Of a DNA stretch of 42,634 nucleotides, positions 1 through 42,634 are shown one piece after another. The notes beneath the pieces were generated by a model. The model was not told where the DNA came from. It saw nothing but the letters and a program-made list of their open reading frames with translations, and searched no databases. The translations under genes and the position numbers were made by a program. Every line of letters starts with the position of its first letter. The first letter of the stretch is position 1. The stretch is from Nitrososphaerota archaeon. Its GTDB lineage: Archaea > Thermoproteota > Nitrososphaeria_A > Caldarchaeales > JAVZCJ01. Where the stretch lies: positions 36,435-79,068 of the forward strand of contig JAWAZL010000005.1 in assembly GCA_038817485.1 (NCBI GenBank), read 5' to 3'.

Positions 1-204
1 AAAAAATTCTAATGTAAATTTTGGTTTTAGAATCTCGGTAATAACAATTTGAAAATTAAGAAGCTGGTTTGCAAGAGTAATAGGATCGTCTGAACCATAC
101 AATACTTTAACTTCTCCGAATTTTTTTAACTTCTCAATAGCATCTGTATAAATACCAAAAAGCTCAAAACCTTTAGCTCTTACAATAGCTATTCTTGTTT
201 GCAA
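1..204 (-). CDS. Probable D-2-hydroxyacid dehydrogenase, N-terminal part only
   Basis: This reading frame stays open to the window edge, giving 68 codons with the C-terminus missing. It starts at TTG (202-204) behind a good Shine-Dalgarno site, GAGGGGAT on the minus strand. The visible protein begins with a short beta strand (RIAIVRAKGFELFGIYTD), then KLKKFGEVKVLY, an 'ANQLLNFQIVIT' stretch and a 'KPKFTLEFF' end. That order of elements matches the N-terminal half-domain of D-isomer-specific 2-hydroxyacid dehydrogenases (phosphoglycerate dehydrogenase-like proteins of archaea). The NAD-binding Rossmann domain and the catalytic Arg/Glu/His lie outside the window, so the family call is an inference from a fragment. 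Confidence 0.5.
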   Translation of the reverse strand, partial: MQTRIAIVRAKGFELFGIYTDAIEKLKKFGEVKVLYGSDDPITLANQLLNFQIVITEILKPKFTLEFF

Positions 205-287
205 TTATATCCCCTCGATTATTATAAAATTCCATTTAATTTATTATTAAATAAATTTCTGTAGCTGCATTAATTTTTCATAAAAAT

Positions 288-1919
288 TCATTTCCAGCCA
301 TACATGCGCATTATATATGGTGTAATGAATGTTTCTATGATACCTGCTATAATAAACAATGGAATTAAACCAAGCATTATGTAAATTGTTCTTTTTAAAA
401 TTTGATGAAATTCTATATTAGAGCTTAAGTTACCTTGCTTTAAAGCTTTAAGAAAGGCAGATCCTAATCTTAATCCAACAGAACCTGATATTATGAAAGC
501 AGGGAGCTCTATTATTCCATGTGGAAGTATTGCTGCCATAAATAAAGTTAAGTTTTGGATAATATCTATACTAACTCCTAATATGAAACCATTGAAAAAT
601 AATGTTGTTAAGACTGGAATAATAAATATTATCCCAGAAAGAGCAGTAGCTAGTGAAACTTGCCAATTATGAAAAGATATATTAAGAGCAAGGAAAGGTA
701 AACCATATGTTATTTTAAATAGTGGATTCATTTCTCCTGGCACATATCCTAATGCATAAAAAATTTGCCTAATTCCTGAGTATGAAATCCATTCTCCAAT
801 TAATATTCCTAAAGAGAAAGTAATTATTGAAAAAATATGAAATGAAATATTTTTAGGCTTAACGAGAAAATCGGTAAGTTCATATAAACCTTTCTTAATC
901 TTTTCTAATCCTGTTTTTAGGATATATGAAAAAACATCTTTTAAAATTGAAGCATTGATAGAATATGAAACAATAATAGAATTTGGTTGCGCTTTAAGAA
1001 AAATTGAAGTTTTAAATATATGAAAAATTGGAATTATGATAAAGCTTAAAACAAGTGTTATAATCGATGAAAGCTGAATACCAAGTAGACTTGCTATTAA
1101 TGAAATAATAACTATCAATATTAAAGATAAAGCTCTTAAAATACAATATGCTAGTGTATCAATAGGAAGTTCTTTACATACCATTATACTTTTCTTTATA
1201 GAAGAAAATCCATAAAAACCATTTATAGCCGCAGGGTATGTATAAAGAGTTAACACTGTGAAAATTAATGTGAAAATTAATGCGATTAATATAAAACCTA
1301 ACCATAAAAGGAGCTTATTAATAATAAATGATGGATGCTGTAATTGGTCTAAACCCATAGTTGATAAGTGTAGAATATCAAAAAATATCCAAGCAAGTGC
1401 TAAAGATATTGGTCCATATTTTACAATTTCAACTATTAATACTGTCCAAGCCATTCTAGCCCATCTTACTTTTATTTCTTCTAATACATTTGATATTGAA
1501 AGTGTGCCATTACGTAATAAGTTAAAATAAGAACCATATTCTGCAGAATTTAGAAAACCACCAGCTATAATAGAAGCTAAAAAGAATATAACTGCTGCTA
1601 TAATAAGAGCAAATATAATTATTGAAATAATTGAAGAAAGTATTGAAAATAATGTTAAGAAATCATTAGCTATAAGTGCATTTGCAATCTCATTTAGAAT
1701 ATTTGTTGCAGCAAGTTGAGATAAGAAAAATATAAGAGTAATAACTATTATAGACTCTTTTAAAACTTCAACAGCACTACTTAGCATTATAGGAAAAATT
1801 GATAATGGATTAAATCGCCAGAGCCAATATGATATATTAAATAAGCTTTCTAATTTAGTTTGCTTATCTAATAATTGATATGAACGTAAAGAAGATTCTG
1901 GCGTTGAAGAAGCACTCAT
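288..1919 (-). CDS. Multi-pass membrane protein with C-terminal SpoIIM (DUF95) domain
   Basis: A 543-residue integral membrane protein with roughly ten or more hydrophobic segments. The last ~190 residues carry the SpoIIM/DUF95 signature: a helix ending 'GILIGEW', then 'FFNGFILG', and the diagnostic 'AAILPHGIIELPAFIISG' followed by 'GLRLG'. The N-terminal ~340 residues form a separate membrane domain (about residues 25-310) that I do not recognise. Archaeal SpoIIM proteins are not linked to sporulation; their role in the membrane is unknown. It is usually a ~200-residue protein, so this is a fusion or an extended version. It stands alone between a diverging fragment and a long non-coding region. 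Confidence 0.7.
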   Translation of the reverse strand: MSASSTPESSLRSYQLLDKQTKLESLFNISYWLWRFNPLSIFPIMLSSAVEVLKESIIVITLIFFLSQLAATNILNEIANALIANDFLTLFSILSSIISIIIFALIIAAVIFFLASIIAGGFLNSAEYGSYFNLLRNGTLSISNVLEEIKVRWARMAWTVLIVEIVKYGPISLALAWIFFDILHLSTMGLDQLQHPSFIINKLLLWLGFILIALIFTLIFTVLTLYTYPAAINGFYGFSSIKKSIMVCKELPIDTLAYCILRALSLILIVIISLIASLLGIQLSSIITLVLSFIIIPIFHIFKTSIFLKAQPNSIIVSYSINASILKDVFSYILKTGLEKIKKGLYELTDFLVKPKNISFHIFSIITFSLGILIGEWISYSGIRQIFYALGYVPGEMNPLFKITYGLPFLALNISFHNWQVSLATALSGIIFIIPVLTTLFFNGFILGVSIDIIQNLTLFMAAILPHGIIELPAFIISGSVGLRLGSAFLKALKQGNLSSNIEFHQILKRTIYIMLGLIPLFIIAGIIETFITPYIMRMYGWK

Positions 1920-1920
1920 A

Positions 1921-2378
1921 TAGAAAAAATACTCTTAAGAATATTTAAGTTTTAAAATCGATTACTGTATTTTCAACTCTTCTTAAAAAAGGGTTTAAAA
2001 AAATCTAAATTTTTAGTGAAATCATTATAAAGAAAGTATAATTTCTAAAGGTATTTTATTAATTAGAATTTAGAATTTTGTCTTATTTTAAATAAATAGA
2101 ACTAGAATTATTAAAGAAACTATACAATTATTTATTAAAAACAAACTCCTCCAAAAAATATTGCAAAAAAGAACTATTGAAATCTTTAAAATATGAATAA
2201 GATCTTTTAAAGCCTTTTTTTAAAGAAGAGGTGTAGGAAAGAGTAGCTAGAATTAAGCTTCTCTATTATATGAAGCAGCTTCTCACTAAAGAATAAATAG
2301 AATAAAAATTCTTTAAGATATTAAAAGAACAATATTTCGAGAAATAAAATAAAATGTTAGTTCAAAAATTTAATCAAT
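1921..2378. other. Non-coding stretch upstream of the tfb promoters
   Basis: Very AT-rich sequence between the SpoIIM gene and the tfb promoters. All frames are broken by frequent stops. I see no RNA gene, no clear gene remnant and no long repeat. It may hold the SpoIIM promoter close to 1920-1960, where runs such as tttaagttttaaa occur. Confidence 0.5.
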
Positions 2379-2439
2379 AGAAAAGTTTATATATTAGTTT
2401 GTATATCTTTAAAGAGAAAAGTTTATATATTAGTTCGTA
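2379..2439 (+). promoter_or_regulatory. Twin tfb promoters: 25-bp direct repeat, each copy with a TATA box
   Basis: Two copies of a 25-bp unit, 2379-2403 and 2415-2439, differ by one base. Each contains a purine-rich BRE-like GAAAAG followed by the TATA element TTTATATATT. Start-to-start distance is 36 bp. From normal archaeal spacing (about 25 nt from the TATA centre) transcription would begin near 2415 and near 2451. The first transcript would carry the complete leader hairpin described below; the second would begin inside its left arm. Confidence 0.65.
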
Positions 2440-2496
2440 ATGGTTGAATTTCCTAATCAGCGAGCATTTTTAGGTAATTTTAATGCTATGAGCTAA
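2440..2496 (+). CDS. Possible 18-codon upstream ORF in the tfb leader
   Basis: ATG at 2440 opens a short frame of 18 codons ending in TAA at 2494-2496, 27 bases before the tfb start. It reads MVEFPNQRAFLGNFNAMS. It spans most of the leader hairpin, so the ORF may simply be a by-product of that structure. No Shine-Dalgarno site precedes it. It could only be translated from a transcript starting at the upstream promoter, because the downstream promoter should start after its ATG. Confidence 0.25.
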   Translation: MVEFPNQRAFLGNFNAMS

Positions 2497-2504
2497 TTAG
2501 GAAA
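2449..2504 (+). promoter_or_regulatory. Hairpin in the tfb 5' leader
   Basis: TTTCCTAATCAGC (2449-2461) pairs with GCTAATTAGGAAA (2492-2504), 12 of 13 positions. Inside it, AGCATT (2463-2468) pairs with AATGCT (2482-2487). The result is a two-tier stem with a small internal loop (G opposite ATGA) and a 13-nt apical loop. It ends two bases before the GGGAGGGG Shine-Dalgarno site (2507-2514) of tfb. A structure here could control ribosome access, act as an operator at DNA level, or both. Confidence 0.55.
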
Positions 2505-2523
2505 TAGGGAGGGGTATTTAAAA

Positions 2524-3492
2524 ATGGAAAAAGAAAAATTTTTAGGAAAATATAGATGTCCACAATGTGGTAGTAAGTACTTAATAGAAGATAGTAGAAC
2601 AGGAGAAATTTCTTGTCAATCTTGTGGATATGTATTATCAGAAATTGTCATAGATCAAGGTCCTGAATGGAGAGAATTTGAAGAAAGTGAAAAAAGTAGA
2701 AGTCGTGTTGGCCCTCCACAATCAATTATGTATGAACATTTAGGATTATCAACTACTATTCCTAAAGATTTTAAAGATGCTCAAGGAAAGGCTCTTCCAA
2801 AAGAAGCTAGGAAACATTTAAGTGAATTAAGAAAAGCTGATTATAGATCTCAAGTAAATATTGCTCAAAAAAGAAACCTTGAACAAGCAGCAAATGTTTT
2901 AAGAATATATGCAGATAAACTTAATTTACCAGATTATGTTATTGAGGGGGCTATGCAAATTTATAAAGAAGCATTAAAAAAGGACCTTATACGTGGAAGA
3001 GCTATTAGAAATATTATAGCTGCAGCAACTTACGCTGCTTGTAGAATTTCTGGAACTCCAAGAGATTTAAGAGAATTTGAAAAAGCATACCCAATTGTTA
3101 CTAAAAAAGATATTGCAAGAGATTATAGATTATTAATGAAATACCTTAATCTTAAAGTTCAATTAACAGATCCAACCATATATGTTAATAAAATTGCTTC
3201 AAAACTTGGTTTAAGTCAAAATATTATTCAAGAAACAATTAAAATATTGAATAAAGCTGAAGAAGTTGGAGCAACAATAGGTAAAGATCCTGTAGGAATT
3301 GCAGCTGCAGCCTTATATTTAGCATGTAGAGAAAATAATATAGATATTATGCAAAAAGATGTTGCTAAAGCTTCTGGGGTCACATTAGTTACTATTAGAA
3401 ATAGGTCTAAAGATTTAGAAGAATATATAAAGAGTATTCCTAAAGAAGAAAAGAAAGAAGCGAAAGAGATAACATCTGTAGCAGAAAGTTAA
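2524..3492 (+). CDS. tfb: Transcription initiation factor B (TFB)
   Basis: TFB recruits RNA polymerase to the TBP-TATA complex. The 322-residue protein is of normal length. Residues 10-36 form the zinc ribbon with C12, C15, C31 and C34. Residues ~38-70 include the B-reader-like segment 'GPEWREFEESEKSRSRVG', with the archaeal/eukaryotic consensus WR.F. Two cyclin-like repeats follow at about 115-205 and 215-305; the second ends in a helix-turn-helix ('QKDVAKASGVTLVTIRNR') that contacts the BRE. The charged tail (about 305-322, rich in Lys and Glu) is variable in the family. The gene has a GGGAGGGG ribosome site 9 bases before ATG and two tandem promoters. It converges on the helicase gene with only 11 bases between stop codons. 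Confidence 0.97.
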   Translation: MEKEKFLGKYRCPQCGSKYLIEDSRTGEISCQSCGYVLSEIVIDQGPEWREFEESEKSRSRVGPPQSIMYEHLGLSTTIPKDFKDAQGKALPKEARKHLSELRKADYRSQVNIAQKRNLEQAANVLRIYADKLNLPDYVIEGAMQIYKEALKKDLIRGRAIRNIIAAATYAACRISGTPRDLREFEKAYPIVTKKDIARDYRLLMKYLNLKVQLTDPTIYVNKIASKLGLSQNIIQETIKILNKAEEVGATIGKDPVGIAAAALYLACRENNIDIMQKDVAKASGVTLVTIRNRSKDLEEYIKSIPKEEKKEAKEITSVAES

Positions 3493-3503
3493 ATTAAATA
3501 ATT

Positions 3504-5672
3504 TTAATCCAATCGAGTTGTTACACCATAAACTCTTATATATAATTTACCATCTAAATGGTATAATTTTGCAGCTGCTTTAAATCTACTTCCTTTTTTT
3601 ATAAGTTGTCTTGGGCCATAATATTCTGAGGATTCTAAAATAGCATGCCATTTATCATCTACTACTACTATAGCTTTTCCAGGAAGTATTTTTTCAACTT
3701 CAATCTCATGAGTATTTGCTTCATAATTTGCCCTTCTATTTAAAACATTTTCCATGAAAACATAACCATATGGCATAATTTTCTCTCCTTTTAAGTATAT
3801 TTGGTTTGCTTTTTCAAGTTTCTTAATAGATGCATTTATTATTCCAGGACTTAAACCCTCATACTCACCCTCTTCTATTAGTGATTTAATACTTATTCCA
3901 TTTTCACCAGCTTCTAAAACTTTCTTTAAAATATATTTTGAAACAGCATTTACTTCTTTATAAAAAGATTTTTCTAATACTTCATCATATTCATCAATAA
4001 TATCTAATACGCTTTGAATTAAAATAGGTTTAGCTTCTTCTTTATGAGAAGGTACTTCCAATTTTATTAATTTTTCAGCTTCAATAATTTTCTCCATAGG
4101 AATTATACATGGTTTAAATTGTTCAATTCTCTTAAATGGTTTAAGCTCCATATTCAAATTCTTTATTATTTCAATCATTTTCTCAACTTTTCTTTTACTT
4201 GTCCTAAGATAAGCCATATCCAATGTATTTTCTGTTGCAAGAATTACTACTTTTCCAATTCTAGCTCTTCCTGTTCTACCTCTTCTTTGAATATACCTTA
4301 TTTCGCTTGGAACAGGTTCATAAAATATTACTAAATCTACTTGAGGAATATCTAATCCCTCTTCACCTATACTTGTTGAAACTAATATTTTTATTTCTCC
4401 ATTTCTAAATTTTTCTAATATTTCAATTTGTTCTTCTTGAGTCATTTCAATTTCTTTATTTCTTTGACCATGCCCAATGAATTTTTCAGCTTTAAACCCA
4501 CTTTCTTTAAGAATAGAAGAAAGATAAAATGCAGTATCTCTATATTGTGTGAATACTAATATTCTTCCATTTTGATTTAAAGTTAATTCATTTTCTATTA
4601 TTCTTTTTAATAAATAAATTTTTGGATGTTCTTCAAAAGGCCCTTCTTTTATTTTTTGAAAAACTTTATAGAATGATGGATCCTTCATAAGAATTTTATG
4701 AATTCTTTTTTCTCCTTCAGCAATTTTTTCTATAAAATGTAAAAGGGCATGCATTCCTTGGCTATCTAAAAGTTCAAGAGCATGATAAAGTATTAAAGCA
4801 ATAGATTGAATAGCTAAAATATTATATAAAGCCCCTCTTTCTTCATCAAGCATAGATTCTTCAATTCTAATCCTTAATTCTTCTCCTATTTCAAGTAAAT
4901 CTTTTCTATAAATATATTTTGGATCTTTTTTAATAACACCTAGAGAATGAAGCTCTTTTAATTTTTCATTTAAGCTTTCTTTTAAAATATTTCTAATATT
5001 TATATAAGATTCTGGCTGCTTAACTATTTTAATTTCCATTTTTATTGGATTAATGTATTTTTTAACATCTTCATCTTCTTCTGTTCTAGCTATAATTTGT
5101 TCTATGAAAAGTGCATCACAAACTTCTTTTATCCTTTGTTTATTAGCACCAGGACTAGCAGTTAAACCAATAATAATTGGATAAGGACATTGGCTTACAT
5201 ATTTTTTAGCAACTTTTGTATAAGCATAATCTTTTACAGCTCTATGGCATTCATCAAATATTAATAAACTAAAATCTTTTAAATTTAACCCTGCATCTAA
5301 ATCATTTCTAACAGTTTCAGGAGTAGCAAAGAAAATTTTTGCTTTACTATTATTCCATAAATGCAATCTATAATCTGGATTCATTTTTCCAGTTATAATT
5401 TGTGTATCCTCAGGCATTATTTTTAAAACTTTTAAGAAAACATCTCTATGCTGATTAACTAAAGGTTTTGTTGGAGCCATGAATAATATTTTTTTATCAT
5501 AATAATTATACAAAAAATAAGCTGAAATTAATGCTGCTATTATTGTTTTTCCTAGAGCGGTTGGAAGAACAATTAAAGTATTCTTTTTAATCGACTCTCT
5601 AGCTATGTTATCTTGAAACTCTCTATACTCTAAAACCTCTTTCCTAATAAGAGGATTATTATAGAGACTCAT
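3504..5672 (-). CDS. hef: Hef/Mph1-family DNA helicase without a nuclease domain
   Basis: An SF2 helicase of the Hef/FANCM family, which acts on stalled forks and branched DNA. In the 722 residues I see motif I 'LPTALGKT' (36-43), motif Ia 'APTKPLVNQH', motif II DECH (140-143), motif III 'GLTASPG', motif V 'TSIGEEGLDIPQVDLV' and motif VI 'QRRGRTGRA'. The helical insert between the RecA domains (about 215-345) is typical of the family. Euryarchaeal Hef carries a C-terminal XPF-type nuclease with a GDxnERKxxxD motif; none is present here. Instead there is a probable winged helix (about 575-640) and an all-beta tail of ~65 residues. Its ATG overlaps the TGA of the upstream small gene by 4 bases, so the two are translationally coupled. 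Confidence 0.88.
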   Translation of the reverse strand: MSLYNNPLIRKEVLEYREFQDNIARESIKKNTLIVLPTALGKTIIAALISAYFLYNYYDKKILFMAPTKPLVNQHRDVFLKVLKIMPEDTQIITGKMNPDYRLHLWNNSKAKIFFATPETVRNDLDAGLNLKDFSLLIFDECHRAVKDYAYTKVAKKYVSQCPYPIIIGLTASPGANKQRIKEVCDALFIEQIIARTEEDEDVKKYINPIKMEIKIVKQPESYINIRNILKESLNEKLKELHSLGVIKKDPKYIYRKDLLEIGEELRIRIEESMLDEERGALYNILAIQSIALILYHALELLDSQGMHALLHFIEKIAEGEKRIHKILMKDPSFYKVFQKIKEGPFEEHPKIYLLKRIIENELTLNQNGRILVFTQYRDTAFYLSSILKESGFKAEKFIGHGQRNKEIEMTQEEQIEILEKFRNGEIKILVSTSIGEEGLDIPQVDLVIFYEPVPSEIRYIQRRGRTGRARIGKVVILATENTLDMAYLRTSKRKVEKMIEIIKNLNMELKPFKRIEQFKPCIIPMEKIIEAEKLIKLEVPSHKEEAKPILIQSVLDIIDEYDEVLEKSFYKEVNAVSKYILKKVLEAGENGISIKSLIEEGEYEGLSPGIINASIKKLEKANQIYLKGEKIMPYGYVFMENVLNRRANYEANTHEIEVEKILPGKAIVVVDDKWHAILESSEYYGPRQLIKKGSRFKAAAKLYHLDGKLYIRVYGVTTRLD

Positions 5673-5995
5673 ATTTCTATTGCTTCTTTACTTGGTTTAG
5701 CTCTTTTTATAGCTTTTGGATTAACATTATCTAAAGCTTTTAAAAGATATTCTAATTTTTCATTATTTATTAAATTCTTAAATTCTTTTAATTCTTCAGA
5801 ATTTCTTAATATTACTCCTCTTCTTTTTGTTGGATTTCCATATTCATCTACTGGATTCAATTCTACAGCTATACTTGCTGGTTTACTTTTCAATTGAGGA
5901 ATTTTTAAAATGAATACCCCTGCAATTGTTGTTTGTCTCCTTTCCCAATCTTTTCCATTTTCAAGAAAATCTTTCAATTTATCTTCCAATGACAT
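5669..5995 (-). CDS. Small conserved protein coupled to Hef; possible PC4-like ssDNA-binding fold
   Basis: 108 residues, function not known to me. The layout is an N-terminal helix with WERR (residues 17-20), a set of beta strands (about 22-62: 'TTIAGVFILKIPQLKS', 'ASIAVELNPVDEYGNP'), a 'KRRGVILRNSEELKEFKNLI' segment, then a helical tail rich in Lys. Strands followed by K-R-G-[hydrophobic] and a long helix resemble the PC4/ThermoDBP class of single-stranded DNA-binding proteins, but this is a visual likeness, not a family match. The 4-base overlap with the helicase gene supports a shared role. Start ATG at 5995; no strong ribosome site was seen, so it may be leaderless. Confidence 0.75.
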   Translation of the reverse strand: MSLEDKLKDFLENGKDWERRQTTIAGVFILKIPQLKSKPASIAVELNPVDEYGNPTKRRGVILRNSEELKEFKNLINNEKLEYLLKALDNVNPKAIKRAKPSKEAIEI

Positions 5996-6213
5996 AAAAA
6001 ATTAAATAATTAAATTTGAATATAAAGATTTATTAATAAACATTTTCTTATTAATTAAATTAACTTATCTTAATTACTTTTCTTAAAATAATTGAGGCAG
6101 GAAAGGAAAATAAAAGCATGAAAAGCATAAATTGAAAAATTTATATTTATCTTTTTAAGCTTTTTCTGAAAAACAATTTAATAAAAAATAACATAAAATT
6201 ACTGTGATAATTA

Positions 6214-7434
6214 TTGAACATAGGATATAGAATAATTGAATTAATAAATGATATTAATCATTTTAAAAGAGATACAAAACTTATGATTCTATCAGATTTT
6301 CTTGCATGGATTGCTTTCGGGCTTTATTCTACTGTTTTTCAATTTTATCTCATATATAATGGCTATGATGGTACAATGTTAGGAACGATATTCATGATAA
6401 CTAATGCAACTTCTTCAATATTAATGATTCCTGGAGGCTTAATAGCAGACTATTATGGAAAGAAAAAAGTATTAATAATTGGTACTTTAATGAGCATACT
6501 TCCTATAATGATAATGCTTTTTTCCACCTATTTTCCAATTGTTGCTTTTTCTGCAGTAATCTTAGGATTATCTTATGCTTTTTCATGGCCAACATTTTCA
6601 GCTCTTTTTGCAGATACGATGGATAAAAAAGAAATGGATTTTGGTTTTAGTGTGAATGCTTTTTTTCAATCTTTCTCATTTGCTATTGGAAGCATACTTA
6701 GTTGGACTCCGAATATTTTAAGCATGAAATTTAATTATACACTAGTTGATTCTTATAAATTTACTCTCGGAATAATAGCACTATTAATGTTTTTATCTAC
6801 TATCCCACTATTTAGAATTAAATCTATTAATCAATTAAAGGGAAAAAGGAAGCTAAATCTTAAAATAAGATCTAGTAGGGTAGCTTTAAAATATATGGTA
6901 GCAAATGCTATTGTTGCTTTTGGTGCAGGTATAACTATTCAAATGTTTGGCTATTATTTTTATAAGAAATTTGGGATTAAAGAAGATGCATATGGTACTC
7001 TGAGTTTTATTACAAATATTGTATGCTCACCAACTTTTCTAATAGCTCCAAAACTTTCTCAAAAAATAGGAATATTAACTACTATAATATATACTCAATT
7101 AGCTTCTATTCCAGGTTTAATATTTATTACATTTTCGCCAAATTTTGCAATAGCTTCAATAATTTATATTTATAGACAAACATTGATGAATATGACGAAT
7201 CCACTTATAGGATCATTACTTATGAAACTTGTTAAAGAAGAAGAGAGAGCTACTGTAAATAGTTTATCAAATCTAAGTTGGTCTATTTCAAATGCGTTAG
7301 GTATGCCAATAGGTGGATATATAATGGATAATATAATGGTTGATTTGCCACCTTACCTAACTTCTGCATTTTATTTATTTTATGTTATAATATTCTATAT
7401 TTTAATGAAAAATGAATTATATAAAATAAATTAA
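6214..7434 (+). CDS. Major facilitator superfamily transporter
   Basis: 406 residues with about 12 hydrophobic segments in two halves separated by a basic central loop ('KGKRKLNLKIRSSR', about residues 209-222). Between TM2 and TM3 is the MFS motif A variant 'GLIADYYGKKKVLI', which fixes the superfamily. The substrate cannot be inferred; general drug/H+ antiporter-like or sugar-like carriers are possible. The start is TTG at 6214, placed five bases behind GTGAT. A second start at an internal ATG (6283) would remove the first 23 residues but no membrane segment. It stands as a single gene. Confidence 0.8.
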   Translation: MNIGYRIIELINDINHFKRDTKLMILSDFLAWIAFGLYSTVFQFYLIYNGYDGTMLGTIFMITNATSSILMIPGGLIADYYGKKKVLIIGTLMSILPIMIMLFSTYFPIVAFSAVILGLSYAFSWPTFSALFADTMDKKEMDFGFSVNAFFQSFSFAIGSILSWTPNILSMKFNYTLVDSYKFTLGIIALLMFLSTIPLFRIKSINQLKGKRKLNLKIRSSRVALKYMVANAIVAFGAGITIQMFGYYFYKKFGIKEDAYGTLSFITNIVCSPTFLIAPKLSQKIGILTTIIYTQLASIPGLIFITFSPNFAIASIIYIYRQTLMNMTNPLIGSLLMKLVKEEERATVNSLSNLSWSISNALGMPIGGYIMDNIMVDLPPYLTSAFYLFYVIIFYILMKNELYKIN

Positions 7435-7589
7435 TGATTTATAATTATTTCTTATGCATCAAACTGTTTTTAAAAGTATTTATAAGATTTTTAATGCTAT
7501 TCTTAGTGTTCTAAATAATGGACATCTCGTTCTAAAGCATACGATTAAATTCAACCATTGTTATATTCTTAATAAAAAAGTGGTTAAAA

Positions 7590-8402
7590 ATGTTTGAAAA
7601 TAAAAAAGTAGTTTTAAACATTGTTTTAGCAGCTATTGCAATAGCTCTATTAGGTATTAATATAGTAATGATTATGCCTATATATTCAACTTTAGCATCT
7701 CTATCATATGCTAATGAAAAGAATAATGAAGATATTATAAAATCAACTATTTTGGAGGGGGCTGCTACAATAGAAGAAAAAACTATAACAGTAAGTGGAA
7801 CTGGGACTGCTGCTAGTAAACCTGAAATTGCAATAGTATATTTAAGCGTAATTACTAGAAGTGAGTTAGCTTCTGAGGCTCAAAGAATTAATGCTGAAAA
7901 AATGAATAGTGCAATAAATGCTTTAAAAAATGCTGGAATAAAAGAAGAACAAATAGAAACTACAAGATATAGTTTACAACCAATATATGAATATGATGAA
8001 AAGCTTAGAAGGTCTGTATTAGTTGGCTATCAATGTGTAAATACTATAAAAGTAACTTTAGAAGAATTGAATAAAGTTGGTAAAATAATAGATACAGCTG
8101 TTTTAGCTGGAGTTAATGAAGTTTCTTCAATAACATTTTCTTTAAAAGAAGAAACTATTGAAAAGCTTAAACTTGAAGCCTTAACTAAAGCTGTTGAAGA
8201 TGCGAAAGTGAAAGCTGAAACTGTTGCTAAAGCTGCAGGAATAAAGATTATAGGTCCAAAGAAAATAGATATTGGAGTATATGTCCCTCCTATAAGGTAT
8301 GAGTTAGTGAAAGAAGCTATGGTAGTACCTGAAACACCTATAATAGCTCCAGAAGAACTTACTGTATCTATGAATGTCAATATAGTTTATGAATTTGAGT
8401 AA
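7590..8402 (+). CDS. Membrane-anchored SIMPL-domain (DUF541) protein
   Basis: 270 residues. An N-terminal hydrophobic helix (about 8-35) acts as signal anchor. The rest is the SIMPL/DUF541 domain: it begins with 'KTITVSGTGTAASKPEIA', continues with 'GIKEEQIETTRYSLQPIYEYD' and 'GYQCVNTIKVTL', and ends with 'EALTKAVEDAKVKAETVAKAAG'. These are the strong landmarks of the family that includes E. coli YggE, linked to oxidative stress defence by an unknown mechanism. The protein should face outside the membrane. The gene is alone and converges on the two small AsnC-domain genes. Confidence 0.88.
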   Translation: MFENKKVVLNIVLAAIAIALLGINIVMIMPIYSTLASLSYANEKNNEDIIKSTILEGAATIEEKTITVSGTGTAASKPEIAIVYLSVITRSELASEAQRINAEKMNSAINALKNAGIKEEQIETTRYSLQPIYEYDEKLRRSVLVGYQCVNTIKVTLEELNKVGKIIDTAVLAGVNEVSSITFSLKEETIEKLKLEALTKAVEDAKVKAETVAKAAGIKIIGPKKIDIGVYVPPIRYELVKEAMVVPETPIIAPEELTVSMNVNIVYEFE

Positions 8403-8513
8403 TCCATCTTTTTTATTTTTTATTTAAAATAGAGAAAATGATTATTAAAAAATCTATATGAGTTTCTTCCGAAAAATAAATAAAAAAAGAGGATATTATT
8501 TAATTATTGAATT

Positions 8514-8741
8514 CTATTGGGCAGTTTCCATAAGCGATTCTGTGCTTTTAATTCCTGAAATTGCATTTATTTTAGATATTACTTTGCTTAAAGCTTCAAA
8601 AGTTGAAGCTTCTGCAAAAGCAACAATATCATATCTTCCAAATACAAAATAAGCACTTTTAACTTCAGGAAACTTTTTAACACTTTCTAAAACTTCATTG
8701 CCTTTCCCTGGAAGAATCCTAATTAAAATACAAGACATCAT
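8514..8741 (-). CDS. Stand-alone Lrp/AsnC ligand-binding (RAM) domain, copy 2
   Basis: About 75 residues made of one alpha-beta sandwich domain (beta-alpha-beta-beta-alpha-beta), with no DNA-binding helix-turn-helix. Landmarks are 'ILIRILPGKGNEVLESV', 'PEVKSAYFVFGRYDIVAFAE' and a final 'ISGIKSTESLM', matching the AsnC_trans_reg domain that binds small effectors and forms octamers. The start is best placed at ATG 8739-8741, because AAGAGGTG (8751-8758) sits nine bases before it; an upstream GTG at 8753 overlaps that ribosome site. It lies directly downstream of a paralogue, so they form an operon. Confidence 0.8.
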   Translation of the reverse strand: MMSCILIRILPGKGNEVLESVKKFPEVKSAYFVFGRYDIVAFAEASTFEALSKVISKINAISGIKSTESLMETAQ

Positions 8742-8756
8742 TCTTTTTAACACCTC

Positions 8757-8981
8757 TTAAAAACTAATAAGAGTTTCAGTAGCTCTTACTCCTTCTAATC
8801 CATGAAGCTTTAATGAGATTTCACCAAGTGCTTTAAGGTCAGGGGCTTCTACTTCAATAACCCCGTCCCACCTTCCATGGACACCAAAGGCTTTTTTCAC
8901 ACCTTTAATCTTTCTAATCTCTGAGATTACATCTTTATATTTCCCAGCTTCACAGCAAATTAAAATACATGCTACTACCAT
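8757..8981 (-). CDS. Stand-alone Lrp/AsnC ligand-binding (RAM) domain, copy 1
   Basis: 74 residues with the same fold as the following gene: 'ACILICCEAGKYKDVISEI', 'KGVKKAFGVHGRWDGVIEVE' and 'LEGVRATETLI'. It has no helix-turn-helix. Such free RAM domains are common in archaea and are thought to sense amino acids or to modulate full-length Lrp proteins. The two copies are clearly homologous but diverged, so they probably form a hetero-oligomer or bind different ligands. Stop of this gene and start of the next are 15 bases apart (ATG 8741). Confidence 0.8.
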   Translation of the reverse strand: MVVACILICCEAGKYKDVISEIRKIKGVKKAFGVHGRWDGVIEVEAPDLKALGEISLKLHGLEGVRATETLISF

Positions 8982-9077
8982 TTTCCATCAAGATATAAAA
9001 ATTAACAATGATTAATATATACTTTTTGCTTTGCTACAAAGAAAGAAAGGATATATTAGGAGATAATAAACATAACA

Positions 9078-9267
9078 GGATGTGAAATATTAAGACAAGT
9101 TCACGCTATAGATATCCAGCCAACTCTGGTTTCAAAACTCAATAGTAGGCTTAAGCGGGATGGAATAAACTAATGTGAAAGTAATAGTAGCTTCTGTCTA
9201 TGAACTTACATTTCCTAACAAAAACTTTGATAGAGTTTTTATGATTACAGTATTAAGGTATTCATAA
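9078..9267 (+). pseudogene. Remnant of a class I SAM-dependent methyltransferase
   Basis: Two frames together encode the middle of a UbiE-like methyltransferase. Frame one (from 9078) gives GCEILRQVHAIDIQPTLV and then SKLNSRLKRDGIN, the strand-2 acidic end (AIDIQP) and following helix. After AAC at 9168-9170 one extra T shifts the frame, and frame two gives NVKVIVASVYELTFPNKN then FDRVFMITVL, the strand-4/5 region with the usual 'LPFPDNSFDRVF' look. A stop follows at 9265-9267. The glycine-rich motif I is degraded and both ends are gone, so this is a dead fragment. Confidence 0.7.
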
Positions 9268-9468
9268 AGATATTTCTCATAATTAATTTTCTTAGTTACA
9301 TCTACGATTTTAATATTAAAAGATTTCATTTTTCTACTTATAAAGAAAAATAAATTCACATAATATGTTTTTATTTAACTAAATTTCTTTTAAAAATAAA
9401 ATAGAAAGCTATGAATTAGAAAATATCAAATCTAAATTACTTCAAATAAAGAAAATAATATTCTATGG

Positions 9469-9912
9469 ATGATTTTTGCAGGAACAGCAGCTTATTGCTA
9501 TGGAAGTAAAAGAAAAATTACTGATATTGATATTCTTGTTAGAAATATAGATTTAGAAAAAGCTAAAAATGTTTTAAAAAATATTAAAGGAATTGATATT
9601 GTAGCTAATTTAAGAATAATAAAAAATAATAAAATTTATTTATTTTCAATAGATAATGAAATGATAGAAAGAATAAAATATAAGAAGCTTTTTGATATAG
9701 AAGTGCCTTTAATACCTGTAGAAGACAATATAATACTTAAAGCAATGTTACAAAGAAGTGAAAAAGAAGGCAAACATGATATAGAAGATATAAAAAATAT
9801 GATAAAAAATGAAATAATAGATTTTAAATATCTTAAAGAGAGAATTAAAAAATATCAAGTTGAAGAAATTGTTTTACCTATTTTAGAAAAAATAGGAATT
9901 AAATTAAGTTAA
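9469..9912 (+). CDS. Nucleotidyltransferase-fold protein, possibly N-terminally truncated
   Basis: 147 residues with a polymerase-beta-type nucleotidyltransferase core: 'GTAAYCYGSKRKITDIDILV' has the G-S motif and the metal-binding D19-x-D21. The C-terminal part is helical and charged, as in MNT-like antitoxin or DUF6036-like proteins. The family usually has ~20 more residues before the glycine. Here the frame is closed by a stop 36 bases upstream of the ATG, while another frame just upstream reads KIESYELENIKSKLLQ then IKKIIFYG, which would suit the missing N-terminus. A frameshift near 9465 is therefore possible. There is no ribosome site before ATG 9469. The 3' end overlaps the convergent methyltransferase gene by 4 bases. 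Confidence 0.6.
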   Translation: MIFAGTAAYCYGSKRKITDIDILVRNIDLEKAKNVLKNIKGIDIVANLRIIKNNKIYLFSIDNEMIERIKYKKLFDIEVPLIPVEDNIILKAMLQRSEKEGKHDIEDIKNMIKNEIIDFKYLKERIKKYQVEEIVLPILEKIGIKLS

Positions 9913-10544
9913 GATTTTTTTGAAGAAAATATTTTAGGAATAAATCTTCTAGTTTTTCTTTGATACTCAATATACTTTTCACCAAATCTTTTTATTAATA
10001 ATTTTTCTTCATATTCTACAATCTTTATATATCCTGGAATTGCTATAAGTGGAAGTAAAGCTAACAAATTTAGTAACATTAAAAACAATCCAAAAAACAT
10101 TAAGAAATATGCTAAATAGGAAGGATGACGCACATAACGATATGGCCCCCATGTCACAAGTTCATGATTCTCTGGCATTTCCCATGCGGTTGCATAACGA
10201 CCACGTGCAAAAACGCTCCATAAAAAAATAAAATAACCAAAAAATGTTAGAATCATTCCTAAAAATTGTATATATGAATCAAATTCAAATTGAAGTTTTA
10301 AAGGAGGGAAATCAATTAAAGAAGCATGCCCTGAAAAAACTAAAAATGGATAAATAAAAGATTCAAGAAAAAAGAAAAATGTTCCTAAAACTACCAATTC
10401 AAAAGCAATACCACTTGGTCTTTCAATTTCAGCATAAGCTTTTAGTCTTCTATCTTTATTCTTAATGAAATTTATTAAATTAAAAATAAAGAAAATTATT
10501 AAACAAATAAGAATAAATAAAGCTAAAATTATTTTAGGAAACAT
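9909..10544 (-). CDS. Isoprenylcysteine carboxyl methyltransferase (ICMT)-like membrane protein
   Basis: 211 residues with about five membrane segments. The catalytic C-terminal half has the family's 'GPYRYVRHPSYLAYFL' (residues 133-148, RHP motif that binds SAM) and the later 'EYEEKLLIKRFGEKYIEY' (E..L...FG..Y..Y). These are shared by ICMT, PEMT and related integral-membrane methyltransferases. Archaea have no CaaX proteins of the eukaryotic kind, so the substrate is more likely a lipid, a quinone or a small molecule. The N-terminal two helices (about 5-26 and 45-70) are less conserved. Confidence 0.8.
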   Translation of the reverse strand: MFPKIILALFILICLIIFFIFNLINFIKNKDRRLKAYAEIERPSGIAFELVVLGTFFFFLESFIYPFLVFSGHASLIDFPPLKLQFEFDSYIQFLGMILTFFGYFIFLWSVFARGRYATAWEMPENHELVTWGPYRYVRHPSYLAYFLMFFGLFLMLLNLLALLPLIAIPGYIKIVEYEEKLLIKRFGEKYIEYQRKTRRFIPKIFSSKKS

Positions 10545-10638
10545 AAAGCAAAAATAAAAAAATCTAAAATATATACTTTAAGAAGCGCATTTTTGCCATT
10601 TATATATGCAAAATTTAAGAAAGGATAATAAAAAAGAA

Positions 10639-10794
10639 TTATTCTATTTGTTTTCCCCTCCAAGAATTATATGGACATTGTCTCCAGCAATATGAGCTAC
10701 CCTTTAGAGAACAATTTATACATTCAGCATTATTAAAAATTTTTTTCTTTGTAATTCTTCTATATTTTTTAACTTTTTCTAATTCATATTCCAT
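10639..10794 (-). CDS. 51-residue Cys-rich microprotein
   Basis: An intact small frame from ATG (10792-10794) to TAA (10639-10641). The first 20 residues are basic and helical (MEYELEKVKKYRRITKKK). The second half holds C25-x2-C28 and C36-x3-C40, joined by a Gly/Ser loop and followed by PYNSWRG. Four cysteines in two pairs suggest a zinc site or an iron-sulphur cluster. No Shine-Dalgarno site is present, but an AT box near 10820-10832 lies at the right distance for a leaderless transcript starting close to the ATG. I do not know the family. It is upstream of and co-directional with the Nth-like gene's strand-mates only by position, since that gene lies further along the minus strand's 5' side. 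Confidence 0.6.
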   Translation of the reverse strand: MEYELEKVKKYRRITKKKIFNNAECINCSLKGSSYCWRQCPYNSWRGKQIE

Positions 10795-10888
10795 TTTATT
10801 TAAATAAATAATGTATTAGGTTAAATATATTTATTTTTTATAAATTTTATTTTAAAGATACTAGTTTTATAATTAAAAATGTAATTTT

Positions 10889-11515
10889 TTATTTCCTACA
10901 ATATTCCCTTACTAAGCATTCTTTGCATTTATGTTTTTTACAATATTCAATATTTATTCTTACTAAACTTGATTCATATTTTTCAATATTTTTAAAATCC
11001 AATTTTTTAGCTACTTCTAAAGCTAATTTTGATGGTTTTGGATTTGCTTTATTCCATATATTTCTTAATTCTCTTAAAAAAATATTTACAGCTACTGGAC
11101 CAAAGCCTTTAAATTCTAAAAGTTTTTTCTCAAGATCCTTGCTATCTAGAGCCTTATTATGTAATATTTCTAAACTTCCATTATATTCTTCTTTAAGCTT
11201 TTTAAGATTTTCAAGAATATTTGTTGCAGTTGAAAAATCATATCTTACATATCCCCCAGAATCAAGCACTTCAACAAGTTTATCCCAGCCAGCATCTAAA
11301 ATTTTATCAATGCTTGTTAATTTTTCTTCGATGAATTTTTCAAAAGTTTTTTTAGCAATATTAGATGAGATTCTTTTTGCAAAAAGCATTGAAGCTATAA
11401 ACCATTTAAATCTATCATTAGCATTTTTTAAATCTAATCCAATTTCTTTTGAATAAGTAGGTATTTGCTTAAGTTTTTCTTCTAAAATTAACATTCTTTT
11501 ATTATTCCCACTCAT
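10889..11515 (-). CDS. HhH-GPD (endonuclease III-like) Fe-S protein lacking the usual catalytic residues
   Basis: 208 residues, all-helical, of the DNA glycosylase HhH-GPD superfamily. The helix-hairpin-helix is 'LLEFKGFGPVAVNIFLREL' (about 132-150). The last 17 residues hold C192-x4-C197-x2-C200-x5-C206, close to the endonuclease III [4Fe-4S] loop (C-x6-C-x2-C-x5-C). Endonuclease III has a catalytic Lys in 'GVGRKTA' and an Asp in 'VDTHV'. The matching places here read GFGPVAV and NPKPSKLAL, so neither residue is evident. It may be a mono-functional or structure-specific relative, or only a DNA-binding protein. Start ATG at 11515; a second ATG at residue 8 is possible. Confidence 0.72.
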   Translation of the reverse strand: MSGNNKRMLILEEKLKQIPTYSKEIGLDLKNANDRFKWFIASMLFAKRISSNIAKKTFEKFIEEKLTSIDKILDAGWDKLVEVLDSGGYVRYDFSTATNILENLKKLKEEYNGSLEILHNKALDSKDLEKKLLEFKGFGPVAVNIFLRELRNIWNKANPKPSKLALEVAKKLDFKNIEKYESSLVRINIEYCKKHKCKECLVREYCRK

Positions 11516-11599
11516 TCTAAATAATATTTGGCAGCTTGCTTAAAAAGGATTTAAAAAATTAAATTTTTATATATGATCAAATTAAGTTAAGAATTGCAA

Positions 11600-11875
11600 A
11601 TGAAAATTAAGAAGAATATATTCATAAAAGAAAAAATAGAAAAAATAATTGAGGAATATAACAAGTATAGAGTACCAGAAGCAGAAGCACGATTAATATC
11701 ATTTGATAAAAAATATTTAAAAGTAGAATTTAAAGGAAATTTTTGTTATAGCTGTGGCTTTTATGATTATTTTGATGATTTAAAAATTCTATTAGAAGAA
11801 GAAGGATTAAAAACTAAAATTATTAATATAAAAGAAATTAATGGAGGAGCGGTTGTCACATTCAAATCTATTTAA
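11600..11875 (+). CDS. Small protein with a CxxC motif, function unknown
   Basis: 91 residues. The N-terminal third is a basic amphipathic helix ('KEKIEKIIEEYNKYRVPEAE'), followed by strands and the motif 'GNFCYSCGFYDYFDDL' and a C-terminal beta-rich piece 'GGAVVTFKSI'. The two cysteines may bind metal with a partner or another subunit. I chose ATG 11600 because a TATA box (TTTTATATAT, 11565-11574) puts the transcript start near 11596, making a nearly leaderless message; a TTG six bases upstream is less likely. It is divergent from the Nth-like gene and convergent with the DUF1122 gene. Confidence 0.6.
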   Translation: MKIKKNIFIKEKIEKIIEEYNKYRVPEAEARLISFDKKYLKVEFKGNFCYSCGFYDYFDDLKILLEEEGLKTKIINIKEINGGAVVTFKSI

Positions 11876-11884
11876 TATTTTTAA

Positions 11885-12532
11885 TCACCATTCATTTTTT
11901 CTAAGGATAATTTTTGCTCTTTCTATTGATTTGATTATATAAGATTCATACTTATTTAAACTCTTTATTTTTTCAAGAAATTCTTTAACATCATCTTTAA
12001 TTTGTTTTATTTGACGTTTCTTTTCTTCATCATTTATTGGTTTCTCAGCTTGAAGTTTTTGTTCTCCTTCCATAAAACCTTCAGGGAAATACCAATCTTT
12101 GAACCAAGTAAAGCCTAAATTAAATAACTTATAACCTAAACGAGTTACAAATGGTGGAAAATCTGCTTCAAGTTGTTTTTTAGTTTCTTCATCAGTATGA
12201 TATTCAATGAAAATTTTTCCTCCTTCCTTAATAAAATTAGAGAAAAATGATAATAATTCGTTTTCAATAATAGAATCGAAATAATTAATGATTTCTTCTC
12301 CTAATTTTATTTGAGCATTTATGCCAAAGATTTCTATCCAAGGTTTATAATATGGCTTTCTACCATGAAAAACTTTGATATATAAAAGACGATTCTCTAA
12401 TATTCCCTTTTTTACGTATATATCTAAATTTTTCTCTTCTAAAAATCTACCTTTTGAAATTTTCTTTGCATATATTATAAAATTATTTATTTTAATTCCT
12501 TTAATTAATTTCTTAATTGCTTCTTCTAACAT
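11885..12532 (-). CDS. DUF1122 family protein
   Basis: 215 residues. The hallmark region is 'GGKIFIEYHTDEETKKQLEA' followed by 'PPFVTRLGYKLFNLGFTWFK' and 'DWYFPEGFMEGEQKLQAEKP', which I recognise as the conserved core of DUF1122, a family restricted mostly to archaea. The C-terminus is a charged helix ('KIKSLNKYESYIIKSIERAK'). The core resembles a small-molecule methyltransferase or acetyltransferase-like fold in being a strand-rich block with conserved Trp/Pro, but no function has been shown. It sits between two DNA glycosylase-like genes. Confidence 0.72.
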   Translation of the reverse strand: MLEEAIKKLIKGIKINNFIIYAKKISKGRFLEEKNLDIYVKKGILENRLLYIKVFHGRKPYYKPWIEIFGINAQIKLGEEIINYFDSIIENELLSFFSNFIKEGGKIFIEYHTDEETKKQLEADFPPFVTRLGYKLFNLGFTWFKDWYFPEGFMEGEQKLQAEKPINDEEKKRQIKQIKDDVKEFLEKIKSLNKYESYIIKSIERAKIILRKNEW

Positions 12533-12607
12533 ATTGTTTCGAATAATGTATTTAACATGTTAATAATAATAAATTTTAAATATTATTAAGTGAAATTGGG
12601 AATTAAT

Positions 12608-13234
12608 ATGAAAGAATTAATAGAAGCTATCAATAAGCTAAGAAATAGTAAAATAAAAAAAATAGTAGATGCTCGTATTAGAGAATTTAAAGAAATTGGT
12701 AATAAATCAAATATTGAAATTTTTAAAGAGCTTTGTTTTTGTATTTTAACAGCAAATTTTAATGCTGAAAGAAGTATAAAAATTCAGAAAGAGATAGGAG
12801 ATGGTTTTTTAACTCTTCCAGAATTTACATTAGCAAAAAAATTAAAAGACCTGGGTCATCGATATTATGATGTTAGAGCAAAATATATTGTAGAAGCAAG
12901 GAAATATGCAAATTCATTAAAAGAAACTATTAATTCTTTTAATGATGAAAATAAATTAAGAGAATGGTTAGTTGAGAATATAAAAGGATTAGGATATAAA
13001 GAAGCTAGTCATTTTCTTAGAAATATAGGATATACTAATTTTGCAATTTTAGATTTTCATATAATTGATCTATTAGCAAAATATGGTTTAATTGAAAAAC
13101 CAAAAACATTAACAAGGAAGAGATATTTAGAAATTGAGAAAATTTTAAAAGAAATTGCAGAAAAATTAAATATTAATTTAGCAGAATTAGACTTATACCT
13201 TTGGTATTTATCAACTGGAAAAATACTGAAATAA
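12608..13234 (+). CDS. ogg: 8-oxoguanine DNA glycosylase/AP lyase, Ogg2 type
   Basis: Removes 8-oxoguanine from DNA and nicks the AP site. The helix-hairpin-helix with catalytic lysine is 'IKGLGYKEASHFLRNIGY' and the catalytic aspartate lies in 'FAILDFHIIDLL' (K131 and D149 counted from the ATG used here). 'CILTANFNAERSI' near residue 45 is also typical of the Ogg2 subfamily. The length (208) is normal. ATG 12608 is preferred over a GTG at 12590, because an AT box centred near 12578 would start the transcript around 12603. The C-terminal Lys end is also usual for Ogg2. Confidence 0.9.
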   Translation: MKELIEAINKLRNSKIKKIVDARIREFKEIGNKSNIEIFKELCFCILTANFNAERSIKIQKEIGDGFLTLPEFTLAKKLKDLGHRYYDVRAKYIVEARKYANSLKETINSFNDENKLREWLVENIKGLGYKEASHFLRNIGYTNFAILDFHIIDLLAKYGLIEKPKTLTRKRYLEIEKILKEIAEKLNINLAELDLYLWYLSTGKILK

Positions 13235-13298
13235 GTATAAATTTCTAAATTTATATATTAACTAAGTTTCTAATTAAAGTGATTTTTAGGGTGAAAAA

Positions 13299-13994
13299 AT
13301 GAAGTTAATAATTTTTGGTCCACCCGGCTCTGGAAAAGGAACATATTCTATGCGCTTGAAGGAAAAACTTGGATTAGAGAAGATTTCTACTGGAGATATT
13401 TTTAGAGAAGCTATAAAGTCTGGAAGTGAACTTGGAAAAGAAGTTGAAAAATATTTAAAAAGTGGACAATTAGTTCCAGATGATATAGTAATTAAAGTTG
13501 TAAAAGAAAAAATAAAAAACTTAGAGAATTTTATTCTAGATGGATATCCTAGAACTATTGAGCAAGCAAAAGCTTTAGATAAAATAGTGAAAATTGATGC
13601 AATAATTAATATCATAGCTCCAAAAGAAATAATAATAGAGAAATTATCAGGTAGGAGAATATGCTCAAATCCTAAATGTGATGGCAATTATAATATTGCT
13701 GATATACATAGAATAATAGATGGAATAGAATATATATTGCCTCCTTTACTTCCAAAGGAAGATATGAAATGTGATAAATGTGGCAGTCCTTTAATACAAA
13801 GAGAAGATGATAAACCTGAAGTAATTGAAGAAAGATTGAATATTTATGAGCAACAATCTAAGCCAGTTTTACAATATTATAAAAGGAAAAGAAAAAACAA
13901 AATTCCATTTATTGAAGTTTATATGAATAGACCACCAGAAATAGTGGTAGAAAAAATAATATCTAGTTTGAAAGAAAGAAATATAATAAAATAA
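13299..13994 (+). CDS. adk: Adenylate kinase, bacterial-type with zinc LID
   Basis: Catalyses ATP + AMP = 2 ADP. The P-loop is 'GPPGSGKGT' (7-15), the AMP-binding segment 'STGDIFREAI' and the 'DGYPRT' motif (81-86) follow. The LID domain (about 120-168) has C122-x4-C127 and C158-x2-C161, a zinc knot. The 231 residues match the long bacterial/mitochondrial Adk form, not the trimeric archaeal AdkA. A GGGTGA ribosome site lies five bases before ATG. Its presence in an archaeon suggests an old transfer; some TACK archaea are known to carry such an Adk. Confidence 0.93.
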   Translation: MKLIIFGPPGSGKGTYSMRLKEKLGLEKISTGDIFREAIKSGSELGKEVEKYLKSGQLVPDDIVIKVVKEKIKNLENFILDGYPRTIEQAKALDKIVKIDAIINIIAPKEIIIEKLSGRRICSNPKCDGNYNIADIHRIIDGIEYILPPLLPKEDMKCDKCGSPLIQREDDKPEVIEERLNIYEQQSKPVLQYYKRKRKNKIPFIEVYMNRPPEIVVEKIISSLKERNIIK

Positions 13995-14000
13995 ATTTAC

Positions 14001-14040
14001 AATTTTTTTAAAAAAAAAGAAAAAGGAGTTAAAAAAAGGC
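14001..14040. terminator. Shared T-rich transcription end region between adk and the PLC-domain gene
   Basis: Seven T (14003-14009) follow the adk stop, and on the other strand A-runs at 14010-14018, 14021-14024 and 14031-14037 become T-runs after the next gene's stop. T-tracts on the non-template strand are the usual archaeal termination signal. The T7/A9 junction could also form a short hairpin. Confidence 0.4.
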
Positions 14041-14042
14041 TC

Positions 14043-15878
14043 TTATATATATTCTTCTAAGTAAGCTTCTCCTATTACTTCATTTTCTGGATCTTTTGTT
14101 GGAAGAATGCCTTTCCAATGCTTATAAGCATATCCTCTATCCGAATCTAAATTCCAATTTGTAGCTATTAATGGATCTTTTGAATTTGATATCATCCATA
14201 CAGATAAATCTATAGCATTCCCTATTTTTCTCCATTCTTGCATTCCTGGTGCTGCTACACCTGTTATTATAAGATATAATTTTCTAGTTTCTTCAGGTGT
14301 CTTAGCTTTTGCGTACATATCCAAATATTTTAAGTTTAGAGGTATTTCTTCTATAAAGCTTTTAGGAGTAGCATTTTCATTATATAAAGATGGTATTGTA
14401 AGAGGTTTTTCAGATCCTTTAGAAGGACATTGAAGACAATTTTGTGAGCATGAATGTATTTGTGGATATGGCTTTTTAGGAAATTCGCAATGGTATGGGT
14501 GAACTAGATATAATCCTCCAGTTGAATCTAATGTTTCTAATGGCGGATAAGCAAGAGCACTAAATGCAAGCGCTTCTCTAAGACTATTAAGTATATTGTA
14601 TAAAAGTAATTGTATTCCATAAAGTATTGCTATTAATATTGAAACTGGAATAGCTGTTAAAGCTGTAAGAATAAAATCAAATAAATTAAGTAATGTTTCA
14701 AAGGTCCATTCAAGTAGATCTCCTAACCATTCTAAATAATCTGCAATAGTTTCAGCTATTTTTTCCCAGCATTCTCTTGATCCCTCTGTAAGACCTAATA
14801 ATAAAGCTTCCCAACAAATGTCTCCATCTTTACTAGGTGGAGGTGGAGGAGGTTCAAAACCTTCTAAAGCTTCTTGCAATATTTCCATTACATTTGAAAA
14901 CGGTTCCTTCGGTTTTTCGATTTTTACTTCCATAAGTTCTGTAACTCTCTTAAATAATTTGTATGTTTCCTTTATTTGCTCTTTTGTTAGAAAACCGTTA
15001 TTTGATTTCAATAATTGTGGATGTTTCTTATCCGAATAGGTTTTAATAAATGCATTGTATATAAGATCTACAACATCATCTGGGAGACTTTCTGGAAGAT
15101 TCATTTTCTCTAAAAGCTCTGAACTTACATCTCCACCATAATACTCTCTGAAAACCCATGCATCTATAAAGTATTCTACTAAGCTATGTCTTTGAACTTG
15201 CGTTCTATATGGTCCACCAACTATTTGATTTACATATCCATGGCCTATTAAATCTGTTGCTATATGTGTTGCATATCCGTATGCATAAGCTTTTTGTGCT
15301 TCAGTTCTAGCATTTTCAATTAAATTCTTTAGGAAAAGCCCTGTATATCTATAATGGAGCATATCAAACCAATACCATTTTGTTTCATCTTTCCCCTCTT
15401 GTAAAGGAGGCTTAAACATATCAAATATTTTATGAGTTGCTGTAGGTATATTTGCCATATCTCCTATTAGATCATCGATGCCTAAAAGTGCTGCTAAAGC
15501 ACCTTGACTTACAACTTTTTTAAATAGTTCAAATGTTTCTTTACATTCATTAATTAATACTTCGATCATTTCAACAGTATGAGGTAAAACTTTTTCTATA
15601 GCTCCTTCTACAGCTTCCCCTAATTCTTCTATAGCTTTTACTATTTTTCCTATAGTATCGTTATATATACCTACTATATAATCCCATGCTTCAAATATAT
15701 CTTTAAGTACTTTACATAATTCATAATCTGTAGCCCAAAAAAATAAATCTGGTCCTATAGCTCCAATAACAGCTATATCCCTTCTATTTTTAAGAGCTGT
15801 GGCATCTGCAAATTTACTTTTTAATAGTTTTTCAGTAGCTTTATCCATTACTAACATATGAGTTGCATACTTAGGCAT
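14043..15878 (-). CDS. Protein with zinc-dependent phospholipase C-like domain and membrane tail
   Basis: 611 residues. The first ~245 match the zinc phospholipase C/P1 nuclease-like fold: H7 close to the N-terminus, D44 in 'IGAIGPDLFFW', H175, then H205-x3-D209-x3-H213 ('ATHIATDLIGHGYVN') and H231-x3-E235 ('HSLVEYFIDAW'). These correspond in order to the trinuclear zinc ligands of bacterial PLC. There is a proline stretch (about 345-350), then an amphipathic/hydrophobic region (about 375-440) that may sit in or on a membrane, and a Cys cluster 'HSCSQNCLQC'. No N-terminal signal peptide is visible. It lies 6 bases after the Thr-rich protein gene, so the two are co-expressed. The substrate could be a phospholipid or a nucleic acid. 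Confidence 0.8.
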   Translation of the reverse strand: MPKYATHMLVMDKATEKLLKSKFADATALKNRRDIAVIGAIGPDLFFWATDYELCKVLKDIFEAWDYIVGIYNDTIGKIVKAIEELGEAVEGAIEKVLPHTVEMIEVLINECKETFELFKKVVSQGALAALLGIDDLIGDMANIPTATHKIFDMFKPPLQEGKDETKWYWFDMLHYRYTGLFLKNLIENARTEAQKAYAYGYATHIATDLIGHGYVNQIVGGPYRTQVQRHSLVEYFIDAWVFREYYGGDVSSELLEKMNLPESLPDDVVDLIYNAFIKTYSDKKHPQLLKSNNGFLTKEQIKETYKLFKRVTELMEVKIEKPKEPFSNVMEILQEALEGFEPPPPPPSKDGDICWEALLLGLTEGSRECWEKIAETIADYLEWLGDLLEWTFETLLNLFDFILTALTAIPVSILIAILYGIQLLLYNILNSLREALAFSALAYPPLETLDSTGGLYLVHPYHCEFPKKPYPQIHSCSQNCLQCPSKGSEKPLTIPSLYNENATPKSFIEEIPLNLKYLDMYAKAKTPEETRKLYLIITGVAAPGMQEWRKIGNAIDLSVWMISNSKDPLIATNWNLDSDRGYAYKHWKGILPTKDPENEVIGEAYLEEYI

Positions 15879-15884
15879 TTTACA

Positions 15885-16634
15885 TCACTTTCCAATATAA
15901 GCATAATGTCTACGCATATTTTCATTTCGAAAAACATCTTCAGTAATAGTAAAGCTGCATGGATCAAGTAGTGGATCATAGAGAGTTAAAACTACTCCTA
16001 AAAGATCATCAATGTCGGCAGGTATTTTAAGCATTATATTTTTAGAGGACCAAGCTGGAAGGAAGAAAACTTCTCTTGGTCTAAGCAATTTATCTGGAGT
16101 TAGAATCCATGGAAAAGGCGCAGTTCTTTCTCCAGGTCTTAATAAAATCTTATAAATATCTAAAACCGCTACTGCACCTCCATTTCCTCTATTAACAATT
16201 GGAATTACATACAAAGGCGGAAGAGACTTATAAATTATGATTCTCTCAACATCAATTTCTAGAAATGGTCTTCTAGCCGTTTCTGGAAAACGAGGAATTA
16301 ATGTTCCAGCTCTTGTTGGAATAGTCATAGTTCTAGTTGTAGCAGTTGTAGTTGTTGGCATAATGGTTTCAGTTGTTGATGGAGTTGTTACAGTTGTTAT
16401 TGATGCGGTTGTTGGTGTAGTAAGCGATGTAACAGTAGAAGTAGGCGTGATAGTTTCAGCAGGTGTAGTTACTTTTTCTGTAATTGTTTTTGTAATCGTT
16501 TCTATAGGTTTCTTCTTTAAGATTTTTTCTACTTCAGGATAGAAAAAATATAAAAGTAAAGCAGCTGCTCCTGCACCCAAAGCTACTTTCAAGTATTTTC
16601 TTCTTCCACTTTTCTTTTCTTCATTTTTATTCAA
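15885..16634 (-). CDS. Thr-rich exported protein with a Tat-like N-terminus
   Basis: 249 residues. The N-terminus has a twin-arginine-like sequence GRRKYLKVALG (10-20) followed by one hydrophobic segment (about 15-31), so it is either Tat-exported or anchored. Residues about 43-108 are a Thr/Ser/Pro stalk, as in O-glycosylated archaeal surface proteins. The C-terminal ~135 residues are a beta-rich domain of unknown family ('RRPFLEIDVERIIIYKSLPP', 'VIPIVNRGNGGAVAVLDIY'), which has the look of an immunoglobulin-like fold. Six bases separate it from the PLC-domain gene; the two proteins probably act together at the cell surface. No ribosome site is obvious within the AT-rich leader. Confidence 0.72.
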   Translation of the reverse strand: MNKNEEKKSGRRKYLKVALGAGAAALLLYFFYPEVEKILKKKPIETITKTITEKVTTPAETITPTSTVTSLTTPTTASITTVTTPSTTETIMPTTTTATTRTMTIPTRAGTLIPRFPETARRPFLEIDVERIIIYKSLPPLYVIPIVNRGNGGAVAVLDIYKILLRPGERTAPFPWILTPDKLLRPREVFFLPAWSSKNIMLKIPADIDDLLGVVLTLYDPLLDPCSFTITEDVFRNENMRRHYAYIGK

Positions 16635-16780
16635 AAATTTTTCCTCTTTTTTAAAAAAGTATTATTTTTCATACTATTTAAACTTTTTTCATTAAAAAAT
16701 TATGTTTAAGTTAAAAGGATATTTTCATTATCATTTTTACTTAATTGTTACAATCTTCTATATTTGATATTATCTTACAG

Positions 16781-17176
16781 TTAATTTAATGCCTTCTCTT
16801 CTTTGAATCTAACACATAGCTTATATACATGTATTACTACTGAGGTTACAATTAAACATAAAGTTAAGTAATCTATGAAGAATGCTTTAGGGTCTAATCT
16901 AATTGTTAAAAGTAATGGATAATATCTTACTCCTAAGAAGAAATATCCTGAAATATATAAAAAAGATGCTAGAGATAAAAATATTTCTAATTCCTTATTT
17001 GTTTTATTAATAAGATTTGTATAAGATAATACTACTAATATTGGAACAAGCACAGTTAAATTAAGCATAGCATAAAATGGTGACATAGTTATATTAAATA
17101 TTGCTACTTCCCATATGATCCTAATTAATGTATAAAATATTAAAAAGAGTACTGAGATTATTCTTGATTCTTGCAT
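16781..17176 (-). CDS. Small membrane protein with four predicted helices
   Basis: 131 residues from the start used here, with about four hydrophobic segments ('IISVLFLIFYTLIRIIW', 'LNLTVLVPILVVLSY', 'IFLSLASFLYISGYFF', 'FFIDYLTLCLIVTSVVIHVY'). No family recognised. ATG 17176 is preferred because AAGGGG lies eight bases before it; the longer frame starting at 17236 adds a low-complexity Asn/Lys segment and would overlap the divergent gene. The C-terminal 'RFKEEKALN' is cytoplasmic by the positive-inside rule. Confidence 0.55.
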   Translation of the reverse strand: MQESRIISVLFLIFYTLIRIIWEVAIFNITMSPFYAMLNLTVLVPILVVLSYTNLINKTNKELEIFLSLASFLYISGYFFLGVRYYPLLLTIRLDPKAFFIDYLTLCLIVTSVVIHVYKLCVRFKEEKALN

Positions 17177-17227
17177 GACTATTTCCCCTTTATTATTTTT
17201 ATTTTTCGAAAAATTTAAATTTATGAT

Positions 17228-18283
17228 ATGGATCATAAAGAAAGAGTTTTAACTGCAATAAATCTAGAAGAGCCTGATCGCATTCCGCTTTCTCCATCAG
17301 GTTTTCATAAAATAGTTTTAGAAAAACTATTCAAACATTTTAATGTGAATGAATTGATTGAACTTTATAAGAAACTAGATTTGGATGCTATTATTGTTTC
17401 AATAGCTGATGGAATGATAACTTATCCTAAAAATTTTACTCCAAAAAACTTCAAGATGGATCATTAATTAATGAATGGAATGTAAGATATATTATTCCAC
17501 CGGATAGAGACCATATTTTTATAGAGCACCCAATAAAGAATTGGGAAGATTTTGATAAGTATTCTTTTCCTGACCCTTATGAGTATTATAGATTTATTGA
17601 AATAGAAGAAATAGTAAATAAATATAGCGAAGAGTATGCTATAGTTGCTTCTATAGATTTTGGCTTATTTGAAAAAGCATGCTTATTACGTGGTATTTCA
17701 TCTTTCCTTATGGATTTATATAAAAATCCAAATTTTGTTAAAAAACTACTTAATAAATTAGTAGAATTTGATAGCAAATTAATTGATGAAGTATGCAAAT
17801 ATGATATAGATATATTCTTTGGTAGTGATGATTTAGGAACACAACATTCATTATTTTTTCCTCCAGAAATATTTAGGAAATTCTTTAAAGAAAGATGGAG
17901 AAAATTGCTTAAAATTCCAAGAAAAAATACCAATCATGTTTCACTCAGATGGCAATATTGAAAAAATAATTCCAGACCTTATCGATATAGGTGTAAACAT
18001 TCTTAATCCAGTTCAACCAAGAGCTTTAAATCCAAAAATTGTCAAAGAAAAATATGGTGAAAAGCTTGCTCAATGGGGAACAATAGATATTCAATATACT
18101 CTTCCATTTGGAACAATTAATGATATAGTTAAAGAAGTATTGACTAGAATTAAAACTGTTGGCTATGATGGTGGTTTAATTCTTGCCCCATCACACACAA
18201 TTCTTCCAGATGTGCCAATTGAAAATTATTTAGCTTTTGTTAAATTTGCAAAGAAATATGGTATTTATCCCATAAGAACATAA
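17228..18283 (+). pseudogene. URO-D family methyltransferase (corrinoid type), broken by two frameshifts
   Basis: Together three segments encode a complete ~351-residue uroporphyrinogen-decarboxylase-family protein of the kind that moves methyl groups to or from corrinoid proteins. Segment 1 (17228-17467) has 'MDHKERVLTAINLEEPDRIP', the usual N-terminus. The frame then shifts within A6 at 17443-17448; the next segment reads GSLINEWNVRY and later 'LGTQHSLFFPPEIFRKFF'. A second shift in A6 at 17922-17927 restores the original frame for 'IPIMFHSDGNIEKIIPDLID' to 'PSHTILPDVPIENYLAFV'. The key segment is H-S-D, as in the gene at 22322. The reading frames are otherwise intact, so the break is recent, a sequencing error in homopolymers, or slippage. 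Confidence 0.8.
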
Positions 18284-18295
18284 AAAAGTCGATTT

Positions 18296-18610
18296 TTACT
18301 TTTCTTTAAAGAATATGATTGGAAACCATAATGGCCAAAAAAATATCCATGGAAACCAACTATAATAAACTTCACCACCTATGCTAAATATAAGATTACA
18401 TTTTCTGCATTTTATTATCCTATAACCTATTGCTTCTAATTCTTTTGAAGAACATCTTGGACAAGAAAGCTTTTCAATCTCTAATGGAATATAGTAATAA
18501 GAGGTTTTAAATCCTTTTATCATTGATATTATAATTAGTATAAAAAACATTATAAAAGTTAAAAGAAATATTATAAGTGTTATTATAACTATAATTGTTT
18601 CAATCTGCAT
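18296..18610 (-). CDS. Small membrane protein with a zinc ribbon
   Basis: 104 residues. One long hydrophobic stretch (about 5-32) is followed by a zinc ribbon with C50, C53, C68 and C71 ('SCPRCSSKELEAIGYRIIKC', 'RKC'), then an aromatic hydrophobic end 'YYSWFPWIFFWPLWFPIIFF' that may dip into the membrane. Function is unknown; membrane-tethered zinc ribbons are frequent in archaea. Convergent with the methyltransferase pseudogene (12 bases between stops). Confidence 0.65.
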   Translation of the reverse strand: MQIETIIVIITLIIFLLTFIMFFILIIISMIKGFKTSYYYIPLEIEKLSCPRCSSKELEAIGYRIIKCRKCNLIFSIGGEVYYSWFPWIFFWPLWFPIIFFKEK

Positions 18611-18704
18611 TTTTCCATTTATTATATAAAAAAATTAGCTTATAAAATTTTTAAAATAATTTAATTTATTTAAAATTTTAAAATTATGTATTTTTCAGTA
18701 ATCA

Positions 18705-19874
18705 TTAATATTGTTTTTGCGGATTTAATAATGTAAAGAAAGTTTTTACTATTTCTTGATTACCTTGATTCTTAATTATCATTTCTAAAACTCTTCCTTC
18801 TACTTCTGAAGTAAATTCTTCTGTAAATCTTGATGGTAGATTTACCATGCTATCTATCAAATCTAAAGCTAGAGGTAAATTTGTTGCCTCATTGAAAAAA
18901 TTCTTTTGTCCAAATATTTCTAAAATTTCTTCTTCATTTAAAGAAGATGGATATTCAATTTCGCATGGTGGCATATTTTCATAAAATCTAACTTGAATCC
19001 TTCTCATTTTTTTAAATCCTTCTTTTTCAAGACCTAATGTTTCAAATGGCATAAAGGTCCTTTTTTCAGCTTCTTCCATTAAGTCACCTTCAGACCATCC
19101 TATAGATGCTAAAGTTGCATAGCGAGTATAAACTTGAACTAATTTATCACCTATAAGTTCTTGATAATTAAAGAAAGTCCTCTTAGGCATAAATGTAGAA
19201 AGTATAAGTTTATCTATTATTGTTGTAAATGGATTTTTTCTATCTTTTACTGCAAGATATCCTCCTATTGCTCTAGTATGACTTCTTTTTATCACACTTA
19301 TTACTTTTTTGCTTTTTCTTAATAATTCTGTTACTTCAAAAGCTTCTTTTAAAATTTTGTCTTCATAATCACTATATAACCCTGATTTTTTTATTAAATA
19401 TGCACTATATACGAAACCATAGAAACTCCCATCTAAGATTAATAAATCGCAATTTTCTAAAGCTTCTAAAGCCAATTTTCTTTCAGCATAAGTTGTTAAT
19501 AAATCAAAAGAAAATTTACTTCTATCTGGTGAAAGTGCTTGTTTTCTTTTAAAAACACCAGCTCTAAAATCTTCTTTCCTTTTTTCAATACCTTTTAAAA
19601 AAATTGCACCTACTGAAAATACACCATACCTTATGCCAAGTCTTTCACTCAATCTTGGTGATCTTGAACCATCAATAGCAGCAACAATCGAAGATTTGTT
19701 TGATATTGGAATTTCATGAAGATATGGTTTTAATTCTTTACTTAATTCTTTAAGTTGTAAATCCATTTTTTGAATATCTTTTACTAATCTACTTGCTTCT
19801 TTTTCAGTTAATTCAAAAAAGCGACGCTGAAGATCTTGTGGAAGCTTAATCCATTCTATTAATTCTTCAGCCAT
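18705..19874 (-). CDS. nurA: NurA-family 5'-3' nuclease
   Basis: NurA works with the HerA translocase in DNA end resection. The N-terminal catalytic motif is 'IVAAIDGSRSPRLSERLGIR', containing the metal-binding Asp; 'CDLLILDGSFYG' gives the second acidic motif; 'LALDLIDSMVN' near the C-terminus gives a third. Length (389) is normal. Its start region overlaps the end of herA: ATG 19874 lies five bases after the herA TGA (19879-19881), while a TTG at 19886 would overlap it by 8 bases. The pair is a typical herA-nurA operon, but mre11 and rad50, which usually flank it, are absent here. Confidence 0.85.
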   Translation of the reverse strand: MAEELIEWIKLPQDLQRRFFELTEKEASRLVKDIQKMDLQLKELSKELKPYLHEIPISNKSSIVAAIDGSRSPRLSERLGIRYGVFSVGAIFLKGIEKRKEDFRAGVFKRKQALSPDRSKFSFDLLTTYAERKLALEALENCDLLILDGSFYGFVYSAYLIKKSGLYSDYEDKILKEAFEVTELLRKSKKVISVIKRSHTRAIGGYLAVKDRKNPFTTIIDKLILSTFMPKRTFFNYQELIGDKLVQVYTRYATLASIGWSEGDLMEEAEKRTFMPFETLGLEKEGFKKMRRIQVRFYENMPPCEIEYPSSLNEEEILEIFGQKNFFNEATNLPLALDLIDSMVNLPSRFTEEFTSEVEGRVLEMIIKNQGNQEIVKTFFTLLNPQKQY

Positions 19875-19878
19875 ATTC

Positions 19879-21360
19879 TCACTCAATTTTATATGTTATA
19901 AGTAATGGAACTGGTGATACATTCATAGCTCCTGAGAAATAGAATCTTCCAGGTTTAAGTTGAAGTAATTGATCAGATGTTATATCATAAGGTGATAGCC
20001 ATTCTGAAGCTCCACCTTCTCCTCCAGCATCTAACGGATGTATTCTTCCAAAGAAATGGGTATTCAAATTTCTTCTTACAGCAGCATTTATTCCAATTTC
20101 TCCTTTTATTCCTTGAGCTATAAGAGTTAAATTAAGCATTCTTTTTCTTCCTAAAGCAGCTAAATTTTTTATCATTTCAGTTGTTTCACTTTGAATGCCT
20201 CTTGGGTCCCAAGGAGCATATTGAGGGGCTTCATCCATTATTAAACTTATCATTAAATTTTTTCCAATTTCCATTAAACCATAAAGATATCTAGAAAGAG
20301 AAAGGAAAAAACCAAGTTTAGCCTCTGTTAAAATTCCTCCCATATCTATAATGATTAAATTTTTATTTTCAAATTTTTTTATAACTTCTTCTATACTCAT
20401 TGTTCCCATTATTGGTTTTAAATCTTGAGGTTTAAATCTTCTAAATATTCTTTTACTAGCTCTTTCAGCAGAATTTTTCCAATCTTCTCTTTTTATACTT
20501 AAAATATTTTCATTAATTTGTTTTTTAAGTTGATTATATAAAATTTCAGCAGGGTCTTTCCCTTCTTTTTTTGAAATCTCAATAGCATTTTTTACTTTTT
20601 CAACCCACCCTTCAATAAATGAATCAAAACCATCTTTAACATTTTCATTTCTTCCAAAACCATTAGTTTTATCATCAAAATAACTTAAAATCGATTCTTC
20701 ATCTAAAGCTATATCAGTAATTTTTATAACTTCAACATTATCCGAATCTTGATAATAAGGTGCATAATCAGTACCACTCCAATCTAATACAAGTACTTTA
20801 TATCCAGATTTAAGATATAATGGTATAAGAACATGACGTGTAAACCAAGATTTACCGCTACCAGTACTTCCATAAACACCTACATGATAAGGAATAAAGA
20901 ATTTTCTTACTGGAATTTTCCAAGATTCATGCCCCTCTAAATATGCATTCGTCCAAATAATATCTTCTCCTTTTACCATTAATTGAAAAGGATTATCTTC
21001 CTCTTCTAAAAGATATACTGGAGACCTTGGTTGAATTATTGATAAATTTGGTTCTATTCCATTTTCAGTAATAACACCTATTGGTTTAATTAAGAAAGAA
21101 AAAACTTCTCTAGCTCCAGATGGCTCACCACCATATTTCATATATGCAACATCAGGTCTATAAGATGTATGACTAAGAAATTCATTTTTACCTAATCCAC
21201 CCCTAAGAACACCTAATAATTGATTTGATGGCTTTTCATCTCCTCCATTCTTAATAAGAACAAGGTTTTCTGAAGTTATTTCTTTTTCCAAATCTTTTAA
21301 TAAAATAACTCTAGCAGAAGTTTCAGTAGAACCATCAGCTATTCTACCAATAAATTTCAA
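19879..21360 (-). CDS. herA: HerA-family hexameric DNA translocase
   Basis: FtsK-like ATPase that drives NurA. The N-terminal beta-barrel (HAS domain, 'KFIGRIADGSTETSARVILL') is followed by the Walker A 'VGVYGSTGSGKSWFTRHV' (P-loop GSTGSGKS) and the acidic strand 'LMISLIMDEAPQYAPWDPRG' (Walker B with DE). Near the C-terminus are 'GRKRMLNLTLIAQGIKGEI' and 'NTHFFGRI', the usual arginine-finger region. I place the start at TTG 21360: GGAGGT ends six bases upstream, and the frame's earlier TTG (21375) is itself part of that ribosome site. The resulting 493 residues start directly with the conserved barrel. Confidence 0.87.
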   Translation of the reverse strand: MKFIGRIADGSTETSARVILLKDLEKEITSENLVLIKNGGDEKPSNQLLGVLRGGLGKNEFLSHTSYRPDVAYMKYGGEPSGAREVFSFLIKPIGVITENGIEPNLSIIQPRSPVYLLEEEDNPFQLMVKGEDIIWTNAYLEGHESWKIPVRKFFIPYHVGVYGSTGSGKSWFTRHVLIPLYLKSGYKVLVLDWSGTDYAPYYQDSDNVEVIKITDIALDEESILSYFDDKTNGFGRNENVKDGFDSFIEGWVEKVKNAIEISKKEGKDPAEILYNQLKKQINENILSIKREDWKNSAERASKRIFRRFKPQDLKPIMGTMSIEEVIKKFENKNLIIIDMGGILTEAKLGFFLSLSRYLYGLMEIGKNLMISLIMDEAPQYAPWDPRGIQSETTEMIKNLAALGRKRMLNLTLIAQGIKGEIGINAAVRRNLNTHFFGRIHPLDAGGEGGASEWLSPYDITSDQLLQLKPGRFYFSGAMNVSPVPLLITYKIE

Positions 21361-21671
21361 AGTTTTTACCTCCAAAATAATTTTATTTATAGATTTATTT
21401 TAAATGCCTATATAGATAATCTATTAATAAACTTTTATTAAAAATCATAAGAATAGAATTTATTTAAAATAAGTGGAAAAAATCAAGAGAAATATAAATT
21501 TTAAAAAATTTGGTAAATCTGTAAAGTATTAAAATTGCAAACATAATTATTTATTAAGCATAAGTGATGGTACTAAAATAGATATTACAAAATTTGTTTT
21601 TAAAATGAGATTAAAAAGTAAAGAAAAACGTTTATGGAAAAACAATATTATTGATAATTACTAATAAACCC
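21361..21671. other. AT-rich spacer between herA and the corrinoid protein gene
   Basis: Holds the herA Shine-Dalgarno site and probably its promoter (AT boxes around 21385-21420). The remaining 250 bases show no RNA gene, only short frames with poor codon use. Because herA and the corrinoid gene both read leftwards, this also contains the end of the methyltransferase unit's transcript. Confidence 0.4.
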
Positions 21672-22325
21672 TCATAATCTTAAAAGCTCTCTTACTTTTC
21701 CTACAGCTTTAACAGCATCTGGAGCATATCCATCTGCTCCTATTTTTTTAGCCCATTCTTCAGTAACAGGTGCTCCTCCTACAATTACTTTTACATTTTT
21801 TCTTAATCCAGTTCTCTCTAATTCTTCTATAACTCTTTTTTGTTCTAATAATGTAGTTGTAAGAAGTGCTGATAAGCCTAAAACATCAGGTTTTAATTCT
21901 TTAATTTTTTCAATTATTTCTTTTGCTGGAACATCCACGCCCAAATCTATTATTTCAAATCCATTAATCCAAAGCATAAGAGCTACTAAATTTTTTCCTA
22001 TATCATGTATATCTCCTTCAACTGTAGCTAGCATAACTTTTCCAAGCTTTTTTCTTTCTTCCTTTCTTTTTTCCAATTCAGGTTTAATTATTTCTACAGC
22101 TCTTTTCATGATTTCAGCACCCATAACAAGTTCTGGTAAAAAAGCTTCTCCATTTTCATACATATTTCCTAATTTTCTTATACCATTTGAAAGCCCATCT
22201 TCTATTATTTTTATAGGATTCAATCCCTGTTCTAAAGCTCTTTTAGTTAATAGTAAAGTTTTTTCTATGTCCATTGATAATAAAGCTTCTTGTATTTCTT
22301 TTAATATATCATTTTGCATTATCAC
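21672..22325 (-). CDS. Corrinoid (B12-binding) methyl-carrier protein
   Basis: 217 residues, the normal two-domain design of MtaC/MtbC-type proteins. Residues 1-88 form the helical cap ('EDGLSNGIRKLGNMYENGEA', 'LPELVMGAEIMKRAVEII'). Residues 95-217 are the Rossmann-like B12 domain with the complete motif D105-x-H107-x2-G110 ('VEGDIHDIGKN'), 'VLGLSALLTTTL' (S152) and 'KVIVGGAPVTEEWA'. The cobalt cofactor accepts a methyl group from one methyltransferase and gives it to another. Its ATG region overlaps the end of the URO-D methyltransferase gene by 4 bases, so the two are translationally coupled. Confidence 0.92.
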   Translation of the reverse strand: MIMQNDILKEIQEALLSMDIEKTLLLTKRALEQGLNPIKIIEDGLSNGIRKLGNMYENGEAFLPELVMGAEIMKRAVEIIKPELEKRKEERKKLGKVMLATVEGDIHDIGKNLVALMLWINGFEIIDLGVDVPAKEIIEKIKELKPDVLGLSALLTTTLLEQKRVIEELERTGLRKNVKVIVGGAPVTEEWAKKIGADGYAPDAVKAVGKVRELLRL

Positions 22326-23455
22326 TCACCTTTTTTAATTGGATATTTACCATATTTTCTTCCTGTTTCATATAAAGCTTTTGCATTCTCTATAGGTATA
22401 GCATCATGTATTTCACTACTTGATCCTAAAATATAACCACTGCCTGGAGCAGCTATAGATAATGTTTCTTTTACTTTTTCAATTATTTCTTTTATTGTTC
22501 CAAATGGTAAAAGATGGCTACAGTCTATATGACCAATTAAAGCGACATGATTTCCATATTTTTCTTTAACTTCATCTATCTTCATTCCTGCTGTTGGATC
22601 TATTGGGTGCAATGCATCTATTTTTAAATCAAAAACTAGTTTATCTAATATTGGATTAAGGTTCCCATCACTATGAAATATCATTTTTATATTTTTATTA
22701 AAAAGAAAATTTCTTATGCGTTTAATTCTTGGAAACCAATTTTCATTAAGCCATTTAGGAGAAAACATTAACCCTTTATCAAAAGCTATGTCTTCTCCTA
22801 AGAATATTACATCGCCCATATTTTCTTCTACCCAAAGCTTAAGTCTAATCATTATCCATTTTTCGAAAATATCTAAAAGTTTGTTTACTATATTTTTTGC
22901 CATAAACATAGCTTGAAAAAATAAATCATAACCTGTAAACATATAAGCTTCAGTTAATGGTCCTTCAAAATTTCCTACAAATACTATACCATGCTTCTTA
23001 TATCCTTCAATAGTTTTTTTATGGTATGGAATAAACCATTCTGCTATTTTACTTTCATCTGGTTCTGGAGGAAGTTTATTACTAAGTTCATCTAAATTTT
23101 TAAAAGGTCTTTTATCAATCCATGTAGTTCCTGCTTTTGTTTTAATAGCCCAACCTTCTTTTTCAATTCCTAAAATATCTATCCATTCAAAAAATTTATT
23201 TTTAAACCACATGAAATCTGTAAACCACCAATAATCTCTAGTTATATCTATTCCTAAATATTTGTATGCTCTTGCATTTGTTTCAAGAGGATCGTTTGTT
23301 TTAACAATTTTTCTAATTTTTTCATTATTTACTATATCCATAATTGGAACTCTATCACTTTCTTCAAGATTTAAAGTTGCTAAGAATCTTTCATTATTTT
23401 TCTCCCATTCTTTTTGTCCATTCATAACCATACACTTTTTAAAAACATTAATCAT
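22322..23455 (-). CDS. URO-D family methyltransferase, H-S-D type
   Basis: Up to 377 residues, a TIM barrel of the uroporphyrinogen-decarboxylase superfamily that in archaea serves corrinoid methyl transfer. Landmarks: 'LNLEESDRVPIMD', 'GEDIAFDKGLMFSPKW', 'IKMIFHSDGNLNPILDKL' (H261-S262-D263) and 'GYILGSSSEIHDAIPIEN'. MtaA/MtbA-type enzymes that methylate coenzyme M have H-x-C here and a Cys in the last loop; both are replaced (D263, Ser 345-347). So this is probably the substrate-side enzyme, or uses a different metal site. The start is uncertain: AAATATATAA (23461-23470) predicts a transcript start near 23440, which favours ATG at 23431 or 23425 over 23455. Confidence 0.85.
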   Translation of the reverse strand: MINVFKKCMVMNGQKEWEKNNERFLATLNLEESDRVPIMDIVNNEKIRKIVKTNDPLETNARAYKYLGIDITRDYWWFTDFMWFKNKFFEWIDILGIEKEGWAIKTKAGTTWIDKRPFKNLDELSNKLPPEPDESKIAEWFIPYHKKTIEGYKKHGIVFVGNFEGPLTEAYMFTGYDLFFQAMFMAKNIVNKLLDIFEKWIMIRLKLWVEENMGDVIFLGEDIAFDKGLMFSPKWLNENWFPRIKRIRNFLFNKNIKMIFHSDGNLNPILDKLVFDLKIDALHPIDPTAGMKIDEVKEKYGNHVALIGHIDCSHLLPFGTIKEIIEKVKETLSIAAPGSGYILGSSSEIHDAIPIENAKALYETGRKYGKYPIKKGE

Positions 23456-23540
23456 TTAACTTATATATTTATTTCATTCAATTATTAAAAATAAGAATGT
23501 TTAAATATTTCTCATGGTAAATAATCGTAGGTAAATATTG
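23456..23540. promoter_or_regulatory. Divergent promoter region of the two methyltransferase units
   Basis: About 85 bases separate the two opposite units. Leftward, the minus-strand box AAATATATAA lies at 23461-23470. Rightward, TTTAAATATTT at 23500-23510 lies ~30 bases before the start of the corrinoid gene, which implies a very short leader. Such a compact arrangement suggests co-regulation. No clear operator palindrome is seen. Confidence 0.5.
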
Positions 23541-24170
23541 ATGGAAAATAGGATATATAAACTAGTTATGGAATTTAAACCATTTGAAGTAGAGAAAGAA
23601 ATTAAACATCTTCTTTCAATTGGGGTTGATCCTAATGAAATTCTTAATAGCTTAAGAAAAGCAATGTTTGATGCATGTGAAAAATATGGTAAGGAATTTG
23701 CACTCCCACAACTTTCTGCAATAATGGCATCCTTTTATATGGGTTATGAAATTTTAAAAGATAAAATTAAAAAAATGGATAAAGGCAGAATTTTAATAGG
23801 AACATTAGGTTCTATGCATTATATAGGGAAAGATATTATAAAAGTATTGTATATAGCAGATGGTTTTGAAGTTAAAGATTTAGGCGAGAATTTAATGGCA
23901 GAAGATTTTATAAAAGGTATAAAAGATTTTAAACCTCACTTAGTTGGGCTTTCAGTATTTTTAACAAATGCAATATTTGAAATAGAGAAAATAATTAAAT
24001 TCTTAAAAGAAAATAATTTAAGAGATAAAGTTAAGGTTATAATAGGAGGAGTGCAAGGTAATCCATATATAGCTAAAAAATTTGAATTAGATGGTTGGGC
24101 TCATGATCCTAAAACTGCTTTAGAAATTGCAAATAAATTAGTTAAGGAGGTACGTGAAAAATATGGTTGA
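23541..24170 (+). CDS. Corrinoid-protein homologue with altered DxHxxG motif
   Basis: 209 residues with the same cap plus B12-domain plan as the carrier at 21672, but diverged. The cobalamin loop reads 'GTLGSMHYIGKDIIKVLYIA': His 94 and Gly 97 are kept (numbering from the TTG one codon upstream), while the Asp is Ser 92 and the loop is one residue shorter than the usual GTVEGDIHDIG. 'HLVGLSVFLTNAIFEIEK' and 'KVIIGGVQGNPYIAKKFELD' complete the domain. The Asp normally tunes protonation of the histidine cobalt ligand, so this protein may hold B12 differently. ATG 23541 is used. The next gene overlaps it by a few bases, behind AAGGAGG (24144-24150). Confidence 0.85.
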   Translation: MENRIYKLVMEFKPFEVEKEIKHLLSIGVDPNEILNSLRKAMFDACEKYGKEFALPQLSAIMASFYMGYEILKDKIKKMDKGRILIGTLGSMHYIGKDIIKVLYIADGFEVKDLGENLMAEDFIKGIKDFKPHLVGLSVFLTNAIFEIEKIIKFLKENNLRDKVKVIIGGVQGNPYIAKKFELDGWAHDPKTALEIANKLVKEVREKYG

Positions 24171-25281
24171 AATTACAGGTCTTGAAAGAGCTTTAATTTA
24201 CTTAAGTGGAGAAAAACCAGATAAAATGCCAATATGGTTAGAATCTGTTTATTTAGCTTGGAAATATTCTGGCGTACCAAGTTTAAGGGAATATATTCAC
24301 GATGGAAAAGCAATAGCAAGAGGACATATAGCTGTAGCTGAAAAATTTAGAGTTGATATTACAGGGGTTAATACAGATCAATGGGTTATGTATGAAATAT
24401 TAGGTGCTGAAGTTGAAATTTTAGATCATGTTGTACAAGCAAAGATTCAACCATGGCGCTATAAGCCAGATCGTAGTATTTATGATAGATTTATTGAAAA
24501 AGTAGAAAGAATTGAAAAGAACATAGAAGAATTTGATCCTAGAAAATGTAAAAGGGCTCAAGCAATATTTGAAGCATGGAAAATTGTTGCAGAAAAAATT
24601 GGAAAAAAAGTTCTTTTAAGACAAGGAATACTTGGACCTGCTGCAACTTTAGCTTTAACGATTGGAATGACCGAAGTAATGAGAGATGTTATGATATTTC
24701 CAGATTTACTTCCTACTTTAACAAGAATAGTTAGAGGGCCTTTAATGGAATGGACAGTTGATGTAGCATATAAAATGGTAGAAGCAATCAATTTTACAAA
24801 TTTTTGTATGGGATTTAGTGGATATGATAAATCTATTTTAAGCCCAGATTTAAGAGAATGGTTAGCTGCATTAGATTTAGAATATTTAAATAAAGTTAGA
24901 TCAAGAATAGGTAAAGATGTTCCTATTACAACTCATGTTTGTAGTTGGGATCCAGATTTAGATTTTATATATGAAAAATTTGGAAAACCTAAACTTATAA
25001 ATGAATTGCAATTTTATGCTCCAGGATCAACTTATCCATTAGAAAAAGCTGTTGAAAAATTTGGTGATAAAATTCCACTTTGTGCTGGAATTGATCATCT
25101 TGGACCACTTTTTTCTGGAACGCCTAATGATGTTGAATTAATGGTAAAAAATTCGATAGAATTAGGAAAAAATTGCATATCTTTTGCACTTGGCCCTGGA
25201 TGTGGATTGAGCCCAAATACTCCAGAAGAAAATTTACTTAAAATTTCAGAAATAAGAGATAAATACGGAAGATATAAATGA
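24163..25281 (+). CDS. URO-D family methyltransferase, H-x-C...C zinc type (MtaA/MtbA-like)
   Basis: 372 residues from ATG 24163 (a GTG at 24154 is possible; the Shine-Dalgarno AAGGAGG is 3 bases from GTG and 12 from ATG). The zinc ligands of thiol-methylating enzymes are all visible: 'PITTHVCSWDPDLD' (H261 and C263, GTG numbering) and 'FALGPGCGLSPNTPEENLL' (C350), with 'CAGIDHLGPLFSGTP' between. In MtaA/MtbA this zinc activates coenzyme M as methyl acceptor. The natural acceptor in this organism is unknown, since no methyl-coenzyme M reductase gene is in the window. Overlaps the corrinoid-protein gene and is followed after 15 bases by a transporter. Confidence 0.9.
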   Translation: MVEITGLERALIYLSGEKPDKMPIWLESVYLAWKYSGVPSLREYIHDGKAIARGHIAVAEKFRVDITGVNTDQWVMYEILGAEVEILDHVVQAKIQPWRYKPDRSIYDRFIEKVERIEKNIEEFDPRKCKRAQAIFEAWKIVAEKIGKKVLLRQGILGPAATLALTIGMTEVMRDVMIFPDLLPTLTRIVRGPLMEWTVDVAYKMVEAINFTNFCMGFSGYDKSILSPDLREWLAALDLEYLNKVRSRIGKDVPITTHVCSWDPDLDFIYEKFGKPKLINELQFYAPGSTYPLEKAVEKFGDKIPLCAGIDHLGPLFSGTPNDVELMVKNSIELGKNCISFALGPGCGLSPNTPEENLLKISEIRDKYGRYK

Positions 25282-25296
25282 AGAAAGTGATCTTAT

Positions 25297-26634
25297 TTGC
25301 CTATTATAGGTAGATTTAGTGGAAAAGCTGGAAAAATAGCGTATGCAACAGGTGCTTTTGGAGAATCTTTAATATTTGCTATCATAGGAACATATTTAAT
25401 ATATTTTTATAGCGAAATTGTTCTTCTTGATCCAGTTTTAATTGGAATAGGATTTATGGCAACTTATGGTATTTGGAATGCAATAAATGATGTAATTGCA
25501 GGATATATTTCTGATAAAACAAGAACTAAATGGGGAAGAAGAATACCTTATGTTTCTATATTTTCACCAATAATGATTTTATTATTTATAATGATATGGT
25601 CTCCTCCAGTTGGTGGAAAGCCTTTATCCAATCCCTTCGATCCTTGTATTTTCACATTCTTTATTATTGTTATTTTTATTTTCGAATTTGTTTATACTCT
25701 TGTTGATGTAGGATGGAATGCATTATTTCCTGAAATGTATAGAGATATTACAGATAGAAGTGAAGTTGCAGTATATAGACAAATTTTTGCAACAATTGGC
25801 ATTATAATAACAATAATACTTACTCCTCAATTGATAACATATTTTACAGAGAATTTTGGTACTTTTCAAGGATGGACTTTTGTAGGGATAGTAGTAAGTT
25901 TAATGGGCGGAATATCATTCTTATTATCTCTTCTTGGAAGTAAAGAGAAAGAAATAACTTCAGTAAAATCTACACTTCCTATTAAAGAATATTTTAAAAT
26001 TACTTTTACAAATAAGTCTTTTTTAACAGCAGCTTTTCTAATATTAACAACAAGCTGGATATGGAGTGTTCTTGAAGCAATGATACCATTTATTGTCCAA
26101 CATTTCCTTGGAGGAAAAACTAGCGATATAACAATTGTAGGCGCACCAATGATAATTTTCCCAATACTATTTTATCCAATTTGGAGAAAAATTTGTATAC
26201 GATATGGTTCTAGATTTACATTAATTCTTTCTACAATATTAATGGCTTCTGGACTATTAGTACTTGCATTTTGGGCAGATTCCATAATAAAAGCTATTAT
26301 ATTAACAGCTTTCTTTGGTGCCATGAATAGTGGTGTGCAAATTACTAGAGAACTCTTAATACCAGATGTTATAGATGAAGATGCAAATAGAACAGGTTTA
26401 AGAAGAGAAGGAATATACTATGGTGCACGTACATTTATTGATAGATTTGCTTTAGCTCTTACAGGTGCAAGTACAGCTTTCATTTTTGGATTAAGTGGAT
26501 ATGTACCTGGAGCAGTACAACCTAGCGAAGTAATATGGAACATGCGTATTGGTTTAGCTCTTGTAATAATAATAGCTTTAACTGTATTCTTAATTGCGGC
26601 AAAATATTATCCTCTTGGAAAGAAGAAGATATAA
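25297..26634 (+). CDS. GPH-family (MelB-like) sugar/cation symporter
   Basis: 445 residues with 12 predicted helices. 'NAINDVIAGYISDKTRTKWG' plus 'RRIPYV' is the hallmark loop 2-3 of the glycoside-pentoside-hexuronide:cation symporter family, and 'IPDVIDEDANRTGLRREGIY' matches the loop 10-11 signature (D..D...GxRREG). Members import sugars or glycosides with Na+ or H+. The start is TTG 25297 with GTGATC seven bases upstream. It follows the methyltransferase gene with 15 bases in between, so it most likely imports the compound that the methyltransferases act on. Confidence 0.88.
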   Translation: MPIIGRFSGKAGKIAYATGAFGESLIFAIIGTYLIYFYSEIVLLDPVLIGIGFMATYGIWNAINDVIAGYISDKTRTKWGRRIPYVSIFSPIMILLFIMIWSPPVGGKPLSNPFDPCIFTFFIIVIFIFEFVYTLVDVGWNALFPEMYRDITDRSEVAVYRQIFATIGIIITIILTPQLITYFTENFGTFQGWTFVGIVVSLMGGISFLLSLLGSKEKEITSVKSTLPIKEYFKITFTNKSFLTAAFLILTTSWIWSVLEAMIPFIVQHFLGGKTSDITIVGAPMIIFPILFYPIWRKICIRYGSRFTLILSTILMASGLLVLAFWADSIIKAIILTAFFGAMNSGVQITRELLIPDVIDEDANRTGLRREGIYYGARTFIDRFALALTGASTAFIFGLSGYVPGAVQPSEVIWNMRIGLALVIIIALTVFLIAAKYYPLGKKKI

Positions 26635-26660
26635 AAGATTAAGAAATTTATTATTTTAAT

Positions 26661-27857
26661 TCATAAATTTTCAGATTTTATTAAATTGCTTTCTATTGCA
26701 AGAGTAATTGTTACTGCTGCTGTCCATCCAAAATTATAAAGACCTGTTAAACCTGGCTTACCATCTTCATAATAGTATTCAGCAAAAACTTTTGTTTTAT
26801 TAATTAAATTAAACCATTTTGTTGCTAATTTTTTAGCAATTTCTTTATAGCCATAATTTAATAAGCCTTTAAAAACAAAATAAGTTGTAGGAGCCCATAT
26901 TGGGCCTCTCCAATAATATGGGTCTAGAGAATATAACCAAGATGGTTGAGGAGACATGTATTTTTCATCATCAAAAGCTATTGTCGGTATTCCATATTTT
27001 CCCCAAAATTCTTTTGGAGAAATAAGATGAAAAATGAGTCGAGAAGCATTTTCATTACTTAATATTTTAGAAAATAATGGCATAAATGCTTGTATAGATT
27101 TAACTTTAATAATATTTCCTTTCCAATCAATAGGATAATAAAAACTTTCTTTTTCATACCACATATATTTATTAATAAGTGAAGCTTTTTTATGATATTC
27201 ATATTGAAAATTCTTTGCATCATCTTCTATTCCTAATTTATTAGCAATTTCAAATAAAGCTTCAGCACTTGCAGCAAGAACATTATTAAGTAAAAGGTCT
27301 TCAATTGGTATATAATAAAATCCATTTCTTTTTAAAGTTTTTCCATTAGTAAAATCATATAAAGCATGATTGTCCATACCAGTTGAGCATATAGCCCAAT
27401 ATGCCATCATTGGGCTCTCTTCTCTTGCACCAGTGAATGGACTTACAAGTCCATTAATTGAATCTATTGGATCACCATAATTATTCCACCATTCATAAAA
27501 TTTCTTTAATCTAGGATACCAATTTTTTAAATTTTTAAAATCTTTTGCTACATTTGAATAATAGTTTACTGCATATATTATAATAGGAGGTTGGCTTCTT
27601 AAATCTTGATTGTATACTTCTATAGGAGCATTTGGAATCATGCCATCCTCTTTTTGCAAAGAAAGAAGAGCTTCAATATTTTCTTTAGCAAGTAATGGAT
27701 CGATATGTGATAAAGCTATTACATGAAAGGCAGTATCCCAACAATATGGTATAGGATAGCCATTAAGATGTGGAACAACAATTTTATGTTTTCCATATTC
27801 TTTTAAATTTTCATATAATATTTCTTTAGCTTTTATTAATAACCGATCTAATTTCAA
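26661..27857 (-). CDS. GH63-like alpha-glucosidase / glycoside hydrolase
   Basis: 398 residues forming an (alpha/alpha)6 barrel. 'PYCWDTAFHVIALSHIDPLL' (W40-D41) starts the barrel, 'CSTGMDNHALYD' has the likely general acid D162, and the later 'FAEYYYEDGKPGLTG' has the candidate base Glu. 'DPYYWRGPIWAPTTYFVF' is another family landmark. These belong to the GH63/GH37 group, which hydrolyses alpha-glucosidic bonds such as mannosylglycerate, trehalose or glucosylglycerate in archaea and bacteria. No signal peptide, so it acts in the cytoplasm. It converges on the sugar symporter, which could bring in its substrate. Confidence 0.8.
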   Translation of the reverse strand: MKLDRLLIKAKEILYENLKEYGKHKIVVPHLNGYPIPYCWDTAFHVIALSHIDPLLAKENIEALLSLQKEDGMIPNAPIEVYNQDLRSQPPIIIYAVNYYSNVAKDFKNLKNWYPRLKKFYEWWNNYGDPIDSINGLVSPFTGAREESPMMAYWAICSTGMDNHALYDFTNGKTLKRNGFYYIPIEDLLLNNVLAASAEALFEIANKLGIEDDAKNFQYEYHKKASLINKYMWYEKESFYYPIDWKGNIIKVKSIQAFMPLFSKILSNENASRLIFHLISPKEFWGKYGIPTIAFDDEKYMSPQPSWLYSLDPYYWRGPIWAPTTYFVFKGLLNYGYKEIAKKLATKWFNLINKTKVFAEYYYEDGKPGLTGLYNFGWTAAVTITLAIESNLIKSENL

Positions 27858-27868
27858 GGCTGATCAAT

Positions 27869-28642
27869 TTATAATATTATCAAATTTAAATTTTTTAATA
27901 TTTTTTCTAAATCCATTAATGCTGCATCAGCTTTTAAAGGTTCCCTTTTTAAATATGAAAGATACATCTTTTTATCGAATCTTACAATTCCATCTATTTT
28001 TAAGCCCATGTTTTCTGCTTCTTTTATTAATATCTCTTCAACATCATTTGTAATTTTATTAGCTATGATCCAAAATTTTTTATTTAAATTTAAAGCAATT
28101 TTTTTCAATAATGATGCTATTTCAAGAGATTCTATCGTAGGATCTACTATAGCTATTATGCAATCACTTACTTCCTCAATTTTTCTACCAATATGTTCTA
28201 CTCCAGCATCCGTATCTACTAAAACAATTTCATTTTTATCTAATGCTAAATTACCTAGTAATATTTTTGTAAGTATATTAAATGGACATGCACATCCTTC
28301 ACCATATTCTCTAACTTTTCCTATAATAACTAATCCTATTCCTTCATTAGAAAAAGAAATATAATCAGATGGTAATAAATTGAGCTTTATTCCTTCTTTT
28401 GCTTTAGTTAAAGCTTTAGCTATATCTGTTTCCATTTTTTCAAATTCTTCCTCTTCCTTTTTTCCACCTATATATTCTACTAAAGATTTAGGTGTAGCTA
28501 CACCCAAAAGTATTGGTAAAACTATATTCGATTCATCAGAATCAATTATGTAAACTTTAAAATATTTTGATAATATCTTAGCAATAAGGACTGTTAAAGC
28601 AGTCTTTCCTGTACCACCTTTACCACATATCATGATTTTCAT
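27869..28642 (-). CDS. CooC/AcsF-like nickel-insertion ATPase
   Basis: 257 residues of the deviant Walker A (MinD/ParA) ATPase class: 'MICGKGGTGKTAL' with signature K8 and P-loop K13. The switch II-like segment is 'VLVDTDAGVEHIGR'. A Cys pair, C117-A-C119, lies in 'GEGCACPFNIL'. The C-x-C in this place and 'DTDAGVEHIGR' are the marks of CooC1/AcsF, the dimeric ATPase that loads nickel into carbon monoxide dehydrogenase or acetyl-CoA synthase. No CODH/ACS gene lies in the window. Eleven bases separate it from the glycosidase gene, both on the same strand, so they share a transcript. Confidence 0.82.
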   Translation of the reverse strand: MKIMICGKGGTGKTALTVLIAKILSKYFKVYIIDSDESNIVLPILLGVATPKSLVEYIGGKKEEEEFEKMETDIAKALTKAKEGIKLNLLPSDYISFSNEGIGLVIIGKVREYGEGCACPFNILTKILLGNLALDKNEIVLVDTDAGVEHIGRKIEEVSDCIIAIVDPTIESLEIASLLKKIALNLNKKFWIIANKITNDVEEILIKEAENMGLKIDGIVRFDKKMYLSYLKREPLKADAALMDLEKILKNLNLIIL

Positions 28643-28771
28643 TATATATTCAAAAACTTTTTTTAAAAAAGGAAATATTAAACTTTTACTTTATAAATAA
28701 AAAAGATTCTATATATAAAAAGTATATTAATTATTATTTTTATTCTTATTTTCTTAGGATTATGATTTAAA

Positions 28772-29089
28772 GTGAGTATGAAAAAATTCATTGCTATAAC
28801 ATGGACTTTTTTAATCGCAATAGCATCTATTTTGCCAATACCAGAGGGATATGATAATTTTTTAAGTATTGGACATATTTTTTCATATTTTATTTTATCA
28901 ATTCTATGGGTTTATGCAATAGGTTTTAATTTCAAAGCTTTATTTATTTCAATAGCTTTAACACCTTTAACAGAAGTATTGCAATTAGCAATACCATGGA
29001 GAAATTCTAATATTTTTGATATAGGAAGTAATTTTCTAGGAGTAATTATAGCCTTTATAATTCTTTATATTTTAAGTAAAAAATTTTAA
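28772..29089 (+). CDS. VanZ-like small membrane protein
   Basis: 105 residues with four hydrophobic segments. 'SIGHIFSYFILSILW' and the C-terminal 'NSNIFDIGSNFLGVIIAF' (D..SN..G...G) match the VanZ family, named after a teicoplanin-resistance protein of unknown mechanism. GTG 28772 or ATG 28778 may be the start; GTGAG directly precedes the ATG. It stands alone. The first residues (KKFIAITWTFLIAIASILP) resemble the first helix of VanZ. Confidence 0.7.
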   Translation: MSMKKFIAITWTFLIAIASILPIPEGYDNFLSIGHIFSYFILSILWVYAIGFNFKALFISIALTPLTEVLQLAIPWRNSNIFDIGSNFLGVIIAFIILYILSKKF

Positions 29090-29234
29090 TGAGAAGTTAT
29101 AATAACTTTTTATATTTAGATATTATGAAGAGTAATACATCAATTTACTTAAGTAATATCTTTAAATAATTTTTACTTTTTTATCCTAATCTCTCAAATT
29201 TAGCCATTTTTCATGATATTAGATTTCTTTGTCG

Positions 29235-29313
29235 TATAATTATAAAAAATGTCAGAAGTAAAACTTTTTATCTGACAAATAATATTTATGTATGGTGATA
29301 TAATTGTCAGAAG
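29235..29313 (+). promoter_or_regulatory. vapBC promoter with inverted-repeat operator
   Basis: An AT box (ataattataaaaaa, 29236-29249) is followed by TGTCAGA (29250-29256) and its inverted copy TCTGACA (29271-29277), with 14 bases between them. The expected transcript start (about 29268) falls inside this palindrome. A third half-site, TGTCAGAAG, occurs at 29305-29313, overlapping the vapB start codon. VapB proteins of the AbrB type usually repress their own operon, so these are likely operator sites. Confidence 0.6.
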
Positions 29314-29555
29314 AAGTTATTATAGGGAAACGTTTTACAATAGTTATACCCAAAAAAATAAGAGAAAAACTCAATATTAAAGTAGGTCAACGAGCTATAG
29401 TAAGGCATGAGCAAGGAGTTATAATGATTGAAATGCTACCAGACGATCCCTATAAAGCTTTAGCCGATACTTTAGGCAATTTCTCTTATAATGAAGAAGA
29501 ATATGAAAGGAAAGCTGAAGAGTGGTTGAAGAAAGTTGCCCGTACTAGATACTGA
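29304..29555 (+). CDS. vapB: VapB antitoxin, AbrB/SpoVT type
   Basis: 83 residues. The N-terminal swapped-hairpin AbrB domain is 'GKRFTIVIPKKIREKLNIKV' followed by GQRAIVRHEQGVIMIEML. The C-terminal tail (about 50-83: 'YKALADTLGNFSYNEEEYER') wraps the toxin in known complexes. Start is TTG at 29304, four bases after GGTGAT. Overlaps vapC by 20 bases, the normal coupling for this toxin-antitoxin class. Confidence 0.85.
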   Translation: MSEEVIIGKRFTIVIPKKIREKLNIKVGQRAIVRHEQGVIMIEMLPDDPYKALADTLGNFSYNEEEYERKAEEWLKKVARTRY

Positions 29556-29946
29556 AGTTTTGTTTGCTTTAAATCCAAGGGATCGCAAACATAATGCTGC
29601 ACTAAAGGTTTTAAGTGAAATTAGGAAAAAGAGTAAGGAAATACTTGTTCCAGATACAGTAATATTTGAGTTTCAAATAATTCTTAAAAGCATTGGCAAG
29701 GAACCACTGACTATTAAAGCAGCAATCTTAGCACTCCGAAGAGCTATTGAGATAAATGGAGGGAAAGAAGTTAGAACTATGGACTCAGATCTTATAATGA
29801 GACAATGCGAAATTGAAGAAAGATACGGATTAACTTATTTTGATAGTTTAATAGCAGCATCAGTTTTAAAACTTGATGGTGAAATTATTTCAGATGATAA
29901 AGCATTTAGTAGAATTCCTGGAATTCATCGCATTCCTTTATTATGA
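29536..29946 (+). CDS. vapC: VapC toxin, PIN-domain ribonuclease
   Basis: 136 residues, PIN fold with the acidic active site: D5 ('VLDTEVLFAL'), E in 'DTVIFEFQIIL', D in 'GLTYFDSLIAASVLKLDG', and 'IISDDKAFSRIPGI' at the end. It should cleave RNA (initiator tRNA or rRNA in studied cases) when the antitoxin is lost. Start is TTG 29536 within vapB. Length is typical. Confidence 0.85.
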   Translation: MPVLDTEVLFALNPRDRKHNAALKVLSEIRKKSKEILVPDTVIFEFQIILKSIGKEPLTIKAAILALRRAIEINGGKEVRTMDSDLIMRQCEIEERYGLTYFDSLIAASVLKLDGEIISDDKAFSRIPGIHRIPLL

Positions 29947-30316
29947 TGATCTAGTTTAACTTTCATACTAATTTTCTCAATTTTTCTTAAATTCATTTAT
30001 TGTATATAAAAAAAGCATGTAAGACATTCTATTGGGAGTTGGATAATGTTCAGATGGTGGCTTAAGTTGTGTAATGAATTAGGTAAACAATAATATATAA
30101 AAGGGAAACCATAGAATAGATCGTATGTTGATTGCTAAATAAGGATTTATTCACTTCTGTAACTTAGCTTGAATAAAAATCTCTGAAATAGAGTTTCTTC
30201 TATAAGAGCAAATAGGTAAAAGCATAAATTGTTTGAATAATCTACTATCCTCTTTTACTTATATAATTCACTTTTTATTCTTTTTAATGCATAATTTAAA
30301 TATTAAAATAATGATC
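29947..30316. other. Non-coding stretch between vapC and alanine dehydrogenase
   Basis: 370 AT-rich bases with stops in all frames. There is a TATA-like 'aataatatataaaaggg' near 30088-30105 on the plus strand, but no gene follows it within reach. A 15-codon frame (MFRWWLKLCNELGKQ, 30046-30093) and the preceding text look like a possible gene remnant, not identifiable. No RNA gene recognised. Confidence 0.4.
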
Positions 30317-31309
30317 TTAAAAGAATTCAATCCATTGTCCTACATTCTTTTCTAAAGCCTTATCATACACAAGCTTAGCTGTTACAGCATCTTGTATAGC
30401 TAAACCAGTTGAGCAAAAAACTGTTATTTCTTCTATAGATTCTCTTCCATTCTTTAAACCTGCTACTATTTCTCCTAATTCAGCATATACATCTTTTAAT
30501 GAAATAATACCTTTTGAAAGAGGAACATTTATTTCCCCTCCATGAACTGCTTGTTCAATATCATCTACAACAATTTTTGATATTTTAAGTATTTCTGGAT
30601 CAAGTTCTTCTTTACCTGGAGCATCTGCTCCAATAGAATTTATATGCATTCCAGAATTAATCCAATCTTTTCTAACTATAGGTTCTCTAGATGGAGTAGC
30701 TGTTACAACTATATCCATATTTTTTACAGCATCTTCAGGTTTATTAACAGGATTTATAGAAAATTTTTCACCATATTTTTCAATATATTTGAAAGCAAAT
30801 TTTTTCATTTTTTCTTTATCCTTATCATAAACATATACTTCTTCAATATTTAGAATAGAAGAAATTGCTAATACTTGAGTTTCAGCTTGAGCTCCTGCAC
30901 CAATTAATCCAAGTTTATGAGAATCTTTTCTAGCTAAATATTTTGAAGCTATTGCACTTGCTGCTCCAGTTCTCATAGCAGTTATCCATGAGCCTTCCAT
31001 AATAGATAAAGGAGCACCATTTTTAGGGTCTATTAAAATTATTGTAGCTATAACTGTTGGTAAATTGTATAATTCCATATTATTTGGATGAGAATTAACT
31101 ATTTTTACAGCTGAAATATCTAAAGCTTCTAAATAGGATGGCATTGCTCTAAGGTCACCATTATATTTATGATAAAAAAGATAAGGTTTAGGAGGCATTT
31201 GGACTCTTTTTAATCCTTTTTCTTTAAATGCTTGTTCTACTACATTTAAAACTTCACTCATAGATATTAATGGCTCTATATCTTTTCTTTTTAAAAATAA
31301 AACTTTCAT
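30317..31309 (-). CDS. Alanine dehydrogenase / ornithine cyclodeaminase family
   Basis: 330 residues. Matches the archaeal alanine dehydrogenase group (mu-crystallin family): 'GDLRAMPSYLEALDISAVKI' contains the catalytic-type K69, 'MRTGAASAIASKYLARKDS' the substrate loop, 'KLGLIGAGAQAETQV' the NAD-binding GxGxxA, and 'FCSTGLAIQDA' the C-terminal signature with Asp. It would make alanine from pyruvate and ammonia or the reverse. Ornithine cyclodeaminase or other imino-acid reductase activity is possible from sequence alone. Alone in its transcription unit. Confidence 0.88.
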   Translation of the reverse strand: MKVLFLKRKDIEPLISMSEVLNVVEQAFKEKGLKRVQMPPKPYLFYHKYNGDLRAMPSYLEALDISAVKIVNSHPNNMELYNLPTVIATIILIDPKNGAPLSIMEGSWITAMRTGAASAIASKYLARKDSHKLGLIGAGAQAETQVLAISSILNIEEVYVYDKDKEKMKKFAFKYIEKYGEKFSINPVNKPEDAVKNMDIVVTATPSREPIVRKDWINSGMHINSIGADAPGKEELDPEILKISKIVVDDIEQAVHGGEINVPLSKGIISLKDVYAELGEIVAGLKNGRESIEEITVFCSTGLAIQDAVTAKLVYDKALEKNVGQWIEFF

Positions 31310-31373
31310 TCCATTATTCCTAAAAAATAAGTATTATAAATAGCTTAAAAATATAAATCTATAGAAAAAGGGA

Positions 31374-31904
31374 ATGAGTAAAAGTGTTAAAAAGCATCGT
31401 GAAAAAGCAATTAAGAAAATTAATTTTGTAATATTTACTATAAGTTCTACACTTTATAATAAAAAAATTAAAGGAGAAAAAATAAATGATGAATCTGGAA
31501 GTAAAGCTATAAAATTGATAGAAAAAGCTGGATATAATGTTATTAAAAAAATTATTTTACCAAATGATAGTGGATTATTAAGAGAAGAAATAGATTCTTG
31601 TATTAAAGAATTTTCTCCAGATGTAATAATTACTATTGGAGGAACAGGATTAAGCTCTAAGGATGTTACAATAGAAGCAATAACTCCAATTTTCGAAAAA
31701 AATATTCCGGGATTTGGAGAATTATTTAGACTTTATAGTTTTAAAAAAATAGGTACTGCATCTTTTTTATCAAGAGCTACAGCTGGGATATATAAAAGAG
31801 TAGCTATATTTTCTCTTCCAGGATCTCCACATGCAATTGAAATTGCTTTAAAGAAAATAATTTTGCCTGAAATTGGACATTTAATAGCTCATTTAAGAGA
31901 ATAA
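31374..31904 (+). CDS. moaB: Molybdopterin adenylyltransferase-like MoaB/Mog
   Basis: 176 residues with the MoaB/MogA fold. 'DVIITIGGTGLSSKDVTIEA' and 'ITPIFEKNIPGFGELFRLYS' are the molybdopterin-binding signature, and 'VAIFSLPGSPHAIEIALKKI' ends the active site. It works in molybdenum or tungsten cofactor synthesis, adenylylating molybdopterin. The N-terminal 18 residues are very basic. It is divergent from alanine dehydrogenase, with a 64-base spacer. Confidence 0.9.
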   Translation: MSKSVKKHREKAIKKINFVIFTISSTLYNKKIKGEKINDESGSKAIKLIEKAGYNVIKKIILPNDSGLLREEIDSCIKEFSPDVIITIGGTGLSSKDVTIEAITPIFEKNIPGFGELFRLYSFKKIGTASFLSRATAGIYKRVAIFSLPGSPHAIEIALKKIILPEIGHLIAHLRE

Positions 31905-31961
31905 ATTTTAATATGCAAAAATCGTAACTTTTTTAAATAACTTTGATTTGAAATTGATTTG

Positions 31962-32071
31962 GGGGCCGTGGTCTAGCATGGTTATGATACCCGGCTAGGG
32001 ACCGGGAGAAAAAATTAATATTTTCCCGAAACAATTGCCCAAAGTCGCGAGTTCAAATCTCGCCGGCCCCA
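31962..32071 (+). tRNA. tRNA-Pro, apparent anticodon AGG, intron in variable loop
   Basis: Acceptor GGGGCCG (31962-31968) pairs with CGGCCCC (32064-32070); A at 32071 is the discriminator and CCA is not encoded. Anticodon stem CCCGG (31990-31994) / CCGGG (32002-32006) leaves loop CTAGGGA, so positions 34-36 read AGG. T arm is GCGAG-TTCAAAT-CTCGC (32047-32063). Between the anticodon stem and the T stem are 40 bases instead of 5; removing 32009-32043 leaves AGGTC, the usual variable loop of archaeal tRNA-Pro. The D arm is GTCT...TGAT. G37 and the acceptor agree with proline identity. Confidence 0.85.
32009..32043 (+). other. Predicted 35-nt tRNA-Pro intron (position 45/46)
   Basis: The borders were chosen because the join gives variable loop AGGTC. 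Around them GAC (32000-32002) can pair with GTC (32044-32046) and GGG (32004-32006) with CCC (32038-32040), leaving bulges around AGA and AAA, a relaxed bulge-helix-bulge. A second option, CGGG (32003-32006) with CCCG (32025-32028), forms a cleaner 4-bp helix but does not give a proper variable loop. Confidence 0.6.
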
Positions 32072-32183
32072 TATTTTGACACTATTTTTTTAATTAAAAT
32101 AATAAGAGAGCGAAATTTTTCTTTTAATAAGATTTAGAAATTATACTTATATAATCCTTAAATGATTTTTCAAAAAGAAAACA

Positions 32184-34067
32184 ATGACTATAAAATACTT
32201 ATTTGAAGAAGCTGAAGAAATTCTTAAAAATGCAGGATTATCTAAGCCTATATTAGAAATTCCTAAAAAAATAGAATTTGGGGAAATATCATGTATTTCA
32301 TGTTTTGAAGATGCAAAAAAATTAGGTTTAAACCCTATTGAATATGCTAAAGAAATTTCTTCAAAAATAATTCTTAAAAAAGATGGTTTATTAAAAAATT
32401 TTGATATTAAGCCTCCTGGATATATTAATTTCTATGTTGATTGGATTAAATATACTGAAAAAACCCTAAATGAGATTTTAAAACTTAAGAATAATTATGG
32501 TAAAACGAATATTGGTGAAAATAAAAGAATTTTCCTTGAACATACGAGTGTTAATCCTAATAAAGCTTTACATATAGGTCATGCAAGAAATGTTTGTTTA
32601 GGAGATACACTTTATAGAATTTTAAATTTCTCAGGATATAAAGTAATTGTTGCAAATTATGTGGATGATAGTGGGAATCAAATGGCTGACATTTTATTAG
32701 GTTTTTTGGAACTTAAATATCCTATGGAACCACCAAAAGGAATTAGGTTTGATGAATATTGTGGAGATAAAATATACGTTGAAGTAAACAATCTTATTTC
32801 AAAAAATCCAGAACTTGAAAAAAAGAAAAGGAACATTCTTAAAGAAATAGAAAATATGAATTCAGAAACATTTAAATTCAATAGAGAAATAGCTGAAAAA
32901 GTTTTAAAAAATCAATTAGAAACATGTTGGAGATTAGGAGCAAGATATGATATAATAAATAGAGAATTAGATATAATAGTTTTTGGTTTATGGGATAGAA
33001 TATTTAATAAATTAAAGAATGCAGGCATAGTTTATTTTTCAAATGAAGGTACAAAAGCAGGTTGTTGGTTAATAGATTTATCAAAACATCCAATTTTAAG
33101 TAAGGAGGGAGATGAAGTTCTTTTAAGAAGTGATTTAACAACAACCTATATTGCTAAAGATATTGCTTATGCAGCTTGGAAACTTGGTTTATTGAGCGAT
33201 GATTTTAAATATAGCTTATTTACAAAAAATCCAGATGGCTCACCTTTATTAATAACGGATTTTAATGGAGAAATAGAAGAAAAATTTGGTGGATGTGATA
33301 AAGCAATATCCGTAATAGATGTTAGACAATCTAGACCACAAGAAATAATAAAATATGTTTTATCACTTTTAGGAATAGATTCTGAAAAATATATACATTT
33401 TTCATATGAAGTAGTTTCTTTAAGTTCAAAAGATGCTGAAAAAATTGGAATAAAAGATATAAAAACAAAAATTATTCATATGGAAGGAAGAAAGGGAATA
33501 TACATAAAAGTAGAAGAAATATTAAATATGCTAAAAGAGAAATTTATTTTAGAAACTAAGAAAAGACATCCTGAATGGAATGAGGAAAAAATAGATAAAA
33601 CTGCAGAAGCTTTAGCAATTGCATCTTTAAGATATGAATTAATAAAAAGTGATACTGATAAAATAATTGTATTTGATAGTGAAAAAGCTATGAAAATAGA
33701 AGGGAATACTGGGCCATATCTATTATATACTTTTGCAAGAGCATGTAGGATAATTGAAAAAGCAAAGGAATTTAATAAAAAAGTAGAAGTTTTTAGAGAG
33801 CCAAATGAGTATGAAAAAAATATTATAAGACAAATTGCTTTATTTCCATTAATTGTAGAAGAAGTAGCTAAAACACTTTTCATAAAAAAATTAGTAAATT
33901 ATACACATCAATTAGCATTATATTTCAATGATTTTTATGAAAAATGTCAAGTAATATCTTCTAATGAAAAAGAAACAAATTATAGATTAGCAATAGTAGC
34001 TGCTTTTAAGCAAACATTAAATAATTGTTTATATTTACTTGGATTGCCAATTATAGAAGAAATGTGA
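32184..34067 (+). CDS. argS: Arginyl-tRNA synthetase
   Basis: 627 residues, class I synthetase. An N-terminal Add-1 domain (1-~100) recognises the tRNA D loop. The catalytic domain starts with 'EHTSVNPNKALHIGHARN' (HIGH at 130-133). 'HMEGRKGIYIKVEE' is the degenerate KMSKS loop usual in ArgRS. The C-terminal DALR anticodon-binding domain (about 505-627) includes 'NTGPYLLYTFARACRI'. Start ATG 32184 lies 113 bases after tRNA-Pro. Its TGA stop (34065-34067) is directly followed by the first base of a tRNA-Arg gene, so enzyme and substrate tRNA probably share a transcript. Confidence 0.96.
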   Translation: MTIKYLFEEAEEILKNAGLSKPILEIPKKIEFGEISCISCFEDAKKLGLNPIEYAKEISSKIILKKDGLLKNFDIKPPGYINFYVDWIKYTEKTLNEILKLKNNYGKTNIGENKRIFLEHTSVNPNKALHIGHARNVCLGDTLYRILNFSGYKVIVANYVDDSGNQMADILLGFLELKYPMEPPKGIRFDEYCGDKIYVEVNNLISKNPELEKKKRNILKEIENMNSETFKFNREIAEKVLKNQLETCWRLGARYDIINRELDIIVFGLWDRIFNKLKNAGIVYFSNEGTKAGCWLIDLSKHPILSKEGDEVLLRSDLTTTYIAKDIAYAAWKLGLLSDDFKYSLFTKNPDGSPLLITDFNGEIEEKFGGCDKAISVIDVRQSRPQEIIKYVLSLLGIDSEKYIHFSYEVVSLSSKDAEKIGIKDIKTKIIHMEGRKGIYIKVEEILNMLKEKFILETKKRHPEWNEEKIDKTAEALAIASLRYELIKSDTDKIIVFDSEKAMKIEGNTGPYLLYTFARACRIIEKAKEFNKKVEVFREPNEYEKNIIRQIALFPLIVEEVAKTLFIKKLVNYTHQLALYFNDFYEKCQVISSNEKETNYRLAIVAAFKQTLNNCLYLLGLPIIEEM

Positions 34068-34157
34068 GGGCCCGTGGCCTAGAATGGATCGTATTAGTTT
34101 AAATAGGGCAGCGGCCTGCGGAGCCGCAAGTCGCGGGTTCAAGTCCCGCCGGGCCCG
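34068..34157 (+). tRNA. tRNA-Arg (GCG) with a 15-nt D-loop insertion
   Basis: Acceptor GGGCCCG (34068-34074) / CGGGCCC (34150-34156), discriminator G at 34157, no encoded CCA. D stem GCCT (34077-34080) / GGGC (34106-34109). Anticodon stem GCGGC (34111-34115) / GCCGC (34123-34127) with loop CTGCGGA, anticodon GCG. Variable loop AAGTC. T arm GCGGG-TTCAAGT-CCCGC (34133-34149). The D loop is too long; taking out 34090-34104 leaves AGAATGGATA, the normal archaeal form. Confidence 0.9.
34090..34104 (+). other. Predicted 15-nt intron in the D loop of tRNA-Arg
   Basis: CGTATTAGTTTAAAT separates GGAT from AGGGC. The exact cut can slide by one or more bases because of the shared T/A. No convincing bulge-helix-bulge was found by eye; only weak pairs such as GAAT with GTTT. 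If it is removed, this is among the shorter archaeal tRNA introns; if not, the tRNA has an unusually long D loop. Confidence 0.5.
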
Positions 34158-34245
34158 TAATACTTTTTAATAAATTAAAAATGATAAATTTAATTGATTT
34201 TTTATAGAGATATAACTAAGTTTTTATAAATAAAAAAATATTAAA

Positions 34246-35274
<1,029 letters not shown>

Positions 35275-35326
35275 TTACCCCTCTTTTAGTTAAATTCTTT
35301 TTTAAGCCTAATTAATAAATTTTAAA

Positions 35327-35824
35327 TTATTCTAAAGAAATTATTTTAGCTTCTTTTGAAATTGTATTAAATATAGCTATTGTAGATTCTCCTGATAAAT
35401 ATCCACATACTTCTCCTGGATTTATTATTAAAGTTTTCCCCTCTTTTTTTACTTCTTTTTTATGTGTATGTCCTCTAATTAATAAATCGAATAAATTTAT
35501 TTTAATAATGTTATCTATTGCTTTTATATCATCTCCATGTGTTAAAAAAATTTTTAATCCATCTATATCTAATACTGCAAAAAAATTATTTACTAAAGCA
35601 TTTATTTGAATGAGTTTTTGAGTAAGAAGATTCTTATCTCCATCATTATTTCCAAAAACAGTTATCATTCTTGATTTTAAATTTTGAAATTCTTTTATTG
35701 TAAATGGACTTACAAAATCCCCTGCATGTAAAACTAATTCAACATTCATTTCATTTAATTTACTTACTGCTTCTCTGATTTTTATTAAATTATCATGAGT
35801 ATCACTGATTATTCCGATTAACAT
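35327..35824 (-). CDS. YfcE/MJ0936-like metallophosphoesterase
   Basis: 165 residues with all metal motifs of the small phosphodiesterase family: 'GIISDTHDN' (D8, H10), 'LVLHAGDFVSP', 'VFGNNDGDKN', 'FLTHGDDIK' and 'LIRGHTHKKE'. Homologues such as MJ0936 hydrolyse phosphodiester bonds with Mn2+ or Ni2+; the natural substrate is unclear. A strong AGGAGGAG lies before ATG 35824. It follows the cyclophilin-like gene by 25 bases and precedes gap. Confidence 0.9.
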   Translation of the reverse strand: MLIGIISDTHDNLIKIREAVSKLNEMNVELVLHAGDFVSPFTIKEFQNLKSRMITVFGNNDGDKNLLTQKLIQINALVNNFFAVLDIDGLKIFLTHGDDIKAIDNIIKINLFDLLIRGHTHKKEVKKEGKTLIINPGEVCGYLSGESTIAIFNTISKEAKIISLE

Positions 35825-35849
35825 TTTATATCTCCTCCTTTTTAAAAGA

Positions 35850-36227
35850 TTAAGCTTTTTCTACTTTTATTTTATCTCCACTCTTAACTTTCTTGAAAAT
35901 TTTTGCATCTCCAATTATTTTTCCAATAACATTTACTGGACTATATGCTCTAGGTTTATCTCCTTTACTTACAGGAGTTTTACCAAAGAAAATGCATAAT
36001 GCATTTCCAGGAGGCCAATAAGCTACAGTTCCAACTTCAACTTCTTGAATTGAATTTTCTTCTTCTACTTTTACTGGTGTTTCAAAATATACCTCATCTC
36101 CCCATCTATTTGCAATAGACTCAAATGGTAATGCATTTAATATTGCTTTAACTGTTTTAGGGTTTGTTTTTTCATCTATTTCAACAAATACTTCTCCAAT
36201 AGCTTCTGTAATAATTTTTATTTTCAT
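35850..36227 (-). CDS. Cyclophilin-like fold protein (DUF369/PF04126)
   Basis: 125 residues of beta-barrel type. 'FESIANRWGDEVYFETPVKV' and 'EVGTVAYWPPGNALCIFFGK' followed by 'TPVSKG' are the distinguishing segments of the archaeal/Thermotoga cyclophilin-like family (TM1367-type). The residues needed for prolyl isomerase activity are not preserved in that family, so function is unknown. GGTGA lies seven bases before ATG. It is the first gene of a likely three-gene unit with the phosphodiesterase and gap. Confidence 0.85.
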   Translation of the reverse strand: MKIKIITEAIGEVFVEIDEKTNPKTVKAILNALPFESIANRWGDEVYFETPVKVEEENSIQEVEVGTVAYWPPGNALCIFFGKTPVSKGDKPRAYSPVNVIGKIIGDAKIFKKVKSGDKIKVEKA

Positions 36228-36334
36228 TTATCATTCACCATTTTAATTTTAAATATATTTTTTAGATATTGATATAATTTTTCATTTTTAAAAATCAAGT
36301 TTAAATATTCGTTTTTTAATAATATTTATTCAAT

Positions 36335-37429
36335 ATGAGAAAGATTCTTTTATTCTTAATGATATTTTTTATATTATTAACAATTTTTAATTTTTCTTCT
36401 AAAGCTCAAGGAGTAATAAATGAAATAGATATTCCAACTCCAAATTGTAAACTTTCAGATATAAAAATAGATAAAGATAATATAGTATGGTTTAGTGAAG
36501 AAGCTTCTGGTAAAATAGGTTGTTTTGATATTTTTTCTGGAAATATTACTGAATATAATATTAATGGAGTTGATCCGGTAGCAATATACATAGATAATGA
36601 AAAAAATGTTTGGATAGCTATGAAAAATGCTAATCTTATTGGAAGGCTTAATCCAAAAAATTTAGAATTAAGAACATGGAAAGTTAGAGAAGGTTCAAGT
36701 ATAAGAGATATAGTAATAGATAAAAATGGAAAAGCATGGTTAACTGGATATGGAATAAAAAGGATTATAATGCTTGATCCAAAAACTGATGAAATAAAAG
36801 AATTTTATATAAATGAATTAGCTCCAACAAAATTATTCCTTAAAGATAATTATCTTTGGTTTATTGCTCCTTTAAATAATAGTATTGTTTGTTTAAATAT
36901 TTTTGATCAAGTAGTCACACCTTATAAATTAACAATCGATGGTAAACCTAATGATATAATAGTAGATCCTAATGATTTTGTATGGGTAACTCTTCCTGGA
37001 GTAAATGGCATTGGTATGCTCAATCCTTCTACAGGTGAATTGAAAACTTATTCAATTCCAACTTCAAATAGTGAACCTTATGGATTATGTATGGATTCTG
37101 AAGGTAATATATGGTTTACAGAATATAATGGAAATAAAATTGCAAGATTAAATCCTAAAAATATGGAAATATTAGAAATTCTAATTCCTACTTTAAATGC
37201 AAAACCAACAAGTATTGCTATAGATAATAAAAAAAGAATATGGTTTATTGAAGAAAATGGAAATAAAATTGCAATTTTAGAAACTACTTCTTTACCTTCT
37301 AAGAAGGATGAAAAAATTTTTCCAGAATTATATTTAATAATTATTTTATCAATATTTATTGGAGTTACATCAGCTTTTATTACATTCAAATTTTTAGAAA
37401 AAAAGAAATATTCTAAAAAGAAAACTTAG
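36335..37429 (+). CDS. Membrane-anchored Vgb/NHL-like beta-propeller
   Basis: 364 residues. A signal peptide (1-~25, 'RKILLFLMIFFILLTIFNF') leads to repeated blades of ~42 residues with the pattern [NV]-x-W-[FV]-[ST]-E-x2-[GN]-[NK]-I-[GA]-x-[LF]-[ND]-P, for example 'GNIWFTEYNGNKIARLNPKN'. This is the virginiamycin B lyase (streptogramin lyase) type of propeller. A C-terminal membrane helix (about 330-352) followed by Lys residues anchors it with the propeller outside. The catalytic His residues of true Vgb are not obvious, so it is more likely a binding or surface protein. The end overlaps the convergent protease gene by 17 bases. Confidence 0.82.
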   Translation: MRKILLFLMIFFILLTIFNFSSKAQGVINEIDIPTPNCKLSDIKIDKDNIVWFSEEASGKIGCFDIFSGNITEYNINGVDPVAIYIDNEKNVWIAMKNANLIGRLNPKNLELRTWKVREGSSIRDIVIDKNGKAWLTGYGIKRIIMLDPKTDEIKEFYINELAPTKLFLKDNYLWFIAPLNNSIVCLNIFDQVVTPYKLTIDGKPNDIIVDPNDFVWVTLPGVNGIGMLNPSTGELKTYSIPTSNSEPYGLCMDSEGNIWFTEYNGNKIARLNPKNMEILEILIPTLNAKPTSIAIDNKKRIWFIEENGNKIAILETTSLPSKKDEKIFPELYLIIILSIFIGVTSAFITFKFLEKKKYSKKKT

Positions 37430-40214
37430 CTTTTCTTTTCCTTTTTAAAAATATCATTAATATTAAAAGTGTTAAAGGAATAAGAATTAATATAATTGCA
37501 ATAATTGTAATTTTTGAGAAAAATATTCTCATTTCTATTAAATCTATTCCCTCATCTATTATTCTTATTTCACTAAATATTTGATTTAAATAAGATATTT
37601 TAAATAAATATTTTCCATAAGGAGCAGATTGAATATATGCTAATCCATTCACATTAGTTTCAATAATTATACTTGTTCCATTTGGAAATTCAATCATTAT
37701 AGGAATTTTTGGTGCTGGTAAATTGAATATATCTTTAACTTTAATATTAAAATTATAAACTTTGCATTTAATATACCATTCTTTAGGAGAATTTATTATA
37801 TTTGAAGGATATTGTTCAGAAACTATATTTATTCCATTCCATCTAATTTCATATATTGTCCAATTCCCCTCATTAATCCATATATCATCATAAGAATATA
37901 AATAGTATGCTTCTTTAAAGTCTTTCTCTGGAATATGATGAATTGCAATAATATAAGATGGGAGTGGATATATCCTTCCTTCATAATTATCTAAAAATAT
38001 AATCGATATTTTATATTGCGTAATCCATTTTGCAAATATTTCTTTTGGAGAATCCATTTCAATAGTTATATTATTAGATTTTGAAAATATACTTCCATAC
38101 CATTCAATAAATTTTCTTCTTGTTCCATTATTATAATCAATTATTTGAGGAATAGATACTTCTATTACTTCTCCTTCATCATACCATCCATTTAATTTAG
38201 GATCATAATAAATTGATGAAATATTTAAATAATATTGAGTTTTCCAATTAGCAAAAACTACCTTTGGGCTATTCATGAAAATTATGCTTGATGTACTTTC
38301 TGAACCAGAAGCATCTCCAGACCAATTTTTAAAAACTTTCCTAATATTTTTATTTATGTATACTATTGTTGAATTTATTTTAACAAATACTTTTTCAAAT
38401 TTATTATACCATCCACTCCCAATTACTTCGCTATATGGAGAAATAACCTTTAGAAAATACTGTGTTTTGTAAATGGCATATATTATTGTATCTTTATCTA
38501 CAATTATTTCTCTAGAAATTTTATCTTCTCCATCACTCCATTTAATAAATAAATGCCTTATATTTTCTCCTTCATAGAAAGATTCTTGAATTTTAATATT
38601 ATGTTTTCCAGGTGCAACGAATATTTCTACATTCCCTTTAAAATTAGTTTTATAACGCACATCATCTACTTCAACATCTATCCCATTAAAAGGTGTTTGA
38701 ATAGTTAAAGTATAGCCTATTATTATTTCTTTCGTTAATATATTGTTATCCTTACTAATTTCAGGAATTTCTCCTTCTTCATCAATAATACATTTTATAA
38801 TATGCTTTCCATCTATTGCGATCCAATTTAAATAAAATTTTATTGAATCTCCAATTTTAAGAGAAAGGATTTTAGAGAAAAATAATTCATCATCTATATA
38901 TACTTTCATAGAGAAATCTTCTGCATCTCCCATTCCTAAATTAGCTATGGTTATATTAAATTTTATTATTGTTCCAGCATGAGCATTTAATGGATATATT
39001 GAAAAATCAGTAATAGATAAATCTACTACTTTATATTCTATACGTAATTCATAAGAAGAATCTTTTATAGAAACTATTTTTATTTTTAAACCATTTATTT
39101 TATCATTAAATTCTTGACCAATTTTAAAAGATGCATCATCAAGAGTTTCTGTTAAAGGATTTGCATCTATTATTTTTATTGCTCCTTCTTCAAATTCTTT
39201 AGATTCATCGATAAAAAGAATTAATATTCCTTCATTTGGAAGATAAGAATCAAAACCTATTTTCTTACGTAATTCTATTAAATAATAATTTTTTTGAGAA
39301 ATTGGAATTTTTATTGCTAAGAAACCCTCATCAATTTTTTCTAATGGATTAATTAATACTGAAGCAATTTCTCCTGAATGAATTTCTTTTATTCTATTGC
39401 TTGATATCCATCCAAGTTTAATTTTACACCAAGAATTTAAATGTGATGGAGTTTCTCCTAAATTGTTCCATAAACCACTTGACATTAAATCCCATTTTCC
39501 TAAAAATACATCTCCATATTTTCTACTATATAAATCTGGTAAACCAAGCATATGCGCTACTTCATGAGCAAAAACTCCAAGAGGGTCATTCTCAGATACT
39601 ACACAAATAGATAATGGTATTCTTCCTTCATTAGTTTGAAGAATATAAGGAGAAGTATATCCACATGACCATATATCATCTTCATTCCCTGAATAAGCTT
39701 GATTATCTCCTGAATGGACTATTATAGCTGCATCATATTTCTTATAATCAATATCTATATCGGCTATTCTTATTGCATCTTCAATAAGTTCATTATGTTT
39801 TTCTTCTGTAAAATTCCCACTTCCATAATACTTAATAGGATTATTTAGCATATACCATTTAGAAGTTATATTTCCATAAAAAGAAAATAATCCATAAGAA
39901 ACTTCTAAATAATATTCATTAACTTTATTAAAAACCAAATCTTTAATATAATCGATTGGTTTTGAATTTATTTTATCAATAAAATTTATTAAAATAACTA
40001 TTATAGATTTTATACTTTTTTCTGAAGTGTAACTATACTTATATTCTATTTTTTGAGAATTAAAATTATCATTTTTAATAATTGAAAATGCTGCATTCTT
40101 TTGTGAATTAATATTTTCGAAAGTACTTATTTGAAGAAAAGGATTTGAAGTAAATAAAATTATTAAGATTATAATATTTATATTCTTAAATAGGAATGTA
40201 TTTCTTTTATTCAT
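37413..40214 (-). CDS. Large secreted M6-like metalloprotease with CARDB and repeat domains
   Basis: 933 residues. A signal peptide (about 8-30) is followed by an immune-inhibitor-A-like catalytic domain: 'GVFAHEVAHMLGLPDLYSRK' holds H217-E218-x2-H221-x2-G-x2-D227, and 'WDLMSSGLWN' the Met-turn. A CARDB domain spans about 398-500 ('VDLSITDFSIYPLNAHAGTI'). Three or four beta repeats then follow, each finishing with W/Y-K-T-Q or WITQ just before Y-[FY]-L; they contain GWY, an F..W.G motif and 'MDSPKEIFAKW', like divergent InlB B-repeats. The C-terminal membrane helix (about 907-927) and 'KRKRKAK' anchor it to the cell. It follows the DUF2341 gene by 26 bases. Confidence 0.88.
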   Translation of the reverse strand: MNKRNTFLFKNINIIILIILFTSNPFLQISTFENINSQKNAAFSIIKNDNFNSQKIEYKYSYTSEKSIKSIIVILINFIDKINSKPIDYIKDLVFNKVNEYYLEVSYGLFSFYGNITSKWYMLNNPIKYYGSGNFTEEKHNELIEDAIRIADIDIDYKKYDAAIIVHSGDNQAYSGNEDDIWSCGYTSPYILQTNEGRIPLSICVVSENDPLGVFAHEVAHMLGLPDLYSRKYGDVFLGKWDLMSSGLWNNLGETPSHLNSWCKIKLGWISSNRIKEIHSGEIASVLINPLEKIDEGFLAIKIPISQKNYYLIELRKKIGFDSYLPNEGILILFIDESKEFEEGAIKIIDANPLTETLDDASFKIGQEFNDKINGLKIKIVSIKDSSYELRIEYKVVDLSITDFSIYPLNAHAGTIIKFNITIANLGMGDAEDFSMKVYIDDELFFSKILSLKIGDSIKFYLNWIAIDGKHIIKCIIDEEGEIPEISKDNNILTKEIIIGYTLTIQTPFNGIDVEVDDVRYKTNFKGNVEIFVAPGKHNIKIQESFYEGENIRHLFIKWSDGEDKISREIIVDKDTIIYAIYKTQYFLKVISPYSEVIGSGWYNKFEKVFVKINSTIVYINKNIRKVFKNWSGDASGSESTSSIIFMNSPKVVFANWKTQYYLNISSIYYDPKLNGWYDEGEVIEVSIPQIIDYNNGTRRKFIEWYGSIFSKSNNITIEMDSPKEIFAKWITQYKISIIFLDNYEGRIYPLPSYIIAIHHIPEKDFKEAYYLYSYDDIWINEGNWTIYEIRWNGINIVSEQYPSNIINSPKEWYIKCKVYNFNIKVKDIFNLPAPKIPIMIEFPNGTSIIIETNVNGLAYIQSAPYGKYLFKISYLNQIFSEIRIIDEGIDLIEMRIFFSKITIIAIILILIPLTLLILMIFLKRKRKAKFSF

Positions 40215-40240
40215 ACAATTTTCAACATTTTAAAAGCTAT

Positions 40241-42634
40241 TTAATCTTCTGGCATAACAAAAACTATAGGATAATAATCTTCTATGAACATATTACTCCA
40301 AATTTCAGGAACTATATATCCTCTATCATAAACCCATATAGCAGCATAAATATTATGTTTTGTACCCTTAGGTATTTGTGTAGTAGGTGGTGGTGTTGAT
40401 AAATAATCTATAACTCTTCTAGAATAATCTTCTGATGTGAAAATATGTATCATGTTATTAGGCTGTTTTTTCAAAAAGTTTAAAGTATCTTTACTTAAAA
40501 TTATAGCCGTTCCAAATCCTTCACGATATTGAGCACTCCAATATCCATAATTTTGAGTTTCAATGGATAAACTTTTATCCCTACTCATATCATTAAATGT
40601 TGGAGGAGACTCTTTTATACTTCCACTACTTTCTTGATAAGCCCAATCATTCAATCTAATTGGACTATTTTCATCAGTAGAATCTCCTGTAATCATCATT
40701 ATGAATGTTAAATAATTTGTTGAAACACTTTTTTGCCATGTCCCATTCATAATCCATAAGAAATAGCTTACATTATATGGTACTATTATATACATTTCAT
40801 GCAAGAGTTCATCGGTTATAGTCTTATCATTTGGATAATCATGAACAATGTTTGTATATCTATGAGCTACAGCTCTAACTGGACCATAAACAATAGGCCA
40901 GTCCCAATCTCCTGCAGGGATCTTCATTGGATACCATAATCTCCCATCTGGCATTACGTATATCTCATACCCATATAACGCAAACTCGGCATGATAATTG
41001 CTATAATTTATTGATACAGACCAATCTACATAGTAGCTATAACCTCCTTTAGCAAGTAATTGAAGCTTATATACACCATTATCTATTACAACAAATTCTC
41101 GTTTTATACTTAATTTTATACCATATGTTGGTGGAGGTGTTTCTAAATAATCTTTCCACCAAATTCTTACTTTTTGATCTTTTACACCCCATGGAAAAAC
41201 GATATTAAAAACTAATTTTGAAGAATTTCCAAATCTAGCGCTTGTTTCATTTCTTTGATAAACATATAAAGGTTTTCTAAGGTCTCTAGACCATTCTTCA
41301 ACTTGACTAATTGTTTCTACCAAATCCGTTTCATTATCACTATATCCATTCCTAGTAACATTTACTCTTAGGAAACCTATTGGAAGAGGGGGTATTGGCT
41401 TTCTTTCACCCTCAAGTGGAATGATCGTCAAATTATGACCATGCCATAACCATCTAGTTCCAGTTTCAGCAGAATACATAACTTCCACGTTATATATTTC
41501 ATATTCTGGATATTTTATTCCAGTTACATTTTCTTCATTTCCTAAAATTATTATTGGCTCATTTTCTAAATATTTTCTTACAATTATCCAATCCCATTCT
41601 GCTATTGCATTACCTTCTACTCCTATTGCTATTTTTCCACTAGCATAATTATTGTCGGTTACCCATCCTGATGAAGGTATAATTTGCTCTCCATCTCTTA
41701 ATCCTTTAAATCTATTATCCTTTGTTACATAAAATTCATATATATACCATTCATTTAATGATGGATCATTTCCTTTAACATTTGAAATAATATCTTCATT
41801 TTGTTTTACTTCTCTAATTATTTCATGGTCTGGATTATTGCCAGTAACACTTCTAGTACGATACGTATATCCTTGAGTGATATTTCCATTTGTTTCATTT
41901 GCATCAAAGTATACCCAAATTGTATGTAAATAATCTTTTATGCCACTTACATGTCTAGCTTTAACTTTTAATAAATATCCTGTGCTTCCACCACTTATAG
42001 TATATGTTTTATGATATATTCCAGCTTTTTTACCATCAAGAGAATTTATTTTAACAATTCCGGATGAAACATCCACTTTTGGAAAACTACTAAATTCATT
42101 AATTCTCCATAATCCCCAATCATCTATATCATAGAAATCTGTATAGAAATCATATACTTTAGATTTATCTGATAATGGATTTGAATCATTTATATATCCA
42201 TAATAAAGATAATAATTGCTATCGCTTTCACCAGCTGGAATGAAAGCTTGAGTTTTAAACCATATTCTTGTTAATGGACTATTCCATGAAGAATCTTCAT
42301 CTAAAACTCTGTCTATTTCTCTTAATCTATTTTCAATTGGATCAAAATAGAAAATCCTTATATCGCTTCCAGTTGAAAGAGATTTACTAGAAGATACTAA
42401 AGAAGCATGGTCAAAAGTAAGACTTACACTATATCCACTTGGAATCGGTTCAGAACCAGCTTTAATAGTTATTTGTTTGCGAAAACTTCCTATTAAAGAA
42501 GGGGTACGGCGTTCTACCTTAAATTCTATATCTTTATAAGTTTCAGCTTCAACTAATATTCCTCTATTATCCCTAACTACTATTTGGAACCATATTGAAT
42601 ATTCTAATGGAAGAACATATTCTGTAATCGTTAT
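40241..42634 (-). CDS. Giant DUF2341-containing surface protein, N-terminus outside the window
   Basis: The frame is open from its TAA (40241-40243) to the window edge without a stop, 797 residues visible; a GTG at 42076 is internal and not the start. The first ~45 visible residues are a beta sandwich. 'RKQITIKAGSEPIPSGYSVS' to 'ESDSNYYLYYGYINDSNP' (about 52-152) is a DUF2341 domain. About 185-340 looks like a concanavalin A/LamG-type domain ('GIYHKTYTISGG', 'EWDWIIVRKYLENEP'). The remainder (to 797) is beta-rich with Pro stretches and no C-terminal membrane helix. DUF2341 proteins are found at prokaryotic surfaces, often with carbohydrate-binding functions. Probably co-transcribed with the protease downstream. 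Confidence 0.8.
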   Translation of the reverse strand: MTITEYVLPLEYSIWFQIVVRDNRGILVEAETYKDIEFKVERRTPSLIGSFRKQITIKAGSEPIPSGYSVSLTFDHASLVSSSKSLSTGSDIRIFYFDPIENRLREIDRVLDEDSSWNSPLTRIWFKTQAFIPAGESDSNYYLYYGYINDSNPLSDKSKVYDFYTDFYDIDDWGLWRINEFSSFPKVDVSSGIVKINSLDGKKAGIYHKTYTISGGSTGYLLKVKARHVSGIKDYLHTIWVYFDANETNGNITQGYTYRTRSVTGNNPDHEIIREVKQNEDIISNVKGNDPSLNEWYIYEFYVTKDNRFKGLRDGEQIIPSSGWVTDNNYASGKIAIGVEGNAIAEWDWIIVRKYLENEPIIILGNEENVTGIKYPEYEIYNVEVMYSAETGTRWLWHGHNLTIIPLEGERKPIPPLPIGFLRVNVTRNGYSDNETDLVETISQVEEWSRDLRKPLYVYQRNETSARFGNSSKLVFNIVFPWGVKDQKVRIWWKDYLETPPPTYGIKLSIKREFVVIDNGVYKLQLLAKGGYSYYVDWSVSINYSNYHAEFALYGYEIYVMPDGRLWYPMKIPAGDWDWPIVYGPVRAVAHRYTNIVHDYPNDKTITDELLHEMYIIVPYNVSYFLWIMNGTWQKSVSTNYLTFIMMITGDSTDENSPIRLNDWAYQESSGSIKESPPTFNDMSRDKSLSIETQNYGYWSAQYREGFGTAIILSKDTLNFLKKQPNNMIHIFTSEDYSRRVIDYLSTPPPTTQIPKGTKHNIYAAIWVYDRGYIVPEIWSNMFIEDYYPIVFVMPED

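Follow-up and report, generated by a model that had tools for sequence, protein, structure and literature searches.

Described corrinoid methyl-transfer systems and the divergent locus

MtaA, MtbA and MtsA are URO-D-superfamily methyltransferases with a His-Cys-Cys zinc site, and in the bifunctional MtsAB system, which comprises one URO-D protein and one corrinoid protein, MtsA also passes the methyl group on to a thiol. Within the superfamily, a His-Cys-Cys zinc site is characteristic of S-methyltransferases, and its replacement by carboxylate or non-coordinating residues is characteristic of O-methyltransferases (PMC10418091). The MtoABCD and MtvABC systems of Methermicoccus, Archaeoglobus and Moorella cluster a URO-D-superfamily MT1 with a small corrinoid protein and an MFS transporter, the Mto cluster of A. 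fulgidus being laid out as transporter, methyltransferase and corrinoid protein (PMC8359953). Type 1 mlp clusters, which belong with S/Se-methyltransferases, bring together an SCMT-like His-Cys-Cys URO-D protein and a corrinoid protein in non-methanogens (PMC10418091), and the chloromethane system CdmBCA consists of a URO-D MT1, a corrinoid protein and a separate MT2, with CdmB working without zinc (PMC13222342).

The locus analysed here lies in a window of 42,634 nucleotides (G000:C5:36435-79068), the whole stretch under study, from a metagenome-assembled genome (MAG) of a hot-spring-type archaeon, 1.44 Mb in size and 98% complete. On the minus strand, a canonical corrinoid protein gene, LcorP (21672..22325), overlaps by 4 bp the gene of a URO-D-superfamily methyltransferase-like protein, LuroD (22322..23455, likely true start 23431). 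On the plus strand, the gene of an altered corrinoid protein, RcorP (23538..24170, likely start 23541), overlaps that of a second URO-D-superfamily methyltransferase, RuroD (24154..25281), followed after 15 bp by the gene of a GPH-family (MFS_2) cation symporter (25297..26634). These are the five open reading frames recognized by an earlier sequence-only reading; their coordinates were confirmed, and Pfam and NCBIfam agree with its family assignments. A MGH1/GH63/trehalase-like glycoside hydrolase gene (26661..27857, minus strand; PF22422, 171 bits) is the neighbor convergent to the symporter gene.

The divergent arrangement of the five genes is preserved in the sister species (G001), where the glycoside hydrolase gene again adjoins the symporter gene and HerA/NurA genes lie alongside. 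The five proteins are 93-98% identical between the two species, and dN/dS values of 0.27 for LcorP, 0.12 for LuroD, 0.10 for RcorP, 0.07 for RuroD and 0.11 for the symporter indicate that all five genes are under purifying selection. The comparison also places the conserved starts probably at ATG 23431 on the left and ATG 23541 on the right, so the region shared by the two units (23432..23540) spans about 109 bp and not the 85 bp first proposed. In this divergent promoter region, a motif scan revealed two divergent, archaeal TATA-like boxes at 23500-23507 (plus strand) and 23467-23461 (minus strand), each some 30-40 nt upstream of its own start and both falling in sequence common to the two species.

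Corrinoid proteins and metal ligands of the two units

LcorP combines B12-binding_2 and B12-binding domains (PF02607 and PF02310, with TIGR02370 over its cut-off), and its motif GDIHDIGKN (DxHD) satisfies the GDxHxxG pattern with its His cobalt ligand. LuroD (PF01208, 82 bits) has H261-S-D263 and GSSSEIH, with Ser346 at the position of the second Cys of MtaA; this HSD...SSS pattern means that both zinc cysteines are lacking, and H, D and S stand where MtaA, MtbA and MtsA have His-Cys-Cys. The alignments thereby bear out the H-S-D motif and the canonical left corrinoid protein of the sequence-only reading. In the tree, LuroD clusters with Armatimonadota proteins that share the HSD...SSS pattern, and a profile scan of named genomes recovered relatives from Armatimonadota, Poribacteria and Brockarchaeota, where the right-hand trio of RcorP, RuroD and symporter was absent; RuroD was not found in 46 genomes with LuroD relatives by a profile search run without a positive control. 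No corrinoid gene adjoins the nearest relatives of LuroD in Armatimonadota and Poribacteria, and its use of a corrinoid is therefore argued from the overlapping LcorP gene.

By analogy, the left pair reads as an O-demethylase-like module of the MtvBC/MtoBC kind. The O-type motif suits LuroD and the window genome has an MtrH-like MT2, but neither MtoA nor any corrinoid:H4MPT/H4F methyltransferase nor an activase gene adjoins the cassette. The nearest relatives of LuroD in this comparison are of Armatimonadota type without corrinoid neighbors, and the transporter is of the GPH family, unlike the aromatic-acid type of the Mto and Mtv systems.

RuroD (PF01208, 73 bits) carries the H-x-C...C zinc-type motif noticed earlier, and its residues H261, C263 and C350, the MtaA-type zinc ligands, are invariant among the aligned orthologues. 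Its AF2 model (mean pLDDT 90) finds its nearest fold in MtaA (4ay7/4ay8, the methylcobalamin:CoM methyltransferase of M. mazei), then in HemE and then in MetE, and the protein falls on the MtaA-like side of the tree. Since their metal ligands match the two classes described in the superfamily (PMC10418091), RuroD looks like an S-type and LuroD like an O-type methyltransferase. A true HemE identity, which the sequence-only reading had named as one outcome that would undo it, is ruled out by the NCBIfam profiles, which place both proteins apart from HemE: the hemE model gave no match for either at E<=0.001, and the best models for both were of MtaA/CmuA type, far under cut-off. For RuroD, the MtaA/MtbA/MtsA-type models scored 54, 50, 41 and 31 bits, none reaching its cut-off in the range 235-600.

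RuroD thus shares the zinc site and nearest fold of the MtsA and MtaA/MtbA enzymes, and the trio, like MtsAB, has one URO-D protein and one corrinoid protein; it departs from them in its identity of about 21-22%, in the linked GPH symporter, in the failure to detect Mcr in the four trio genomes searched for it and in a corrinoid protein that has lost the DxH Asp. The type 1 mlp clusters resemble the trio in their components and non-methanogenic hosts, whereas the trio has no adjoining Ram/RACE or sulfur-metabolism genes and includes a sugar-type transporter and an altered corrinoid protein. The CdmBCA system differs in that CdmB uses no zinc, RuroD keeping three presumed ligands, and in that no MT2 gene adjoins the trio.

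The alteration of the right corrinoid protein, already suspected from the sequence, was confirmed in the alignment, where GSMHYIGKD replaces GDxHDIGKN in RcorP: His94 and GK are kept, and Ser and Tyr stand for both Asp residues of GDxHD. Among 49 distinct corrinoid proteins collected, 42 have DxHD, two match neither pattern and five have SxHY, all of these being RcorP orthologues. Pfam and NCBIfam match RcorP to the B12-binding domain only, but the folds nearest to its AF2 model (mean pLDDT 92), namely MttC, the B12 domain of MetH and MtaC, match over the full length, and RcorP is accordingly predicted to keep the cap and B12 fold. His94 is the predicted lower cobalt ligand, and corrinoid binding is likewise predicted.

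Recurrence of the right-hand trio

The genomes compared are MAGs with a completeness of 80-98%. A search with RcorP in 398 genomes of the phylum placed two of them, G390 and G279, far above a background of about 40% identity; both belong to families other than that of the window, and each has a RuroD orthologue and then a GPH gene downstream of RcorP. Profile search added a third genome, G399, whose contig carries the genes of RcorP and RuroD and the beginning of a GPH gene. The trio therefore recurs independently, without the adjoining left pair, in three genomes that represent two further families, which is the new observation made here. Together with the order preserved in the sister species, this recurrence speaks against a chance arrangement. 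BLAST identities to the window proteins in these genomes are 60-68% for RuroD and 52-57% for RcorP, and the RcorP motif outside the window's genus is GSIHYIGKD. The sequence-only reading had asked whether homologues of its genes occur together elsewhere and in the same five-gene order; a corrinoid protein gene stands beside a URO-D gene in both pairs of the window and of G001 and in the right pair of the three further genomes, and the complete order was seen in the window's own genus only, the trio reaching further. No other genome with RuroD turned up in the window's class (44 genomes searched) or in that of G279 (81 genomes searched), and viral contigs scanned with RuroD alone and with a four-member profile gave no relative.

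The five RcorP proteins form one clade (support 100/100), as do the five RuroD proteins (support 100), and each clade sits on a stem of about 1.9 changes per site, with identical internal branching in the two. Full support, long stems and congruent branching together suggest that RcorP and RuroD are an old, co-inherited unit. In G390, a MAG that is 80% complete, RcorP is the sole corrinoid protein detected and RuroD the sole URO-D candidate. A limited literature search combining URO-D, corrinoid and symporter, or Thermofilales and corrinoid, returned no match, and the right trio has the look of a methyl-transfer cassette that stands by itself and has not been named before.

The symporter assigned to the right unit by the sequence-only reading is upheld by PF13347 (212 bits, over cut-off) and by its recurrence in the third slot of the trio in other genomes; TIGR00792 scores 203 bits, slightly under its cut-off of 231. 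Across lineages the trio GPH proteins are just 32-35% identical, whereas the window protein is 56% identical to another GPH protein of its own genome, so that the link to the transporter appears more positional than ancestral. Judged from these sequences, the slot is conserved, and its occupant may have been exchanged. A sugar derivative had been proposed as substrate, which remains inference with some support from gene context. Pointers in that direction are the membership of the symporter in the GPH family, the glycoside hydrolase gene next to it, a paralogue of LuroD whose gene in G001 adjoins an ABC transporter of carbohydrate type and, in G279, a CBM9-like gene close to the trio.

Routes of the methyl group and competing readings

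We favor, with a probability of about 0.55, a reading of the locus as two back-to-back modules, namely a self-contained trio for uptake and demethylation and a second, O-demethylase-like left pair. In favor of it, the trio has the same three kinds of component as the A. fulgidus Mto cluster. The symporter would import a small methylated, probably sugar-like compound, whose methyl-bearing sulfur (or other heteroatom) would be activated at the His-Cys-Cys zinc site of RuroD. RuroD, read as the enzyme that takes the methyl group from the imported compound and possibly also passes it to a thiol, would hand it to Co(I) on RcorP, a direction of transfer that we infer. RuroD itself could then deliver the methyl group to a thiol, on the pattern of the bifunctional MtsA/MtsB pair, or a hypothetical second transferase could remove it; in the window's genus, MtrH could move it to tetrahydromethanopterin. 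On the left, LuroD would move the methyl group of an O-methyl compound to LcorP, from which MtrH would probably take it over in the same genus. A more specific version, offered tentatively, is an undescribed system of non-methanogenic thermophilic archaea in which a methylated sugar or thio-sugar would be taken up by the trio and its methyl group delivered to a thiol via a corrinoid protein without the Asp-His ligand pair, in hosts in which neither Mcr nor a clear core-MetE nor, outside the window's genus, MtrH was detected.

The partners sought in the rest of the genome bear on these routes. The sequence-only reading had noted that MtmB, MttB and MtrH do not stand beside the cassette, and indeed none is adjacent; elsewhere the window genome does encode a MtmB homologue without an in-frame stop, three MttB-like proteins and, on a different contig, one lone MtrH, and five of its seven corrinoid proteins lie outside the cassette. 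Its suggestion to look for mcr and mtrH genome-wide was followed: Mcr (PF02249) was not found in G000, G001, G279 and G390, the controls being positive, and MtrH is present in G000 and G001 and was not found in G279, G390, G399 and three relatives.

The sequence-only reading had joined both units into a single substrate:corrinoid:acceptor relay, in which LuroD would demethylate the substrate onto LcorP, RuroD would act as MT2 toward a thiol (such as coenzyme M or homocysteine), and both units would share the symporter. RuroD could indeed be an MT2, because its nearest solved relative, MtaA, is an acceptor-side enzyme; this, the O-type ligands of LuroD set beside the S-type ligands of RuroD, and the back-to-back arrangement kept in both species of the genus leave the relay a real, if rather unlikely, alternative. 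It fits poorly with a trio that does without the left pair in G279, G390 and G399 and carries its own, very different corrinoid protein, with G390 (80% complete), where no second corrinoid protein was detected, and with the failure to find Mcr in the four genomes searched for it.

An improbable alternative is that RuroD acts like a methionine synthase, moving the methyl group of an imported donor from methyl-RcorP to homocysteine in hosts without MetE. MetE has the same fold and zinc chemistry, and which methyl donor archaeal core-MetE uses in the cell is an open question (PMC7005905). Core-MetE (PF01717) was not found in G000, G001, G390 and G399, with M. jannaschii and S. acidocaldarius as positive controls, and gave one weak match in G279; as a general acceptor for the trio it was accordingly rejected. 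The core-MetE result still leaves the other homocysteine methyltransferase families (MetH, PF02574), the GPH symporter is a poor fit, and most genomes of the window's class are without RuroD, so that it cannot serve as a general methionine synthase. That the URO-D proteins are enzymes of sugar or compatible-solute breakdown, with the corrinoid genes as chance neighbors or serving other enzymes, is also improbable: no corrinoid gene adjoins many of the HTD/HSD-type URO-D proteins found in Brockarchaeota and Armatimonadota, and the ABC transporter beside the LuroD paralogue of G001 is in keeping with it, but five genomes carry RcorP and RuroD side by side as a co-inherited pair, LcorP and LuroD overlap, and RuroD falls on the MtaA-like side of the tree.

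Taken as two modules, the locus adds a compact archaeal methyl-transfer cassette outside methanogenesis and acetogenesis, whose corrinoid protein departs from the textbook DxHxxG ligand rule and several of whose hosts have no obvious methyl acceptor. If this reading is true, the trio would open a new substrate class for anaerobic demethylation, perhaps methylated sugars or thio-sugars, and RcorP would exemplify a corrinoid reactivity tuned without the Asp of DxHxxG.

Methyltransferase homologues elsewhere in the genome

The genome from which the window derives (G000) encodes a homologue of MtmB (locus L054, 10007-11383, contig C18; PF05369, 365 bits) in a single frame of 458 aa with zero in-frame stops, and therefore without a UAG-coded pyrrolysine. 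This MtmB homologue is preceded by a gene for a canonical corrinoid protein and by a double ECF transporter ATPase. In-frame stop codons are likewise absent from all three MttB-like proteins of this genome (L047:7852-9309, L051:10136-11590 and L051:7447-8883; contigs C22 and C3), whose genes all have URO-D genes nearby and in two cases adjoin corrinoid genes, and these proteins may be MtgB-like enzymes. A solitary MtrH (L055:9215-10129, contig C13) scores above the cut-off of both the mtrH and the MtrH-family subfamily models, and the 19 kb around it contain no corrinoid gene.

URO-D relatives in the window and the sister species

An additional URO-D gene of the window (17228-18286, plus strand) is disrupted by 1-nt and 5-nt deletions, near 17442 and 17921, relative to its counterpart in the sister species G001, which is intact and encodes 353 aa; the window copy would be either a pseudogene or the product of assembly errors. 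The sister species also carries a paralogue of the left-unit protein LuroD (47% identity), which heads a gene run (L089:11574-16057, contig C9) including a carbohydrate-type ABC transporter, and no corrinoid gene of its own directly adjoins it.

URO-D proteins in other lineages

In G279, a genome of another archaeal family, a CBM9-like protein and a further URO-D protein with the H-x-C...C pattern are encoded (L210:12063-14302, contig C55) immediately beyond the trio of altered corrinoid protein, URO-D methyltransferase and GPH symporter. HTD/HSD-type URO-D proteins that lack an adjacent corrinoid gene are present in Brockarchaeota, Armatimonadota and Poribacteria (loci L096-L099 and L109-L127), and they form a large branch of the URO-D superfamily.
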